A stretch of DNA of 64,000 bases, from contig NZ_CP113866.1 of assembly GCF_026914305.1 (NCBI RefSeq), forward strand, positions 1,739,501 to 1,803,500. Reading direction: 5' to 3'. The notes below the pieces were generated by a model, which worked only from the letters and a program-made list of their open reading frames with translations, did not search any database and was not told the DNA's origin. Shown here piece after piece: positions 1 through 64,000 of the stretch (its first letter is position 1; each line of letters opens with the position of its first letter). The stretch is from Caldicellulosiruptor acetigenus. GTDB lineage: Bacteria > Bacillota > Thermoanaerobacteria > Caldicellulosiruptorales > Caldicellulosiruptoraceae. Position numbers and translations under genes: made by a program.

Positions 1-637
1 CCATATCAGACACAACATCATTTTCTGCACCTGCCACAAGAGCTCCGCATACACACGATGCTTGAATCAATCTTGAAGTTTTCCTCAAGTGCATCTCAAA
101 CAAAAGTTCTTCACTTTTAATATCCTGTCCAGAATTTGTTATATCAATAACCTGACCGCCTATCATACCTTCAACGCCAGATGCCCAGAAAAGGTATTTT
201 GCTGCTTTTACTAAATTTTTTTCACAACCACAGCGCAATATCCATTCCATACAAACTTCTGCTGCCAAATTTAAGAGCGCATCACCCGCCAAAATGGCTA
301 TCGCTTCGCCAAACACAACATGATTTGTAGGTTTCCCCCTGCGCAGAACATCATTGTCCATTGCCGGCAAGTCGTCGTGAATGAGAGAATAAGTGTGAAT
401 AAGCTCTATCGCAGATGCTATATCCAAAATCTTTTGGTCTACTTCCTGGTCCTTTGAAAGCATTTGATATGAAAGCAAACACAGCAAAGGTCTGAGCCTT
501 TTTCCCCCTGCAAAAACGCTGTATCGCATAGCCTGATATATTATTTCTGGGGACCTTTCTGCTAAAATTTTTTCTAAATGCTCTTCTACTTTTTTCTGTG
601 AAAGGTTTATATACTCCTCTAATTTCCTGCTTATCAT
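1..637 (-). CDS. ispA: Polyprenyl (farnesyl/geranylgeranyl) diphosphate synthase, 3' end beyond window
   Basis: Trans-isoprenyl diphosphate synthase that condenses isopentenyl diphosphate with allylic diphosphates for quinone and carrier-lipid synthesis in the cytoplasm. The visible 212 codons contain the first aspartate-rich motif (HDDLPAMDNDD) and the GKRLRP stretch near residues 45-50 that binds isopentenyl diphosphate. The second Asp-rich motif lies beyond the left edge. The ATG at 635-637 overlaps the TGA of xseB (ATGA), so translation is coupled. The nusB-xseA-xseB-ispA order is standard in Firmicutes. Product chain length cannot be read from this part. Confidence 0.9.
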   Translation of the reverse strand, partial: MISRKLEEYINLSQKKVEEHLEKILAERSPEIIYQAMRYSVFAGGKRLRPLLCLLSYQMLSKDQEVDQKILDIASAIELIHTYSLIHDDLPAMDNDVLRRGKPTNHVVFGEAIAILAGDALLNLAAEVCMEWILRCGCEKNLVKAAKYLFWASGVEGMIGGQVIDITNSGQDIKSEELLFEMHLRKTSRLIQASCVCGALVAGAENDVVSDM

Positions 638-894
638 TCCTTCTGCCCTAAGCCTCCATAAATATCATCGGTAATGTCATCTTGAATGTATTCTCCATTT
701 AGTTTTTCAATTAACACTACTCTCTTTTCCACGCTGCGGAGTATATCATTGCAAACCTTTGTAAGCCTAATTCCCTCTTCGTAAAGCTTTATAGCCTCTT
801 CAAGAGAAAGATTGCCATCTTCCAAGTTCTTTACAATCTCTTCTAATCTTTTCATCGCATCTTCAAATTTTATATCTTTTTGCAGTTCACACAT
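634..894 (-). CDS. xseB: Exodeoxyribonuclease VII small subunit
   Basis: Small subunit of exonuclease VII, which degrades single-stranded DNA to oligonucleotides; several small subunits bind each XseA. The 86-aa product has the family pattern (FEDAMKRLEEIVKNLEDG, then LEEAIKLYEEG) and is predicted as a helical hairpin. I chose the ATG at 892-894 rather than the GTG three bases upstream because AGGAG then sits about 9 nt away. The start overlaps the 3' end of xseA and the stop overlaps the ispA start, so the three genes are coupled. Confidence 0.93.
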   Translation of the reverse strand: MCELQKDIKFEDAMKRLEEIVKNLEDGNLSLEEAIKLYEEGIRLTKVCNDILRSVEKRVVLIEKLNGEYIQDDITDDIYGGLGQKE

Positions 895-2251
895 CACTTT
901 CAGCTCCTTCTTGCTTGAAAAACACCTTAGATTTTATTATACCATCTGAAAGCTGAGTAACTATCTCATCTCCATTATTTACCTGCGAAATGGTGGTCAA
1001 AATCTTAGAATTATGTAATGTTATAGAATATCCCCTCTTTAAAACATTCAGGGGATTTAGGGCAATTAACTTTTCCAGATTGACCTTATATGCAAACTCT
1101 TTTTGCTGAAAAATCTTCTTGAAAGCTTCCCCAAGCCTTCTGCTACAATTATCAAAATTTGTTCTCGCAACCGAAAGCCTTGATTCAGGATTCCTATCCG
1201 CCAATCTCTTCTCAAAATTCTTTAAATTCCTATGAGATTCATGAAGCTTTTTATTGATTGCAAAAGAAAGTTTGTGAGAATACAAATCAATATCCTGTGC
1301 ACGTTTTGCGATGGTATTCGCAGGCGAATTTTGGTATAATTTATATTGAAGTATTCCTACTTTCTCTTTGACCATATTTAATATCTTTTCCATCGCACTT
1401 TTCATTCTCTTTTGATATTCATTTAGCTTCTCCAGTGCCTGGTTCTGAAAACTTACCACTATTTCGCCTGCATTGGTGGGAGTTATAGCCCTCATGTCCG
1501 CAACAAAGTCACTCAAAACATAGTCCCTCTCATGCCCTACCGCCGATATAACAGGAATTTTAGATTCAAATATCTTTCTAACAACCATCTCACTGTTGAA
1601 CGCCATTAAATCTTCAAATGCGCCGCCACCACGTCCAACAATAATAACCTCGACAGGCTCTGCTGTGTTGAAATATTCTATCCCCTCGCAAATCTCATAT
1701 GGAGCGTTTTGTCCCTGAACTGAACAGCTGTAAATATATACCTGAATGTTTTCAAACCGGGTGTAAATTGTATTAAGAATGTCCCTGACTGCCGCACCAT
1801 TTTTTGAGGTCACTATTCCTACTTTTTTGGGATAGCGCGGTATTTCTTTTTTGTATTTTGAATCAAAGAGTCCTTCCTGTCTTAGCTTTTCTTCAAGCTG
1901 CTTTAATTTTACAAACAGCTCTCCAAGTCCTATATCAGTGATTTCGCTTACCTTTAGCTCAATTATCCCTTCTTTTTCATAAAAAATGACATTGCCCTTT
2001 ACGAGTACTTTAGAACCATGCTTTATCTCTACACTTTTGTCAAACCAAAAAAATACGCATTTTATCTTTGCATCATATTCTAAATCCTTCAGCTCAAAAT
2101 AAAGATGCTCGCCTGAAACTGAAGGTTTTATAACTTCACCTTTTAGGTATATGTTCTTCAAAAGCACATCCATTTCAACTTTCTTTTTTAAATAGCTTGT
2201 AAGCTCATAAACGCTCCATTCTTTCTTGGAGACTATATTGTTTATCATCAT
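887..2251 (-). CDS. xseA: Exodeoxyribonuclease VII large subunit
   Basis: Catalytic subunit of exonuclease VII, acting in DNA repair and single-strand degradation. The 454-aa product has an N-terminal OB fold (about residues 12-110), the catalytic domain with GIVTSKNGAAVRDI and the VGRGGGAFEDL motif, then a long coiled-coil region (about 260-390) that holds XseB. Its length is normal for the family. Two ATG codons in a row (2251 and 2248) overlap the nusB stop; either could be used. Confidence 0.95.
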   Translation of the reverse strand: MMINNIVSKKEWSVYELTSYLKKKVEMDVLLKNIYLKGEVIKPSVSGEHLYFELKDLEYDAKIKCVFFWFDKSVEIKHGSKVLVKGNVIFYEKEGIIELKVSEITDIGLGELFVKLKQLEEKLRQEGLFDSKYKKEIPRYPKKVGIVTSKNGAAVRDILNTIYTRFENIQVYIYSCSVQGQNAPYEICEGIEYFNTAEPVEVIIVGRGGGAFEDLMAFNSEMVVRKIFESKIPVISAVGHERDYVLSDFVADMRAITPTNAGEIVVSFQNQALEKLNEYQKRMKSAMEKILNMVKEKVGILQYKLYQNSPANTIAKRAQDIDLYSHKLSFAINKKLHESHRNLKNFEKRLADRNPESRLSVARTNFDNCSRRLGEAFKKIFQQKEFAYKVNLEKLIALNPLNVLKRGYSITLHNSKILTTISQVNNGDEIVTQLSDGIIKSKVFFKQEGAESDV

Positions 2252-2685
2252 GATTTCTGGCCTCTTTTCACCTCATTTGCAGCAATCCTGCCAAGTATGC
2301 CATTTACAAAGCTTGGTGCCTTTTCTATCCCAAATATGCTTGCCATGTCAACAGCCTCGTCAATTGCAACAGACACAGGAACATCTTCTTCAAACAAAAG
2401 CTCATACACAGCTATCCTCATAAGTTCAAGCTCAACCATGGGAAGCCTGCTAAGTGGCCAGTCTTTTGAGTACTTTTCAATAAGATTATCTATTCTCTGC
2501 TGGTTTTGAATAACCCCTTTTAATAATCTTTCAAGATACTTCTCATCTATGTCTTTGAAATCTTCATCTTGATTTAATTCTCTAAACTTTTTGTAAAATT
2601 CCATTATGTCTTGTTGCCCATCTTCAAATCTGTAGGCATACAAAATCTTCATACTGAGTTCTCTTGTCTTCCTTCTTCTGTGCAT
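2248..2685 (-). CDS. nusB: Transcription antitermination factor NusB
   Basis: NusB binds boxA RNA together with ribosomal protein S10 and suppresses termination in rRNA operons. The 145-aa all-helical product starts with the arginine-rich HRRRKTREL segment and has the conserved WPLSRLPMVELELMRIAVYEL core and the VAIDEAVDMASIFG helix. The ribosome binding site is poor: a GGGG run lies about 16 nt upstream. It leads directly into xseA with a 4-base overlap. Confidence 0.94.
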   Translation of the reverse strand: MHRRRKTRELSMKILYAYRFEDGQQDIMEFYKKFRELNQDEDFKDIDEKYLERLLKGVIQNQQRIDNLIEKYSKDWPLSRLPMVELELMRIAVYELLFEEDVPVSVAIDEAVDMASIFGIEKAPSFVNGILGRIAANEVKRGQKS

Positions 2686-2709
2686 TTTATTTCATTTTCA
2701 ACCCCTTTT

Positions 2710-2919
2710 TTACCATGGTAAGTGTTTGTCTAAAAACTCAATTAGTTTTTTCTTTTCAAAATATCGTCCGCCTATAAATATTCCAACCGCTATGCAAACG
2801 AATATAAACAGTGTTTTAAAAAAACCAAAAATTAGAACAAATATAGCAAATACAAGACCAATCAGCCCGCCTATTACTTCTCCTATGTGTTTTATTAAAA
2901 ACTCTTTCAACAAATCCAT
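2710..2919 (-). CDS. DUF2273 small membrane protein of the Asp23/AmaP module
   Basis: A 69-aa protein with one or two hydrophobic segments (about residues 12-52, glycine-rich at IGEVIGGLIGLVFAIF) and a short charged tail. Proteins of this size and pattern (DUF2273) usually sit beside Asp23 and AmaP genes in Firmicutes, as here. The likely role is support of the membrane-bound Asp23 layer, but no biochemical function is known to me. A good ribosome binding site precedes the ATG, 10 nt after the amaP stop. Confidence 0.8.
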   Translation of the reverse strand: MDLLKEFLIKHIGEVIGGLIGLVFAIFVLIFGFFKTLFIFVCIAVGIFIGGRYFEKKKLIEFLDKHLPW

Positions 2920-2929
2920 TTTAACACCC

Positions 2930-3469
2930 CTACCTCAAATGAGTGATAGGTACTTGCGGGGCAACTATGTCTTTGACATGAAAGTTAATGGCCTTCACTG
3001 GAATGCCTATCGCCACTTCCACATGACTCTTTATAGCATTTTGAACCTCTTTTGTCAACTCAGGCACATTGACATCGTTTGTGACAATAGCATCAATGTA
3101 ATATATAACGCCACTTTCGTCAAACTCTATCTCAATCGAGGCATCTTTTATTCCCTTTATATCCTTTACTGCATTGTACCCTGCCGACTCAAATGTTTTT
3201 GGTGATATTAAAAGATTTCCAAACTCGTTTGTGTGAATTATCCCAAGTCTTGCTTTTTTCTTTTTAACACCAATAAACATGACCGAAAAGCCCATTATTA
3301 TCAGAAGTAGCGGTATGATGGCATATATGGGTGTGTTCATATAATTATATACCGCAGCCTGGATTGTATCTACGTCAAAGATGTTGAGTGGAAGCAAAAT
3401 AGCAATTACTGAAAGAAAAATTACAATTAATGTAAAAATGGTCAAAAGTATTCTCTCACCGATTTTCAT
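2930..3469 (-). CDS. amaP: Alkaline shock response membrane anchor protein AmaP
   Basis: AmaP-type protein that anchors Asp23 at the cell membrane. The 179-aa product has two membrane segments (about 8-30 and 43-66) followed by a cytoplasmic Asp23-like fold containing the IEIEFDESGVIYYID region. GAGGAGG lies just before the ATG. It is separated from asp23 by a very strong hairpin (see 3496-3528), which may set the Asp23:AmaP ratio. Confidence 0.85.
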   Translation of the reverse strand: MKIGERILLTIFTLIVIFLSVIAILLPLNIFDVDTIQAAVYNYMNTPIYAIIPLLLIIMGFSVMFIGVKKKKARLGIIHTNEFGNLLISPKTFESAGYNAVKDIKGIKDASIEIEFDESGVIYYIDAIVTNDVNVPELTKEVQNAIKSHVEVAIGIPVKAINFHVKDIVAPQVPITHLR

Positions 3470-3495
3470 TTGAATCTTTCCTCCTCACAAAAATG

Positions 3496-3528
3496 AGAGT
3501 AAATCTCTGCTGCCCAGAGATTTACTCT
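3496..3528 (-). terminator. Strong hairpin with short U run between asp23 and amaP
   Basis: A perfect 14-bp stem (3496-3509 with 3515-3528) closes a 5-nt loop. Transcribed leftward it is followed by five U residues (3489-3493), and the amaP ribosome binding site comes next. The asp23 stop codon lies inside the stem. No promoter is visible between it and amaP, so this looks like a partial terminator or an RNA-processing/stability hairpin. Confidence 0.7.
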
Positions 3529-3908
3529 GCCACCTCTTCTTTTTGCTCTTCTTTTTCAAACTTTATTCCCTGAACATGTATGTTGACTTCAACAACTTTC
3601 AAGCCTGTCATACTCTCAACAGCACTCTTTACTCTCTCCTGAATCTCCCATGCGACCTCTGGAATTCTGACACCATACTCTACAGTTATGTAGATGTCAA
3701 TTGCCGCTTCCTTTTCTCCTACCTGAACTTTTACACCTTTTGCCAAGTTCTTTTTACCTAGAGCTTCTGTAATATTGCCTGTCCAAGACCCAACCATTGA
3801 TGCAACGCCTTTTACTTCAGAGGCTGCAACAGCTGCAATTATAGCCACAACTTCTTCAGCAATCTTTACAACCCCACCCATTGTTTCACCAATAGTGTTT
3901 TCTGACAT
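3522..3908 (-). CDS. Asp23/Gls24 family envelope stress response protein
   Basis: A 128-aa Asp23/Gls24 family protein, an abundant membrane-associated factor linked to envelope homeostasis in Firmicutes. The family pattern is clear: GVVKIAEEVVAIIAAVAASEVKGV near the start and VEYGVRIPEVAWEIQERVKSAVE later. The ATG at 3906-3908 is chosen because GAGGAGG lies about 9 nt upstream; the longer reading (a TTG within the ribosome binding site) is not credible. It is the first gene of its own unit, with a promoter at 3958-3987. Confidence 0.88.
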   Translation of the reverse strand: MSENTIGETMGGVVKIAEEVVAIIAAVAASEVKGVASMVGSWTGNITEALGKKNLAKGVKVQVGEKEAAIDIYITVEYGVRIPEVAWEIQERVKSAVESMTGLKVVEVNIHVQGIKFEKEEQKEEVAE

Positions 3909-3957
3909 ATTAAAATACCTCCTCAATCTTTAAAAAGAATTTTCATTCTATGTTTAT

Positions 3958-3987
3958 ATTATACCCTATACTTTTTTGTTTTAACAA
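3958..3987 (-). promoter_or_regulatory. SigA-type promoter for asp23-amaP
   Basis: TATAAT (-10, 3958-3963) and TTGTTA (-35, 3982-3987) are spaced by 18 bases on the minus strand, about 50 bases before the asp23 start. It separates the Asp23 module from the spoIIIA operon upstream. Confidence 0.65.
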
Positions 3988-3993
3988 CATCAG

Positions 3994-4530
3994 TTAATTT
4001 AAGTTTTTACTTTGAGACACTCTTATCTTGCTAAAATCTACTTTGAACACGTTCATTATCACATTCTGAATCTGAATTAGCTCTTTCTTTTCAAGTTTCT
4101 TTTGTACCACAACATATATTGTATTATCTGTATAAAACACTGCACACTCTCCCAAACCTTTGGAACTTAGAACATTTTCGCATGTCATTTCCTTGTTGCT
4201 AATATCGATAATTTGGGCTATCTTATCATCAATCTTTTTCTGAACATTTGCATCATCTTGGCTATTTAAAAGAGACTTTAAAAGGTTTATCTCTTTAGAA
4301 CGTTCTATTTCTCTTTTTAGCTTCATTTCATCAATTGTACCTTCTTCAGCATTGCTTTCATTTTTGTGTACAGTCGGGTTACTTACTTCAATTACAGAAG
4401 GGTTTATCTTCTTTTTACTCCCAAGCTCCACTCTTGAATTTATAATTCCTGCTACTATAAGCAAAACGACAAGTGATATTATCATCAGCTGTCTTTTGCT
4501 GTAGACTTTTATAAATATTTTCTTGTTCAC
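3994..4530 (-). CDS. spoIIIAH: Stage III sporulation protein AH
   Basis: SpoIIIAH is the mother-cell part of the SpoIIIAH-SpoIIQ channel linking mother cell and forespore. The 178-aa product has an N-terminal membrane anchor (about 13-30) and a C-terminal YscJ/FliF-like ring-building domain (KIDDKIAQIIDIS..., GLGECAVFYTDNTIYVVV). The GTG start at 4528-4530 overlaps the TGA of spoIIIAG, with GGAGG about 10 nt upstream. It is the last gene of the operon. Confidence 0.9.
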   Translation of the reverse strand: MNKKIFIKVYSKRQLMIISLVVLLIVAGIINSRVELGSKKKINPSVIEVSNPTVHKNESNAEEGTIDEMKLKREIERSKEINLLKSLLNSQDDANVQKKIDDKIAQIIDISNKEMTCENVLSSKGLGECAVFYTDNTIYVVVQKKLEKKELIQIQNVIMNVFKVDFSKIRVSQSKNLN

Positions 4531-5081
4531 TTAACAAACACCTCCACTTTATCAGGAGTTATACCAAGCACAGTTGATGCAGCCTTAACAAGGCCTATAT
4601 ATACCTTCTTATCCCTTGCTCCTTTGGAGACTATAGCCACTCCTCTGACTTTTGGGTATATTTTCTTTACCACAAAAGGTTTTGATTCACCTTGCTGTTG
4701 CAACACCACCACTTTGCAATCTATCTCTTCTTCAGAAATGGTTGTATTCTGGTTTTGTTTTTCATTTCGCCTGTTCTCTCTTTTTTCTGTGGCAAGCACA
4801 TACTCATAGCAGTCGTCAAAAGTTATCATCACTGAAACATCTCTTGTTGGGTCTATTTCTTTTAATATACCCTCAAGTTTTTTCTCAATTAGCTGTTCAT
4901 ACTGCTGCCCATCCTCTTGAATTTCTTGTTGTTTTATAGTAGCACTTGTTTGTTTTGAAGATATAGAAAAGTTTGCAGAAACTACAAGAAGAAATATTCC
5001 ACATACTCCCAAAAAGATAATCAAATCTTTGTTTTTCATAACATTTTCAAGCAAATTTTTTATCCTTCTCAAATCAGCCAT
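4527..5081 (-). CDS. spoIIIAG: Stage III sporulation protein AG
   Basis: SpoIIIAG forms a large ring in the outer forespore membrane as part of the feeding-tube complex. The 184-aa product has one membrane segment (about 19-38), a linker rich in Gln/Glu, and the ring domain, including KLEGILKEIDPTRDVSVMITF and the conserved VRGVAIVSKGA segment. The length is near normal. It overlaps spoIIIAH by 4 bases and follows spoIIIAF after a short gap. Confidence 0.92.
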   Translation of the reverse strand: MADLRRIKNLLENVMKNKDLIIFLGVCGIFLLVVSANFSISSKQTSATIKQQEIQEDGQQYEQLIEKKLEGILKEIDPTRDVSVMITFDDCYEYVLATEKRENRRNEKQNQNTTISEEEIDCKVVVLQQQGESKPFVVKKIYPKVRGVAIVSKGARDKKVYIGLVKAASTVLGITPDKVEVFVK

Positions 5082-5087
5082 TTTTCT

Positions 5088-5582
5088 TCACCTCAGCTTT
5101 TGGAAATAGATTTTATCCTTGCGCACATGATATTTGTTTGAAATTGTTTCAACCACCTTACCATCATACTCACCTTCAATTTTTATCTCATAAACCTTTC
5201 CAAAATCAGGTGAATCCATATTTTCATAGATGTGCATTTCAACAATCTGTATCTTTTTCCCACATATATCTCTTACATTATCCTCAATTTCATCTTTCAA
5301 TTTGCTTTTATACTCTTGTACAAGAGCTTGTCTGTAGATGTCTTGAGAGTAAATTCCCTGCTGGTTGAATTCACTCTCTATCCTCTGAAGGCTTTTCTGA
5401 AATTCAAACTTTAAAAAATCAGAGTTTTCGACAATGGGCGCTATTAATACCATGCTTACTGTCAGTCCTAAAAAAACATTTATGTATTTTCTGTAACTTT
5501 CATTTACTAAATTTTCAATTAAAATTGCAATTATTACTATATAAAATAGAGAGAGGGCAATCTCGTTGAGAATCTCCTGCAT
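5088..5582 (-). CDS. spoIIIAF: Stage III sporulation protein AF
   Basis: Membrane component of the spoIIIA complex. The start is the ATG at 5580-5582 (MQEILNEIA), preceded by GGAAGGTGAG and lying 4 bases after the spoIIIAE stop; a longer in-frame reading inside spoIIIAE lacks a ribosome binding site. The 164-aa product has two N-terminal membrane segments (about 10-28 and 35-54) and a soluble C-terminal domain ending in NKYHVRKDKIYFQKLR. Confidence 0.9.
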   Translation of the reverse strand: MQEILNEIALSLFYIVIIAILIENLVNESYRKYINVFLGLTVSMVLIAPIVENSDFLKFEFQKSLQRIESEFNQQGIYSQDIYRQALVQEYKSKLKDEIEDNVRDICGKKIQIVEMHIYENMDSPDFGKVYEIKIEGEYDGKVVETISNKYHVRKDKIYFQKLR

Positions 5583-5586
5583 ACTC

Positions 5587-6696
5587 TCACCTTCCAACCT
5601 GAAGCAAAAAGAGGGATGAGGAAAACGCAACAACAAACATACACAAAGCTGCAAATGCTATTGCAAAGATTAAAATAAGCACATCTGCATAATCATCTAA
5701 AAACTGGGCAAGCTTTGCATCCCCAATCAAACCCACAAAAATGGCTGCTACTCTGAAAACAACAAATACAGCTAAAATCTTTAAAAGCGAAATTCCAATA
5801 CCAACAAGCAAAACAATTAGCCCAATCAAACCCAGAGAATTTTTTACTATAGCAAGGCTTGTGGCGAGAGTGTCCGCAGCATCAGATAATATTTTCCCTA
5901 CAAACGGCACAAAGTTACCAACACTGTATTTAATTGATTTTGTAATTAAGCTATCCACTGTAACATTTGCAACACCTTCGACAGACACAATAGCAACAAA
6001 CACAACAATCCCAATCACTATACACCACATCAACGCAGTTTTACAGAAACCCAGAACCCTTCTCAATCCCAATCTGCCACTATCAATATTCGATAAAATA
6101 CTGATAAGTATGTAAGTGTATGCAAAGGGTGAGATGATGTTTTTCAAAAATTCAGATGAAAAAACAATGGCAAACATTATCTTCGGACTCATTGCTGCTG
6201 CATACGTTGGATATCCCATAGAAGCTATCAGAGAAACAAAAAGAGGAAAAAATACTTCAGCAAAATTGCACGCATTTTGAACTGTCTGCTGGGCATCTAA
6301 AAGAACATCTTTTAAATTTTGAAGTACAATCAAAACCTCTGTGAAGAAAAAAGCCAAAAACGTTACATTTGCAATTGATTGGTTCTTAAGACCTGTTTGA
6401 ACGCTTGCAATGAGTATATATAATAGGGTTATAATAAGTATCAAACTTATTTGACGAAAAGTAGAAAAAACCTGTCCCATTATTTTTTCCTTCAAAACGT
6501 TTACCATATCCAGCTTTGTTCTTTTTTGTTCTACAATGTTTTCCAGATAACTCCTTATATCTTTTTCAGTGTAATCATTTAAAATTTGTTTCGTTTTTTT
6601 GATGTATTCTTGTGAAATCTGGGATGCTTGGCAACATTCAAGTGCTACTATGAAAAATACAAGTATACACACTGAAACTAAACTCTTTTGTCTCAT
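5587..6696 (-). CDS. spoIIIAE: Stage III sporulation protein AE
   Basis: Polytopic membrane protein of the mother-cell SpoIIIA complex. The 369-aa product starts with a signal-like segment (VSVCILVFFIVALECCQA) and has about seven further membrane helices. Conserved stretches include MGYPTYAAAMSP and the region around SIKYSVGNFVPFVGKILSDA. Length matches the family. It lies between spoIIIAD and spoIIIAF with short gaps. Confidence 0.93.
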   Translation of the reverse strand: MRQKSLVSVCILVFFIVALECCQASQISQEYIKKTKQILNDYTEKDIRSYLENIVEQKRTKLDMVNVLKEKIMGQVFSTFRQISLILIITLLYILIASVQTGLKNQSIANVTFLAFFFTEVLIVLQNLKDVLLDAQQTVQNACNFAEVFFPLFVSLIASMGYPTYAAAMSPKIMFAIVFSSEFLKNIISPFAYTYILISILSNIDSGRLGLRRVLGFCKTALMWCIVIGIVVFVAIVSVEGVANVTVDSLITKSIKYSVGNFVPFVGKILSDAADTLATSLAIVKNSLGLIGLIVLLVGIGISLLKILAVFVVFRVAAIFVGLIGDAKLAQFLDDYADVLILIFAIAFAALCMFVVAFSSSLFLLQVGR

Positions 6697-6708
6697 TATT
6701 CATTCCTC

Positions 6709-7095
6709 TTATCTTAAAAATTTGGTAATTAAATCAAATAGGCTCATTATTAAAGGAAGTGATAAAAACAAGATTATAACTTTTGCTGCAAATTCTACTT
6801 TTTCAGCAATTGCATTTTCACCACTGTCTTTACATACACTTGCTGTATACTCTGAGATTAGTGCAATACCAGTCATTTTTACCAGCGTCTTTACATAGCC
6901 GCTTGCAAATGACACTCTGTTTCCCATCTCAACAATCTTTTCCACAACATACACAAGTTTATCAATCACCATCAAAAAAATGAGTATCCCAACCATAACC
7001 GCCACAGCAAGTCCAACTTCTTTTTGAGTTCTTTTCAATAAACTTACAACAAAAACTGAAATAATACCCAGCGCAATGATATTCAATATTTCCAT
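6709..7095 (-). CDS. spoIIIAD: Stage III sporulation protein AD
   Basis: Small membrane protein (128 aa, about four hydrophobic segments) of the SpoIIIA complex. Typical family stretches are KRTQKEVGLAVAVMVGILIF and KMTGIALISEYTASVCKD followed by GENAIAEKVEFAAKVIILFL. It resembles a longer relative of SpoIIIAC, its upstream neighbour; both belong to the same family. The start is the ATG in TTAAAAAATGG with GAGGGA upstream. Confidence 0.93.
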   Translation of the reverse strand: MEILNIIALGIISVFVVSLLKRTQKEVGLAVAVMVGILIFLMVIDKLVYVVEKIVEMGNRVSFASGYVKTLVKMTGIALISEYTASVCKDSGENAIAEKVEFAAKVIILFLSLPLIMSLFDLITKFLR

Positions 7096-7115
7096 TTTTT
7101 AAGTCCCTCAGCATC

Positions 7116-7319
7116 TCAGTAGAGATTGAAAACTGATTTAACAGTATCAAAAAACCTTCTTATGAGGTCAATTATGAGAAAAAGTACAATTATAACTCCT
7201 ACAAGGGTTGTCATCATCGCAAGTTCTTCCTTTTCAGCTTTTATAAGCACCTGATTTACAAGGTACAGGATGATACCTATTACTGCTATCTTGAAAATCA
7301 AATCTATTCCATTCATCAA
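7116..7319 (-). CDS. spoIIIAC: Stage III sporulation protein AC
   Basis: A 67-aa two-helix membrane protein of the SpoIIIA complex. It shows the family pattern IDLIFKIAVIGIILYLVNQVLIKAEKEE and ends FDTVKSVFNLY. It is preceded by spoIIIAB and followed by spoIIIAD, the standard order. Confidence 0.93.
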   Translation of the reverse strand: MMNGIDLIFKIAVIGIILYLVNQVLIKAEKEELAMMTTLVGVIIVLFLIIDLIRRFFDTVKSVFNLY

Positions 7320-7338
7320 TTCCTACACCTCAACCCAT

Positions 7339-7824
7339 TTATAGAAGTAATATACAGATAGACACTCCACAAAAAATCCCAAGCACTGCAAACATCTTTC
7401 TATTTTTTTTGTACTTGAGTTTGTAAACATCGTAGTATTCTCTAAGTTCTCTGATTCCTTCATCCAAAACCTTTTCTATCTCGCTTATAGAATAAAAAGC
7501 TATGACATTAAAAAGGCTAACAAGAAGGCTATGAAGTTCTCTATCGAGTTGATAAACATTTTTAACATCACTTTGATTTTTCCCTATGGACAAAAAGTAG
7601 TATTCAATTACTTGATTAAACTTACTTTCCTCTTTGAGCTTAAAATTTTCCAAAATCTCGGCAAACGTCAGACGTGCTGCAATTACATTTGCTTTTGTAT
7701 ATGTAAAAAATACTATCATATGGTTTACAATCTTTACCTGCTGCCACAGCTTCAAGGTTTGATAGTACCCAATCATGCAAGACGAAAAAATAATTAAAAC
7801 TGAACCAATTATCTTAACCACCAT
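7339..7824 (-). CDS. spoIIIAB: Stage III sporulation protein AB
   Basis: A 161-aa protein with an N-terminal membrane segment (VVKIIGSVLIIFSSCMIGYY), a soluble middle domain distantly like type II/IV secretion F-type proteins, and a C-terminal membrane segment. The ATG at 7822-7824 overlaps the end of spoIIIAA and has GTGAAGGG at good distance; a longer reading has no ribosome binding site. It probably works with the SpoIIIAA ATPase in the mother cell membrane. Confidence 0.9.
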   Translation of the reverse strand: MVVKIIGSVLIIFSSCMIGYYQTLKLWQQVKIVNHMIVFFTYTKANVIAARLTFAEILENFKLKEESKFNQVIEYYFLSIGKNQSDVKNVYQLDRELHSLLVSLFNVIAFYSISEIEKVLDEGIRELREYYDVYKLKYKKNRKMFAVLGIFCGVSICILLL

Positions 7825-8755
7825 TTTTCCCTTCACCCAGCGACAGTATTTTTTCAATGGTCCCGGGACCGTTTCTGGAACTTAAAACAATCACCTTTTC
7901 AAACACGCCCTGATTGATTATCTTTCTTGAAAACTCTCTCATATAGATGTCTTTTACCGATTCTGCGTGCATTGTAGCAATTATTTTCACACCCATCTTT
8001 GATGCTTCACAAACTGCCAAATAATCAGAAGGCGACCCAAGCTCATCCATCGCAATTATCTGAGGATTTAAACTTCTCACAGCCATTAAAATCCCTCTTA
8101 GCTTATCCACTCCGTCTAACACAAAGGTTCTGATACCAATCTCTCTTCTGTCATTATCTACCGCGCAAATCTCAGACCTTTCATCAATTACCACCACTCT
8201 AAATCCTCTTACTGCCAAAATTCCTTCACCAGAGCTTAAGATTCTTATGATGTTCCTGAGAAGTGTAGTTTTCCCACAGCCAGGCGGGGAGATTATGAGA
8301 GTGTTATAGATACTATCAAGATTTTCTTTCACTATATTTTTTAAGATTTTTTCGGGTTCTATTCTAACTGCTTTAGACACTCTTATATTAAGCCCACTGA
8401 TTGAACTGACAAAACCCTGTTTGTTTCCATTTTCAAAGGTGAATTTTCCAGCAACTCCAATTCTGTGCCCACCATCAACTGTAAAATATCCCTGGAGTAT
8501 GTTTTTTTCGTATGTAAACAGAGAGTTGTTTGTCAGCCTGCTTATACATTTGTTTAAAATCTCTTTTGTAATTATCAAACTGTCAAAGACATATTCCCTT
8601 TTACCAATGACAATTAGTGGACAGTTCAAGTTTATTTTTATCTCACAAATTTCATAAAGGCGTTTTTCAAAGGCCATTCTGATTGTATAAACAATCTCAG
8701 CAGGAAGTTTGTCAAGGAGTTTTTCAACTTCTGTATTTACACTTAAAGCTGCCAT
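7814..8755 (-). CDS. spoIIIAA: Stage III sporulation protein AA, secretion-type ATPase
   Basis: Cytoplasmic ATPase of the SpoIIIA complex, related to type II/IV secretion ATPases. The 313-aa product has a Walker A motif (SPPGCGKTTLLRNI, about 155-168), a VVIDERSEI segment, and a Walker B-like IIAMDELG. It is the first gene of the eight-gene operon. Upstream DNA (8756-8820) is AT-rich; a SigE promoter is expected there, but I could not fix a convincing match. Confidence 0.93.
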   Translation of the reverse strand: MAALSVNTEVEKLLDKLPAEIVYTIRMAFEKRLYEICEIKINLNCPLIVIGKREYVFDSLIITKEILNKCISRLTNNSLFTYEKNILQGYFTVDGGHRIGVAGKFTFENGNKQGFVSSISGLNIRVSKAVRIEPEKILKNIVKENLDSIYNTLIISPPGCGKTTLLRNIIRILSSGEGILAVRGFRVVVIDERSEICAVDNDRREIGIRTFVLDGVDKLRGILMAVRSLNPQIIAMDELGSPSDYLAVCEASKMGVKIIATMHAESVKDIYMREFSRKIINQGVFEKVIVLSSRNGPGTIEKILSLGEGKNGG

Positions 8756-8824
8756 TAAGACCTCACATTCCTTTTTTCATTTGTTCTATATTAAATTATT
8801 ATTATGTTACCTTGAAGATTATGA

Positions 8825-8868
8825 GAAAAAAATAAGAGCTGCCAATTTTGATTACTTGCAGCTCTCAA
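8825..8868 (-). terminator. Terminator after ymdB
   Basis: An 8-bp stem (AGAGCTGC at 8835-8842 with its complement at 8858-8865) around a 15-nt loop is followed on the minus strand by a T-rich run. It lies between the ymdB stop and spoIIIAA and separates the two units. Confidence 0.75.
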
Positions 8869-8889
8869 AAAGGGTGTTCAAATCTTTAT

Positions 8890-9669
8890 TTACTCTTCCA
8901 GCGTAAAGTTTATCCTCTCAATAGAAACTGCTTTTCCGCTGTTGTTGTCCACTTCAAACACAATTCCATTGAACTGAGCTTTACCTTTGGCAACTTCAAA
9001 TCTGACAGGAAGAAGGGTTGTGAATTTTTGAATTACAATATCCTTGTCAACACCCAAAACAGAGTCATACGGTCCTGTCATACCAATGTCTGTTATATAA
9101 GCAGTACCGTTTGGAAGTATTTTTTCATCTGCTGTCTGAACATGTGTGTGAGTCCCATAAAGACAAGAAACACGGCCATCAACATAAAAGCCAAGTGCTA
9201 TCTTTTCTGATGTGGCTTCTGCATGAAAATCAACAATGACTATTGGACATTCTATTTTTCCTAAAATCTCATCTATCTTCCTAAAAGGGCAGTCCAAGTT
9301 TTCCATAAAAACTCTGCCACACAGGTTAATAACTGCAAATTTGAGATTATTTTTTTCAAACACATTATATCCTCTGCCAGGGGTTGTTCCCTCGGGATAG
9401 TTTGCAGGTCTTATTATCCTGGTCTCATTTTCTATGAAAGAAAAAATCTCTTTATTTGCCCACACATGGTTTCCCATTGTCATAACATCAATTCCTATAG
9501 AAAAAAGCTCATCAGCAACCTTTTTGGTAAGGCCATTGCCGCCTGCAGCATTCTCACAGTTGGCAATCACAACGTCTATCTTGTAGTTTTCCTTGAGTTT
9601 AGAGAGGGTGCTCTTTAGAATGTTTCTCCCCGGCCTTCCAACAACATCTCCTATAGCTAAAAATCTCAT
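8890..9669 (-). CDS. ymdB: YmdB-like metallophosphoesterase
   Basis: Member of the YmdB family (TIGR00282), dinuclear metal phosphodiesterases active on 2',3'-cyclic nucleotides. The 259-aa product has the metal-binding motifs GDVVGRPG, NCENAAGGNG, MGNHVW, DFHAEATSEK and THTHVQTAD in order. It follows rny after a terminator; the rny-ymdB pairing is common in Firmicutes. In Bacillus YmdB affects biofilm and motility choice; that role is not assumed here. Confidence 0.92.
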   Translation of the reverse strand: MRFLAIGDVVGRPGRNILKSTLSKLKENYKIDVVIANCENAAGGNGLTKKVADELFSIGIDVMTMGNHVWANKEIFSFIENETRIIRPANYPEGTTPGRGYNVFEKNNLKFAVINLCGRVFMENLDCPFRKIDEILGKIECPIVIVDFHAEATSEKIALGFYVDGRVSCLYGTHTHVQTADEKILPNGTAYITDIGMTGPYDSVLGVDKDIVIQKFTTLLPVRFEVAKGKAQFNGIVFEVDNNSGKAVSIERINFTLEE

Positions 9670-9705
9670 TCCATACCTCCAGATATTTTCCAGAATAAAT
9701 TTATA

Positions 9706-9757
9706 AAAAGCGTGTCTTGTCCACAGCCTCTAAAGCTATGAACAAAACACGCTTTTT
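9706..9757 (-). terminator. Terminator after rny
   Basis: GCGTGTTTTGT pairs with ACAAGACACGC (one wobble) and is followed on the minus strand by a T run. It sits directly behind the rny stop codon. Confidence 0.8.
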
Positions 9758-9760
9758 TTC

Positions 9761-11326
9761 TCATTTTGCATATTCAACTGCTCGAACTTCTCTGATTACG
9801 TTTACCTTTATCTGACCTGGGTAATCAAGCTCACTTTCAATTCTCTTTACTATCTCTCTTGCCATTATAACAATATCATCGTCACTCACATGGTCAGGCT
9901 TTACCATTATTCTTATCTCTCTTCCTGCCTGGATTGCATAAGCTTTTTCAACACCATCAAAAGAATTTGCAATCTCTTCAAGCTTCTGAAGTCTTCTGAT
10001 ATAAGACTCAAGAGATTCTCTTCGAGCTCCTGGTCGTGCCGCTGAAACAGAGTCAGCAGCCTGAATTAGCACATTGTAAATTGACCTTGTTTCCATCTCA
10101 CCGTGATGCCCGCCAATCGCCTCAAGGACATCCGGGTTTGTCTCCTTGTATTTTTTAGCAAGCTCGTAACCAATTAGGGCATGTGATCCTTCCATTTCAT
10201 GGTCAACTGCTTTGCCAATGTCATGCAAAAGCCCTGCACGCTTTGCAATACTCTGGTCAAGACCAAGCTCTGCTGCCATGATACCTGCTATGTTTGCTAC
10301 TTCAATAGAATGCGCAAGAACATTTTGACCATAGCTTGTTCTGTACTTGAGCTTTCCTATGAGCTTAATAAGTTCTGGATGCAAGTTGTGAATTCCAAGC
10401 TCAAATACAACTCTTTCTCCTTCTTCTCGAATCTTATTTTCAACCTCTCGTTTTGCTTTTTCGTACATCTCTTCAATTCGCGCAGGATGTATTCGCCCAT
10501 CTAAAATGAGCTTTTCAAGCGTCAATTTTGCTATTTCACGTCTTATCGGGTCAAATCCCGACAGTATCACTGCTTCAGGTGTGTCGTCAATTATAAGGTC
10601 TATTCCTGTGACAGTTTCAAATGTCTTTATGTTTCTTCCTTCTCTACCTATGATTCTACCTTTCATCTCGTCATTTGGCAGTGTAACAACAGATACAGTG
10701 TTTTCTGCAACATAGTCTGATGAATAGCGCTGGATAGCAGTAGCAATAATTTCTCTGGCTTTTTTGTCAGCTTCTTCTTTTGCTTGTTGTTCAAGCTCTT
10801 TTATCATGAGGGCAACGTCGTGTTTAACATCCTGCTCAACACTCTTTAATATAATTTGTTTTGCTTCTTCCTGAGTGAGCCCGGAAATTCTCTGCAGCTC
10901 TTCCTGCTCTTTTTGTTTTAAAAGTTCAATCTCCTCTTGAAGTTTCTGAATATCTTTCAGCTTCTGATTGAGCTGCTCCTCTTTTTCTTCTACAGAAGCC
11001 ATCTTTTTGTCAAGCATTTCTTCTTTTTGGATAAGTCTTCTTTCGAACCTCTGGAGCTCTGCTCTTCTCTCTCTTACTTCTCTGTCAAATTCGCTCCTTG
11101 CTCTGTGTATCTCTTCTTTTGCAAGGAGTGTTGCCTCTTTTTTGTATGCCTCGGCCTGTTTTTTGGCCTCCTCAACAATTCTTTGGGCTTCTTGTTCAGC
11201 ACTTTTTATGGTCTTTTCTGCAATCTTCTTTCTATATAAATAGCCCAAGAAAAAGGCAACCATTGATGCTATCAAAACAATTGCTCCAATAATTACAAGC
11301 TTCAATGTCTCACTAATCTTTTGCAC
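9761..11326 (-). CDS. rny: Ribonuclease Y
   Basis: Membrane-anchored endoribonuclease that starts mRNA decay. Domains: N-terminal membrane helix (about 8-29), long charged coiled coil (about 35-200), KH domain with [15 protein letters not shown], and HD domain with LLHDIGKA. The length (about 520 aa) is normal. The exact start is unclear: the first GTG (11324-11326) directly abuts GGAG, the only well-spaced in-frame codon is an ATT (11315-11317), and a TTG lies at 11303-11305. It has its own promoter at 11379-11407. Confidence 0.95.
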
Positions 11327-11378
11327 CTCCTTTGTGTTGAATAGTCAATGATAAATTATAAAAAACTGCTTCAATTAA

Positions 11379-11407
11379 ATTTTATTACTTTTTGCACACA
11401 GTGTCAA
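11379..11407 (-). promoter_or_regulatory. SigA-type promoter for rny
   Basis: TTGACA (11402-11407) and TAAAAT (11379-11384) are spaced by exactly 17 bases on the minus strand. This places the transcript start about 45 bases before rny and just downstream of the recX stop. Confidence 0.8.
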
Positions 11408-11420
11408 CAATGGCGACTTC

Positions 11421-12023
11421 TCAATAATCTAAGAATTCTCTAATTTTTTCAACCACTGTATTATAGTCATATCCTCTTGACACAAACCACTTAATAATTT
11501 TTAAAATCTCTTTGCTATCTTTTTTATTTACTCTTCTCAACTTCTTTTGCAAAAGCTTTACAAGAATTTCTTTATCATTTTCATGCTTTAAATTCAGCTT
11601 TGAAATTGTAGACGATTTGAACCCATTTTTCCGCAAAAGCTGTAATATCTCAAAGCTTGACTTTTTCTTTTGATACTTATTTACAAGCTTTTTTGCAGCT
11701 TCCATCTCATCAATGTATCCGCTATTAACAAAATAAGCTACCGCTTTCAAAGCAGTAGCCGAATCATACCCGCGGGAAAGCAAATATTTATAATACCCAT
11801 ATTCAGATTTGAGCGGATACCTTTGAATGTAACTTACCAGCATCTTTTTTGCATTTTTAAGACCACTTTCAAATAAAACCTCTTCCAATTCTTTTTGGTC
11901 TATTTCATCTTTTGCATACAACCCTTTTTCAAGATAGACCTCTCTGTCAATCTCAACTTCTTTGCCATCGTCAAAAACAAGCAAAGCTCTGCTTCCAACT
12001 ATCTTTTTATCCAATATCCTCAT
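11421..12023 (-). CDS. recX: Regulatory protein RecX
   Basis: RecX binds RecA filaments and modulates strand exchange. The 200-aa product has the triple-helix repeat pattern ([54 protein letters not shown]). The ATG at 12021-12023, which overlaps the recA 3' end, is preferred because a GGTGA motif precedes it; an upstream GTG is possible. The overlap indicates coupled expression. Confidence 0.88.
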
Positions 12024-13077
12024 TAATTTCACCACTCAACAGCAAATCCTCATCAGAAATCTCTGCTGTTGTCTTTATCTTCTCAAATGCAAGGTTTGCA
12101 TTCTGCCTTATCTTTTCAATTATCTCCTGCATTATATCAGGATTTTCTTTCAAAAACTGTTTTGCGTTTTCTCTGCCCTGCCCAATCTTCTGACCGTTGT
12201 AAGTATACCACGCCCCACTCTTTTGAATAACATCGATGTTAACTGCAACATCTAAAACATTTCCTTCTTTTGAGATTCCTTCTCCATAAATCAAATCGAA
12301 CTCAGCCTCTTTAAACGGTGGCGCAACCTTATTCTTTACAACCTTGACCTTTACCTTGCTGCCTATCGGTTGGCCTTGAGACTTGATAATCTCACCTTTT
12401 CTAACTTCTAACCTGACAGATGCATAGAACTTGAGTGCTCTACCACCCGGTGTTGTCTCTGGATTGCCAAACATCACACCAACCTTTTCACGAAGCTGGT
12501 TTATGAATATGACTGTGGTCTTTGTCTTGCTTGTAATACCCGCAAGCTTTCTGAGCGCCTGTGACATGAGCCTTGCCTGAAGTCCAACATGCGCTTCTCC
12601 CATCTCACCATCAATCTCTGCCTGAGGCACAAGCGCCGCAACAGAGTCAATTACAATTACATCTATAGCATTGCTTCTAACAAGCGCCTCCACAATCTCC
12701 AAAGCCTGCTCGCCACTGTCCGGCTGGGAAACAATAAGATTGTTTATGTCAACACCAAGCTTTTTAGCATAAAATGGGTCAAGCGCATGCTCAGCGTCAA
12801 TAAATGCTGCCTCACCACCCATTTTCTGTGCTTCTGCAATTATGTGAAGCGCAATGGTGGTCTTACCAGATGACTCTGCACCATATATCTCTACAATTCT
12901 TCCTCGCGGAACTCCACCAACACCAAGCGCAATGTCCAGTGAAAGTGCGCCTGTGGGTATTACATCAATATTTTCCTTTGCCATCTCGCCAAGCTTCATT
13001 ATAGCGCCTTTCCCGTAAGCCTTCTCAATCTCCATAATAACCTTGTCTAAGGCTTTTTTCTTATCTAAGTTTTCCAT
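12007..13077 (-). CDS. recA: Recombinase RecA
   Basis: DNA-dependent ATPase for strand exchange and SOS induction. The 356-aa product contains the Walker A motif GAESSGKTT, the [10 protein letters not shown] segment, loop L2 ([21 protein letters not shown]) and an acidic C-terminus. The ATG at 13075-13077 is preceded by GGGGG; a longer in-frame reading crosses the promoter and is rejected. Upstream are a SigA promoter and a LexA-type box, so SOS control is expected. Confidence 0.98.
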
Positions 13078-13095
13078 TTTTAACCCCCATCTTTT

Positions 13096-13109
13096 CGAAC
13101 ATATGTTTA
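13096..13109 (-). promoter_or_regulatory. LexA (SOS) box upstream of recA
   Basis: CGAACATATGTTT matches the Firmicutes CGAAC-N4-GTTYG operator in all but the last base. It lies between the -10 box and the recA ribosome binding site, where bound LexA would block transcription. No lexA gene is in this window. Confidence 0.8.
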
Positions 13110-13114
13110 GAATT

Positions 13115-13143
13115 ATTATATACTTTTGCTTCTGACTTTTCAA
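13115..13143 (-). promoter_or_regulatory. SigA-type promoter for recA
   Basis: TTGAAA (13138-13143) and TATAAT (13115-13120) are spaced by 17 bases on the minus strand. The -35 box overlaps the cinA stop codon. Confidence 0.8.
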
Positions 13144-14375
13144 TAATCAATTATCTTTTTTCTCAAAATGTTGAGGGCAGCCTTTGAAGTCATCTCTTTT
13201 ATCCTTAATCTGTCACCCGAAAACCTGAATTCAAAACTCTCGCTATAGTCTTTTGTTGCAATGCCAATATATACAAGTCCAACAGGTTTTGTTTCACTTC
13301 CACCGCCTGGCCCTGCAATTCCTGTCACAGACAGAGCAATGTCGGCAAGCGAATTTGAAAGTGCTCCCTGTGCCATATACCTTGCTGTCTGAGAACTTAC
13401 TGCCCCGTGTTCTTTCAAAACTTGTTCTGGAACACCAAGCAGTTTCATCTTAGCCTCATTCGAATACACTATAAATCCTCTGTCAAATACTTCAGATGCA
13501 CCTGGAACGTTGGTAAGCTTGTTGCAGATAAGCCCTCCCGTGCACGACTCGGCAACGCTAACCTTTAACTTCTTTTCTGCAAGCAAGCCTATCACAACTT
13601 CTTCCAGCAGCTGTCTGTCAACACCATAAATATACTCTCCTAAACGCTCTCTTATTCTATTTTCCATCGATTGAAGAAGTGATTTTGCACACTCTTCGCT
13701 TTCTTTTTTTGTTGTAATTCTCAGCTCAACTTCAAACGGCTTTGCATAAAGAGCCATCGTTGGGTCTGTCTGAGAGAGAATTAAATCCTTCAGAGCCTCT
13801 TCAATAGAAGACTCACCTATTCCAACAAACTTTAAAACTCTTGAGTAAATCTTTTGTTTTGAAAACTTCTCTAAATAAGGCAAGACTCCTTCTTCAAACA
13901 TCGGCTGCATCTCAAAAGGAGGTCCAGGAAGCAAAATTGCGATCTTGCCGTCTTTTTCAATGATGAGTCCAGGTGCTGTACCATTTTTGTTGTGAAGAAC
14001 TTTTGCACCTTCGGGAACATATGCCTGTTTTTTGTTAATCTCAGGCATCTTTACTTGCCTGCGTTCAAAAAACTTTTCAATTCTTCTTAATACATCTTCA
14101 TCCAGCACAAGCGCCAAGCCAAAATAATCTGCTACTGCTTCTTTTGTAATGTCATCAGATGTTGGACCAAGCCCTCCTGTAAAAATCAATATGTCAGACC
14201 TTTTTGTGGCTATATCAATTGCCATTTTGAGCCTTTCCATGTTATCCCCAACAGTTGTCTGAAAATAAAGGTCAATACCAAGCTCGGCCAATTTTTGAGC
14301 AAGATATTGACTATTTGTGTTCAAAATCTGACCAAGCAACAGTTCTGTGCCCACACAGATTATTTCAGCCACCAT
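13140..14375 (-). CDS. cinA: CinA-like protein (nicotinamide-nucleotide amidase / competence-damage protein)
   Basis: Two-domain protein of 411 aa: an N-terminal molybdopterin-binding/pyrophosphatase-type domain ([36 protein letters not shown]) and a C-terminal PncC-like amidase domain ([32 protein letters not shown]). It deamidates nicotinamide mononucleotide in pyridine nucleotide recycling and is often next to recA, as here. The ATG at 14373-14375 has GTGAGG upstream; a longer reading is not needed. Confidence 0.93.
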
Positions 14376-14386
14376 AAATTTTCGCC

Positions 14387-14935
14387 TCACTTTTTTGTAA
14401 AGTCTATCACTTTCCAGTTTGCTTTTATATAATCAAAACCTGAATAAATTGTAAGTATGACTGCCACGTACAACATTATCTTATCAAGAGGAAACCCCAG
14501 AAGAACAAAAGGATAGTTGTCAAGCAAAAGAAGCACAACTGCCACAATCTGGCTTATTGTTTTCAGTTTCCCCCACACATTTGCAGAAATAACCACACCT
14601 TCTGCAGCTGCAACCATCCTAAGGCCAGTTACTACAAATTCTCTTCCTATTATAATCATGGCAACCCAAGAGGAAATTTTTTGTAGCTCCACCAAACTTA
14701 CAAGTGCTGCGGTTATCAACAACTTGTCTGCAAGAGGATCCAAAAATTTACCAAAATTTGTTACAATTTTTCTTGACCTTGCAATATAACCATCTAAACT
14801 GTCAGTAATTGCAGCAACTATAAATATGGCCGCTGCTATAACCTTTGAATATGGAATATTACTGTAGAGTAAGAAAAACATAAATGCAGGTATCAACAAT
14901 ATTCTCACACTTGTTAAAATATTGGCAACATTCAT
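14387..14935 (-). CDS. pgsA: CDP-diacylglycerol--glycerol-3-phosphate 3-phosphatidyltransferase
   Basis: Membrane enzyme making phosphatidylglycerol phosphate. The 182-aa product has the CDP-alcohol phosphotransferase signature (DSLDGYIAR then GKFLDPLADKLL, eight residues between) and about five membrane helices. The ATG at 14933-14935 overlaps the rimO stop; a TTG one codon earlier is also possible with AGGAGAG upstream. Confidence 0.94.
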   Translation of the reverse strand: MNVANILTSVRILLIPAFMFFLLYSNIPYSKVIAAAIFIVAAITDSLDGYIARSRKIVTNFGKFLDPLADKLLITAALVSLVELQKISSWVAMIIIGREFVVTGLRMVAAAEGVVISANVWGKLKTISQIVAVVLLLLDNYPFVLLGFPLDKIMLYVAVILTIYSGFDYIKANWKVIDFTKK

Positions 14936-16257
14936 CAAATTATCTCTCCTACCAAATCATACTCAAACGCATCGAGTATCTTTACCTTGACAAACTGACC
15001 AGCTGTCAGTTTATTTTGTGAAAACACCAGAACTTTTCCGTCAACCTCTGGTGCTTCAAACTGGCTCCTTCCAATATAAAAGTTGTTTTTATCTTTTGCC
15101 TCTATAACAACTTCGTATTCTCTGCCTACTCGCTTTTTGTTTTGCTTTTTAGAAATTTTTCTTTGAATATTCAAAACCTTTTCATATCTTCTTTGTTTCA
15201 CCTCATCGTCAACCTGAGGAAGCTGCGAAGCAGGTGTACCTTCCTCCTGAGAATACATAAAAGCGCCAAGCCTGTCAAACTCAGCCCACTTTAAAAAGCT
15301 GCAAAGCTCTTCAAACTCCTCGTCAGTTTCTGTAGGAAATCCAACCAAAACTGTTGTCCTTATCACAACCTCATCAAAACTTCTTCTTATCTTCTCTATT
15401 AGCCTCTTTATACCTTCTTTTGTTGTTTTTCTGTTCATGAGCTTTAATATTCTATTATTTATATGCTGAATTGGAATGTCAAAATAGTTTACTATCTTAG
15501 AAGAAGATTTTACCACCTCGATAAGATTTTCATCCACATCCTCAGGGTAAGAGTACAAAAATCTTATCCACTTGATTTTTTCAATCTTTTCAAGCTCTTC
15601 AAGTAAAGAGGGTAACATCTTCTTGCCATACAAATCCAAACCATACTTTGTAGTATCCTGAGCTGTGAGGACAATTTCCTGGTATCCCTTTTCTGCTAAT
15701 TCTTTTGCTTCCTTTACTATATCTTCAATAGGTCTGCTTGTATACTTGCCTCTAATAAATGGTATGGAACAATAAGAACACCTGTTGTTGCACCCTTCTG
15801 CTATCTTTATGTAGGCATAGTATCTGGGAGTGGCAATCACCCTTGGCATTGAACTTGTATACACAAACGAAGTTGCATCATCAAACATTTTTATTTTCTG
15901 TTTACCTTCATATAAGCCTCTTATTACCTCAGGTAGTTTTAACATCTCTTTCACACCAAGTATTGCATCAACCTCTGGCATCTGTTCCAATATCTCACCT
16001 TTGTATCTTTGCGTCAAACACCCTGTCACTATCAAAAACTTGCATTTTTTGTTCTTATATTCAGCCATATCTAATATGGTATCTATTGATTCCTGTTTTG
16101 CATCGTTTATAAAACCACATGTGTTTACAACAATTACATCAGCATCCTCTGCATTTGAGGTGATTTCAAATCCTGCCTTGACACATGCACCCATCATTAT
16201 TTCACTGTCAACAAGGTTTTTATTACATCCCAGCGAGACAAACCCAACCTTAATCAA
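14935..16257 (-). CDS. rimO: Ribosomal protein S12 methylthiotransferase RimO
   Basis: Radical SAM enzyme that methylthiolates an aspartate of ribosomal protein S12. The 440-aa product has an N-terminal MTTase domain (SLGCNKNLVDSE, VNTCGF, VTGCLTQR), the radical SAM motif CNNRCSYC, and a C-terminal TRAM domain. A TTG start at 16255-16257 is used, with GGAG about 9 bases upstream. SLGCNKN and GFPTETDEEF favour RimO over MiaB. Confidence 0.95.
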   Translation of the reverse strand: MIKVGFVSLGCNKNLVDSEIMMGACVKAGFEITSNAEDADVIVVNTCGFINDAKQESIDTILDMAEYKNKKCKFLIVTGCLTQRYKGEILEQMPEVDAILGVKEMLKLPEVIRGLYEGKQKIKMFDDATSFVYTSSMPRVIATPRYYAYIKIAEGCNNRCSYCSIPFIRGKYTSRPIEDIVKEAKELAEKGYQEIVLTAQDTTKYGLDLYGKKMLPSLLEELEKIEKIKWIRFLYSYPEDVDENLIEVVKSSSKIVNYFDIPIQHINNRILKLMNRKTTKEGIKRLIEKIRRSFDEVVIRTTVLVGFPTETDEEFEELCSFLKWAEFDRLGAFMYSQEEGTPASQLPQVDDEVKQRRYEKVLNIQRKISKKQNKKRVGREYEVVIEAKDKNNFYIGRSQFEAPEVDGKVLVFSQNKLTAGQFVKVKILDAFEYDLVGEII

Positions 16258-16274
16258 TTCTTGGCACTCCTTCT

Positions 16275-17144
16275 TTACACCAGATTGTTTTGAAGCATGG
16301 TAGCAAAAAGTGTATTTTTCATAAGCATAGCAACTGTCATTGGTCCAACACCACCGGGAACAGGTGTAATAAACGATGCCACTTTTTCTACAGTTTCAAA
16401 TTCAACATCACCAACAAGTTTCTGGGTAGCGTCGTCCCTGTTTATTCCAACGTCAATTACAACTGCTCCATCTTTTACCATATCAGATGTGACAAACCTT
16501 GGCTTTCCAACTGCAGCAACAAGTATATCTGCTTGTCTACTGATGTCTTTCAAGCCCTTTGTATATGAGTGACAAATGGTAACTGTTGCGTTTTCTCTCA
16601 AAAGAAGCAAAGCCAAGGGTTTCCCAACAATATTGCTTCTTCCTATCACAACAGCATGTTTTCCTTTTATCTCTATATTTTCTCTTTTCAAAAGTTCAAT
16701 AATTCCAAAGGGTGTGCACGGTTTGATTGCTCTTTCAAACTCTATGCCAGTTGCAACCATCCCAACATTGAGCGGATGAAACCCGTCAACATCCTTGTGT
16801 GGAAGGATTTTTGTGCAAATCCTTTTCTCATCAAGTCCATTTGGTAGCGGAAGCTGAACCAATATACCGTTTATTTTCTCATCTCTGTTTAGTCTATCAA
16901 TTAAGCTCTCAAGTTCATCTTGGGTTGTGTTTTGGCTTAGCGCAAACTCCACAGAATTTATTCCAACCTCACTACATGCTTTTTTCTTGGAATTCACATA
17001 ACTTCTGGATGCCGGGTCATCTCCCACAATCACAACAGCCAAAGTTGGCTCTATTCCTCTTTGTTTTAACTTTTCAACCTCAATCTTTACTTCATTTTTT
17101 ATTTCCTGCGCTATTCTTTTTCCGTCTATTATCTTTGCTGACAC
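16275..17144 (-). CDS. folD: Methylenetetrahydrofolate dehydrogenase / cyclohydrolase
   Basis: Bifunctional one-carbon enzyme interconverting methylene-, methenyl- and formyl-tetrahydrofolate. The 289-aa product shows [16 protein letters not shown], the catalytic-loop VQLPLP, the nucleotide-binding [11 protein letters not shown], and [14 protein letters not shown] near the end. I take the GTG at 17142-17144 as start: GGAGGT lies 7 bases upstream, whereas the ATG overlapping that GGAGG would have no binding site. The gene then overlaps ygiQ by about 53 bases. Confidence 0.95.
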
Positions 17145-18960
17145 TTTTATTACCTCCATCTTTTGGTTTTGGTGGAATCAAATGGTCTTTGCCATATCCT
17201 ATTAAATCTTCTCTTTTTGCTATCTTCAAAGCCTCATACACCAAATCATAATTTTTGGGATTGTGAAAGTGCAAAAGAGCTCTTTGCATCATCTTTTCTT
17301 TTAACGTCTTTGGAACATAGACCTTTTCTAAGGTAAACGGGTCCAATTCAGTGTAATACATTGTAGTTGATACAGTCCCGGGTGTTGGATAAAAGTCCTG
17401 TACCTGCTCTGGCACAAACCCATTTCTTTTTAGAAACACTGCAAGCTCAATTGCATCTTCAAGCTTTGTCCCAGGATGTCCTGACATAAGATAAGGAATG
17501 ATATACTGTTTTTTATTCAGCCTTTTATTTGTCTCAAAATATTCTTTTACAAATTTCTCATACACCTCTTTCGGAGGCTTACCCATATATTTTAACACAT
17601 TATTAGAGATATGTTCAGGTGCTATTTTTAACTGGCCAGAAATATGGTGCATGCAGAGTTTTTCCAAAAACTTTCTGTAGTTTTTGTCAAGCAGAAGATA
17701 GTCATACCTTATTCCCGACCTTATAAATACCTTCTTTACACCTTTTATCTTTCTTATCTTCTCTAAAAGTTCAAAATACTCGCTGTGGTCAACCTCCAAA
17801 TTTTTGCAAGGCTGTGGAAAAAGACACTGCCTATTTTTGCAAGCACCTCTTTCAAGCTGAAGACTGCACGCAGGATTTCTGAAATTTGCAGTAGGTCCAC
17901 CAACATCGTGAATATATCCCTTAAAATCAGGAAATTTTGTTAGCTTTTTAACTTCTTCTAAGATTGACTTGTGGCTCCTTTTTTGAATAATCCTTCCCTG
18001 ATGAAAGTGAAGAGCACAGAAATTACAGCCTCCAAAGCACCCTCTGTGGGATACAATGCTGAACTTGACCTCTTCAAGGGCTTTTATCCCGCCTTCTTTT
18101 TCATAAATGGGATGATAGTTTCGCTCATACGGCAGAGAATAAACATAGTCCATCTCTTCCACTGTCAAAGGTTTTGCGGGCGGATTTTGAACTACATATA
18201 AATTTTTATGTGGCTGGACAATTATCTTTCCTGTGTACGGGTTCTGTTCCCTGTACTGAATAGCAAAAGCACGGGCGTACGCCACCTTGTCTTCTTTCAC
18301 TTTTTCATAGCTGTCAATGATAATATAGTCTTTTCCCTCAAGATGCTGAATATCTTTTGCAACATAACATGTCCCCTGCACATCTCTTATCTCTTTTATG
18401 TTCTCTCCTTTTTTGAGCCTTGGTAAAATCTCAAACAATGGCTTTTCGCCCATTCCGTATATCAAAAGGTCAGCACTGCTATCTATCAATATTGAAGCTC
18501 TCACCTTATCAGACCAGTAATCATAATGAGCAAATCTTCTCAAAGAAGCCTCAATCCCGCCAATTATGATAGGAATATCTCCATACTCTTTCCTTATCAA
18601 GTTACAATAAACAATCGTTGCTCTGTTTGGTCTTTTTCCCATTTTCATACCGGGTGAATAATAATCCTGAGTTCGTGGCTTTTTAAATGAAGTGTAATGT
18701 GCAACCATGGAGTCAAGGTTACCTGCCGATACCAAAAAAGCAATCCGTGGTCTTCCCAGCACTGTTATGCTTTTTGAATCTCTCCAGTCTGGTTGAGGAA
18801 TTATTCCAATTCTGAAACCATAATCTTCTATTATTCGTGATATTATTGCATGTCCAAAAGAAGGATGGTCCACATACGCATCTCCGCATACAAATACAAA
18901 GTCAAGCTCGTCCCACCCACGCTTTTTCATATCTTCCTTGCAAATAGGTAAAAAAGCCAT
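17092..18960 (-). CDS. YgiQ family radical SAM protein
   Basis: Large B12-independent-looking radical SAM protein (622 aa) of the YgiQ/UPF0313 family; the substrate is not established. It has an N-terminal extension ([20 protein letters not shown]), the cluster motif CFGGCNFC (about residue 305), and a second Cys cluster around [21 protein letters not shown]. The C-terminal tail is basic (KDNRRKKN). It starts 10 bases after the ftsK stop and overlaps folD. Confidence 0.9.
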
Positions 18961-18969
18961 TCTACTTTC

Positions 18970-21153
18970 TCACTCCATATTCATAAGCATTTCGTCAAAC
19001 TGCTCTTTGGTTATTAAAACCTGTCGCTTGCCTGTAGAATCCATCTTGCTAATTATTCCTCTTTCCTCCATCTGGTCAATTAGCCTTGCCGCTCTTGAAT
19101 AACCAATTCTGAGTTTTCTTTGCAAAAATGAGGTTGAAACATTCTGCGCTTCCACCACAAGCTGAATAGCCTTTATTAAAAGCTCATCAGCCTTATCATC
19201 TTTAACATCTAAAACCTTGCTGTTTATCTCTTCAATCACTTCCTGATTGTACTCAATGTTAAAGTTCTGTTTTAAAAACTCCACAACCTTCTCAACTTCG
19301 CTTTCAGAAACATACGCACCTTGGACTCTCAGAGGTTTTGCCAAACCTATTGGAAGATATAGCATATCGCCTCTTCCCAAAAGTTTTTCAGCTCCCGCCT
19401 GGTCTAAAATTGTGCGTGAGTCAACCTGGGATGACACTGCAAAGGCTATTCGCGACGGAATATTTGCCTTTATAAGACCAGTGATGACATCTACAGAAGG
19501 TCTCTGGGTCGCAACAACAAGATGCATACCCGCTGCTCGTGCCATCTGTGCAAGCCTGCATATACTGTCTTCAACCTCGGCAGGTGATACCATCATAAGG
19601 TCGGCAAGCTCATCTATAATGATAACAATATATGGAAGTTTTTCTTGTCCATTTTCCTCACACCACTTGTTATAACCCACAATGTCTCTTACACCCGCTG
19701 CAGCAAAGAGCTTGTACCTGTTTGTCATCTCTTGAACTGCCCAGGCAAGTGCGTTTGCAGCCTTTTTAGCGTCTGTTACAACCGGTATTAAAAGGTGAGG
19801 TATGCCATTGTACAGACTTAGCTCAACAACCTTTGGGTCAATCAAAATCAGTTTTACCTCATCAGGTACGCACCTGTAAAGAATGCTTATTATAAGCGAA
19901 TTTATACACACACTCTTACCCGACCCTGTTGCACCTGCAATCAAAAGGTGAGGCATTTTTGTTATATCTGCTATTACAGGACTTCCTGCAACGTCTTTAC
20001 CTATGGCAAATGGTATCTTGTACTGCAGCGTGTAAAAATCTGGACTTTCAATCAGCTCTCTTATATAAACAGGTTTTGGTTCTCTATTTGGAATTTCTAT
20101 TCCTATTGCAGACTTATTTGGAATTGGCGCCTCAATTCTGACAGATGGTGCTGCCAGTGCAAGCGCAATGTCATCAGAAAGATTGACAATTCTGCTGACC
20201 TTTACACCCTGGCCCGGCTGCAGCTCATATCTTGTAATTGTGGGTCCAACACTTACTTCCGTCACCTGAGCTTCAATGCCAAAGTTTTTTAAAGTCTCTT
20301 CCAGCTTTCTTATGTTTTCGTTTATATCTTTTCTTGAAACCTGCAAGTTATCATTTGGTTTTTTAAGATAATCAATGGGAGGATACAAATATTGACTGCT
20401 TGATTGTAATGTTTGCTTTTTGGCTGCAACCTTATTACTTTCCTTAGATTTTTTGGGTATATTTACAATGACCTCTTCACTTTTTTTTTCTTCTTCTATA
20501 TCAGCATCAAGATTGAAGTTGTAAAACCCATTGCTTTTTATCTTTATATCCTCTTCAGTCCCTTCTACCCTTTTTTCATTTTGCTGGGTATTTTTAAGCT
20601 TTCTCTGTTTCAAAAAATCCCTTATAGAAAAGCTGAAAACAATCATGCTCATGATTATAAGCGTGGAAAAACAAATAATGAGCGTGCCTGTAAAACCAAA
20701 TAACGATACAAAAGGGTATGTAATGGCAGAACCAAAAACACCAAATCCCTTGAAGTTCAAACCATCAAAGTATGCATCTTTTAAAACCTTTATAAATGAA
20801 CCAAAAGTTTTTTTGTTTGCCTGTATAAAGGTGGTGAAAATCATGAATATAAGAAGTATATAGGTAAATACTATTACATCCCTTTTGTCAAACACCCTTG
20901 GTCTTCTTAAAATTGAATCAAGTGATACATAGAGCATGAAAGCAAGGATTAAAAAAACACCAACTCCAAAACATCCCAGCAAGGTTTTCTTGACAAAATC
21001 GCCAACTATTCCTACTTTATTCGTTGAAACTGAAAAAACAAGAAATAGAAAGACAAAAAATAAAAAAGTCCCGTACACCTCGGCATTTAACCTGTCAAAA
21101 ACCTCTTTTTTTATTTTATATCTCTTCTTTTTCGAAACTGCCTTTGCTCTCAT
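18970..21153 (-). CDS. DNA translocase FtsK/SpoIIIE
   Basis: Septum-located DNA pump moving chromosomes into daughter cell or forespore. The 727-aa product has four N-terminal membrane helices, a linker, a motor domain with Walker A GATGSGKSVCIN and Walker B-like IIIDELADLMM, and a C-terminal gamma winged helix (TSFLQRKLRIGYSRAARLIDQ). The ATG at 21151-21153 has GTGAAGGG upstream. A longer reading would begin inside the dpaB terminator and is rejected. In a spoIIIA genome it may act as SpoIIIE. Confidence 0.94.
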   Translation of the reverse strand: MRAKAVSKKKRYKIKKEVFDRLNAEVYGTFLFFVFLFLVFSVSTNKVGIVGDFVKKTLLGCFGVGVFLILAFMLYVSLDSILRRPRVFDKRDVIVFTYILLIFMIFTTFIQANKKTFGSFIKVLKDAYFDGLNFKGFGVFGSAITYPFVSLFGFTGTLIICFSTLIIMSMIVFSFSIRDFLKQRKLKNTQQNEKRVEGTEEDIKIKSNGFYNFNLDADIEEEKKSEEVIVNIPKKSKESNKVAAKKQTLQSSSQYLYPPIDYLKKPNDNLQVSRKDINENIRKLEETLKNFGIEAQVTEVSVGPTITRYELQPGQGVKVSRIVNLSDDIALALAAPSVRIEAPIPNKSAIGIEIPNREPKPVYIRELIESPDFYTLQYKIPFAIGKDVAGSPVIADITKMPHLLIAGATGSGKSVCINSLIISILYRCVPDEVKLILIDPKVVELSLYNGIPHLLIPVVTDAKKAANALAWAVQEMTNRYKLFAAAGVRDIVGYNKWCEENGQEKLPYIVIIIDELADLMMVSPAEVEDSICRLAQMARAAGMHLVVATQRPSVDVITGLIKANIPSRIAFAVSSQVDSRTILDQAGAEKLLGRGDMLYLPIGLAKPLRVQGAYVSESEVEKVVEFLKQNFNIEYNQEVIEEINSKVLDVKDDKADELLIKAIQLVVEAQNVSTSFLQRKLRIGYSRAARLIDQMEERGIISKMDSTGKRQVLITKEQFDEMLMNME

Positions 21154-21208
21154 AAATCCCTTCACTTCTTCTGTGCTTATTTTTCTAAGAATATTATAGC
21201 CTTTTTCC

Positions 21209-21249
21209 AAAAAAATAAAACCCCCAAAAATATTCTTTTGCAGGGGGCT
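21209..21249 (-). terminator. Terminator after dpaB
   Basis: GCCCCC pairs with GGGGG around a 17-nt loop (21221-21225 with 21243-21247) and is followed by TTTTATTTTTTT on the minus strand, just after the dpaB stop. Confidence 0.85.
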
Positions 21250-21252
21250 CAA

Positions 21253-21849
21253 TCATTTTTTTGCACCAGGACAGAGCAAAAGCGGCTGAATTTGCCTGCC
21301 AGAAAGTGCTTCAATTATTGTGGGAATGAGAAGAGTGTATTCTGCAACAAGTGAATTTGGTTTTGCTAAAGGGTCATCCTGCCTAAATGGGACAAAGTAG
21401 ATATTTTTTGTGTTAAGAAGTGTAGCAAGATTTTTACAATTAAGGCCAAGTGCATCGTTTGTAGATATTGCGATAACCACCGGTCTTTGATTTCTAAGAT
21501 GGGCTTTTGCGCACATAACAGGAGTTTCATCAACAATTCCATTTGCAAGCTTGGCAATAAAGTTCCCTGTTGCAGGTGCAACAATAAGTACATCAAACAG
21601 TTTTTTAGGACCGACAGGTTCTGCCTCCACAATATTTGTTATTGGCGTATTTCCACAAATAGAAACTATTCTCTTCACAACTTCGTCCGCTTTTCCATAG
21701 CGTGTATCGGTTGTCTGTACTTTTTCACTGAATATTGGTGTTATGATTGCACCTTGTTTTTTGAGTTCTTCAATCACAGGTATTATTTGATCAAATGTAC
21801 AGAACGACCCTGTAATAGCAAACCCTATTTTTAGATTATTCAAGCTCAC
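21253..21849 (-). CDS. spoVFB: Dipicolinate synthase subunit B
   Basis: Flavoprotein-like subunit of dipicolinate synthase, which turns the lysine-pathway intermediate into dipicolinic acid for spore cores. The 198-aa product has the flavoprotein fold signatures GFAITGSFCTFDQ, VAPATGNFIAKLANGI and the late LGLNCKNLATLL. A GTG start (21847-21849) has GGGGTG upstream. It lies 4 bases after spoVFA. Confidence 0.94.
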   Translation of the reverse strand: MSLNNLKIGFAITGSFCTFDQIIPVIEELKKQGAIITPIFSEKVQTTDTRYGKADEVVKRIVSICGNTPITNIVEAEPVGPKKLFDVLIVAPATGNFIAKLANGIVDETPVMCAKAHLRNQRPVVIAISTNDALGLNCKNLATLLNTKNIYFVPFRQDDPLAKPNSLVAEYTLLIPTIIEALSGRQIQPLLLCPGAKK

Positions 21850-21853
21850 TCTA

Positions 21854-22732
21854 TCACCCCCAGATTTCTTCCAGCAAACTCAACAGCACTTCAGATATAT
21901 ATTTGGCAGCTGTAACAGGCGCCACCTTGCCAGGAAGAGAAAGCGCATGAACAACTTCAATCCCCTTTTTTCTTGCATATTCAAAATCCACTCCGCCCGG
22001 TTTTGAGGCAAGGTCAATTACAAGAGTATCATCTCTTATCCTATCTATCACTTCTTTTGTCACAACCATGGCAGGAATGGTGTTGACAATTAAATCCATT
22101 TTATTTACATACTCTGCTATATCACACAGGCGGACTGGCAGAAAACCTAATGCTTTGCACCATGTCAAATCTGAACTTTTTCTTGAAGCCACATATATAT
22201 TTGCTTCAAATCCTTTCAAGACTTTTGCAAGGACTTTGCCTATTCTTCCATATCCAAGTATTAAGATGTTTGAAGAGTGAAGGGTAATTGGCATCTTCTC
22301 AATTGCAATCATCAAACACCCTTCAACAGTAGGAATTGCGTTCAGTATCGCAAGCTCTTCTTTTTCATAAAGGTCAAAAAATTTCACATTTTTCTCCCTG
22401 CAAAGACTTTTTATATCTTCAGGAATTACACTTGCAACGAGGACAATCTCTTTGCCAGATAACCTTTCTATTAAACTTTGTATCTCTACTGACTGTTGTG
22501 AAAGAGGTGCAAATATATACTTTCCATCCTGTGTGAAGGGAATTGGCCCTATTAATACCTTTGATTTTTCAATAATTTCATCTAAACTTTTTGCAAAGTT
22601 TATATTTGGACTATTAAACGCTTTGCTTTTATCTGTTGCCCAGAGCAAAACATCAAATCCTTTATCAGCTAAGCTTTTCGCCAAAATCAAATTCCTCTGG
22701 TCACCACCAATAACACCTATATGTTTTTCCAT
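21854..22732 (-). CDS. spoVFA: Dipicolinate synthase subunit A
   Basis: NAD(P)-binding subunit of dipicolinate synthase, expressed in the mother cell in known spore formers. The 292-aa product has an N-terminal GVIGGDQRN motif and a second Rossmann motif (ILGYGRIGKVLAKVL), followed by DLASKPGGVDFEYA. Tandem ATGs (22730-22735) follow GAGGGG; I use the second. A SigK-like promoter lies 40-70 bases upstream. Confidence 0.93.
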   Translation of the reverse strand: MEKHIGVIGGDQRNLILAKSLADKGFDVLLWATDKSKAFNSPNINFAKSLDEIIEKSKVLIGPIPFTQDGKYIFAPLSQQSVEIQSLIERLSGKEIVLVASVIPEDIKSLCREKNVKFFDLYEKEELAILNAIPTVEGCLMIAIEKMPITLHSSNILILGYGRIGKVLAKVLKGFEANIYVASRKSSDLTWCKALGFLPVRLCDIAEYVNKMDLIVNTIPAMVVTKEVIDRIRDDTLVIDLASKPGGVDFEYARKKGIEVVHALSLPGKVAPVTAAKYISEVLLSLLEEIWG

Positions 22733-22770
22733 CATTACCCCTCTTTTTTGTTCTTGCTGCAAAGCTAATA

Positions 22771-22800
22771 TAGTCTATGTTTTGAGGTTAAAAAAGGTGC
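22771..22800 (-). promoter_or_regulatory. Candidate SigK promoter for spoVFA-spoVFB
   Basis: CATAGACTA (22771-22779) matches the SigK -10 form CATA-N3-TA, and GCACC (22796-22800), carrying the -35 AC, lies 16 bases before it. In Bacillus subtilis the spoVF operon is SigK-dependent, which agrees. No SigA-type pair is seen here. Confidence 0.6.
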
Positions 22801-22805
22801 TTGGA

Positions 22806-22839
22806 CAAAAAAAATAAAAGCTACTTTTGGTAGCTTTTT
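22806..22839 (-). terminator. Terminator after yraN
   Basis: AAAAGCTAC pairs with GTAGCTTTT (22816-22824 with 22830-22838) around a 5-nt loop, followed by a long T run on the minus strand. It ends the rbgA-rnhB-yraN unit. Confidence 0.85.
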
Positions 22840-22857
22840 GCCTCTTTTTTAATATTT

Positions 22858-23217
22858 TTAAAATGCATCTTTGATAAGATTTATTTTAGTTACATTATTT
22901 TTGCCATCTATAAATATCTCCACAACATCAAATCTGTATAAATACTTGTCTTGCGAAAGATGGTATGCAATGAAATACTCAGCAACCCTTTTTATGTGAA
23001 GCTGTTTTTTGAAGTTGACAGATTCTGAAGGCATGCCAAATTTCAAGCTCTTCCTTGTTTTTACCTCAACAAATACAATTGTACTCCCTTCTTTTGCTAT
23101 TATGTCAATTTCGCCAAGCCTGCATCGAAAGTTGGTTCTCAAAATTTCATATCCATGTTTTTTTAGGAAGTCAACTGCTAAATCCTCACCCAATCTTCCT
23201 ACCTGTTTTAAATTCAT
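22858..23217 (-). CDS. YraN family (UPF0102) endonuclease-like protein
   Basis: A 119-aa protein with the restriction-endonuclease-like core LGEIDIIAKEGSTIVFVEVKTRK, which holds the E...D...ExK residues. UPF0102 proteins are near-universal and poorly characterised; Holliday-junction or flap cleavage has been suggested. The ATG overlaps the stop of the upstream gene by 4 bases. Confidence 0.9.
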   Translation of the reverse strand: MNLKQVGRLGEDLAVDFLKKHGYEILRTNFRCRLGEIDIIAKEGSTIVFVEVKTRKSLKFGMPSESVNFKKQLHIKRVAEYFIAYHLSQDKYLYRFDVVEIFIDGKNNVTKINLIKDAF

Positions 23218-23498
23218 CTTTTATTTTCTCCATCCTTGTTAATTTTATCAAGATACCCAATAAAAACTAATATCTGTGCGACAACTTCATACAAATCCTC
23301 TGGAATATACTCCTGAAGCTCCAAGTTAAATAGCTTCTCTGCAATGGTTTGGTCTTCATATACAGGAATGTCTTCATCTTTTGCTTTTTCAATAATCTTT
23401 TCTGCAACATAGCCTTTTCCTTTCGCAATAATTTTTGGTGCTATGTCCTCAAGTTCATACTTTATAGCCACAGCTTTTTTTACCTTTTTCTTATTCAT
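23214..23498 (-). CDS. FlhB C-terminal-domain-like orphan protein (YlqH type)
   Basis: A 94-aa protein matching the soluble C-terminal domain of FlhB/YscU-type export proteins: AVAIKYE then APKIIAKGKGYVAEKIIEKA. The NPTH autocleavage site and membrane part of true FlhB are absent. Bacillus has an equivalent, ylqH, at the same position after rnhB and ylqG. No experimental function is known to me; here it is coupled to yraN. Confidence 0.8.
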   Translation of the reverse strand: MNKKKVKKAVAIKYELEDIAPKIIAKGKGYVAEKIIEKAKDEDIPVYEDQTIAEKLFNLELQEYIPEDLYEVVAQILVFIGYLDKINKDGENKR

Positions 23499-23502
23499 TA
23501 TT

Positions 23503-24915
23503 TCACACCTTCAAATCAAGCCTGCTTAAAGTATTATCAAATATCAAATAGTCAACTGCAAGAGAAGAATTAGAGGTTTGGTCCATTTTGTACTCAATAT
23601 CAAGTTTATACCCATTTTCTTTTAGAAGCTCTAAGAGCTTCTGTTGATTTTCTCTTATCAAATTCAAAGTTGACAGCCTTTCACAAACTATGATTGATTT
23701 GAAACTGCCTTGGGAAACCTTTTTAACATAAATGCCAATTGTCCCAATGTTCTGGGTTGTCAGCTTTAGCATAATGGAATTTGCTTTGAAGTTTGAAACT
23801 CCCTTCTTTTTGTTAACAAAAACTGAAATTTCATATTGGTGATTATTAAGCTCATACTTGAGATTAAAAATATTCATGTAAAAGGTATCAAAATCAAGTG
23901 TGGCCTGCTGGTTTTGATTTGGGTTTATCTTCTCCAGCAGCTGTAACACCTTTTGTTCTGAAAACTCTTTGTGAGAGTCAGCTATCTTGAAAAGCAAAAA
24001 TTCCTCTTTTTTATTCAAGGCAATATCTTGAAGTTTAACCGCTTCTTTGTTTTCAAATTTTTCAAAAATCTCTTTAATCTTCTCCACAAACCTTATAAAT
24101 TCACTTTTTTCTTTTATAAATTCCTCTTTTGACAAAGGCTTTTTAGAAAAAATCAAGCCCAGAAAAGCAAATAAGTCATTTTCATTATCTATTTTAATAT
24201 CAAAATTTCCTATATGGTCATTTAACATACTTTTAAAAAAATCCTTCATGAAATTCTTCTGAGGAACAAAAATTAATCCTTTGCCTTTTTCGAATACCAC
24301 TATGAAACTCTCACTTTTGTAGTCAGAAAATTTCAGCCTTTCCAATATCCCATTTTCATTTTGACTTCCCAAAAAAACCTCTTTTTTAAATTCAAAGGTC
24401 TTATCAGACAATTTCAAAAAGACATTTTCATCCCTTTCAATTTCTAAAGAAGCAACAAACACCTTTTCTTTGTCTGCAAACTCCAAAAATTCAACTGGTA
24501 ATTTTTCTTCGGGGATGGTGAAAATCTCTTCTTTGGCTTTTCCCGTAAGGTCAAACACGCTATTTAACTTCATAGCATCGAGGGTTTTAAATAAAGTCTC
24601 TTCTCGTAGTTTATCTTCAAAGTAAGATATATTATTAAAATTTTCTTGTTTAGAAACAACATCCATTATCTTGAATGTGAGCTTGCCATCTTTCCAAACA
24701 GGATTTGCAAGACGCACCTTGTCACCTGGATTGAAAGAAAATGAGGAGCTATTTTGAGCTAAAATTGTCTTTGAACCTACATTCAGAATAAGCCTATCTC
24801 CTTCAACCCCTATAACCTGAGCATCAAACTCTTTTGTTGAGGAGTCAAAAAGGTTCAGTATCTCCTTGATATTATTTTGTTTGAAGAAAGTTACAAGATT
24901 ATTTACCTGATTCAT
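23503..24915 (-). CDS. Flagellar hook-length control (FliK)-like protein of unknown function (YlqG position)
   Basis: A 470-aa charged protein. Its N-terminus has a small beta-rich domain (FDAQVIGVEGDRLILNVGSKTILAQ). The C-terminus (about 360-440) resembles the FliK C-terminal substrate-switch domain (SIMLKLTTQNIGTIGIYVKK). Paired with the FlhB-C-like protein next to it, it mirrors the FliK-FlhB partnership, yet no flagellar genes are nearby. The ATG at 24913-24915 (MNQVNN) has AAGG upstream. Confidence 0.6.
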   Translation of the reverse strand: MNQVNNLVTFFKQNNIKEILNLFDSSTKEFDAQVIGVEGDRLILNVGSKTILAQNSSSFSFNPGDKVRLANPVWKDGKLTFKIMDVVSKQENFNNISYFEDKLREETLFKTLDAMKLNSVFDLTGKAKEEIFTIPEEKLPVEFLEFADKEKVFVASLEIERDENVFLKLSDKTFEFKKEVFLGSQNENGILERLKFSDYKSESFIVVFEKGKGLIFVPQKNFMKDFFKSMLNDHIGNFDIKIDNENDLFAFLGLIFSKKPLSKEEFIKEKSEFIRFVEKIKEIFEKFENKEAVKLQDIALNKKEEFLLFKIADSHKEFSEQKVLQLLEKINPNQNQQATLDFDTFYMNIFNLKYELNNHQYEISVFVNKKKGVSNFKANSIMLKLTTQNIGTIGIYVKKVSQGSFKSIIVCERLSTLNLIRENQQKLLELLKENGYKLDIEYKMDQTSNSSLAVDYLIFDNTLSRLDLKV

Positions 24916-24925
24916 ATTTTTCACC

Positions 24926-25546
24926 TTACAGAGATAGGATATTTTTTAAAAACGAAATCCTGTGAATCTCGCACGGACCATATTTCTGCAAAATCTCTAT
25001 GTGCTCTTTTGTACCATACCCTTTGTGTTTTTCAAATTTATAAACCGGGTACTTTGAAGAAATCTCTACTATATATCTATCCCTTGAAACCTTTGCTAAG
25101 ATTGACGCACAGGCAATTGAGTAGGATTTTCTATCACCTTTTATAATAGCCATTTGATTAAAGCTCAGGTTCGGAATTTCATAGCCATCAACCAGTACTA
25201 TGTCAGGCTCAATTTTTAAGTTTTCAATAGCATTTTTCATGGCCAAAAAAGTTGCATTGTTTATGTTTATCTCATCTATGATTTTGCTATCCACCATAGC
25301 AACAGAATAGGCTATGCTCTCTTTTATTATCTCTTCAAAAAGCTTTTCTCTCTTTTTAGGAGTCAGCTTCTTTGAGTCTCTCACACCTTCAATTATTCTT
25401 TTTCTGTCCATTACAACTGCTGCGGCAAAAACAGGTCCTGCCAAAGGACCTCTCCCTGCCTCATCAACTCCGCAAATAAATCTGTAACCTTCATTTAAAA
25501 GCTTTTCTTCTATTTCAAAATAGTTTTCATCTTCCGACAACCTCAT
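24926..25546 (-). CDS. rnhB: Ribonuclease HII
   Basis: Removes ribonucleotides and RNA of RNA-DNA hybrids. The 206-aa product has the family motifs CGVDEAGRGPLAGPV, the DSKKLTPKKRE box, and KGDRKSYSIACASILAKVSRDR. Catalytic acidic residues are present. The start lies within the 3' end of rbgA; ATG 25544-25546 or the TTG one codon earlier are both possible. Confidence 0.95.
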   Translation of the reverse strand: MRLSEDENYFEIEEKLLNEGYRFICGVDEAGRGPLAGPVFAAAVVMDRKRIIEGVRDSKKLTPKKREKLFEEIIKESIAYSVAMVDSKIIDEININNATFLAMKNAIENLKIEPDIVLVDGYEIPNLSFNQMAIIKGDRKSYSIACASILAKVSRDRYIVEISSKYPVYKFEKHKGYGTKEHIEILQKYGPCEIHRISFLKNILSL

Positions 25547-26375
25547 CAAGTGTTATCCTCCCAATCTTTCCTTTTCTCAAATCGTCCAAAAATATTGTTG
25601 CTGCTTTAAGAGTATCAATCCTGCCCTCTTTAAGTACACATCCTCTTTTCTTACCAATTTCTATTAAGTACTCTTCCTCCGAAAGGGTGGAAAAATCGAT
25701 CGAATACTTTTGGTTAAGCAGCTGGCAATATCTTTTCTTTATCATCTCAATTGTTTTCTTTGCAACAAGTTCTTTGTCAAACAGCTCCTCTTTAATACTG
25801 CCTATCGCACAAAGCTTTATAGCAACAGTATCATCTTCAAGCTTTGGCACAAGTATTCCTGGTGTGTCAAGCATCTCAAAATAGTCGTTGATTTTTATCC
25901 ACTGCTTTGCTCTTGTCACACCAGGCTTGTCACCTGTTTTTGCCTTGGCTGAGTTTGTTATCTTGTTTATAAGCGTCGACTTTCCGACATTTGGTATGCC
26001 AAGCACACCAAATCTTATAATCTTCTTTCTTCCTTTTTGTTTTGCCTCTTCAATCTTGTCTTTTAATAAATTTTCGGCTATTTTCAATATATTCTTTACG
26101 TTTGTACCTTTCAAAGAATCAATGCACACAGCAACCTGGTTATTTTCCTGAAAATATTTTACAAATTCCTCGTTCTTTTTTTCATCGGCTAAATCTGATT
26201 TGTTCAGAACATAGATTTTGGGTTTATCTTTTATCAAGCTTTCTAACTGTTCGTTTCTGGAACTCAAAGGTGCTCTTGCATCAAGCAAAATTAGGTACAA
26301 ATCAATATACTTGTTCAGTTCTAAAATTTCTCTTTTTGCCTTTTGCATATGGCCAGGATACCACTGAACAATCAA
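25527..26375 (-). CDS. rbgA: Ribosome biogenesis GTPase RbgA (YlqF)
   Basis: GTPase for late 50S subunit assembly. The 282-aa product shows circular permutation: the G4 motif NKSD (about 58-61) precedes G1 GIPNVGKSTLIN and G3 DTPG. The N-terminal QWYPGHMQKAKRE is typical. A TTG start (26373-26375) has GGAGG 9 bases upstream. It is cut off from rplS by a terminator; read-through or a local promoter must serve it. Confidence 0.95.
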   Translation of the reverse strand: MIVQWYPGHMQKAKREILELNKYIDLYLILLDARAPLSSRNEQLESLIKDKPKIYVLNKSDLADEKKNEEFVKYFQENNQVAVCIDSLKGTNVKNILKIAENLLKDKIEEAKQKGRKKIIRFGVLGIPNVGKSTLINKITNSAKAKTGDKPGVTRAKQWIKINDYFEMLDTPGILVPKLEDDTVAIKLCAIGSIKEELFDKELVAKKTIEMIKKRYCQLLNQKYSIDFSTLSEEEYLIEIGKKRGCVLKEGRIDTLKAATIFLDDLRKGKIGRITLDEVVGR

Positions 26376-26404
26376 AGCAAAAATCCTCCTCTTTTTGTTG
26401 TAAA

Positions 26405-26446
26405 TATAAAAAAGAGACTAAGCTTTTTTAAGCATTAGTCTCTTCG
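26405..26446 (-). terminator. Terminator at the end of rplS
   Basis: AAGAGACTAA and its complement (about 26412-26423 with 26432-26444) form a stem followed by TTTTTTAT on the minus strand. The rplS stop codon lies inside the hairpin. Confidence 0.8.
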
Positions 26447-26820
26447 GTATTATTGTCATTTTCTTTATTGTTTGGCTGCTGAACAAGCTCTTTAATCTTT
26501 GCAGCCTTGCCTATCTTTTCACGGATGTAATAGAGTTTTGCTCTTCTTACTTTACCTCTTCTTATAACTTCAATCTTCTCAAGCCTTGGTGAGTGAAGAG
26601 GGAATACTCTTTCAACACCAACACCATACGAAATTCGTCTGACTGTGAAAGTTTCCGAAAGCCCTTTTCCTCTTCTTTTTATGACAAGCCCTTCGAAAGC
26701 TTGCACCCTTTCTCTTCCACCTTCAATAACCTTAAAGTAAACTCTTACTGTGTCGCCAGGCTTAAAATCAGGAATATCTTTTCTTAGCATTTCGCTTTCA
26801 ATCTCTCTGATTATATCCAT
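26428..26820 (-). CDS. rplS: 50S ribosomal protein L19
   Basis: Ribosomal protein at the 30S-50S interface. The 130-aa product has the L19 core ([51 protein letters not shown]), with an acidic, Asn/Glu-rich C-terminal tail. A strong AGGAGGG site precedes the ATG. The leader between trmD and this gene folds (see 26840-26890). Confidence 0.97.
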
Positions 26821-26839
26821 CTACCACTTTCCCTCCTTC

Positions 26840-26890
26840 CAGCAATAAGGATGTTCTTGCAAACCGTGTTTGCAGAGGACCATGTACTTT
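26840..26890 (-). promoter_or_regulatory. Candidate L19 leader RNA
   Basis: The 107-base gap before rplS contains TGCAAAC-ACG-GTTTGCA (26858-26874), a perfect 7-bp stem with a 3-nt loop, flanked by GTCC and GAACATCC segments. Firmicutes L19 leaders bind L19 and repress rplS. The similarity is judged by eye and position only; a covariance model search for the L19_leader family would settle it. Confidence 0.45.
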
Positions 26891-26927
26891 ATTTACAAGA
26901 AAAAAGCCCAAAAATGAACATGTGTAA

Positions 26928-27665
26928 TTATAACACAATTTTTTGCGTCTCACAATATTTAATTAAAAATTCTCTGTCTTCGTCGGTAAGCTCAAAGTTT
27001 TCAAGCAAATCAGGCCTGTTTTTTATTGTTTTCAGTAAGCTCTGATACCTTCTCCACTTTCTTATCTTCTCATGGTCTCCACACAAAAGTACTTCAGGAA
27101 TTTTTTTGCCCCTGAATTCAGACGGTCTTGTATACTGCGGATATTCCAAAAGTCCTGTTGAAAAACTCTCTTCTTGAGCTGACTTTTCTTCAATGACACC
27201 CTTTAAAAGCCGCGAAACTGAGTCAATCACCACAAGTGCAGCATACTCTCCTCCAGTTAAAACATAGTCTCCTATAGAAATCTCGTCTGTCACAATCATG
27301 TCAATTACTCTCTGGTCAATTCCTTCATAGTGCCCACATATAATTATAATCTCTTCTTCTTTTGACAGCTGCTCTGCATACCGCTGAGTGTATGTTTTAC
27401 CTTGAGGTGTAAGATAAATAACTCTGTGAGGTTTGGCTGGTTTTATACTCTCATATGCATCAATTATCGGCTGGGCAGTCATTACCATCCCGCAGCCGCC
27501 GCCATATGGATAATCATCAGCTCTTTTATGCTTATCAACTGTAAAATCTCTTATATTAATTGCTTCTACCTTTATTAAACCTTTTTCTTGAGCTCTTTTT
27601 AATATACTGTAGTTTGTTGCAGATAAAATAACTTCTGGAAATAAAGTTAGAACTTTGAATACCAT
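26928..27665 (-). CDS. trmD: tRNA (guanine-N1)-methyltransferase TrmD
   Basis: Methylates G37 of tRNAs next to the anticodon. The 245-aa product has the knotted-fold motifs YPYGGGCGMVMTAQP, ICGHYEGIDQRVID and ISIGDYVLTGGE. The ATG at 27663-27665 overlaps the end of rimM; a TTG two codons earlier has slightly better spacing to GAAGGG. Confidence 0.96.
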   Translation of the reverse strand: MVFKVLTLFPEVILSATNYSILKRAQEKGLIKVEAINIRDFTVDKHKRADDYPYGGGCGMVMTAQPIIDAYESIKPAKPHRVIYLTPQGKTYTQRYAEQLSKEEEIIIICGHYEGIDQRVIDMIVTDEISIGDYVLTGGEYAALVVIDSVSRLLKGVIEEKSAQEESFSTGLLEYPQYTRPSEFRGKKIPEVLLCGDHEKIRKWRRYQSLLKTIKNRPDLLENFELTDEDREFLIKYCETQKIVL

Positions 27666-27667
27666 TT

Positions 27668-28177
27668 TCAATCTAACAACCCTTCAACAACCTTTATTTT
27701 CATATATCCCTCTTCAATATTGACCTCTTTTACAATGTCTTTCAAAGCAGGAATCAATATATCTTTCTTTCCTATATAACTATCACAAATGTACACATCG
27801 TTGCTGCCCGTTTTTAAAACATCCTTTATTCTACCCAGTTTTCTACCATCTAAATCATACACCTCAAGCCCAATGATATCGCATATAAAATAAGTGTCTT
27901 CTGGCAGTTTTTTGGCTCTTTCTCTTTCTATCACTATATACCTGTTTTTCAGCTTTTGTGCTTCATCTATGCTGGAAATTTCTTTGAACTTGATTATCAC
28001 AATATTATCTTTTACTCTATATCTTTCAATTGTGAGCTTTGTTGAAAGGTTGTCTTCCAAAAGAACATATTCAAGCTCAGAAAACCTGTCAACCTCATCT
28101 GTAAGAGGTATTACCTTAACTTCACCTTTTAGTCCAAAAGTATTTACAATCTTGCCAACCTGGAGGTACTTATGCAT
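27668..28177 (-). CDS. rimM: 16S rRNA processing protein RimM
   Basis: Assists 30S head assembly by binding S19. The 169-aa product has the N-terminal RimM domain ([23 protein letters not shown]) and a C-terminal PRC-barrel ([28 protein letters not shown]). It starts right after a strong hairpin that follows khpA, with GGAGG upstream of the ATG. Confidence 0.95.
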
Positions 28178-28192
28178 ATTCTACCTCCTTTT

Positions 28193-28230
28193 TAAAAAAG
28201 AGTTAGGCAAGATAAGCCTAACTCTTTTAT
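28193..28230 (-). terminator. Strong terminator-like hairpin between khpA and rimM
   Basis: AAAAGAGTTAGGC pairs with GCCTAACTCTTTT around a 7-nt loop, followed by further T residues on the minus strand and then the rimM ribosome binding site. No promoter fits between the hairpin and rimM, so downstream genes need read-through or a promoter farther up. Confidence 0.8.
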
Positions 28231-28460
28231 TGTAAAATCTCAACTATAACTCTCTTGTTGTCTTTGTTTGCTGCAGCTCTGACAACTGTTCTTATAGCTC
28301 TTGCTATTCTTCCCTGCTTGCCAATGACCTTTCCCATATCTTCAGGAGCAACTTTAAGCTCAATAATTACTGACTGCTCACCGTGGATTTCGCTAACCTT
28401 TACCTGGTCTGGATTGTCAACTAAAGATTTTGCTATGACCTCAACTAAATCTTTTAGCAT
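28227..28460 (-). CDS. khpA: KH domain RNA-binding protein KhpA
   Basis: A 77-aa single KH-domain protein (YlqC family) that binds RNA, usually as heterodimer with KhpB. The GxxG loop lies in GKVIGKQGRIARAIRT. It sits between rpsP and rimM as in Bacillus. It ends at the hairpin described at 28193-28230. Confidence 0.93.
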   Translation of the reverse strand: MLKDLVEVIAKSLVDNPDQVKVSEIHGEQSVIIELKVAPEDMGKVIGKQGRIARAIRTVVRAAANKDNKRVIVEILQ

Positions 28461-28489
28461 GACAAACTCCCCCTCCTTCTACGTATGTT

Positions 28490-28735
28490 TTATTCAATGA
28501 CGCCAGCTTTTTTAAGCAGAATTTTTACAGTATCTGTTGGCTGAGCACCGTATGATAGCCATTTTTTTGCTTTTTCAACATCAACCTTGATGTCAGCAGG
28601 ATTCTTCAAAGGATTGTAATAGCCAATCTCGTCAATTGTCTTTCCATCTCTCGGTGTTCTTGAATCTGCTACAACAATTCTATAAAAAGGATTGTTTTTT
28701 GCACCCATTCTTTTGAGTCTTATTCTTACTGCCAC
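28490..28735 (-). CDS. rpsP: 30S ribosomal protein S16
   Basis: Small-subunit assembly protein, 81 aa, with the standard start [24 protein letters not shown] and the GYYNPLK segment. Short spacing to ffh upstream and khpA downstream. Confidence 0.97.
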
Positions 28736-28770
28736 TCATAATCACCTCCTCTTTTAAATGTTTTGATGTA

Positions 28771-30102
28771 TTACATGAAAGGAAATTTAAATTTTCCTTT
28801 CTTAGCAAAGTTAGGATTTGAAAATTGTTTCATCATCTTTTTCATATCTTCAAACTGTTTCAAAAGCCTGTTTACATCCTGCACAGTGGTGCCTGACCCC
28901 ATAGCAATTCTTCTTTTTCTGCTGGAATTAATAATGCTTGGGTCTTGGCGCTCTTCTTTTGTCATGGAATTTATGATTGCTTCTATCTTTTTAAGTTCCT
29001 TCTCACCAGCATCAAAATCTACATCGCCTTTTAACTTGACACCAGGTATCATGGAAATAATCTGAGATAAAGGTCCCATCTTCTTTATCTGCTTTAGCTG
29101 GTCTAAAAAGTCTTCAAGGGTAAACTGCATGCTTCTGAGCTTTTTTTCAAGCTCCTCAGCCTTTTTCTGGTCAATTGCCTCCTGAGCCTTTTCTATTAAT
29201 GTCAAAATATCTCCCATTCCAAGTATTCGGGAAGCCATCCTGTCAGGATGAAAAGCCTCTAAATCTTCCATCTTCTCGCCAACACCGGCAAACTTTATAG
29301 GCTTGCCAGTTATTGCCTTGACAGAGAGTGCGGCTCCGCCTCGTGTATCACCGTCAAGCTTTGTCATAATAATTCCATCTATGCCAAGCTGCTCATTGAA
29401 AGCTGTAGCAACATTCACAGCATCCTGTCCTGTCATAGCATCTAATACAAGCAAAATTTCTGTTGGCTTTATTGCATTTTTGATACTAACCAGCTCGTCC
29501 ATAAGTTCTTGATTTATGTGAAGTCTTCCTGCAGTGTCAACAATGGCAACATCGCATCTATTAGCCTTTGCAAACTCAATGCCTTCCTTTGCTATCTTAA
29601 CAGCATCTTTGCTGTTGTAATCTGCAAAACATTTCACTCCTACTTTTTGTGCAACAACTTCTAATTGTTTTATTGCAGCAGGTCTATATATATCACAGGC
29701 AACAAGCAAAGGGTTTTTGCCCTGCTTTTTTAAAAGCCCGGCAAGCTTTCCAGCTGTTGTAGTCTTACCAGAACCTTGAAGACCAACCATCATATAGATG
29801 GAAAACCCGCTTGGTGAAAATGTAAGTTTTGTGTCACTTCCACCCAGAAGATTTACCATCTCATCGTACACAATTTTTATTACCTGCTGAGCAGGAGTGA
29901 GGCTTTCTAAAACCTCTTCTCCCACAGCCTTTTGTGTCACAGTGTTGATAAAATCTTTTACCACTTTGTAGTTTACATCAGCCTCTAAAAGGGCAAGTTT
30001 TACTTCTTTCATAGCATCTTTAATATCTTTCTCTGTTAGCTTGCCCTTACCTTTAAGTCTTTTGAAAACATCTTGCAGTTTTTCAGAAAGACTACTAAAC
30101 AT
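28771..30102 (-). CDS. ffh: Signal recognition particle protein Ffh
   Basis: SRP GTPase that delivers nascent membrane proteins. The 443-aa product has the N domain, a G domain with GLQGSGKTTTAGKLA, DTAGR and TKLDGDTRGG, and a Met-rich M domain with the GSGTTVQDVNRLLKQF helix and FEDMKKMMKQF near its end. Its start overlaps the ylxM stop. Confidence 0.97.
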   Translation of the reverse strand: MFSSLSEKLQDVFKRLKGKGKLTEKDIKDAMKEVKLALLEADVNYKVVKDFINTVTQKAVGEEVLESLTPAQQVIKIVYDEMVNLLGGSDTKLTFSPSGFSIYMMVGLQGSGKTTTAGKLAGLLKKQGKNPLLVACDIYRPAAIKQLEVVAQKVGVKCFADYNSKDAVKIAKEGIEFAKANRCDVAIVDTAGRLHINQELMDELVSIKNAIKPTEILLVLDAMTGQDAVNVATAFNEQLGIDGIIMTKLDGDTRGGAALSVKAITGKPIKFAGVGEKMEDLEAFHPDRMASRILGMGDILTLIEKAQEAIDQKKAEELEKKLRSMQFTLEDFLDQLKQIKKMGPLSQIISMIPGVKLKGDVDFDAGEKELKKIEAIINSMTKEERQDPSIINSSRKRRIAMGSGTTVQDVNRLLKQFEDMKKMMKQFSNPNFAKKGKFKFPFM

Positions 30103-30445
30103 TTTCTTGCCACTCCTGAATACTATTTATTATGCTCATTATTTCTTCATCTTTATATCTCTCGTATATTCTCCTAAGTTTCTGTAGGACCTCTTCAATT
30201 ATGCTCCTGTTTTTATAATACTTGTCTGCTAATTTCAGCTTTGCCTCATACCTTTTCAAGGCTATTTCTGCTTTTCTAAATGCATCAAAAACACCCTGCC
30301 GTGATATGCCAAGTTCTTTTGATATTTCTCCCAAGGTTAAATCTTCATTTACATACAGCTCTATAATCTTTTTTTGTCTTTCGGTCAAAAAGTCTTTATA
30401 AAAGTCATAAAGAAGACTCAAATATACCTTATTTTCTTGCTGCAT
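30095..30445 (-). CDS. YlxM-type DNA-binding protein / SRP-associated regulator
   Basis: A 116-aa helix-turn-helix protein (DLTLGEISKELGISRQGVFDAFRKAE) of the UPF0122/YlxM family, nearly always next to ffh. YlxM has been linked to modulation of SRP GTPase activity. The ATG at 30443-30445 (MQQEN) is preferred since GTGAG precedes it by about 12 bases; an ATG four codons earlier abuts that site. smc and ftsY, often upstream, are missing here. Confidence 0.88.
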   Translation of the reverse strand: MQQENKVYLSLLYDFYKDFLTERQKKIIELYVNEDLTLGEISKELGISRQGVFDAFRKAEIALKRYEAKLKLADKYYKNRSIIEEVLQKLRRIYERYKDEEIMSIINSIQEWQENV

Positions 30446-30491
30446 TTTATATTTCATCTCACTGTAAAGCTTAAAAACTTGACACTATTAT

Positions 30492-30520
30492 ATGATAATA
30501 AATCCAAGCTCTTTTGTCAA
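30492..30520 (-). promoter_or_regulatory. SigA-type promoter for ylxM-ffh-rpsP-khpA
   Basis: TTGACA (30515-30520) and TATCAT (30492-30497) are spaced by 17 bases on the minus strand. Another TATAAT-like string lies further downstream but is too far from this -35. Confidence 0.6.
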
Positions 30521-30542
30521 AATTTTTTTGTGATTGACAACG

Positions 30543-30601
30543 AAAAAAGCACCTTCGCTATTTTTGCCTAGGAATACAAAAGCAAAGGTGCTACACTTTT
30601 T
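30543..30601 (-). terminator. Terminator after the ABC transporter operon
   Basis: AGCACCTTTGC pairs with GCGAAGGTGCT (one mismatch) around a loop of about 23 bases, followed by TTTTTT on the minus strand. It ends the 30.6-33.6 kb operon. Confidence 0.75.
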
Positions 30602-30620
30602 CAGGCAACTCAAGGCAAAC

Positions 30621-31475
30621 TTATATGGAATTTAAATCCGTTATCTGCAAATAACCACTTTTAATTTCCTGCATACCTTCTTTCCCTCTTAAATAGCCAA
30701 TTATAATTTGATTTAATCGGGGATATTCTCCCATTTCTTTTTCAGTTCTTACTAAAACCTCACCGTCAAGCAAACCGATAACTTCTGCATCCTTCAAGTT
30801 TGCCATTGAAGAGACTATTCTATGTTTTTGCTTAGCATCATCAATTGAATCGCAGTATAAAATTCTGCCATTTTTGATTATTGCAATATTTGTTGCATAC
30901 TCCTCAAGTTCAAAAATCTCATGTGAAGATACTACAACTGCTATATTCTTCTCTTGAACATATTGTTTTATAAGTTGAATTAGCTCAAATCTCACCGTTG
31001 GGTCAAGGTTTTGAGTGGGTTCATCTAATAGCACCAGATCTGCATTTGTTGCCAATGCTAAGATAACAAGAATAAGTGTTCTTTGACCCATTGAAAATTT
31101 AGAAAGTTCTTGATTAAAGCTAAACCCATAATGCGAAAGAAAATTTTTGAAAAAAACCTCATCCCAATTTGGATATAAGGCTTGATACATTTTATGGTAA
31201 TCACCCAATGTGAATTTCGAAAAAACTTTTCTGTGCTCAGAAACAAATGCTATGTTTTTCTTTAAAGAAGGTTCAAAAGGCTTGCCAAAAATCAAAATTT
31301 CTCCGGTATCTTTGGAAGTTGCATTTATTATACATTTTAGAGTTGTTGTTTTACCAGCTCCATTAGGACCAACAAGAGCTAATATCTCACCTTTTTGAAC
31401 TGAAAAACTTACATCAGATAAAATCTGTTTGCCACCTATTCTTTTGCTCAAATTCTTGACTTCTACTGCCACCAT
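30621..31475 (-). CDS. ABC transporter ATP-binding protein (YtrB-like)
   Basis: ATPase of an ABC-2 type exporter. The 284-aa product has Walker A GPNGAGKTT, the signature FSMGQ in place of the usual LSGGQ, and Walker B LVLLDEPTQNLDP. A C-terminal extension of about 70 residues follows, as in bacitracin/YtrB-type ATPases. The ATG at 31473-31475 lies just after the permease stop with GGTGAG upstream. Substrate unknown. Confidence 0.9.
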   Translation of the reverse strand: MVAVEVKNLSKRIGGKQILSDVSFSVQKGEILALVGPNGAGKTTTLKCIINATSKDTGEILIFGKPFEPSLKKNIAFVSEHRKVFSKFTLGDYHKMYQALYPNWDEVFFKNFLSHYGFSFNQELSKFSMGQRTLILVILALATNADLVLLDEPTQNLDPTVRFELIQLIKQYVQEKNIAVVVSSHEIFELEEYATNIAIIKNGRILYCDSIDDAKQKHRIVSSMANLKDAEVIGLLDGEVLVRTEKEMGEYPRLNQIIIGYLRGKEGMQEIKSGYLQITDLNSI

Positions 31476-31476
31476 C

Positions 31477-32106
31477 TCAGTTCTCACCACCTTTTTTAAT
31501 ATATGCAAAGTATGCCAGAAAGCAAATCAGAGCAGCATACAAAAAGGCTAAAATCATGTTCCCCTGCTTTGTAAAGCTTATTAAACTGTACGGATTAAAA
31601 TCAGCTGAATTCAAATTAATTGAGCCTAAATCTCCCAGCAAAGCATCTGCAATTGTTATTACAACACTCCAAATAAAACCATCATGTCCCAATGTCGTGA
31701 ATAACATACTTATCCCGTAAATTGCTAAAAGTGCGATGATTGTTTTTAAAATAGCCAATAACCCTTCTAAAATGGTCAGGTTATAGTATATTTTATCAAC
31801 TGCCGATGTTATTGAAATTACAAAAACTAAAAATATTAGATTATACAGGAAAAGCTCTTTCTTTGAGAATGGCAAAAAATACAAAAGCTCAACATTCTTA
31901 TTCTTAATATCGTTTACAAGCATCGCAGAACATAGAAGTATTATGCCAATAACTCTTATGGTAAAACTCGGTATAAGTAATATTAGCGTGAAAAATAGTA
32001 TTTGACCTGTTTTTTCCTTTAGCTCTTTTTCAATGTAAATATCCATTTTTGTTAGATTTTCTTCAATATTAAAATTTAAAATTCTTGAAAATTCAAACCC
32101 CTTCAT
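31477..32106 (-). CDS. ABC-2 type permease subunit
   Basis: A 209-aa membrane protein with about six hydrophobic segments, partner of the ATPase downstream. No sequence feature tells the substrate. The ATG at 32104-32106 has GAGGAGGTG upstream and overlaps the regulator gene by 14 bases. In B. subtilis, comparable ytrA-type operons respond to cell wall antibiotics. Confidence 0.8.
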   Translation of the reverse strand: MKGFEFSRILNFNIEENLTKMDIYIEKELKEKTGQILFFTLILLIPSFTIRVIGIILLCSAMLVNDIKNKNVELLYFLPFSKKELFLYNLIFLVFVISITSAVDKIYYNLTILEGLLAILKTIIALLAIYGISMLFTTLGHDGFIWSVVITIADALLGDLGSINLNSADFNPYSLISFTKQGNMILAFLYAALICFLAYFAYIKKGGEN

Positions 32107-32464
32107 TTTTCCACACCTCCTCAAATATAATCATTGCTGTGTAAAAATCCATTTGATGACTTTTAAGTTCCCTAACACACTCTTTTATTATCTCAATTAT
32201 CTTTTTGTCAACATCAATATCCTTCCTCACAAAATACCCAATCCCCTGTTCTGCTTCAATAAAACCTTCTGTTTTTAGTTTTTCCAATGCTTTTAAGACT
32301 GTGTTTATATTCACATCAAAAATTGCCTGAAGTTCTCTCACAGTTGGAAGCTGTGAACCCTGCTGAAGATTTCCAAGTATTATCTCTGACTTTATCATGT
32401 TGACAATCTGCACGTATGCAGGAACACCGCTGTGTTTATCAACTTTTCTTAGCATTTTTATCAT
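32093..32464 (-). CDS. GntR family regulator, YtrA subfamily
   Basis: A 123-aa repressor-type protein: N-terminal winged helix (GVPAYVQIVNMIKSEIILGNLQQGSQLPTVREL, then VNINTVLKALEKL) and a short C-terminal dimerisation helix pair, the YtrA layout. The start may be ATG 32462-32464 or a later ATG at 32453-32455. It probably binds the 28-bp palindrome at 33604-33631 and so controls its own operon. Confidence 0.88.
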   Translation of the reverse strand: MIKMLRKVDKHSGVPAYVQIVNMIKSEIILGNLQQGSQLPTVRELQAIFDVNINTVLKALEKLKTEGFIEAEQGIGYFVRKDIDVDKKIIEIIKECVRELKSHQMDFYTAMIIFEEVWKNEGV

Positions 32465-33579
32465 CACTCTCTTATAAGTTTTACATACCCTGAAGTTTTA
32501 GTTGTAACAGGTGCATTGTAAGGGTTATTGATTTTTACAATACCACCTGTTGCTTCAATGTTCAAAACGCCTTTTTCATTTTCGCTATTTAGTATATCTA
32601 TTGACCCACTCAAACCTGATGCATTAATATCAAAATCCTCAAACCTTGCTTTTGCCTTGATATTCAAACCTGTTGAGTCAATTTCAATTTTGTCAAACAT
32701 CAATTGTGAATTAATATTTGTGCCTGAAGAGTCAATCTTTAAAGTCTTTCCTTTTAAATCAGCTCTCAGCTCAAGCCCTGCACACTCTATAGAAATATCA
32801 TTTGTTGCTTCAATCTGCCCTTGAATAAAGCTCCCAGTTGAATTTATTGCTAGATTTTTGAACTTCCCATTACCTCTTATTTTTAAACCTCTACAAGAAA
32901 CTTTTACATCTCTCAAAGATTTTGTGCCAAGTTTTATTTCATATGTTGTATTAGATTCTGTATTTTTGTCAAAGACTTTTAAAGTTTTTCCTGAAACTTT
33001 TGTTTTGAGCACCGAAGGAAAATAGATGGTATCTTCATCATCAATGAGTTCTAAATCTATTCCGCCTGAACAGGTAATTACAATTTCATCAAAATTCTCA
33101 ATTGACATATCCTGGTCTGCAGAATAAGTAATTGAACGATAAACCTCAATAAAATCGCTGCTGGTAATCACATCAGAAATTATTTGTGAAATACTTTTTG
33201 ATAACCCAGAAAACTTAAAGTCTTGCTTATCAGAAGAGTAGTAGTGAAGTTGAGATATAATTGAACCAATAATAACCAATGTGACTAAGGCCACAGCAAT
33301 AACCATTCCAAAAGAGGTTTTCTTTATTGGAAAAATGCTAAGTAAAAACAAAATGCAACTCAATACAAATAAAATCTTTAATGCAGTCCACGGAAAAATC
33401 CATGCAAATAGGATTGACAACAGTGATAAAACAAGCCTCACTGTTTGGCTGGTGTGAAATTTTTTAATCTGAAATATGTTAGAACTATCTTTGGATATAA
33501 GATAAAAAAGCCCAAGTCCAATGAAAAAGAGGACCATCAGCAAACCAATAAGTCCTAATACATTCTGATTGAAATGCAT
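32464..33579 (-). CDS. Membrane protein with DUF4097-like beta-helix domain
   Basis: A 371-aa protein that opens the GntR-regulated operon. Residues 1-110 contain four hydrophobic segments. The remainder is a repetitive beta domain with recurring IDS(S/T)G- and LK(I/V)-type strands (for example KTLKIDSSGTNINSQL, DKIEIDSTGLNIKAKA), like DUF4097 adhesin-like or bactofilin-like helices. The soluble part likely lies outside. It may sense envelope state for the ABC exporter; that is an inference. Confidence 0.75.
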   Translation of the reverse strand: MHFNQNVLGLIGLLMVLFFIGLGLFYLISKDSSNIFQIKKFHTSQTVRLVLSLLSILFAWIFPWTALKILFVLSCILFLLSIFPIKKTSFGMVIAVALVTLVIIGSIISQLHYYSSDKQDFKFSGLSKSISQIISDVITSSDFIEVYRSITYSADQDMSIENFDEIVITCSGGIDLELIDDEDTIYFPSVLKTKVSGKTLKVFDKNTESNTTYEIKLGTKSLRDVKVSCRGLKIRGNGKFKNLAINSTGSFIQGQIEATNDISIECAGLELRADLKGKTLKIDSSGTNINSQLMFDKIEIDSTGLNIKAKARFEDFDINASGLSGSIDILNSENEKGVLNIEATGGIVKINNPYNAPVTTKTSGYVKLIRE

Positions 33580-33603
33580 TATCTACCCTCCTGTTTGATT
33601 TTT

Positions 33604-33631
33604 ATAGTGTTATATAATTATATAACACTAT
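33604..33631. promoter_or_regulatory. 28-bp perfect palindrome, likely operator of the GntR regulator
   Basis: ATAGTGTTATATAA is followed directly by its exact reverse complement. The AGTGT...ACACT arms resemble YtrA-type operators. It covers the -10 region of the operon promoter and lies 25 bases before the first gene, so binding would block transcription. Confidence 0.8.
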
Positions 33632-33647
33632 GATTTGAATTTGTCAA
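33617..33647 (-). promoter_or_regulatory. SigA-type promoter of the GntR/ABC operon
   Basis: A consensus TTGACA at 33642-33647 is followed by TATATA at 17 bases or TATAAT at 19 bases (33617-33622); both fall inside the palindrome. Confidence 0.7.
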
Positions 33648-33722
33648 GTACATTTTTCGATAATTTTTAAATAATTATTACCAGCACTTTTGATATGGAT
33701 AAATGGAACATGAAACTAATAT

Positions 33723-33750
33723 TTGCAAAGAAATATAATTATGATATAAT
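33723..33750 (+). promoter_or_regulatory. Promoter for the 33837 gene
   Basis: TTGCAA (33723-33728) and TATAAT (33745-33750) are spaced by 16 bases, about 87 bases before the plus-strand start. Confidence 0.55.
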
Positions 33751-33836
33751 GCACTATATAAAATGAAATTTTAGTTTTCAAAAAAGACTTTTTAGTATTT
33801 ATTATATTACGTCAAAAGAGAGGGAAAAGCTTAAAG

Positions 33837-34421
33837 ATGAATTATAGAAGTGTTATGGAAAATAAAAGTTTTAAGCTTGGAATATTAACTCTTCTAATTC
33901 TTGTCATAAGCAATTTATTGGCATTTGCTAAGCTTTATAATTATAACAGAACATTGAAAGAAATTAAAGAAGATTTATCTCAAACTTTCTTATCTGAAAT
34001 TAATCGTAGCATAACTATAACCGACCAATTTATAAGAGAAGCCAAAGAAACTTCAGAATTCAAATTGACTACAATTGGATATTTGAGTGTTCTTCAGAAG
34101 AGCATTGGAAGAATGCATTCTATGTTGCAAATTTTAGACAAATGTTTTGAGAGCAGAAGTGGTAGAGATTTTTCTTTTTTCTATGTTGCATTTTTACTTT
34201 CAGGTTATGAAGATAAGATTTACCAGCTTCAAGCATTGCTATTAGATGAAGAGAAAAAGATAAATCGAGTAAATGAAGTTGTTAACCAATTACTGGTGTT
34301 AAAAGATGATTTAAAATTAATAAGAAGTTTTGATATTTCAAAAATTAGCAATAGAAAAGAAGCTAAAATTAAATGGGAACAAATTGAAAAGAAATTGAAG
34401 TTTTATAAATTGCAGAAATAA
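33837..34421 (+). CDS. Hypothetical membrane-anchored helical protein
   Basis: A 194-aa protein not recognised as any family. It has one N-terminal membrane segment (about 12-30, LGILTLLILVISNLLAFA) and a soluble part predicted mostly helical with charged, coiled-coil-like stretches, likely outside the cell. Ribosome binding site GAGAGGG precedes the ATG. It is divergent from the GntR/ABC operon and followed by nearly 400 bases without a convincing gene. Confidence 0.6.
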   Translation: MNYRSVMENKSFKLGILTLLILVISNLLAFAKLYNYNRTLKEIKEDLSQTFLSEINRSITITDQFIREAKETSEFKLTTIGYLSVLQKSIGRMHSMLQILDKCFESRSGRDFSFFYVAFLLSGYEDKIYQLQALLLDEEKKINRVNEVVNQLLVLKDDLKLIRSFDISKISNRKEAKIKWEQIEKKLKFYKLQK

Positions 34422-34726
34422 AAATGTTTATAAATATTTCTGATTTTTGCATTACCGATTTTTATGCTTCCTTGATATATAAACTAAATCTTTTTATTTA
34501 TCCATTCTCTGAAACTTAATTTTATGGTGATATTCTATATCCAAGCATTTCATCCCCTGTCAACATTCATTTTTTCATTTCTTCTCTCTCTTCATTTTTT
34601 AAATCTAGCTCCTTCATGCTTTAATTTGCTCTTTATTTCTCTAAATTTCTATGCACTTTATGAAATTGAAAATAAAAAATATTTATTTTCTTTCTCAAAA
34701 AATCAACTCTCTCAACAGCATTTTTG
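34422..34726. other. AT-rich intergenic stretch without a convincing gene
   Basis: Between the orphan protein and gltX. A 76-codon plus-strand reading frame here lacks a ribosome binding site and has a low-complexity Phe/Leu/Ser composition, so I do not call it. On the minus strand TTGACA occurs near 34557-34562, behind AT-rich DNA weakly like the cassettes at 53.2 and 55.9 kb, but no gene follows it. Confidence 0.5.
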
Positions 34727-34735
34727 TGTTATAAT
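34727..34735 (+). promoter_or_regulatory. Extended -10 promoter for gltX
   Basis: TGTTATAAT is an extended -10 box (TG-N-TATAAT). No good -35 is seen. It gives a leader of about 70 bases with no T-box features. Confidence 0.6.
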
Positions 34736-34814
34736 ACAATCTGTTATAAACTAATAAAATAAACAACTTTTAATGCCAAACCAAAATGCAACTTAGCATG
34801 AAAGGAGTAAAAAG

Positions 34815-36257
34815 ATGGTAAGAGTCAGATTTGCACCAAGTCCGACCGGTCAGCTTCACATAGGTGGTGCAAGGACAGCACTTTTTAACTATCTATTTGC
34901 TAAAAAACACAATGGAAAATTTATTTTGCGTATAGAAGACACCGACCTTGAAAGGTCAAGAGAAGAGTGGGCAGAAGGTATTATGAGAAGTCTTAGATGG
35001 CTTGGAATTGAATGGGATGAAGGACCTGACGTTGGTGGTGAATTTGGACCGTATTTTCAATCTCAGAGAAAGGAAATCTATCTTGAGTACATCCAAAAGC
35101 TTTTAGTAGAAGGAAAGGCTTATTACTGTTTTTGTACACAGGAAGAGATAGAAAGAGAAAGGGAAATGGCAAGGCAGCAAAAGATACCGTACAAGTACAG
35201 CAAAAAGTGCAGAAACATCAGTTTAGAAGAAGCAAAAAAGAGAATCAAAAACGGTGAAAAGGCAGTTGTTAGAATAAAAGCACCGGTGGAAGGAACAACA
35301 GTTGTGCATGATATCATACGCGGAGATGTCGAATTTTCAAATGACCAGTTAGATGACTTTATAATCTTAAAATCTGATGGAAATCCAACATACAACTTTG
35401 TGTGCGTAATTGACGATTATCTTATGAAAATATCACACGTTATAAGGGCTGAAGAGCATCTTTCGAACACCCCAAAACAGCTAATCATATATGAAGCTTT
35501 AAATATTCAGCCGCCGCAGTTTGCACATGTTCCCATGATTCTGGCACCCGACAGAAGCAAGCTCAGCAAAAGACATGGTGCAACCTCAGTTGAAGAGTTT
35601 TTTGAAAATGGATACTTAAAAGAAGCAATTGTCAATTACCTTTTGCTCCTTGGCTGGTCACCTGGCGAAGATAGAACTATCATAAGTCTTGATGAAGCAA
35701 TACAGAAATTTGAGCTTGAAAAGGTTTCAAAAAATGCAGCTATTTATGACATAAATAAGCTTACTTGGATAAACGGGTATTACCTCAAAGAAATAGACCT
35801 TGATGATTTGTATGAGAGGATGAAATATTTTTATTCCAAAAATGGAATTGATATATCAAGCTTTGACAAAGAGTATGTAAAGTCTGTTTTAAAGCTTGTG
35901 CGCGAAAAGGTCAAAACACTTGTTGAAGTAGTTAGCGCAAGCATTTACTTTTTTGACTCTAATTATGAATATGAACAAAAGGGTGTGGAAAAATACTTCA
36001 CTCCTGATAACCTTAATAACCTTCAACTTCTTCTTGATGATTTGAAAAATATACAGCCTTTTTCAGCAGAAGAAATTGAAAAGCTTGTGAGAAGAAAGGC
36101 TGAAGAGCTGAACACAAAAGCTGCAAATATAATTCATACTATCCGAATGTGCATAAGCGGAAGGACTGTAACACCCGGTCTTTTTGAAATGATGGAAGTA
36201 CTTGGAAAAGAAGAGACCATCCGCAGGATAGAAAAAACTTTGAAGATATTTGCATAA
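34815..36257 (+). CDS. gltX: Glutamyl-tRNA synthetase
   Basis: Class I aminoacyl-tRNA synthetase, 480 aa. It has the HIGH-type motif (PSPTGQLHIGGART), the KLSKRHG form of KMSKS (about 245-251), and the C-terminal anticodon-binding helical domain. The length is standard. AAAGGAG precedes the ATG. In Firmicutes without GlnRS such enzymes are usually non-discriminating; that cannot be read here. Confidence 0.96.
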   Translation: MVRVRFAPSPTGQLHIGGARTALFNYLFAKKHNGKFILRIEDTDLERSREEWAEGIMRSLRWLGIEWDEGPDVGGEFGPYFQSQRKEIYLEYIQKLLVEGKAYYCFCTQEEIEREREMARQQKIPYKYSKKCRNISLEEAKKRIKNGEKAVVRIKAPVEGTTVVHDIIRGDVEFSNDQLDDFIILKSDGNPTYNFVCVIDDYLMKISHVIRAEEHLSNTPKQLIIYEALNIQPPQFAHVPMILAPDRSKLSKRHGATSVEEFFENGYLKEAIVNYLLLLGWSPGEDRTIISLDEAIQKFELEKVSKNAAIYDINKLTWINGYYLKEIDLDDLYERMKYFYSKNGIDISSFDKEYVKSVLKLVREKVKTLVEVVSASIYFFDSNYEYEQKGVEKYFTPDNLNNLQLLLDDLKNIQPFSAEEIEKLVRRKAEELNTKAANIIHTIRMCISGRTVTPGLFEMMEVLGKEETIRRIEKTLKIFA

Positions 36258-36262
36258 AAACC

Positions 36263-36310
36263 AAAAAGGGTTGGAAAGAAAGATAAAGTCCTCTTCCAAC
36301 CCTTTTTATT
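36263..36310. terminator. Bidirectional terminator between gltX and galE
   Basis: AAAAAGGGTTGGAA (36263-36276) pairs perfectly with TTCCAACCCTTTTT (36294-36307). T runs follow in both directions, and the hairpin lies between converging genes. Confidence 0.85.
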
Positions 36311-36323
36311 TTCCAGTTTCTCT

Positions 36324-37310
36324 TTAGTCCTCTTCATAGCCATGAGGATGTTTTGAGTGCCACTTCCAAGCAGTTGAGATTATAATATCGAGACTGTTGT
36401 ATTTTTGCTGCCATCCAAGAATTTCTTGAGCCTTTTTGGATGATGCTACTAAGATTGAAGGGTCGCCTGCTCTTCTTGGTCCAATTTCATATGGGATTTT
36501 CTTGCCAACAACCTCGCTCGCCTTTTCAATTACCTCCATCACCGAAAATCCCATTCCATTTCCCAGATTAAATATTTCACTTTTGTTGTTCTTTTCTAAA
36601 TACTCCATAGCTTTTAGGTGTGCATCGCAAAGGTCAACAACATGGATGTAGTCTCTTATACACGTGCCATCTTTTGTATTGTAATCATTGCCATACACAA
36701 TAACCTTTTCACGAATACCAAGCGCTGTTTGAAGCACTATCGGAATAAGGTGTGTCTCAGGATTATGGTCTTCTCCAATAATCCCATCGGGGTGGCTACC
36801 TGCAACGTTGAAATACCTCAGTGACACAAACTTAAGACCATAGGCAACATCCATCCACTTTAACATCTTTTCAATTGCAAGTTTTGTCTCACCGTAAGGA
36901 TTTGTAGGCTGTGTCTTGTCCTCTTCAAGGATAGGGATGTTTTCTGGTTCTCCATAGACGGCAGCTGTTGAAGAAAACACAAGTTTTTTTACACTGTGTT
37001 TTATCATTGTGTCAACAAGATTCAAAGTCCCATAAACGTTGTTGTAGTAATACTTTATAGGATTCTGAACGCTCTCTCCCACCAAAGAAGACGCAGCAAA
37101 ATGGATAACTGCCGAAATGTCATTTTCAGCAAATACTTTTTCCAAAAATTCTTTGTCTTTAAGGTCACCATTATAAAACTTTCCGCCCAAAACGGCTTTC
37201 TTGTGACCTTTTTCAAGATTGTCAATTACAACAACATCATATCCCTTTTCAAGCAAAAGCCAAACCATATGGCTTCCAATGTATCCTGCGCCACCTGTAA
37301 CCAAAATCAT
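36324..37310 (-). CDS. galE: UDP-glucose 4-epimerase
   Basis: Interconverts UDP-galactose and UDP-glucose in the Leloir pathway. The 328-aa SDR product has the NAD motif TGGAGYIGSHM, the YxxxK pair in YGETK, and the substrate-binding FNVAGSHPDG segment. It is the third gene of galT-galK-galE. Confidence 0.96.
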   Translation of the reverse strand: MILVTGGAGYIGSHMVWLLLEKGYDVVVIDNLEKGHKKAVLGGKFYNGDLKDKEFLEKVFAENDISAVIHFAASSLVGESVQNPIKYYYNNVYGTLNLVDTMIKHSVKKLVFSSTAAVYGEPENIPILEEDKTQPTNPYGETKLAIEKMLKWMDVAYGLKFVSLRYFNVAGSHPDGIIGEDHNPETHLIPIVLQTALGIREKVIVYGNDYNTKDGTCIRDYIHVVDLCDAHLKAMEYLEKNNKSEIFNLGNGMGFSVMEVIEKASEVVGKKIPYEIGPRRAGDPSILVASSKKAQEILGWQQKYNSLDIIISTAWKWHSKHPHGYEED

Positions 37311-37344
37311 CTTTGTATCAATCCTTTCTTTATATAAAGAATTT

Positions 37345-38514
37345 TTAAATTTCTATCTCCCTTGCGCCATCATCAATTTCAAATGTGTAAAAGTGAGCTG
37401 TAAGTCCTGTCTTTGCACGATAGTTTTCCCCTACTTTCCTTACAAACTCTTCTACAGCATCCTTATGAACAATTGAAACTGTACAGCCACCAAAACCAGC
37501 ACCTGTCATTCTTGAGCCAATTACCCCTTCTACCTTTAAAGCTTCATCAAAAAGTGTGTCAAGCTCAAGTCCTGTTACCTCATAGTCGTCTCTTAGCGAT
37601 ATATGAGATTGTATCATAAGCTTGCCAAAACCTTCAAGGTCGCCTTTTTGCAAAACATCAATGGATTTTAAAACTCTGTCGTCCTCGTACACAACATGTC
37701 TTACCCTTTTTAAGATTATTTCATCATCAATCAAATCTTTGTACTTTTCAAACGTCTCAACATCAAGTTCGCCAAGGCACGAAATGTTAAGTTCCTTTTT
37801 CAAAAGTTCAAGCCCTTTTTCGCACTGAGACCTTCTTTCATTGTATTTTGAGTCTGCAAGGCTTCTTTTCTTGTTAGTATTGCTGATGACAATCTTGTAA
37901 TCACCAAGTTTTAAAGGTACATACCTGTACTCCATAGTGCGTGTGTTGAGAAAAATGGCATGGTCTTTTTTCCCAAGACTTGAAGCAAACTGGTCCATAA
38001 TACCACAGTTTACCCCAACAAACCTGTTCTCAGCTCTTTGGCATATAAAGCTGAGCTTGAGCTTGTCAATTGGTTTGCTATTGAAGAGTGAGTAAACTGC
38101 AATTCCAGTTGCACACTCAATCGCAGCAGATGATGAAAGTCCTGCTCCGTGTGGTACAGTGTCGTGAAAGAGCATATCGACCCCGCCAACTTCATATCCT
38201 TCCTCTTTTAGCTCTTTTACAACACCAAGCTGATAGTTTCCCCATCTGATGTTTTTATACTCATCAATCCTATCGATGTCTGCTTCAATAAGCTCTTTCA
38301 AGTCTGTTGCATACAAGCGAATTTTATTGTCGTTTCTTTTTCGTACAAGAACGGTGGTACCGACATTGAGCGCTGCAGGGAAAACATACCCACCGTTGTA
38401 GTCTGTGTGCTCACCGATTAGGTTTACTCTTCCGCTTGAGAAAAAGCACCTGATAGGCTCTTTACCTTCACCATAAACCTCCTTGAACATCTTCAAAAGC
38501 TCTTCAATCTTCAT
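37345..38514 (-). CDS. galK: Galactokinase
   Basis: Phosphorylates galactose at C1. The 389-aa GHMP kinase has GRVNLIGEHTDYNGG, the ATP-binding loop PHGAGLSSSAA, the catalytic-loop GVNCGIMDQFAS, and the C-terminal GSRMTGAGFGGC. It overlaps galT by 11 bases. Confidence 0.97.
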   Translation of the reverse strand: MKIEELLKMFKEVYGEGKEPIRCFFSSGRVNLIGEHTDYNGGYVFPAALNVGTTVLVRKRNDNKIRLYATDLKELIEADIDRIDEYKNIRWGNYQLGVVKELKEEGYEVGGVDMLFHDTVPHGAGLSSSAAIECATGIAVYSLFNSKPIDKLKLSFICQRAENRFVGVNCGIMDQFASSLGKKDHAIFLNTRTMEYRYVPLKLGDYKIVISNTNKKRSLADSKYNERRSQCEKGLELLKKELNISCLGELDVETFEKYKDLIDDEIILKRVRHVVYEDDRVLKSIDVLQKGDLEGFGKLMIQSHISLRDDYEVTGLELDTLFDEALKVEGVIGSRMTGAGFGGCTVSIVHKDAVEEFVRKVGENYRAKTGLTAHFYTFEIDDGAREIEI

Positions 38515-39505
38515 TTTTCTTGTCTCCTCCTTGCATCTTTTGCATAAATCTTTTATAAGCCTGTCTCAGCTCTTCTGCCTTTTCCTCGGGTGAGGTGGTG
38601 TTACACGGTGCCCATGCCCCTGTTTCACTTGATGCATTGAACTTTTGCTTGTCTTTTGAGCGCATGGGCGGGTAAAACTCCACATGAAAATGGTAAAATT
38701 TTGAATAATCCTCATCGACATTGACAGGTAGCTGATGCATGCACATCATATATGGGAACTGATAGTCAAAAAGACTGTCCAGCGTTCCTGTTGTCTCTTT
38801 TAATATCTTTGCAAAGCTGTCTTTTTCTTCTTCTGTAAGGTCAGAAATAACTCCCACATGTCGCTTTGGAGCTATAAATACACCATAAGGATATTCAGTA
38901 AAGAAAGGCAGGTATGTTACAAAATGGTCGTTTTCTATAATTATTCTCTTTTTAAACTCCATCTCTTCCCTGTCAATCCTGCAGATTAAACACTCGCCAT
39001 GCTGCTCATAGTGCAACTTAGCACTTTCAAGTTCACGCAAGATTTTTAATGGTATCCATGAATATCCATATATCTGACCATGTGGATGCGGCATAGTAAC
39101 ACCCACAACCTCGCCTCTGTTTTCAAAGATGAATATAAACTTTATGTTTCTATCTTTTTTTAGAGTTTCAAATCTTTCAACCCACAGGTCCACAAGCTTT
39201 CTTATATGAGACACCTCAAGCTCGGGCAGTGTTATCGTGTGATTTGGAGAGTACAAAACCACCTCACACTTACCGTACGCAGGTGCAACCTTGTAAAAAG
39301 ATGTTGCGACATCATCTGGCTGTGGCGGATTTTGCATAAGGGCTGGAAAGTCGTTGTCATACTCTAAAACGTCATAATTGTCAGGAACCCTGCCAGAGCC
39401 AGGACAAAACGGGCACCAGTCCTTGGGCATCTGAGGTCTTTCCTGTCTGTGCGATGCAATCATTACCCAATCACGCAAAAGAGGATTCCATCTGAGTTCT
39501 GCCAT
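38504..39505 (-). CDS. galT: Galactose-1-phosphate uridylyltransferase
   Basis: Transfers UMP between UDP-glucose and galactose-1-phosphate. The 333-aa product has metal-binding CPFCPGS near residue 40, the HIT active site MPHPHGQIYG, and a second half with HFHVEFYPP. The ATG at 39503-39505 has GAGGGGAG upstream. A longer frame begins in the preceding terminator and is rejected. No clear promoter is seen in the 57 bases before it. Confidence 0.96.
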   Translation of the reverse strand: MAELRWNPLLRDWVMIASHRQERPQMPKDWCPFCPGSGRVPDNYDVLEYDNDFPALMQNPPQPDDVATSFYKVAPAYGKCEVVLYSPNHTITLPELEVSHIRKLVDLWVERFETLKKDRNIKFIFIFENRGEVVGVTMPHPHGQIYGYSWIPLKILRELESAKLHYEQHGECLICRIDREEMEFKKRIIIENDHFVTYLPFFTEYPYGVFIAPKRHVGVISDLTEEEKDSFAKILKETTGTLDSLFDYQFPYMMCMHQLPVNVDEDYSKFYHFHVEFYPPMRSKDKQKFNASSETGAWAPCNTTSPEEKAEELRQAYKRFMQKMQGGDKKNED

Positions 39506-39562
39506 TTTTTCTCCCCTCACATCAAAACAAAATTTTTCTCCTTTCTTCCTAATCTTCATTCT

Positions 39563-39603
39563 AAAAAAAAAGAAGTGCAATTTGAATGCACTTCTTTTTT
39601 ATG
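39563..39603 (-). terminator. Terminator after the AraC/PocR gene
   Basis: AGAAGTGCA (39571-39579) and its complement (39587-39595) form a stem with a 7-nt loop, flanked by T runs. The regulator stop codon lies at its edge. Confidence 0.85.
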
Positions 39604-40474
39604 TATTAGCATTTTTTTTAGATGTATCGTAAATATATTTATCCTTCTTGTAATTCATTGGAGACACTCCATATTTTCTTTTAAACAGTCTGCTAAAATA
39701 GTTCTGGTCTTCTATTCCTACCATCTTTGAGATTTCTCCAATCGGAAGGTCTGTTGTTTCTATGAGCTCTTTTGATTTTTTGAGCCTTATATTGATGAGA
39801 TATTCCTTGAATGTCACACCAAGTTGCTTTTTAAAAAGATAACTCAAATAAGTTGGTGACAGGTACACCATTTTAGCCAAATCGTCAAGTGTTATCTCTT
39901 CCATATAATGATTTTTGATATATTCAATTATCCTTTCAATTGACGAAAGAGAAGAAATTCTTATCATCTCTGAGTCTATAATGTACTTCGCTACAATATG
40001 CATCATGTCAAGTACACTTTTCAGTTTTTCCTGGTCTATGAAGGTAAGCTTGAAAAAGCTCTCTTTTGCTCTTTGTATATCAACTGGTTGACCATCTAAT
40101 TTTTTTGCAATTTGTTCCCACATCTTTTCTGATGGCGGCTCTAAAAGAATTTGACCAATAAAAAGTGAGCCTATATAGCTTGTGTTGAAAAACAGAGGAA
40201 TAACAGCCTCAATAAGCCCCATGTGACATCTGTAAACATGTATACCCTTTTTCTTTTGAGCAGTCAGTGCACCGTTCAAATCAGATTCCCTGCACGCTTC
40301 ACCATTTTTGTAATAGTTTTTCATGATGGTGCAGAATTCGCATGTGCCTTTCTTCTTATTCTCAACCCATTTGTTGTCAGCTGTCAAAAAGTTTGCTGAG
40401 ATTCCTGTGATGTAAGAAAAGTTGTCTAAAACCGAAATCAAATCGTCATACTTGATAATCTCTTTAAAATCCAT
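39599..40474 (-). CDS. AraC family regulator with PocR sensor domain
   Basis: A 291-aa regulator. Residues about 8-165 form a PocR-type ligand-binding domain with Cys residues in CEFCTIMKNYYKNGEAC, and the C-terminal 100 residues form two AraC helix-turn-helix motifs (ITLDDLAKMVYLSPTYLSYLFKK; PIGEISKMVGIEDQNYFSRLFKRKYG). Its position just before galT suggests control of galactose genes, by inference. The DUF523 gene lies just upstream. Confidence 0.88.
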   Translation of the reverse strand: MDFKEIIKYDDLISVLDNFSYITGISANFLTADNKWVENKKKGTCEFCTIMKNYYKNGEACRESDLNGALTAQKKKGIHVYRCHMGLIEAVIPLFFNTSYIGSLFIGQILLEPPSEKMWEQIAKKLDGQPVDIQRAKESFFKLTFIDQEKLKSVLDMMHIVAKYIIDSEMIRISSLSSIERIIEYIKNHYMEEITLDDLAKMVYLSPTYLSYLFKKQLGVTFKEYLINIRLKKSKELIETTDLPIGEISKMVGIEDQNYFSRLFKRKYGVSPMNYKKDKYIYDTSKKNANT

Positions 40475-40498
40475 ATCCTCTTTACACCCTTTATAATC

Positions 40499-40915
40499 TT
40501 AATCAATACAGACCACTTTGATACCATTTTGCATGAAAACAGCCGCTGTGATGCCATTTCCTTCAACAAGTTCTCCTGAAAAGCTTCCATCATAGATTTT
40601 GCCACAGCCACAAGAAGGACTTTTAGACTTCAAAAATGCAATCTGTGCATCGAAAAACCTTGCAAGCTTTAAAGCTTCATACGCACCTTTATAAAAATTA
40701 TCGGTAAAATCATTGCCTTCTATATCTACAACCCTGCCATCTTTTATCTCACAGGGATTTCGAGGTGTTGGAAGTCCACCTAGCTGTTCAGGACAAACTG
40801 GAATTAGAATGTACTCATTTTTTAGCCTTTCAACAACTTCCTTTCTCAAATTGTTTGTCCCATCATATTTTGTGTTAAGACCTATAAGGCAACTGCTAAT
40901 AAGTGCATACCTCAT
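40499..40915 (-). CDS. DUF523 family protein
   Basis: A 138-aa protein with conserved cysteines (SSCLIGLNTKYDGTNN, the CPEQLGGLPTPR segment, and SPSCGCGKIYDG). DUF523 proteins are widespread; one homologous group is involved in thiouridine processing, but the function here is not certain. It is coupled by overlap to engB. Confidence 0.85.
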   Translation of the reverse strand: MRYALISSCLIGLNTKYDGTNNLRKEVVERLKNEYILIPVCPEQLGGLPTPRNPCEIKDGRVVDIEGNDFTDNFYKGAYEALKLARFFDAQIAFLKSKSPSCGCGKIYDGSFSGELVEGNGITAAVFMQNGIKVVCID

Positions 40916-41538
40916 TTTTTACCCTTCTCCTGCAAAATTGCCTCTTCCATAAACTTGACTATAGCATACTGAACCTGCTTTACTCCCATACCAGACTTGG
41001 CAGAGAATTGGTAAAATAGTTCCTTTTCAATCCCCAGTTCTTTTGAAATAAGCTCTGTATTTTTTGCAAGTTCATTATTCGAAAGTTTATCACACTTTGT
41101 CAGTACAATCATTATTGGAATTTCTTTTTTGTCAAAAAAGCTCAGCATTATTTTATCATCTTCTGTGGGAAGATGTCTTGAGTCTAAAAGCAAAACAGAA
41201 AGTTTTAGCTCCTGCCTTTCAAGCAGGTACTCTTCAATCATGGTTCTCCATCTTCGCTTTTCCTCTTTTGAAACCTCAGCATAACCATAACCCGGCAGGT
41301 CAACAACCCTGAATTTGTTGTCTATATTGAAAAAATTAATTGTTCGGGTCTTGCCTGGAGTTGACCCAACCTTTGCAAGCTTGTCTTTGAACACCGCATT
41401 TATAAAAGAAGATTTCCCCACGTTTGACCTTCCGCATATGCACATCTCTGGCATTTTAATTGGCGGGTAGTCCTCTTTTTTCACAGCAATCTTTTCAAGC
41501 CTTGCATTGGAAAGATTGATTTTCAAATTAGCTTTCAC
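40912..41538 (-). CDS. engB: Ribosome biogenesis GTP-binding protein EngB (YsxC)
   Basis: Essential GTPase for 50S assembly. The 208-aa product has G1 GRSNVGKSSFIN, G3 DLPGYGYAEVSK and G4 TKCDKL. The lon-engB order is common in Firmicutes. It begins 5 bases after the lon stop. Confidence 0.95.
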   Translation of the reverse strand: MKANLKINLSNARLEKIAVKKEDYPPIKMPEMCICGRSNVGKSSFINAVFKDKLAKVGSTPGKTRTINFFNIDNKFRVVDLPGYGYAEVSKEEKRRWRTMIEEYLLERQELKLSVLLLDSRHLPTEDDKIMLSFFDKKEIPIMIVLTKCDKLSNNELAKNTELISKELGIEKELFYQFSAKSGMGVKQVQYAIVKFMEEAILQEKGKK

Positions 41539-41543
41539 CCCCT

Positions 41544-43871
41544 TTACTTTACAATTGCAATATCAAATACCTCATCAATTGTCTTTACAAATATAAAGTT
41601 CATATCTTTTTTTACATAGTCTTCAAGTTCATCTACATCTTTTTTGTTTCCAAAAGGCAGGATAACATTTTTAATACCCACTCTTTTTGCTGCTAAAACC
41701 TTCTCTTTTACACCGCCAATTGGAAGTACCCTGCCGCTTAAAGTAATCTCACCGGTCATAGCAACATCGTATCTTACTTTTCTCTGTGACAATGCTGAAA
41801 CCATTGCAGTTGCCATTGTTACTCCGGCAGATGGTCCGTCTTTTGGAATAGCACCTTCCGGAACATGAATATGAATATCGCACTCTTTATAAAAGTTCTG
41901 GTCAATTCCAAGCTCCTTTGCCCTTGACCTTATAATGCTCACAGCAGCCTTTGCCGACTCTTTCATGACTTCTCCAAGCTGGCCTGTTAGCTCCAATTTG
42001 CCACTCCCTGGCATCACAAGCGCTTCGACATAGAGCGTCTCACCGCCAAAAGGTGTCCATGCAAGGCCTGTTACAATTCCAACCCTGTTCTGTTCAATCA
42101 GCTCATCTCTTCTGTACTTTCGCGCACCTAAATACTTTTCCAAATTCTTTTGAGTGACTCTTACCATCTTCTTGTTTTCTTCTAAGATTTCTTTAGCAAC
42201 ACGTCGGCAAAGCCTTGCAATTTCTCTTTCTAAGTTTCTGACACCAGACTCGCGCGTGTAGAATGCTATTATATCCTTGATAGCTTCTGGGTCACATCTT
42301 AGCTGAGATTTTTTGAGCCCGTTTTGTTCCATCTGCTTGGGCAAAAGGTACCTTCTTGCAATCTCAAGCTTCTCTTCTTCAGTATACCCTGTAATCTCAA
42401 TCACTTCAAGCCTGTCAAGAAGAGGTCTGGGGATTGTCTCAAGTGTGTTTGCTGTTGCGATGAACATTACCTCAGACAAATCAAACGGAATTTCAATATA
42501 ATGGTCGCGGAATGCAAAGTTCTGTTCACTGTCCAAGACCTCTAAAAGCGCAGACGCAGGGTCACCTCTAAAATCGTGTGACATCTTGTCAATCTCATCT
42601 AAAAGTATAAGAGGGTTTTTTGTTTTTGCCTGCCGAAGAGCATAAATAATCCTTCCTGGCATTGCACCAACATAGGTTTTCCTGTGTCCTCGTATCTCTG
42701 CCTCATCGCGAAGACCACCAAGCGAAATTCTTACATAATTTCTGTTAAGTGCACGTGCTATCGACTTTGCAATCGATGTCTTCCCAACACCAGGTGGTCC
42801 CACCAAACACAAAATAGGTCCTTTCATATTGTTTTTTAGTTTCCTTACAGCAATATACTCAAGTATCCTTTCTTTTACTTTCGTAAGCCCATAGTGGTCT
42901 TCATCAAGTACCTTTTTGACAACGTTTATATCAATCTTCTCATCACTTCTCACATTCCATGGAAGGTCAACAATCCAGTCAAGGTATGTTCTAATAACCC
43001 CAACCTCGGGTGAGTTTGGAGGCAATTTTTCAAGCCTGTCTATTTCCTTGAACACCTTTTGAAGACTTTCCTGGCTCAGTCCCAGTTTTTTGACCTGCTC
43101 TCTATATTCCTCTGCCTCAGAAAAAAGACTGTCTTTTTCACCAAGCTCGCTCTGGATTGCTTTTAGTTGTTCTCTCAGATAATACTCTTTTTGCGTTTTA
43201 TCAATTTGCTTTTTCACTTTGATAGCAATCTTTCTCTCAATCTCAATTATCTCTTTTTCTTTCAATATCATCTCATATAGCTTTGCAAGTCTTTCTTTCA
43301 AGTCAACCTTCTCAAGTAAAAGCTGTTTATCTTCAAGCTTCACAACAACATTTGCAGCTATAACATCTGCAAGCTGGTCAGGGCTTTGAATTGTAGTGAC
43401 AGACAAAATAGCATCAGGTGGAATTTTGTTTGTAAGTCTTGCAAACTCTTCAAATGCTCCAACCACATTTCTTATGAGCGCCTCTAACTCAGGGTCATCT
43501 TCTAATTTAATTTCATTTTCTTTATACTCTTCGACCTCAACCAAAAAATATGGCTCTGTTGACAGATACTTTATCACCCGTGCCCTGTAGAGCCCCTCAA
43601 CAAGTATCCTTGAAGTCTCACTCGGCAGTTTTAACATCTGCTTTACCTTTGCAACTGTGCCAAACTGATACATATCATTTGGTGTAGGCTCTTCTTGTTT
43701 TGGGTCTTTTTGAGAAAGAAGCAAAACAAGCTGGTCGTTTTCCATAGCTTGTTCTAATGCCTTAAGAGAAATCTTTCTTCCAACGTCAAAGTGAAGCATC
43801 ATGTATGGAAAAACCACAAGCCCACGCAGAGGAATCACTGGTATTGTTCTTGTAGATACTGTGCTGCTCAA
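41544..43871 (-). CDS. lon: ATP-dependent protease Lon
   Basis: Cytoplasmic AAA+ protease, 775 aa. It has the LON substrate-binding domain ([19 protein letters not shown]), AAA module with Walker [14 protein letters not shown] and ILLDEIDKM, and a Ser-Lys protease domain with the catalytic serine in [14 protein letters not shown] start (43869-43871) has GGAGG 9 bases upstream. Divergent from glpP. Confidence 0.97.
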
Positions 43872-43950
43872 ATTTTATCTGCCTCCGTTTTTATAATTTT
43901 ATTTCTGGGTGTATAATTATATTAAAAACTCTTCAAAGGAGCTAATTGCT

Positions 43951-44517
43951 ATGATTGAAAACTTGATAGACAAACTCATTCAAAATCCTATTATACCAGC
44001 TATAAGAGACAAAGCAATACTTGAATATGCAATAAATTCTGAGTGCAAAATCATTTTTCTTCTTCACTCTTCTATTTTAACCATAAAAGATGAAATTAAT
44101 ATGATAAAACAGAAAAACAAAATAGTTTTCGTCCACATAGACCTAATTGAAGGTGTGGGAAAAGATGAAAAAGGGATTGAGTTTGTGATAAACTGCGGTG
44201 CTGATGGTATTATATCAACAAAGCAAAACTTAATCAACCATGCTGCTTCTCTTTCTGTACCTTGTGTTCAAAGAATATTTTTGATAGACTCACAGTCCAT
44301 AACCTCCGGTCTTAAGATAATAGAAAATTCCAAGCCAACACTAATTGAAGTATTGCCAGGTGTTATCCCGAAGGCAATACAAAGGCTGGCCATTTCAACC
44401 ACAGTTCCAATCATTGCAGGAGGAATGATTGAAACAAAAGAAGAAGTAATCCAGGCTCTGTCTTCAGGGGCTGTAGCAATCTCAACAAGCAAACCTGCTC
44501 TTTTTTCAATCATCTGA
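43951..44517 (+). CDS. glpP: Glycerol-3-phosphate responsive antiterminator GlpP
   Basis: A 188-aa TIM-barrel-like RNA-binding regulator (NPIIPAIRDKAILEYAINS, HIDLIEGVGKDEKGIEFV, DGIISTK, IEVLPGVIPK, PIIAGGMIETKEEV). In Bacillus it binds the glpD leader with glycerol-3-phosphate and prevents termination. The ATG at 43951-43953 has AAAGGAG upstream; a longer frame is rejected. It converges on and overlaps the glp operon by 12 bases, and that operon carries a matching leader terminator (47640-47690). Confidence 0.93.
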   Translation: MIENLIDKLIQNPIIPAIRDKAILEYAINSECKIIFLLHSSILTIKDEINMIKQKNKIVFVHIDLIEGVGKDEKGIEFVINCGADGIISTKQNLINHAASLSVPCVQRIFLIDSQSITSGLKIIENSKPTLIEVLPGVIPKAIQRLAISTTVPIIAGGMIETKEEVIQALSSGAVAISTSKPALFSII

Positions 44518-44883
44518 TGAGTCTTTTTTGCCAACCTTTCTTGTTGCAATAACATCAGCACCAGTATCAAGAATATTTTTCACAATCACACTTCCTATTT
44601 CAACTGGTGCTAAAACCTCTATGCCTTTTAAGATTGAGATAGCTTCAAAAATCTTCTCCTTAGGAATAGGTAGGTTAGTTCGAACAGGCACAAACTCTAT
44701 CTCACCACTTTTAACATGGACTGTGGTTGTAAGAATTCTTTTAGGGTTTGTAAACTCTACTTTTGCCCATTCAAGCCCTCTTTTGCACCCAAATCCGGCA
44801 AACTCAAAAGTACCGCCTTGCTCCTTTTTTTCAATTGTGCAGCCTCTCGGGCAAAGAATGCATGTGACTTTATTTTCCTGCAT
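44506..44883 (-). CDS. DUF1667 Cys-rich protein of the glycerol-3-phosphate oxidation operon
   Basis: A 125-aa protein with Cys pairs (CILCPRGCTIE at residues 9-19 and CKRGLEWAKVE), likely binding a metal or Fe-S centre. DUF1667 genes typically lie after a GlpA-like dehydrogenase and a pyridine-nucleotide oxidoreductase, as here. Probably a small electron-transfer subunit. The 3' end overlaps glpP antisense. Confidence 0.88.
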   Translation of the reverse strand: MQENKVTCILCPRGCTIEKKEQGGTFEFAGFGCKRGLEWAKVEFTNPKRILTTTVHVKSGEIEFVPVRTNLPIPKEKIFEAISILKGIEVLAPVEIGSVIVKNILDTGADVIATRKVGKKDSSDD

Positions 44884-44910
44884 CTTGGATTCTTCTCTCC
44901 TTTTTAGTCT

Positions 44911-46173
44911 TTAAATGTTTTGCAAGCTTACCACAATATCATTAGAAAAATCCAGCTGAGAGAGAATCTTTTGTGAAATTTCTATACTCTCCATCTCACC
45001 GGGTGTTAGAATGCTTTTTTTGATTTTCATAAGAATCTTGCCTGCATTGGAAATAGTTACAATAGCATCTTTATAAAAATTATCTACCCTAAATCTGAGA
45101 ACAAAGGGTTGAACAAAATTTTTGTTTAGCTTTTGCGGCACGACATATCTTATACCCTCTTTTGCTACTATGTTGATATGAATATTATTTTCAAAAAGCT
45201 CAGGGTGCTGAGAATACATAGCAGCATACCTTCCTGCTGTCTGCGCCTCTAATGTAACATTGTCAACAAGGTCATGAACATGAAGAACATTTCCACAGGC
45301 AAATATACCTTTTTGTGATGTTGAAAATGTATTGTCAACAACTGGACCTCCTGTTCTCATATCAAGAACAATTCCAGCTTTTTTACTCAGTTCATTTTCA
45401 GGTATCAGCCCAACAGAAAATAGCACCGTGTCGCATTCAATAAACCTTTCTGTTGACGGAATTTCTTTCAGCTGAGAGTCCACCTTTGCAATTGTAACAC
45501 CTTCAACTCTGTATTTTCCGTGGATTTTGGTAACTTTATGAGACAAAAGAAGAGGTATCCCAAAATCATTTAAGCACTGAACAATGTTTCTTCTTAGCCC
45601 TGTAGAGTAGGGCATTATCTCCACCACTGCCTTTACCTCTATTCCCTCTAAAGTAAGACGTCTTGCCATGATAAGACCTATATCACCAGAGCCAACAATC
45701 ACTGCTTTTTTGCCAATCCTATACCCTTCAATGTTTATAAACCTCTGAGCCTGACCTGCTGTGAAAATCCCTGCAGGTCTTGTTCCAAGTGTTATTATAG
45801 CACCTCTTGTTCTCTCTCTACATCCCATTGCAAGCACAATTGAATCTGCTTTTATCCTCTTAAGCCCTTTTTTATTGACAGCCACTATCTCCTTTTGTGG
45901 GGTTATTTCTATCACATGAGTTTCGGTAAGATATTCAATTTGGTTTTCCATCACTTGTTCAATAAACCTGTGGGCATACTCAGGCCCTGTCAGTTCTTCC
46001 TTGAAGTAGTGAAGCCCAAAACCAGGATGAATGCACTGGTTTAAAATCCCTCCTAAAAATTTATCTCTCTCTATAATCAGCACTTTTTTATCATCTAAGT
46101 TCTTAAAACTTTCTAAAGCAGCCGCAAGCCCGGCTGGTCCCCCACCTATGACAACTACTTTATATTTTTCCAT
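44911..46173 (-). CDS. FAD/NAD(P)-binding oxidoreductase of glycerol-3-phosphate dehydrogenase operon
   Basis: A 420-aa two-nucleotide flavoprotein: FAD motif GGGPAGLAAA at residue 11, NAD(P) motif GSGDIGLIMARR near 160, and a C-terminal ACGNVLHVHD FAD-closing motif. It should pass electrons from the GlpA subunit to pyridine nucleotide or another carrier. Starts 1 base after the glpA stop, so the three genes form an operon. Confidence 0.88.
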   Translation of the reverse strand: MEKYKVVVIGGGPAGLAAALESFKNLDDKKVLIIERDKFLGGILNQCIHPGFGLHYFKEELTGPEYAHRFIEQVMENQIEYLTETHVIEITPQKEIVAVNKKGLKRIKADSIVLAMGCRERTRGAIITLGTRPAGIFTAGQAQRFINIEGYRIGKKAVIVGSGDIGLIMARRLTLEGIEVKAVVEIMPYSTGLRRNIVQCLNDFGIPLLLSHKVTKIHGKYRVEGVTIAKVDSQLKEIPSTERFIECDTVLFSVGLIPENELSKKAGIVLDMRTGGPVVDNTFSTSQKGIFACGNVLHVHDLVDNVTLEAQTAGRYAAMYSQHPELFENNIHINIVAKEGIRYVVPQKLNKNFVQPFVLRFRVDNFYKDAIVTISNAGKILMKIKKSILTPGEMESIEISQKILSQLDFSNDIVVSLQNI

Positions 46174-46174
46174 C

Positions 46175-47614
46175 TCAATCTTCCCACCTTTTTTCGGTCA
46201 GAATATAAGAGTTTTTCCCAAACTTTGTTATTTGAGTTTTGTCAATTTTCAGCTCTCTTGAAAGTATATCCATCACACGAGGTAGACAAAAACCGCCCTG
46301 GCACCTTCCCATACCAGCTCTTGTTCTTCTTTTGATGCTATCTAAAGTCTTTGCCCCTCTTTTTATTGCCTCAACTATCTCGTATTCAGACACAAGCTCA
46401 CACCTGCACACAATGTTTCCAAAGGTCGGATGAAGTTTAATCATCTCCTCTCTTTCTTCATCAGAAAGTTCTGAAAACCTTTTTATATCTTCTCTATAAG
46501 GATTAAAATTAAGATTTCTTTTTGCGTTTAGCTTATCTGCAACAAACTCAGCAATATACCTTCCTATTGCCACTGATGAGGTAAGACCTGGTGACTCAAT
46601 TCCTGCAACGTTTATAAAGTTTTTGACATCTTCGTCTTCTTCAATGATAAAGTCATGAGTATCTGGTGTTGCTCTGATTCCCGAAAAGATTGTTATTACA
46701 TCTCTCTTGCTTAAGTTTGGCAATACTTTCCTTGCCTTTTCAAATACCTCATCAAGCCCTTCTTGGGTTGTTGCTGTGTCATCCTTGCTATCTATATACT
46801 CGGAGTTTGGTCCAACAAGTACATTTCCATCTACAGTCGGGGTTACTAAAATTCCTTTTCCCTTTTCTGTGGGTACCTGAAAAATGACTCTGGCAACTGG
46901 CATCTTTTCTGGTTTGTCTAAGATGTAGTACTGTCCCCGTCTTGGATATATTTTGAAAAGCCTTGCTCCTGCCATTTTACTTATTTCATCTGCATGCACT
47001 CCTGCACAGTTTATTAAAACCCTGGTTTTTATAAAGCGGCTGTCCGCTGAATGAACCACAAAATAGTCTCCATCTTTTTCTATCTTGCAAACTTCAAAGC
47101 CAAATATCACATCTGCCCCATTTTGAATAGAATTTTCAAAAAGGGCGACTGTTAACTTATACGGATTTGTAATTCCAGAGTATGGAGCAAAAAGTGCTGC
47201 TTTTATATTTCTGCTCAAATTCGGCTCATTTGCAAAAACCCACTCTTGACCTTTTATCTCAAGTCCTTTGACACCATTTCTCTTTCCTCTTTGCAGGAGT
47301 TCTTCCAACACATTTATCTCATGGTCATCAAACGCAACCACAAGCGAACCAATCATCTTATACTCAACATCAAGTTCATTGCAAACATCTGCAAATATAT
47401 TGTTCCCCTCAACATTGAATCTTGCCTTTTTGGTCCCCTCAATTGGGTCATAACCTGCGTGCACTATTCCAGAGTTTGCTTTGGACGCACCTTCTGCAAC
47501 ATCTTCCATTTTTTCAAGGCTGCATACTTTTAATCTGTAACGTGTAAGCTCTCTTAAAATTGACATGCCAATAACTCCTGCTCCTATTACAGCAACATCA
47601 TAAATTCTGCTCAT
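46175..47614 (-). CDS. glpA: Glycerol-3-phosphate dehydrogenase, GlpA type with BFD [2Fe-2S] domain
   Basis: FAD-dependent enzyme oxidising glycerol-3-phosphate to dihydroxyacetone phosphate. The 479-aa product has the FAD motif GAGVIGMSILREL and a C-terminal bacterioferredoxin-like Fe-S domain with Cys in CRCE and CQGGFC, as in anaerobic GlpA-type enzymes. The ATG at 47612-47614 has AAGGGTG upstream. The leader contains a terminator presumed to be opened by GlpP. Confidence 0.9.
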   Translation of the reverse strand: MSRIYDVAVIGAGVIGMSILRELTRYRLKVCSLEKMEDVAEGASKANSGIVHAGYDPIEGTKKARFNVEGNNIFADVCNELDVEYKMIGSLVVAFDDHEINVLEELLQRGKRNGVKGLEIKGQEWVFANEPNLSRNIKAALFAPYSGITNPYKLTVALFENSIQNGADVIFGFEVCKIEKDGDYFVVHSADSRFIKTRVLINCAGVHADEISKMAGARLFKIYPRRGQYYILDKPEKMPVARVIFQVPTEKGKGILVTPTVDGNVLVGPNSEYIDSKDDTATTQEGLDEVFEKARKVLPNLSKRDVITIFSGIRATPDTHDFIIEEDEDVKNFINVAGIESPGLTSSVAIGRYIAEFVADKLNAKRNLNFNPYREDIKRFSELSDEEREEMIKLHPTFGNIVCRCELVSEYEIVEAIKRGAKTLDSIKRRTRAGMGRCQGGFCLPRVMDILSRELKIDKTQITKFGKNSYILTEKRWED

Positions 47615-47639
47615 ATTATCACCCTTTTCAAAATATGGT

Positions 47640-47690
47640 AAATAAAAAGCCTGCAAATAGCCCCTCTTTGAAAGAAGCTATTTGCAGGCT
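47640..47690 (-). terminator. Leader terminator of the glp operon, likely GlpP target
   Basis: AGCCTGCAAATAGC pairs perfectly with its complement (47648-47661 with 47677-47690; 14 bp, 15-nt loop) and is followed by TTTTTATTT before the glpA ribosome binding site. It lies between promoter 47714-47742 and the first codon, the arrangement of the Bacillus glpD leader read through with GlpP. Confidence 0.85.
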
Positions 47691-47713
47691 CTCCACATCT
47701 CTTGCCAAGCTTT

Positions 47714-47742
47714 ATTTTAAGACAATTCAATCAAAAAATCAA
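47714..47742 (-). promoter_or_regulatory. SigA-type promoter of the glp operon
   Basis: TTGATT (47737-47742) and TAAAAT (47714-47719) are spaced by 17 bases on the minus strand. The predicted leader is about 93 bases. Confidence 0.75.
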
Positions 47743-47773
47743 TAAAAATTTTTTAAAAGCCTTGCCACAAACT

Positions 47774-47944
47774 CTATGTTTGGTCCATGCTGGTCAGAAC
47801 GTTATCAAAATAGTTTATATCGCACTTTTTCCCGTCCCAGTGAATACAGACATCACAGCTTATATCCCCTTTGTGAGAGTATCCACCATCGTTAAACTCC
47901 GGACACAATTTTGCAACTGCTCTTTGCTGTTCCTTGCTTGCCAT
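47774..47944 (-). CDS. Small Cys-rich protein, possible metal-binding
   Basis: A 56-aa acidic/polar protein (start ATG 47942-47944, AGGGGTG about 9 bases upstream). Four cysteines are arranged as CPEF and C-x2-C-x6-C (in SCDVCIHWDGKKCD), suggesting a small zinc or iron site. The pattern resembles small uncharacterised Firmicutes proteins; I cannot name a family. It stands alone upstream of the glp promoter. Confidence 0.6.
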   Translation of the reverse strand: MASKEQQRAVAKLCPEFNDGGYSHKGDISCDVCIHWDGKKCDINYFDNVLTSMDQT

Positions 47945-48041
47945 GTTTTTTATCACCCCTGACTTGGTCTTAAAATACTTTCTATAATAAATAACTTTTC
48001 CTGTGAAGATGGTCTTTTATACGTCTTTAACACAAAATATG

Positions 48042-48050
48042 TGCTATAAT
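48042..48050 (+). promoter_or_regulatory. Extended -10 promoter for the alcohol dehydrogenase gene
   Basis: TGCTATAAT (TG-N-TATAAT) lies about 48 bases before the start codon, with no good -35. Confidence 0.5.
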
Positions 48051-48097
48051 TTATTTTAAAGCACAAATAGTATAGTACTGTGAAGGAGGCCTTGAAA

Positions 48098-49192
48098 ATG
48101 AGCAAATTTTTCTTGCCAACAAAGGTCATATTTGAAAAAGATGGTGTTTTGAAGAATAAAGACCTTTTCAAGCTTGGCAAAAGAGCCTTCATCGTGACAT
48201 CTCCATCTTCTCTGATGAACGGCTCCTTAGAAGATGTGACAACTGTATTAAAGGAACTTTCAATTGAATATTCAATATACAGCAAAATCGCTCAAAACCC
48301 AAGCGTAGAACAGATAGATGAAGTTTCAAAATTGGCAAGAGAGTTTTCCCCAGATTTTATAATTGGAATTGGTGGAGGTTCTCCTCTTGACTCATCAAAG
48401 GCAGTAGCAGTGCTGTGTGCAGAAAAGGATTTAAAAGCTCAAGACCTTTTTGACTCAAAATTCGAAAAGTGCTTACCTATAGTTGCAATTCCAACAACAT
48501 GTGGTACAGGAAGTGAAGTTACTCCCTATTCAATCTTGACATTGAAAACCATTGAAAACAAGAGGAGTTTTGCTTCTGAACTCATTTTCCCAAAAGTAGC
48601 AATAGTTGATTACAAGTATCTATTGACACTTCCTTTCGGAGTTATTGTAAACACACTTTTTGACGCTCTTTCTCACGTAATTGAAGGGTATCTTTCCAAA
48701 GCCTCTGACCACATTATTGAAGCTTATGCTAAAAAAGCCTTGAGCCTGTTTGAAAGCTCAAAAGACAATCTGAAAGAGAACGCTTTAAAAGAAGCTGACC
48801 TTGAAAAGTTTGCATGGATATCATTGATTGGTGGAATAATCATTGCACAGACAGGTACTTTAATTGTTCATCCTTTAGGATACAACCTTACTTATTATCA
48901 CGACATTCCACACGGAAGAGCAAATGCAATCTTACTTTCAAGCTTTTTGAAACTTGAGAGCAAATATTTAAAAGAGGAAGTAAGCTTTGTTCTAAACTGC
49001 ATGGGCTTTGAGAGTTTAGATGAGTTTTCTGAGTTTGTAAGATTTTTTGTTAAAGACTCTATTCCAAATTTGACAAGCGACAAAATCGAATATTATGCAA
49101 AAAGAGCGCTTGAGTCTAAAAATGTTTCAAACTTAAAACATGCAATCTCGCTTGAAGAAATGATAGATGTTTTGAAAGGTTCGGTTGAGTAA
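48098..49192 (+). CDS. Iron-containing alcohol dehydrogenase
   Basis: Group III NAD(P)-dependent alcohol dehydrogenase, 364 aa. The nucleotide motif GGGSPLDSSKA is followed by iron-ligand segments (DALSHVIEGYLS; HPLGYNLTYYHDIPHGRANA). The substrate is not predictable. The ATG at 48098-48100 has GAAGGAGG upstream; an earlier GTG lies inside that site. It precedes an azoreductase. Confidence 0.92.
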   Translation: MSKFFLPTKVIFEKDGVLKNKDLFKLGKRAFIVTSPSSLMNGSLEDVTTVLKELSIEYSIYSKIAQNPSVEQIDEVSKLAREFSPDFIIGIGGGSPLDSSKAVAVLCAEKDLKAQDLFDSKFEKCLPIVAIPTTCGTGSEVTPYSILTLKTIENKRSFASELIFPKVAIVDYKYLLTLPFGVIVNTLFDALSHVIEGYLSKASDHIIEAYAKKALSLFESSKDNLKENALKEADLEKFAWISLIGGIIIAQTGTLIVHPLGYNLTYYHDIPHGRANAILLSSFLKLESKYLKEEVSFVLNCMGFESLDEFSEFVRFFVKDSIPNLTSDKIEYYAKRALESKNVSNLKHAISLEEMIDVLKGSVE

Positions 49193-49276
49193 TTCAAAAT
49201 AAATTCATAGTTATATAATCGATTTACAAGGGTATAATATAATCAAGAAAATTATCTATGTAAGGAGAAGTTCAGA

Positions 49277-49882
49277 ATGGCAAAGCTACTGTATATAAAG
49301 GCTAATCCAAAGAGCGACCAAAGTTCAAGGACATTTATAATCTCAGAACATTTTATAAAGGTATACAAAGAGTTTCACCCAAATGATGAAATTATTACTT
49401 TGGACCTTTACAAAGAAGGAATTCATTTTCTCACTGCAGAGGATATCAACGATATATTTGCTCCAAAGACTGAGTCTTCTAAAAATCATCCTATTTTGAA
49501 GTATGCTTATCAGTTTCTTGAAGCTGATAAGTACGTGTTTGCAGCACCTATGTGGAATTTGAGCATTCCTGCAATCCTCAAGGCGTATATAGACTACATC
49601 ACAGTTTCAGGAATAACATTTAAATACACCGAACAAGGTGCTGTTGGACTTTTAAAAGGCAAAAAAGCAGTCCACATCATGGCAACAGGTGGAGAATACA
49701 AAACACCGCCATTTTCGGACTTTGAAATGGCAAATAGATACCTTAAAACAATCTTAGGATTCATGGGAGTGGATGATTTTCAGCTAATTTCAGCTCAACG
49801 GCTTGACATTGTGGGTGAGGATGTAGAAAAGATTATTTCAAACGTATTGAAAGAGGCTGAGGAGATAGCAAAAAGGTTTTGA
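49277..49882 (+). CDS. azoR: FMN-dependent NADH-azoreductase/quinone reductase
   Basis: Flavodoxin-like NAD(P)H-dependent oxidoreductase of 201 aa. It has the FMN-phosphate loop KANPKSDQSSR, PMWNLSIPAILKAYIDYI (typical of AzoR/quinone reductases), and MATGGEY. AGGAGAAG precedes the ATG. It may protect against quinones; transcription ends at 49917-49962. Confidence 0.9.
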   Translation: MAKLLYIKANPKSDQSSRTFIISEHFIKVYKEFHPNDEIITLDLYKEGIHFLTAEDINDIFAPKTESSKNHPILKYAYQFLEADKYVFAAPMWNLSIPAILKAYIDYITVSGITFKYTEQGAVGLLKGKKAVHIMATGGEYKTPPFSDFEMANRYLKTILGFMGVDDFQLISAQRLDIVGEDVEKIISNVLKEAEEIAKRF

Positions 49883-49916
49883 AAATGCGAAGCATGGAAA
49901 AATATGCACTAAATAG

Positions 49917-49962
49917 AAAAGGGGCTCTCTGCAATCTCGGTGGATGTAGCCCCTTTTGTTTT
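49917..49962. terminator. Terminator after azoR, usable from both sides
   Basis: AAAAGGGGCT pairs with AGCCCCTTTT (49917-49926 with 49948-49957), loop 21 bases, T-rich on both flanks. Confidence 0.8.
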
Positions 49963-49989
49963 GATTGAGAAATATTATTATAACTTTTT

Positions 49990-50442
49990 AATACAAATTT
50001 TGTTATTTTATATCATCAATTTTATACTCCTTTATTCCACTGTCACTTCTAATCTGAATAGAATTATCAGTAAACGTCATTGCTCCAGTTTCTTTGTCCC
50101 ATTTTACTCTTTTATTTATTACAATCTTTTCATCTTTAACTTTGCCTATATTAAGCTTCACTTCATCTTCAGCATTTATATCTTTCGTGTAGAATGCAAT
50201 ATCATTATTTTCAGATATATAAGGACCTTTGAGAATACTTTCACTATCAGATGTTTCAAAAATGACCTGGTCATTTTTATAAATCTTTTCTCTGCCTTTC
50301 AGATTTAAAAAATGTGGTTTCGGCAAAGCATAATAAATATTTTCTTTCCGACTATCCCAAGCAAATCCTATCCCATAATACTCTTTTACTTTTTGTAATT
50401 TATTTGCATCAAGCAAACAATAGACATCCAAGCTTGGATTAA
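49990..50442 (-). repeat. 453-bp direct duplicate, copy 1 (other copy 53448-53900)
   Basis: By eye, 451 of 453 bases equal 53448-53900, in the same orientation. The copy starts 13 bases beyond the stop codon of the duplicated gene and ends abruptly 11 bases from the stop of the 399-aa gene next to it. Confidence 0.95.
50003..50431 (-). pseudogene. 3' fragment of the 279-aa membrane-anchored protein gene
   Basis: This encodes the last 142 residues of the product of 53461-54300, without start, membrane anchor or promoter. It begins where the duplication joins the 399-aa gene and has only an unlikely TTG to start from. The reading frame is intact, so the event looks recent. It may still be co-transcribed with the 399-aa gene. 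Confidence 0.9.
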
Positions 50443-50452
50443 TATAAAAGCT

Positions 50453-51652
50453 TCACTTTGAAATCACATCATAACTTACAATACCGCCTTTTATCTGAAA
50501 TAATAGTTCAATCTTTTTATTTCTTAGTCTATAAATATTGGTGTCAAAAATTTTATTAGGTATAAATGACTGATAGTTTCTGTCAATAAAATAAATTGTT
50601 TTATCATTTCCATATATCGGCCAATAGGCATTAATATCTTTGGGCACATCATTAACAATCTCCAACTTTCCAGTATTAAGGTCAAGAATAACCGGTTTTG
50701 ATCTAAATGGGTCAATAATAGAAGAATAATCCCCAAATTCTCGATATTCTGGTTCTCCCTGTGCAAACATGTATTTATCATTTGAAATAAAGAAACCTGG
50801 TGAGTTGCATAAACCTGTATTTCCAGAAAATTCTCTTACAGTTCCGCTTTTTAAGTTTACAGCCATTAGATATACATATGGTGGAGATGCCGATGAGGAG
50901 GTGCTAATTACAACCCACTTATTATCGTTGCTTATGGCAGTAGAAAATATCAATCTATAATCTTGTGTCAAGGGTAAATTACCTATTTTTTCAGAGATAA
51001 TCTTTTTCTTTGTATTATTCTGCAAATCAATCAAAACAAACGATGTAGCTGAATAGTTTTCCTTATTGTTATTTTCCCCACACACTATATATCTGCTATC
51101 ACACGAAAGAGACGGCCAGCAAAATTTACCTTCTGCTATACGTGCCAATATGAAAGGAGATTTTTTCTCATTACCCTGTTTTTTCTGATATTTCAATACA
51201 TACAGTGCTTTTTCAGTGGCTATTACAAATTCTTCTTTTTCCTTGTTTACATTAATAAACTCAACCCTCTCATTTAGGTCCTGCCTACATACTTCTTTTT
51301 TGGTTTTATAATCAACCAGAATTATTTCTTTGAAATTTTGTGTATAAGCTACATAATTTTTTCCCCATGCAAAAAATCGACGTGGAAAAAGCGTAAAATT
51401 CTTGTCAATCTCAGCATCAGTTGTTTTGAATTTGAACAACAAATCGTCATTTCCACGGCTGTCAACTAGTCTTCCCTCAAACTCTCTACCATATAACACA
51501 TTTCGATTTTTGTTATTTAATACTTTTACATATCCAATTTTTTCAATGCCTAATTGAAAATATGCATACAAAAATCCAAGTAAAACTATTGCAAATAATA
51601 TCAGCCCAGCAAAAAGAAGCTTTTTTATAGTAACTTTGTTATTTGACTTCAT
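50453..51652 (-). CDS. Membrane-anchored beta-propeller-like protein
   Basis: A 399-aa protein with an N-terminal membrane segment (about 11-31, LLFAGLILFAIVLLGFLYAYF) and a long beta-rich extracytoplasmic part. It has repeats such as SCDSRYIVCGENNN, ISNDNKWVVISTS and ISNDKYMFAQGE, typical of TolB/WD40-like propellers. No catalytic motif is seen. GGATGTG precedes the ATG. Similar in plan, though not in sequence by eye, to the 279-aa protein at 53461. Confidence 0.7.
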   Translation of the reverse strand: MKSNNKVTIKKLLFAGLILFAIVLLGFLYAYFQLGIEKIGYVKVLNNKNRNVLYGREFEGRLVDSRGNDDLLFKFKTTDAEIDKNFTLFPRRFFAWGKNYVAYTQNFKEIILVDYKTKKEVCRQDLNERVEFINVNKEKEEFVIATEKALYVLKYQKKQGNEKKSPFILARIAEGKFCWPSLSCDSRYIVCGENNNKENYSATSFVLIDLQNNTKKKIISEKIGNLPLTQDYRLIFSTAISNDNKWVVISTSSSASPPYVYLMAVNLKSGTVREFSGNTGLCNSPGFFISNDKYMFAQGEPEYREFGDYSSIIDPFRSKPVILDLNTGKLEIVNDVPKDINAYWPIYGNDKTIYFIDRNYQSFIPNKIFDTNIYRLRNKKIELLFQIKGGIVSYDVISK

Positions 51653-51866
51653 TATTCACATCCTTTCTCTTTTTTGATATAAAATTTAATTAAATTTTAC
51701 TTTAATACTAATCTATTTAATACGTTTGCAATAAATTTGCTTAAAATCTTAAACCTAATAATTTAAACTTAAAAAATATGAAAATCCTCCCTTGTGGTCA
51801 ATTAAATATATAAACACAAAAGAGGCATCATTTTTATGCATAATGCAAATTAACAAAAAAATATAT
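51653..51866. other. Intergenic region with possible terminator and weak promoter
   Basis: Between the NlpC/P60-like gene and the 399-aa gene. It holds the hairpin at 51786-51825 and a very AT-rich stretch with a TTGCAA (near 51728-51733) followed by weak -10-like strings on the minus strand. No coding region is visible. Confidence 0.5.
51786..51825 (-). terminator. Possible terminator after the NlpC/P60-like gene
   Basis: CCTCTTTTGTG can pair with CACAAGGGAGG (two G-U pairs) around an 18-nt loop; an ATTTTCATATTTTTT run follows on the minus strand. Confidence 0.5.
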
Positions 51867-52979
51867 TTAATTTGTCACAAAAAGACATTTGTATGCACCA
51901 TATGAACCTTCTACATCAGACTTGCTTCGTGCACGATGGATAACTCGATCATAACCTCCAGTTGTGCTCTCATATACTATATAGTTGCCATAAGCATCCC
52001 TTTGATAAAATAGCATAGCATGACCACTGTTACATAAAGCGTCTCCTTTTTGCAAAGCAATGAAACTGATTTTACTGCAATATTTCATTATGTCATAAGT
52101 ACTCCATCTACCAGACATCCCCCAGCATTTACTAACAAAACCTGCACAATCGACCCCAGTTGTTCCATCCAAATATGAACTAGTATTAGTATAAACATTT
52201 CCTGCAGCATAACCATCCTTAATTTTCTGTTCAAACTCTGATAGAGAGTGTCCTCCACCCCAACAATATGGCACCTGATAATAGTAAGTATTATACGATG
52301 TTATAAAACTTGGTCTTCGCCACAAATTAGAATTTGCGGCCTTTGAACCATCATAATTTTGTTTTGAACAATACCATTTGTAATTATTGTATTGGAAAGC
52401 AGTTGACATTATTTGGTCTCTCGTTATACTTGAAGCACTTACAGTATATTTAGTTTGCTCCGTAAATTGTATTGTTTCGTTTTTGCTCTCGATTAAATTT
52501 ACTCTACTTTCTACAGATTCTGTGTACTTCATATATTGTGCACTTGTCATCCATGAATCCACTTTTAATACATACACATTCTTTTCACACGGCAACAATA
52601 CAAAGATATCATCGCCTTCAAGAACCGCATCACTCATTGGGAAATAATATTTACCATCTGGAATCTTAACAAGTCCTTCAATATTCTTTGTTTTTGAATT
52701 TAACTTGACTATCCATTCACCGTAATCGTTAGTTATCTTCCAGAATTGAATAAAACCTCTCTTACCAATATAATCATAAGCACAATCTTCATTAACAAGC
52801 CATCTTGGAAATTCAAAAGCTTCACTTGCATCTACGCTCGCTTTACAAGCAGAAGCTTTTACTTCACTCACGCTTCCATCAGACGAAAATACTCCTTCTC
52901 TTTCTTCTGCTACATACAACTTACTTTTGTTGATATCTTTAGCTAAAAAACATGTTGTCATTTTGTCTCCAGAAAGCAC
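51867..52979 (-). CDS. NlpC/P60-like (papain-fold) protein, 5' end lost
   Basis: About 370 aa. The C-terminal half carries a papain-like peptidase core: catalytic Cys in GVDCAGFVSKCWG and His in SGHAMLFYQRD, with a CWGGGHSLSEFEQKI lead-in typical of NlpC/P60-type cell wall enzymes. The N-terminal half is a beta-rich, propeller-like segment. There is no signal peptide. The open frame continues upstream to 53012, exactly where the 61-bp repeat starts, so the true 5' end seems to be gone. Starts at 52979 (GTG) or 52961 (ATG, GGAG 5 bases upstream) might still give a cytoplasmic product. Confidence 0.7.
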   Translation of the reverse strand: MLSGDKMTTCFLAKDINKSKLYVAEEREGVFSSDGSVSEVKASACKASVDASEAFEFPRWLVNEDCAYDYIGKRGFIQFWKITNDYGEWIVKLNSKTKNIEGLVKIPDGKYYFPMSDAVLEGDDIFVLLPCEKNVYVLKVDSWMTSAQYMKYTESVESRVNLIESKNETIQFTEQTKYTVSASSITRDQIMSTAFQYNNYKWYCSKQNYDGSKAANSNLWRRPSFITSYNTYYYQVPYCWGGGHSLSEFEQKIKDGYAAGNVYTNTSSYLDGTTGVDCAGFVSKCWGMSGRWSTYDIMKYCSKISFIALQKGDALCNSGHAMLFYQRDAYGNYIVYESTTGGYDRVIHRARSKSDVEGSYGAYKCLFVTN

Positions 52980-53011
52980 AACAAATGGACCTTTATCATT
53001 TACCTCAAACT

Positions 53012-53072
53012 CCTACCTATTTTATTTTGCATCCCTTCATGAGCGCCCATGAGAGGTTGATGCCATTGTAAG
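53012..53072 (-). repeat. 61-bp repeat, copy A
   Basis: 60 of 61 bases equal 55651-55711, same orientation; the difference is at 53054. It contains the direct repeat CTCATG-GGCG-CTCATG, a GCATC...GATGC inverted pair, and ends in GGTAGG. In one frame it reads LQWHQPLMGAHEGMQNKIGR in both copies. Confidence 0.95.
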
Positions 53073-53220
53073 CTATAACCTCTTAAGAAATAATTTTAAT
53101 CATATACAGGTTTAATACCAAATAGCAAATCAACCTGTTGGTATATAAACTATATTATTTTGATAAGACAATGTATAAATTGTTATATCTATTAATATCC
53201 ACCTTACTATCTTTGCCTAA
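53073..53220 (-). other. Leader region of cassette A
   Basis: About 210 transcribed bases lie between promoter A and the truncated NlpC/P60-like frame. It holds a hairpin (ACAGGTT with AACCTGT near 53106-53137) but no gene. The sequence matches leader B only at its ends. Confidence 0.55.
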
Positions 53221-53249
53221 ATTCTACATTGGTAATTTTATTTTGTCAA
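53221..53249 (-). promoter_or_regulatory. SigA-type promoter A
   Basis: TTGACA (53244-53249) and TAGAAT (53221-53226) spaced by 17 bases on the minus strand. The corresponding site in cassette B is at 55897-55926. Confidence 0.75.
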
Positions 53250-53279
53250 ACGCGTTTTTTACTTCTTCTAATCAATTTT

Positions 53280-53360
53280 TTAGCATTTTTCAGCTATAAG
53301 CTCTCTCTTTCTTTAAATATCTCTAAATCTCTTAAATTTTCTTACACTTCCATGTAAATA
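53280..53360 (-). repeat. Diverged upstream element of cassette A
   Basis: The stretch GATTTAGAGATATTTAAAGA with flanking A/G-rich DNA aligns with 55950-56030 (GAAATTTAGAGATATTTGAA). Both lie between a terminator and a TTGACA box. Confidence 0.7.
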
Positions 53361-53392
53361 AAAAGCTGCCACCTTTTCTGGTAGCAGCTTTC
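53354..53392 (-). terminator. Terminator after the 279-aa protein gene
   Basis: AAAGCTGC pairs with GCAGCTTT (inner pairs CACC/GGTA partial), followed by TTTTATTT on the minus strand. It is the counterpart of the terminator at 56026-56064. Confidence 0.8.
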
Positions 53393-53447
53393 TTATTTTT
53401 TCGAAGTTCTTTTTTAGATTATATCTTTTTTCTTCTTATCAAAGAAT

Positions 53448-53900
53448 AATACAAAATTTGTTATTTTATATCATCAATTTTATACTCTTTTATTCCACTG
53501 TCACTTCTAATCTGAATAGAATTATCAGTAAACGTCATTGCTCCAGTTTCTTTGTCCCATTTTACTCTTTTATTTATTACAATCTTTTCATCTTTAACTT
53601 TGCCTATATTAAGCTTCACTTCATCTTCAGCATTTATATCTTTCGTGTAGAATGCAATATCATTATTTTCAGATATATAAGGACCTTTGAGAATACTTTC
53701 ACTATCAGATGTTTCAAAAATGACCTGGTCATTTTTATAAATCTTTTCTCTGCCTTTCAGATTTAAAAAATGTGGTTTCGGCAAAGCATAATAAATATTT
53801 TCTTTCCGACTATCCCAAGCAAATCCTATCCCATAATACTCTTTTACTTTTTGTAATTTATTTGCATCAAGCAAACAATAGACATCCAAGCTTGGATTAA
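53448..53900 (-). repeat. 453-bp direct duplicate, copy 2 (source copy)
   Basis: Same sequence as 49990-50442 with two differences. Here it lies within a complete gene, so this is the likely source. Confidence 0.95.
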
Positions 53901-54300
53901 CATGAGCGTAAAATCCAATCATACTGTTGTTGAGCCACTCTAAACCATTTACAGATGAAAAAGTAATATTTTCTAAACGAATTTTCTTTATTTCTTTTGT
54001 TTTAAGTTCTAAAATACCTATACTTTCATTGTTTATGTCAGAGATATAATAGGCGACTCTTGTTTTATCTGGCGATAATACTGGAAAAGATTTTTTGTCA
54101 CTGTCAGTTGTCATTTTCTCATCGTTAAAATAAATCTGATTATCTTGAATTGTTATACTTCCTTCCTGTGGGAACATACCTTTGACGTATTTTTCTCCTT
54201 CCTTAAATCCATTAAGAAAATCTCCCTTGACTAAAATACCTATTGCTACTGAAACCAAAATTACCACTGTCGTAAATATAACAGTTGTTTTCCTTTTCAT
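53461..54300 (-). CDS. Membrane-anchored repeat (propeller-like) protein
   Basis: A 279-aa protein with an N-terminal membrane segment (about 6-26, VIFTTVVILVSVAIGILV) and an extracytoplasmic beta-rich domain. Strand patterns include FPVLSPDKTRVAYYISD, GLEWLNNSMIGFYA and GPYISENNDIAFYTKD, like TolB-type repeats. Third gene of the toxin operon; its ATG overlaps the DUF5412 stop, with GGGAGAG upstream. The last 142 codons are duplicated at 50003-50431. No family recognised. Confidence 0.75.
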   Translation of the reverse strand: MKRKTTVIFTTVVILVSVAIGILVKGDFLNGFKEGEKYVKGMFPQEGSITIQDNQIYFNDEKMTTDSDKKSFPVLSPDKTRVAYYISDINNESIGILELKTKEIKKIRLENITFSSVNGLEWLNNSMIGFYAHVNPSLDVYCLLDANKLQKVKEYYGIGFAWDSRKENIYYALPKPHFLNLKGREKIYKNDQVIFETSDSESILKGPYISENNDIAFYTKDINAEDEVKLNIGKVKDEKIVINKRVKWDKETGAMTFTDNSIQIRSDSGIKEYKIDDIK

Positions 54301-54785
54301 AAAATTCTCTCCCTTAACCACATACCGGGAAATTTTTGTTTTTTACTTCGAAGTTTTTCTATCAGCCTTTTTAAAGATTCTTTTCTAAAATCAAAAGAGT
54401 CTTTAAAAATGTCTAATCTGTGACCATTAATTATAACTACATGATTATTTATCCATTTAACATCAGCTTTATCTTCCGGGTAGTTCCAGTATATGTTTCT
54501 AATTTTTAAGCCATTTTTATAACACAGCTCTCCTCTAACTCCATATGCTGTTGTTGCACCGCCGTTGATTAAGTAAAATTTAATTTTATATTTCCCATCG
54601 GGGGATAAAGATTCCTTTAAAAATTCGCCATGTGGAAGTCTGTTTATATCAAAAAATAGCCAGTAGACAAAAAAAGAAAATAATAATATGAGCATTAATA
54701 TTGTCTTCAGTAATTTGATTAATATTCTTTTAAAAGAACCTTTGTTTACTTTAGCTGAACCATTAGATTTATAAACCCTGCTCAT
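54297..54785 (-). CDS. DUF5412 family membrane protein, possible immunity protein
   Basis: A 162-aa protein: basic N-terminus, one membrane segment (about 24-46), then an exported domain with LPHGEFLKESLSPDGKYKIKFYLINGGATT, GVRGELCYKNG and IYWNYPEDKADVKWINNHVVIINGH, the DUF5412 pattern. The ATG at 54783-54785 lies inside the 3' end of the Ntox44 gene. Overlap with a toxin-domain gene suggests immunity or chaperone function, but DUF5412 also occurs alone in bacilli, so this is only an inference. Confidence 0.75.
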   Translation of the reverse strand: MSRVYKSNGSAKVNKGSFKRILIKLLKTILMLILLFSFFVYWLFFDINRLPHGEFLKESLSPDGKYKIKFYLINGGATTAYGVRGELCYKNGLKIRNIYWNYPEDKADVKWINNHVVIINGHRLDIFKDSFDFRKESLKRLIEKLRSKKQKFPGMWLRERIL

Positions 54786-55638
54786 ACCATGATATCCCTT
54801 TCCTAATTGCTTCTTGATCTTTCGGATCATCAAAATAGCTTTTATAGTAAGAGATATCCCATGTTCCAGATAATATTTGAACAAGTCCAGCAGCTGAACA
54901 TAAAACTTCTGCTGGAAGAGGTAATGATCTACCTGTATATCCATAATGAATATTACCAATATCTTCTCCATGAATATACTCTATCTTACCATTAACAACA
55001 ATTTTATATAATTTATTCCATCCATATATTCTTTTGTAATCCCAATCACCACCTTCTCTTACTTTAGATGTCCAATATGCAACTTTTGCAGAATATGCTA
55101 AAACAGGATTCCCACTAACTATTAATATTGATAAATAAATACTGTTCAATTCATTTACATTAGCTCTGCACATTTCTATCAAATATACACGCTCTGGCTC
55201 ATCTGGATCACGCTGAATAACAATTGAATTTTTATTGCTTTTTACACTTTTATTTTTTAGTTGGATATTTTCAGAAAGCTGTATACTAAAATCATCTTTT
55301 ACTTCTATAATCCCTTCCTCTATAGCTAAGTTAAGGTATTTTATGCATTCTTTATACTTTAATATTAAATTATCGTCTTTGACTATATCTTTTATTGATT
55401 CATTGACAGTAATACTTCCATCATCATTAATCTTTAAATAATTTTTGGGATTTTTTAGTATAAGACTATTAATGTCGAACAAACTTGCTATCAATTTACT
55501 ATCTTGCAATGTATAGTTGCCGACTACTTTATATTTTTCATCTTCAGCATATGATAAAGAGAAGTTAAATACATTAAATATAAATACAAAAATCGTCATG
55601 ATACTTAAAAAAGCTACCTTCTTTTTACGGTTTTTCAT
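54769..55638 (-). CDS. Exported protein with C-terminal polymorphic toxin type 44 (Ntox44) domain
   Basis: A 289-aa protein with a Sec signal peptide (MKNRKKK, hydrophobic 9-28, likely cut after SLSYA31). The C-terminal 105 residues match Ntox44, a predicted RNase toxin domain, in spacing: YWTSKVREGGDWDYKR (188-203), GNIHYGYTGR (228-237), AEVLCSAAGLVQI (243-255) and FDDPKDQEAIRKGISWYEQG (269-288). No delivery domain (WXG, LXG, RHS) is present. ATG 55636-55638 has AGGTGG upstream. The frame stays open 57 codons further upstream. It overlaps the DUF5412 gene. Confidence 0.8.
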   Translation of the reverse strand: MKNRKKKVAFLSIMTIFVFIFNVFNFSLSYAEDEKYKVVGNYTLQDSKLIASLFDINSLILKNPKNYLKINDDGSITVNESIKDIVKDDNLILKYKECIKYLNLAIEEGIIEVKDDFSIQLSENIQLKNKSVKSNKNSIVIQRDPDEPERVYLIEMCRANVNELNSIYLSILIVSGNPVLAYSAKVAYWTSKVREGGDWDYKRIYGWNKLYKIVVNGKIEYIHGEDIGNIHYGYTGRSLPLPAEVLCSAAGLVQILSGTWDISYYKSYFDDPKDQEAIRKGISWYEQGL

Positions 55639-55650
55639 ATTCCTATTCCA

Positions 55651-55711
55651 CCTACCTATTTTATTTTGCATCCCTTCATGAGCGCCCATGAGCGGTTGAT
55701 GCCATTGTAAG
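55651..55711 (-). repeat. 61-bp repeat, copy B
   Basis: Same block as 53012-53072, lying 12 bases before the Ntox44 start codon and supplying part of its ribosome binding site (GGTAGG). One mismatch to copy A, at 55694 or its neighbour, silent in the frame that reads LQWHQP. Confidence 0.95.
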
Positions 55712-55896
55712 TTGAAATCTTTTAAGTTACGGAAAAACAAATAAACATATAATAGTAGCAGACATAAACTTGTTGCAATATTTTCTTTTAATATTTCCTG
55801 GTATACCATCCTATTTGCATATAATCTATCTTATTCGCGAAAGGATATATGCAAATTTCTATACTTATTAATATCATCCTTGGTATTTTCACCTTA
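55712..55896 (-). other. Leader region of cassette B
   Basis: About 250 transcribed bases lie between promoter B and the Ntox44 start. It contains a perfect 10-bp hairpin (55813-55822 with 55847-55856) and an open frame with an ATG at 55809 in phase with the toxin gene; that ATG has no spaced ribosome binding site. Confidence 0.55.
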
Positions 55897-55926
55897 ATTT
55901 TACTTTATTAATTTTTATCCTGTCAA
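55897..55926 (-). promoter_or_regulatory. SigA-type promoter B, for the Ntox44 operon
   Basis: TTGACA (55921-55926) and TAAAAT (55897-55902) spaced by 18 bases on the minus strand. Confidence 0.75.
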
Positions 55927-55949
55927 ACTTTTTTTTTTAGTTAATTTTA

Positions 55950-56030
55950 AGCAATTTTTTGCTATCAGCTTTCTCTTTCTTCAAATATCTCTAAATTTCT
56001 TCAATTTTCTCACATTTTTATGCAAATAAA
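55950..56030 (-). repeat. Diverged upstream element of cassette B
   Basis: AT/AG-rich stretch including GAAATTTAGAGATATTTGAA and AAGAAAGAGAAAGCTGATAGC, aligned with 53280-53360 at roughly 80 percent by eye. Confidence 0.7.
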
Positions 56031-56064
56031 AAGCTGCTCCCTTCCCTTGGAAGCAGCTTTTTAA
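56026..56064 (-). terminator. Terminator after the MmpL gene
   Basis: AAAAAGCTGC pairs with GCAGCTTTTT (56031-56036 and 56051-56060 core), followed by a T-rich run on the minus strand, 20 bases after the transporter stop. Confidence 0.85.
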
Positions 56065-56083
56065 TTTTTTCAAAGATGCTTTT

Positions 56084-59000
56084 TTAGACTATATCCCTTT
56101 TTATCCTCATCAAACTATTATACAAAAACGGTAGCAGGAAAAACGCAAGCAAAACAAGACCTATCACAACGCAGATGGAAACCTGCATGAGTGTCAAAAT
56201 CCCAGATGGCAGCATTGCCGCAAATGTGCCGGCTAAAATTATCACTGCAGATGTTACTACATGTCCTATATTTGCTGAGGTAAGCCTGAGTGCCTCATTT
56301 ATCTCCAAGTCTTTATATTCATAAAACCTTATCAGCAAGAATACACTGTAGTCTATTCCAAGAGCTAAGAACACAACAAAGGTGAAAAATGGCACGCTCC
56401 AGTTGAGTGCTTCGTACTTGAAAATGCCTTTGAAAATCATCTCTGTGATAGAGAGTGCAAGGTAGTAGTCGGCAAAAACTATTATTACCATTACTATAGC
56501 ATTGAACATTGACCTTGAAATAATGAACATGAGAATAAATATGCTTATTATCATTATTAGTCTTAAAGTCTTGAAATCCTTAAAATAAATGCTTCTCAAA
56601 TCGTGGTTGCTTGATGATATTCCTCCAACTCCCCATGAAACAAATTTAGTGTCTACAAACTCTAAAGAATTTTTCAAAACTTTTTCCACGTTGTCAACAA
56701 CATCAATTGCTTTGTTTGTATATGGGTTTGTGTCAAGAATCAAGATTATCTTTGTTATTGTTCTATCTTTATTCATATATGAATCTAAAGCCTTTTTGAA
56801 GCTACTACTTTTTATAGCCTCTGGTGGAACATAAAAGATGTTTGTTGTCTTGTATCCTTCAAAATAACTCTTCATACTCTGCATAGAATTTGCCATCTTG
56901 TTAAGTGCATCAGAAATCTGCAAAAGTCCTGATTTTAAACTTGTAAACCCAGTCTGAAGTTCATCCACTTTTTTTAGAATCTGTTCTTTTTGTTTGTCAA
57001 ACTCCTGAAGCTTTGAATACATAAGATTTACGCCTGAGATTATTTGCTTTTGACCTTTGTCAATTTGATTGTAGCCACTTAGAACCTTACCTTGAGCATC
57101 TGCAAGCTGTTTTGAAGCTGAGGCTATGCTATCAATGGAAGTTGAAATAAGCTTTAGAGCCTTGTCAGCTTCATTTATCTGGGCTGAAATCTTCTCATAT
57201 TCAGATGAAAACTCTTTTAACTTTGGAGCAAGCTTATTAGTTTCAGTTTCAATTCTTGATAGAATTTCAGAGGCCATAATATAATTGATATCCTTTGAGA
57301 TTTCTGGATACTTATTTGAAAGTGCTTTTAAATTGTTATTAGCAGTATTAATACCTGTCAATAAAAGTTCAATTTGATTTACATCAAATCCCTGTAATTC
57401 TCCTTTTACTTTGTTTATTGACTTTGTATATTCAGAGTAGAATTCTTTAAAACCTTCAGACAGTTTGCTGCTTCCACTTGAAAGCTTATTAAGACCATCA
57501 TATATCTTCTTCGAACCATTTAAACCCTGTTCAAATCCACCATTTAGCTTTTCTAAAGCAATTTTCAATTCATATACGCTATTCTCAAGCTGTGAAATGC
57601 CACTTACAAGTTTTTGAACATCAAATTCTTTTGTTGACACATTTAAATTTTTGTTTATAGTATCAATTACATTGTTTACTTTCAAAAGGCCATCTTTCAA
57701 ACTATCAATACCTTTTATAACAGTATCTGCTTGGTCTGACAAAGTAAATTGTTTTATAATCTCTCCTTGAGGTCTTGTAGCTGAATACACATCTTTTATG
57801 CCTTTTTGCCTGCTCAATATCTCAGTTATTTTTTCAATGTCAGACAGTGCATCTGAAGTTGCCAGGTTCTTATTAGCTTTTAAATAAATCGTAACAGGAA
57901 ATGTTTTTCCGCTGCTAAAGTTCTTTGAAATTATATTAAATCCTTTTACAGATTTATACTTTTCAGAAAGCTCATTTAGTGTGTTGAATGACAAATCGCC
58001 TCTGACTGATAAGAGAAAAGGTATTAAGATTAAAATAACTGTTGTCAACACCACATAAGGATATTTAGTTGAAAGTCTTGCAGCAGCTTCCCAGAGTCTG
58101 CTATGGGTGTGCTGTATTTCTTTATTAAATGGCCAGAGAAGATTTTTACCAAAAATTTTGAGCACTGCTGGAACCAAGGTTAAAAGCACAAGCAAAAGGA
58201 CAAGTACACTTACTGCAATTGCTGACATGGCTCTGAAAAAGTTAAAAGATGCTGCTGCAAAAGCCGCAAACCCTGTAAAAACTGCAAGACAGCTAAATAT
58301 CACTGTTTTCCCTGCCGTTTTAAATGTCGTAAGTATCGCATCGTCAACATCTTTTCCATTTGCAAGCTCTTCTCTAAACCTTGAAATAATCAAAAGGTTA
58401 TAGTCTGTACCAATTCCAAACAAAGATACAACTATAAATGTTCTTGTGAAAGTATTGATTGGAAAATTAAACTTATCTGCCAAGTGTCCAACTATGCTAA
58501 GTGAGATTAAAAACGAAACACCAACTGTTAAAAGTGAAACAATTGGGGTGACAGGTGATCGAAATACAAGAATCAAAACAACTATGATAAACACTATTGT
58601 AATAACATCTGTCTTTTTAACACCATCTTCAGATGCTTTTACAAAGTCCTGGGTAATTAAATCTCCACCTGTAAGATATACTTCAAGACTCTTTGGCTTT
58701 TGAGTCGAGTTTATCAGTCTATATATATCATCTCTTATCTCAATAATTTCTCTCTTTGTTTTATCTGCTTGAATGCTTGCAATGATAACCTTGTTGTTAC
58801 TTGATACATAGTAGTTTTTTAGTTCGGGATTTTTGAAATGAGTTGAAATGCTTTGAATATTGTATTTTTCTTTGTTTTTTTCAAGTTCATCAATTATCTT
58901 TTTTGCTGCTGTAATATCATCTTTTGTTAACCCACTCTTATTATAAAAGACCATAGCTATTGTTGAAAGTTTTTTATCTTTTGGTGCACCTTGAAACTCT

Positions 59001-59164
59001 TTTTCTAATACAGCAGCAACTTGAGAAGGATAAGTTTGCCCAATTTTGGGTTCACCTTTTAGTCTTACTATCTTGTTAATATCAGGCATTGTAATTAAAA
59101 ATACAGCTGTTAAAATTGCCCATATTGTAACACTTATCCATGGTCGCTCTAAAACCTGTTTCAC
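56084..59164 (-). CDS. MmpL/RND family transporter
   Basis: A 1026-aa polytopic protein of the MMPL/YdfJ class. Twelve membrane helices lie in two halves (about 10-30 and 185-345; then about 855-1015), each with an RND motif (GIGTDYNLLIISRFREE; GIDYSVFLLIRFYEY). The extracytoplasmic loop between helices 7 and 8 is very long (about 385-850) and rich in coiled-coil heptads like YhgE/Pip proteins. A GTG start (59162-59164) after GAGGTGAGG is preferred. Lipid or drug export is likely; substrate unknown. Confidence 0.88.
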   Translation of the reverse strand: MKQVLERPWISVTIWAILTAVFLITMPDINKIVRLKGEPKIGQTYPSQVAAVLEKEFQGAPKDKKLSTIAMVFYNKSGLTKDDITAAKKIIDELEKNKEKYNIQSISTHFKNPELKNYYVSSNNKVIIASIQADKTKREIIEIRDDIYRLINSTQKPKSLEVYLTGGDLITQDFVKASEDGVKKTDVITIVFIIVVLILVFRSPVTPIVSLLTVGVSFLISLSIVGHLADKFNFPINTFTRTFIVVSLFGIGTDYNLLIISRFREELANGKDVDDAILTTFKTAGKTVIFSCLAVFTGFAAFAAASFNFFRAMSAIAVSVLVLLLVLLTLVPAVLKIFGKNLLWPFNKEIQHTHSRLWEAAARLSTKYPYVVLTTVILILIPFLLSVRGDLSFNTLNELSEKYKSVKGFNIISKNFSSGKTFPVTIYLKANKNLATSDALSDIEKITEILSRQKGIKDVYSATRPQGEIIKQFTLSDQADTVIKGIDSLKDGLLKVNNVIDTINKNLNVSTKEFDVQKLVSGISQLENSVYELKIALEKLNGGFEQGLNGSKKIYDGLNKLSSGSSKLSEGFKEFYSEYTKSINKVKGELQGFDVNQIELLLTGINTANNNLKALSNKYPEISKDINYIMASEILSRIETETNKLAPKLKEFSSEYEKISAQINEADKALKLISTSIDSIASASKQLADAQGKVLSGYNQIDKGQKQIISGVNLMYSKLQEFDKQKEQILKKVDELQTGFTSLKSGLLQISDALNKMANSMQSMKSYFEGYKTTNIFYVPPEAIKSSSFKKALDSYMNKDRTITKIILILDTNPYTNKAIDVVDNVEKVLKNSLEFVDTKFVSWGVGGISSSNHDLRSIYFKDFKTLRLIMIISIFILMFIISRSMFNAIVMVIIVFADYYLALSITEMIFKGIFKYEALNWSVPFFTFVVFLALGIDYSVFLLIRFYEYKDLEINEALRLTSANIGHVVTSAVIILAGTFAAMLPSGILTLMQVSICVVIGLVLLAFFLLPFLYNSLMRIKRDIV

Positions 59165-59197
59165 ACACCTCACCTCTTTGAAAAAATTACACAAGTT

Positions 59198-59240
59198 ATT
59201 CTACCACATATATTAGCCAATCGTCAATGACTAAAAGTCA
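59198..59240 (-). promoter_or_regulatory. Promoter of the MmpL gene with adjacent dyad
   Basis: TTGACG (59222-59227) and TAGAAT (59198-59203), spacing 18. Just upstream lies TGAC-TAAAA-GTCA (59228-59240), a 13-bp dyad touching the -35 box, a possible operator. Confidence 0.6.
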
Positions 59241-59249
59241 ATTTAATAA

Positions 59250-59298
59250 CTAAAAATAAAGCTTTTGCAAAGGAAAAACCCTTTACAAAAGCTTTATC
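59250..59298 (-). terminator. Terminator at the end of tyrS
   Basis: A 16-bp stem with one mismatch (59258-59273 with 59279-59294) and a 5-nt loop, followed by TTTATTTTTAG on the minus strand. The tyrS stop codon lies within it. Confidence 0.85.
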
Positions 59299-60473
59299 TT
59301 CACAAATTTGAGTTTCCCAACTTGTAAGACATCTCCGTTTTGAAGTTCAATGTCAAGGTCATTTACTTTCTCACCGTTGAGTTTAACAGCACCGCTTTTT
59401 ATAAGCCTCATTCCCTCACTCGTAGAGGAGCAAAGTTTATTTTCTACCATAAACCTTGGCAGGTAAACCTTGGAGCTCTCAAGCTCAACCTCTGGAATGT
59501 TATCTGGTATGTCTTTTTTCTGGAACACTTTTATAAATTCCTCTTCAGCTTTCAGCGCCGCCTCCTCGCCATGGTAAAGCTTTACTATCTCTCTTGCAAG
59601 TCTCATCTTTGCATCCCTTGGATGCAAAGTTCCTTCTTCAAGCTTTCTTTTTATCTCCTCAATCTCTTCAGGCTCTAAATCGGTTGTCAGTTCATAGTAC
59701 GAAATCATAATCTCATCAGGGATTGACATCACTTTTCCATACATTACATTTGGCGGTTCGTTAATTCCAATATAGTTTCCAAGGCTTTTGCTCATCTTGT
59801 TGACTCCGTCTGTTCCAACCAAGATGGGCATCAAAAGTGCAACTTGGATTGTTTTGCATCCATACTCCTTTTGCAGCGTCCTTCCCATCAATATATTGAA
59901 TTTTTGCTCGGTTGCACCAAGCTCAACATCAGCTTCAATCACAACAGAGTCATAACCTTGCATAAGTGGATAGAAAAATTCATGGATAGAAAGTGGAAGG
60001 TTCTTTTCCATTCTCTGTCTGAAAGTTTCCCTTTCAAGCATTCTTGCAACTGTGTATTTTGATGCAAGGTTTATTACATCTAAAAAGTTCATGGGTTCAA
60101 GCCATTCACTGTTATATCTTATTGTGGTCTTTTGCGGGTCAAGAATCTTTAAAATCTGCTGTTTGAAAGGCTCTGCATTTTTTTGGACCTCTTCTTTTGT
60201 AAGCTGTTTTCTTGTCTCCGACTTTCCTGTCGGGTCACCAATCATTGCAGTAAAATCACCAATTATCAAGATTATATTGTGTCCAAGGTCCTGAAGCTGT
60301 TTAAGTTTCCTTAAAACAACAGCATGCCCAAGATGAACGTCTGGCACGTTCGGGTCAAGACCAAGTTTTATGTTTAATGGTCTGTCTTGCTTTAGCTTTT
60401 CAACAAGCTCCTCTTCTGTAATTATCTCAGCAGCACCTTTTTTAAAAACCTTCAATTGATGTTCGATATCCAT
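59283..60473 (-). CDS. tyrS: Tyrosyl-tRNA synthetase
   Basis: Class I synthetase, 396 aa. It has the HIGH-type HLGHA (about 47-51), KMSKS (about 229-233), and a C-terminal S4 RNA-binding domain. It is 30 bases downstream of murJ with no T-box leader between, so it is probably transcribed from the murJ side. Normal length. Confidence 0.96.
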   Translation of the reverse strand: MDIEHQLKVFKKGAAEIITEEELVEKLKQDRPLNIKLGLDPNVPDVHLGHAVVLRKLKQLQDLGHNIILIIGDFTAMIGDPTGKSETRKQLTKEEVQKNAEPFKQQILKILDPQKTTIRYNSEWLEPMNFLDVINLASKYTVARMLERETFRQRMEKNLPLSIHEFFYPLMQGYDSVVIEADVELGATEQKFNILMGRTLQKEYGCKTIQVALLMPILVGTDGVNKMSKSLGNYIGINEPPNVMYGKVMSIPDEIMISYYELTTDLEPEEIEEIKRKLEEGTLHPRDAKMRLAREIVKLYHGEEAALKAEEEFIKVFQKKDIPDNIPEVELESSKVYLPRFMVENKLCSSTSEGMRLIKSGAVKLNGEKVNDLDIELQNGDVLQVGKLKFVKIKLL

Positions 60474-60503
60474 CTTAAAGCTTCTTCCCCTTTCTGTAGT
60501 TTT

Positions 60504-62060
60504 TCAAATTCCAAATTTTTCTCTTACCATTTTAACAATCAAACCTACTTCTTCTACCTTCAAAAGGTATATAAGCCCTGCATATATTCCCATTCCAAGC
60601 AAAATACTTGCCGAGGTATAAATGGCAAAGTATTTAAATGGCATTGTTAAATAAATAAATTTTTGTTTAAATGCATATACAAAGACGCCCATTACTAAGC
60701 TTGCAACAAGCGCCTTTACAAACACACCTGCAATCCTTTTCCAGCCAATTGAACCAAGTTTTTTTCTAAGAGAAATAAACAATAAAACTGCTGCAATGTA
60801 GTTCGCCGAAGCAAATGCCATAGCAGCACCGGTGTGCTTGAACTTATGAATAAATATTATGTCAAGTATAATATTGGAAACAATAGCAATGACACCGTTT
60901 TTTACAGCTGTTTTTGAATCCTTCAAAACATACAAAGTCCTATTTAACATATCCCTAAGACCAAGGCCTACAAAACCCAAACAGTAAAACATAAGTGGTG
61001 AGGCTGTAAGCAAGGTAGACTCAATGGTAAAATTTCCTCTCTGGTAAATGAGTCTTGTTATCTCCTTCGATAGAATTATTCCACCTATGGCAAACGGCAT
61101 CATCATCAGAATAATCGAGTTTACAGCAGAAACAAAGAACTTTCTAAAATTCTCTTTATCTCCTTTTGCCTGCAGATTAGAGAGGGTTGAAAAAGCTAAA
61201 ACAGAAATTGAGGATGAAAAAACTCCAACCACCACATCGTTCAGCTTCCCTGCATATGCAACAGCCGCAACAGCACCGGTTGATGTCCCTGTCAAAAGGT
61301 ATCTATCAATGAATGTGTAAAGCTGAGCCATGCTGCTGCTTATGAAAACCGGGAAAGAAAATTTTATCATCTTTTTTATGTTTTCATCCTTCAGCCCGAC
61401 CACAGGATAAAATTTAAAGCCATATTTCTTTGAGTTATTAAGCTGGTAAACCAAGCTCCAAAAATACCCGACAACAAATCCTACTGCCACTATATATATA
61501 TCAAATTTCTTGAACGGTTCAAAGTATGATAAAAATATCGCGACAAAAATTGAGAGATTAAAAGGAATGCTTGATAGTACTGGCTTTGTAAAGTTCCCAT
61601 TTGCTTGCAAAAAACCCTGAAGTATGTTTGCTGAACTTGTAAATATTATCATAAAGATTGTGATTTTTAAAATTCTTGACGCATACATTATCTGGAGTTC
61701 TTTACTCTGGTGCACTTGAAGCATAATAAGTTGTTTTGAGAAGATAAAGCCAAAGATTGCAACAATGCTTGATGCAAGAAGCAATGTATTTATCACACTG
61801 TTTGTAAATTTTATTCCCTCATCCTCGCCTTTTTTTTCACGTATATCTGTGTAAAACGGTATAAATGAGGTTGAAAAAGCAGCAAAAATAGAAGCAAAAA
61901 GGATGTTCGGAAGCTGCAGTGCAAGGGGGAAAGCATCTGCCTTTACGCTTGTACCAAACCTTGCACCAAATACTACCTCTCTTATAAATCCTATTAGTTT
62001 TGTAAAGACTGTTACAACAAAAAGCTGCAATGCTATTTTTGTTGCCTTTTTATACTGCAA
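60504..62060 (-). CDS. murJ: Lipid II flippase MurJ
   Basis: Polytopic MATE-superfamily (MVF) protein of 518 aa with about 14 membrane helices; flips the peptidoglycan precursor. Typical start: TKLIGFIREVVFGARFGTSVKADAFPLALQLPNILF; later GVFSSSISVLAFSTLSN and the GLGLRDMLNRTLY segment. Family match is clear though Firmicutes may have several paralogs. Confidence 0.9.
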   Translation of the reverse strand: MQYKKATKIALQLFVVTVFTKLIGFIREVVFGARFGTSVKADAFPLALQLPNILFASIFAAFSTSFIPFYTDIREKKGEDEGIKFTNSVINTLLLASSIVAIFGFIFSKQLIMLQVHQSKELQIMYASRILKITIFMIIFTSSANILQGFLQANGNFTKPVLSSIPFNLSIFVAIFLSYFEPFKKFDIYIVAVGFVVGYFWSLVYQLNNSKKYGFKFYPVVGLKDENIKKMIKFSFPVFISSSMAQLYTFIDRYLLTGTSTGAVAAVAYAGKLNDVVVGVFSSSISVLAFSTLSNLQAKGDKENFRKFFVSAVNSIILMMMPFAIGGIILSKEITRLIYQRGNFTIESTLLTASPLMFYCLGFVGLGLRDMLNRTLYVLKDSKTAVKNGVIAIVSNIILDIIFIHKFKHTGAAMAFASANYIAAVLLFISLRKKLGSIGWKRIAGVFVKALVASLVMGVFVYAFKQKFIYLTMPFKYFAIYTSASILLGMGIYAGLIYLLKVEEVGLIVKMVREKFGI

Positions 62061-62094
62061 TTCTTGTCCTTCCTTTCATGGCTTAAAAAGATTT

Positions 62095-63381
62095 CTAAAC
62101 ACTCTCTTTCAAAAACTTCTCTATGCTCTTTACCTCTTTTACAAGAGCCTCTTCATCAAGTGTAAAAAGCTTTCCATTCATGTAAAGTATCTGACCATCC
62201 ACTATTGTAGCATACACATTCGAAGGATTGCTACTGTAAACAACATTTGAAATCGGATTGTAACATGGCAGCATGTTAAAATCATTTGCTTTCAGCAGTA
62301 CTATATCAGCGCAAAAACCTTCCTGAAGAACGCCTGTCTTGTTTATACCTGCTGCTATGGCTGCATTTACTGTTGCCATCTTTAGAATCTGCTGTGCATT
62401 CAAAATATCTGATAACCTATACATTCCCTTTTCAAGCAAAGATGCTATGTGCATCTCTTCAAGCATATTCAAGTTATTGTTGCTTGCTGCAGAATCTGTG
62501 CCAATGGCAACATTTACACCAGACTTTATCATATTTTGCACAGGTGCAAAGCCATTGCCAAGCTTGAGATTGCTTGTCGGGTTGTAAACACAAGATACAT
62601 TTTTCTCTGCCATAATTTCGATATCCTCATCATCGACATACACGCAGTGTGCTGCTATACAAATTGTATCAAAAAGCCCTGCCTGATTGCATAGTTTTAC
62701 AGGTGACATGTCATATTTTTCATAACATCCATTAACTTCATTTTCTGACTCACTAAGATGTATCATCACACCTGTTTTAAACTCCTGTGCAAGCTGTGCA
62801 ACTTTTTCTAAAAGCTCATATGAACATGTATAAACCGAATGTGGGCCGAAAAACACTTTTATCTTGTCACTTGAATAATTATAAATCAGCTCTTTTGTCT
62901 CATCAAGTCTAAGATCTTCTTTTTCATCTGTCTGAAGTCCTCGTGATAAAACTGCCTTTATACCTGTTTGCTGGACAGCTTTTGCTGTCATATCTTCATG
63001 AAAATACATGTCAAAAAACATTGTTGTGCCACTTTTGAGCATCTCTGCAATACCAAGAAGAGAAGAAAAATAAATCATCTCTTTCGTGAGCTTTTCTTCT
63101 GCCGGGAAAATCTTTTCAAATAACCACTCGTACAAAGGCAAATCATCTGCAAAAGAACGCAAAACTGTTTGACCACAGTGTGTATGGGCATTTATAAGTC
63201 CCGGCATGGCTATTAAATCTTTTCCTTCAATGACTTTAACACAAGCTTGCTCATAAATAGATAGCTCTATATTTTCTGCTATCCTTGCAATCTTGCCACT
63301 CTTGATAAGAATATCACCCTTTAGAACCTCATTTTGTGCATTACAAGTAATAATTGTAGCATTTTTAATCAATATATCCAT
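62095..63381 (-). CDS. mtaD: 5'-methylthioadenosine / S-adenosylhomocysteine deaminase
   Basis: Amidohydrolase of 428 aa that deaminates S-adenosylhomocysteine or methylthioadenosine. Metal ligands: HTH in NAHTHCGQT, H in HLSESENE, H in AAHCVYVDDED, and D in GTDSAASNN. The ATG at 63379-63381 lies 5 bases after the ahcY stop, with GGGAAGTG upstream. Co-occurrence with ahcY supports a role in recycling adenosylhomocysteine. Confidence 0.9.
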   Translation of the reverse strand: MDILIKNATIITCNAQNEVLKGDILIKSGKIARIAENIELSIYEQACVKVIEGKDLIAMPGLINAHTHCGQTVLRSFADDLPLYEWLFEKIFPAEEKLTKEMIYFSSLLGIAEMLKSGTTMFFDMYFHEDMTAKAVQQTGIKAVLSRGLQTDEKEDLRLDETKELIYNYSSDKIKVFFGPHSVYTCSYELLEKVAQLAQEFKTGVMIHLSESENEVNGCYEKYDMSPVKLCNQAGLFDTICIAAHCVYVDDEDIEIMAEKNVSCVYNPTSNLKLGNGFAPVQNMIKSGVNVAIGTDSAASNNNLNMLEEMHIASLLEKGMYRLSDILNAQQILKMATVNAAIAAGINKTGVLQEGFCADIVLLKANDFNMLPCYNPISNVVYSSNPSNVYATIVDGQILYMNGKLFTLDEEALVKEVKSIEKFLKESV

Positions 63382-63386
63382 TTTAC

Positions 63387-64000
63387 TTACACTTCCCAAC
63401 TTTCAAGGTATTTTTCCTGCTCAGGTGTGAGCCTGTCTATTTCAATCCCAAGAGACCTTAATTTAACCTCAGCAACAAACCTGTCAATTTCCTCTGGAAC
63501 GTTATACACTCTCTTTTCCAATTTTTTATGATTTTGGACAACGTATATACTTGACAGTGCTTGAATTGCAAATGACATATCCATAATCTCAATTGGATGT
63601 CCATCTGCTGCTGCAAGGTTGACAAGCCTTCCCTCTGCTATTACAAAAACCTCTTTGCCATTTTCAAGAAGATACCCCTGGATATTTTTTCTTGCCTCGT
63701 ACTTTTTGACTGCCTTTTTCTCAAGCGTAGTAATATCAATCTCAACATTAAAATGCCCACTGTTGCACAAGATTGCTCCATCTTTCATTTGCAAAATATG
63801 TTCATACCTTATCACATCCTTACACCCTGTTGCAGTAACAAATATATCCCCAATCTTTGCAGCATCTTGCATCCTCATTACCTCAAACCCGTCCATATAC
63901 GCTTCTAAAGCCTTGATTGGGTCAACCTCGCTAACTATCACTTTTGCACCAAGTCCCTGGGCTCTTTTAGCAATTCCCTTGCCGCAAAAACCATATCCCG
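63387..64000 (-). CDS. ahcY: Adenosylhomocysteinase, 5' part beyond window
   Basis: The visible C-terminal 204 codons include the NAD-binding motif [56 protein letters not shown], and [11 protein letters not shown]. It hydrolyses adenosylhomocysteine to adenosine and homocysteine. Its C-terminus lacks the KPxxYRY tail of many eukaryotic enzymes and resembles the shorter type of thermophiles. The start is beyond the right edge. Confidence 0.95.

Follow-up and report, generated by a model that had tools for sequence, protein, structure and literature searches.

Architecture of the glpA leader and operon

The locus described here raises the question of whether the hairpin that stands between a promoter and a glpA-type gene in Caldicellulosiruptor acetigenus is a transcription attenuator controlled by GlpP, as held by an original prediction of a GlpP-type antitermination leader. 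According to the dates in reference lists, the description of GlpP goes back to the 1990s, and GlpP antitermination as a kind of system is already known from Bacillus subtilis. The window, i.e., the whole stretch of 64,000 nucleotides that was analyzed, contains the following parts of the leader and of the adjoining genes.

47714 to 47742, minus strand: promoter, with -35 hexamer TTGATT (47742-47737), 17-nt spacer and -10 hexamer TAAAAT (47719-47714); 9/12 match to consensus, hexamers kept in genus leaders
47704 to 47706, minus strand: GGC, proposed as 5' arm of an antiterminator stem (P1), from flank/terminator-arm covariation across GlpP leaders; 3 bp only in this leader
47690 to 47702, minus strand: GlpP element AGAGA-TGT-GGAGA, placed by prediction inside the loop of P1; conservation seen among the compared leaders of glpA, glpF and glpD
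47687 to 47689, minus strand: proposed 3' arm (GCC) of P1, common to the terminator 5' arm, from covariation
47641 to 47690, minus strand: intrinsic terminator, 14-bp perfect stem and U-run, from sequence, terminator scan and RNA fold
46175 to 47614, minus strand: glpA-type FAD G3P oxidoreductase with C-terminal BFD [2Fe-2S] domain (NF033460, 342.8 bits, under cut-off; DAO, Fer2_BFD)
44911 to 46173, minus strand: Pyr_redox_2 FAD/NAD oxidoreductase, second operon gene, from domain match
44506 to 44883, minus strand: DUF1667 protein, third operon gene, from domain match
43951 to 44517, plus strand: glpP (GlpP1), convergent, 3' end overlapping the DUF1667 gene by 12 nt (PF04309, E 1.6e-60; 3kts, E 1.2e-31)
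43890 to 43917, plus strand: promoter-like site for glpP, TTTATA-16-TATAAT, 10/12 match to consensus

Read on the minus strand from 47742 to 47612, the leader consists of the promoter, GGC-AAGAGATGTGGAGA-GCC, an inverted repeat with a U-run, an RBS-like stretch and an ATG; an intrinsic terminator thus lies between a promoter and a G3P gene, as in a GlpP-type antitermination system. The inverted repeat, AGCCTGCAAATAGC / GCTATTTGCAGGCT, is perfect over 14 bp (47690-47677 and 47661-47648) and is followed by TTTTTATTT, so that the hairpin and U-run of the original prediction can be read directly in the sequence, as can the glpA ribosome binding site placed after them (RBS-like AAAAGGGTG, ahead of the glpA-type ATG at 47614). 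The terminator scan counted 20 pairs, including G-U, in this hairpin (20 being the maximum of the scan), and the leader RNA folded at -37.2 kcal/mol, against -18.8 +/- 2.7 kcal/mol for its shuffles (z -6.9; none of the 200 reached this stability). To call the promoter "clear" was generous, since it matches consensus at 9 of 12 positions and sites of the grade of TTGATT-17-TAAAAT are common (28 found versus 17.9 expected between 43000 and 50000 of the window), but both hexamers are retained in 11 of 11 genus leaders (L053-L063) although the spacer drifts. Upstream of this promoter lies a 56-residue coding stretch on the same strand (47774-47944, minus), which has four cysteines and ends NYFDNVLTSMDQT; the same end is also present in a related genus (G012).

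The operon content given in the original prediction (GlpA, FAD oxidoreductase, DUF1667) was borne out by domain matches. The "anaerobic GlpA" label is loose, because the glpA-type protein scores best against type 2 G3P oxidase (NF033460, 342.8 bits, cut-off 460) and reaches 153 bits against anaerobic GlpA (TIGR03377, cut-off 552.8), passing neither cut-off. The genome encodes GlpP twice, once in the window, where the closest solved chains to GlpP1 are 3kts and 1vkf, and once at G000:C1:225664. As predicted, glpP in the window lies past the 3' end of the operon and reads toward it. In 6 of the 6 genus loci checked, the window's included, the tail-to-tail overlap of glpP with the DUF1667 gene measures 4 or 12 nt; in G012 the two ends miss by one base. 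The overlap at 44506-44517 leaves no space for a terminator between the two genes, and the convergent arrangement may add antisense interference. In another genome of the genus (G007), transposase-like genes split glpP and the entire glpA operon is gone (L084 5104-7323); this joint loss was dropped as independent evidence, as it is probably a single insertion/deletion event.

The GAGA element and its link to GlpP

Directly 5' of its terminator, the leader carries RGAGA-N3-GGAGA, and relatives have RGAGA-N(2-5)-GGAGA ahead of an intrinsic terminator, the arms of which vary from clade to clade. The comparison of leaders in relatives that the original prediction had proposed as a check placed the element and terminator ahead of glpA in all 30 short loci (L053-L082; regex scan) and in 8 of 13 longer ones (L083, L085, L086, L088, L089, L093, L095 and L096, the elements of L088 and L095 having been spotted by eye alone), with 43 of 45 glpA places inspected. 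The five longer loci without an element are L087, L092, L098, L099 and L090, the last being a second glpA copy in a GlpP-positive genome. The other four belong to the only genomes of the set that have glpA without a credible GlpP (G021, G031, G043 and G048; a 3.4e-4 fragment in G021 is the sole trace), so that the element is absent at glpA in 4 of 4 such genomes. Having a glpA-type gene as target is usual among the relatives examined and not a peculiarity.

The element also follows GlpP on a wider scale. A covariance model (R2), built from 26 sequences that include six leaders of relatives, was run against 299 genomes from the phylum (completeness of 95% or more requested) with thresholds of E <= 1e-3 for R2 and E <= 1e-20 for PF04309. 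R2 matched 58 genomes and GlpP was present in 117: both were found in 57, R2 alone in 1 (G161), GlpP alone in 60 and neither in 181. The one-sided Fisher value of 4.9e-27 is indicative, the genomes being non-independent and R2 having been trained on sequences from at least two of them (G000 and G045). At least three of the R2-negative genomes with GlpP (G037, G044 and G052) do have the element, which the model missed. Among named GlpP loci, the best 80 of 531 (mostly Bacilli, 1.58 Mb) gave 44 strict-scan matches in 37 loci, versus 0 in reversed sequences; in the same best 80, the loose scan gave no row for 40 loci, and within the stretch around glpP the element was found in 0 of 13 Listeria loci. 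In Alkalihalobacillus macyae (L126), the order is glpP-[element]-MIP (glpF)-FGGY glycerol kinase-like-[element]-DAO/DAO_C glpD-like, and these element positions correspond to the glpFK and glpD targets of B. subtilis; the window's leader thus has in common with the Bacilli compared an element found before glpF and glpD.

The tools differ in what they recover in the genome studied. Of the three elements assigned to this genome, two escape the strict scan, that of glpA2 (P1 score 7) and that of the SBP leader (large branched apex); R2 recovers the former (9.3e-8) and fails to recover the latter. Three more R2 matches in this genome (0.017-0.046) and weak ones in G021, G031 and G048 (0.02-0.06) were treated as noise, and the 13-nt motif by itself, with 2 mismatches allowed, was useless genome-wide (71 matches versus 53 for the reversed pattern).

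These observations bear on two other explanations of the hairpin. Any terminator looks like a perfect stem with a U-run, and with a 56-residue coding stretch ending at 47774 on the same strand, the hairpin could be an ordinary terminator serving this small gene or stopping stray transcription, with glpA controlled otherwise. We consider this very improbable, given that the promoter sits between the small gene and the hairpin, and that neither the GAGA element nor its tie to GlpP nor its absence at GlpP-less glpA loci is expected of a plain terminator; the explanation was rejected because it leaves the element unexplained. Alternatively, a compact conserved loop joined to a terminator might be a riboswitch, in which the RNA itself senses a metabolite and GlpP is incidental. 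This is scarcely credible: GlpP is found in 57 of 58 element-bearing genomes, the conserved stretch measures ~13 nt with little further structure, and Rfam 15 gave no family at gathering score in the stretches searched, namely, positions 40000-52000 of the window and loci L126, L170 and L187. A known Rfam RNA was likewise rejected, the four weak matches in the window being to snoRNA/miRNA families far under their gathering scores. The GlpP-type antitermination leader is strongly supported by the conservation of the element, by its occurrence together with GlpP and by its absence at GlpP-less glpA loci.

Covariation of the upstream flank with the terminator arm

The terminator 5' arm begins with bases complementary to those directly 5' of the element, and the two sets covary (e.g., ACGGAAC/GTTCCGT, TATGGT/ACCATA, CTGTGA/TCACAG and GAGGACTT/AAGTCCTC). 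Starting sites numbered 48, of which 16 came from L001-L102 (14 by scan, plus L095:5341 and L088:2058 by eye) and the others were 32 of 48 loose-scan rows, look-alikes being excluded by eye; a 70% identity rule reduced the 48 to 37 non-redundant sites. MAFFT alignments A1, A2 and A3 were out of register and A4 was used in their place; alignments A6 and A7 contained reverse-strand palindrome rows and were left unused in favor of A8. Across the 37 sites, the matched pairing score was 12.27 versus 7.82 for permuted partners (standard deviation of the mean, 0.43), a score reached in 0 of 20,000 permutations, and the count was again 0 of 20,000 both for the 15 clostridial sites alone and for the remaining 22 alone. 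When each flank was shuffled within its own letters, 0 of 5,000 shuffles reached the observed score, while a control flank 20 nt farther upstream gave 1,264 of 20,000. One site, L126:15062, just 3' of glpD, is probably an ordinary terminator, and the result is unchanged without it. In a replication on 12 sites (16 loci from covariance model matches, reduced by the 70% identity rule), the count was 45 of 20,000, with 4,806 of 20,000 for the upstream control; these sites were picked by a model that contains the flank columns, at least one (L229, from G016) belongs to a genome that had been examined earlier, and L215 is similar to L096.

The simplest reading of this pattern is an antiterminator hairpin, P1, which would use a terminator arm as its own, exclude the terminator and hold both GAGA motifs in its loop. 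P1 has 4 or more contiguous pairs in 30 of the 37 sites and fewer in 7. In the window's own leader it consists of three G-C pairs only (GGC/GCC), and in the leader of glpA2 it is also 3 bp; a covarying alternative pairing is thus present in the family and weak in this leader taken alone, for which the case rests on the family because its own P1 is just GGC/GCC. When folded alone, six of six leaders prefer the terminator, as would be expected if the P1 model holds, because GlpP would then have to stabilize P1.

That the GAGA element is much more conserved than P1, and that P1 is so short in the window, would suit a GlpP acting without an antiterminator hairpin, which would bind the unpaired GAGA repeats together with the base of the stem and block the terminator through its bulk or through RNA polymerase contact. 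We regard this as unlikely, though with some chance of being right, in view of the covariation (0 of 20,000 on 37 sites, 0 of 5,000 own-letter shuffles and 45 of 20,000 in replication) and of the 30 sites with at least 4 contiguous P1 pairs, which speak for the hairpin.

A second GlpP locus

The second GlpP copy belongs to a locus of different composition.

G000:C1:225631-240285 (L023 7631-16653 and L083 3501-12285): second locus, with glpP2, sugar ABC transporter, lipase-like gene, LacZ, broken glpK, glpA2 and hydrolase
G000:C1:225664-226182: glpP2 (PF04309)

A perfect promoter, TTGACA-17-TATAAT, lies 3' of glpP2, and the SBP leader has a predicted P1 of 6 bp (GAGAAC/GTTCTC) followed by a terminator (fold z -4.7). 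After this leader come the SBP gene, two BPD_transp_1 permeases and a lipase-like protein, apparently secreted as judged by eye (Lipase_3, E 0.00027, 21.3 bits versus a cut-off of 22). The LacZ-type beta-galactosidase has GH2 and Bgal_small_N domains and matches NCBIfam equivalogs strongly, under cut-off; it is followed by the broken glpK, another element, glpA2, a Pyr_redox_2 gene, a DUF1667-like frame and an alpha/beta hydrolase. A hairpin after the SBP gene (L015 ~1505-1550), preceded by GAAATTTGGAGAG, was rejected as a GlpP site for having neither a U-run nor an evident flank complement; this SBP/permease intercistronic hairpin with its GAGA-like prefix may be an mRNA processing/stability element.

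Among the loci compared, the closest glp relative is L182, from a Thermoanaerobacterales MAG (60% identity in GlpP2, 79% in GlpK and 65% in GlpA2), where the order is glpP-[element]-MIP (glpF)-glpK-[element]-glpA-Pyr_redox-DUF1667 and the first element begins inside the last codons of glpP. The second locus was likely gained horizontally, and its glpF appears to have been replaced by the sugar ABC transporter, the lipase-like gene and LacZ. A candidate function, read from the context in this single genome, is uptake of galactosylglycerol from galactolipids. Homologs of the transporter in six other genomes (L243-L248) had no GlpP gene and no element within the 19 to 20 kb around them, and the literature yielded nothing relevant on galactosylglycerol and no paper on galactolipids in Caldicellulosiruptor.

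Two copies of GlpP leave a choice of regulator for the window's leader. Both are full-length PF04309 proteins, and the core element is nearly identical at the two loci, so that GlpP2, or both proteins, might serve this leader in place of the convergent GlpP1. This is quite improbable, as ten other genomes of the genus with a single GlpP keep the same leader, and GlpP2 groups with the Thermoanaerobacterales protein of L182 (tree support, 100/97; 19 rows) and not with the genus.

Proposed mechanism and comparison with known systems

The glpA leader is very probably a G3P-responsive transcription attenuator worked by GlpP, and the comparison suggests P1 as the means. Observed directly are the parts of the leader sequence, the conservation of the element, its occurrence together with GlpP and the flank-arm covariation. 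By default, RNA polymerase would start near 47707, transcribe the GGC-to-GCC segment and then the strong hairpin, and stop in the U-run around 47645. GlpP bound to G3P, presumably GlpP1 rather than GlpP2, would grip both GAGA motifs in the nascent RNA and stabilize the short P1, in which the 5' flank pairs with the start of the terminator 5' arm; with this arm engaged in P1, no terminator would form and the glpA, Pyr_redox and DUF1667 genes would be transcribed, so that G3P would putatively be oxidized to DHAP. The signal, G3P, is known for B. subtilis GlpP and is taken over here by analogy. The two GAGA motifs may perhaps, as a speculation, correspond one to each subunit of a GlpP dimer.

The statement in the original prediction that the Bacillus target of GlpP is the glpD leader was too narrow: PMC9604022 names three promoters activated by B. 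subtilis GlpP (glpD, glpT and glpFK), and reports control of glpF, glpK and glpD. As described there, the glpD, glpFK and glpTQ leaders resemble the present one in having a PF04309 regulator, a terminator just past the promoter and G3P-linked targets (PMC9604022), and the Bacillus-type cluster of A. macyae has the same GAGA element before glpF and glpD. Unlike in B. subtilis, the target here is a glpA/Pyr_redox/DUF1667 operon with glpP convergent at its 3' end, and a recognizable glycerol kinase is missing from 10 of the 12 genomes of the genus, the copy here being broken. In outline, the BglG/SacY/LicT proteins with their RAT RNA are also similar, as a protein-stabilized hairpin overlaps the terminator, and so is the ANTAR protein EutV, with a hairpin overlapping the terminator and loops read by sequence (PMC3369931), although EutV requires two tandem hairpins with hexanucleotide loops, whereas a single hairpin is predicted here. 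The regulator in the present case belongs to PF04309, unlike the BglG family. The predicted loop of ~13 to 15 nt with two GAGA motifs presumably also differs from RAT.

No description of P1 or of a structural rule for GlpP-read RNA was found in the portions of the literature that were searched; P1 may already be in print in the original work on the system (Glatz 1996, Glatz 1998, Darbon 2002), which lay outside that set.

Signal and significance

Glycerol kinase (TIGR01311, E <= 1e-100) was matched in 2 of the 12 genus genomes, the other 10 having no match at this threshold, below which weaker kinases could fall. The single match in the genome studied is broken, with 443 of 496 profile positions and a TGA (L083 6702-8027), and a remnant of the C-terminus lies in another frame. 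GDPD (PF03009) had no match in this genome. Because intact glycerol kinase and GDPD matches are missing, G3P may come here mainly from DHAP or lipid turnover. The glycerol shift proposed with the original prediction may perhaps be the wrong test, since most of the genus is without a glycerol kinase match and the one here is cut short; G3P, not glycerol, would be the signal to consider.

A broader reading combines two proposals: (i) GlpP works through an unclassified RNA element, consisting of P1 (4 to 8 bp in 30 of 37 sites) with its 3' arm common to the terminator and a loop of ~13 to 15 nt with two GAGA motifs; and (ii) a horizontally gained copy of the system was redeployed in this organism, where G3P would control the entry of glycerol in the form of galactosylglycerol derived from plant galactolipids. 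We put the combination forward tentatively, as a serious but still somewhat doubtful possibility.

To conclude, a GlpP system has been retained in a genus where most genomes have no recognizable glycerol kinase. The element, together with the covarying hairpin, permits sequence-based prediction of GlpP regulons across Bacillota and gives the exact mutations with which the mechanism can be probed.
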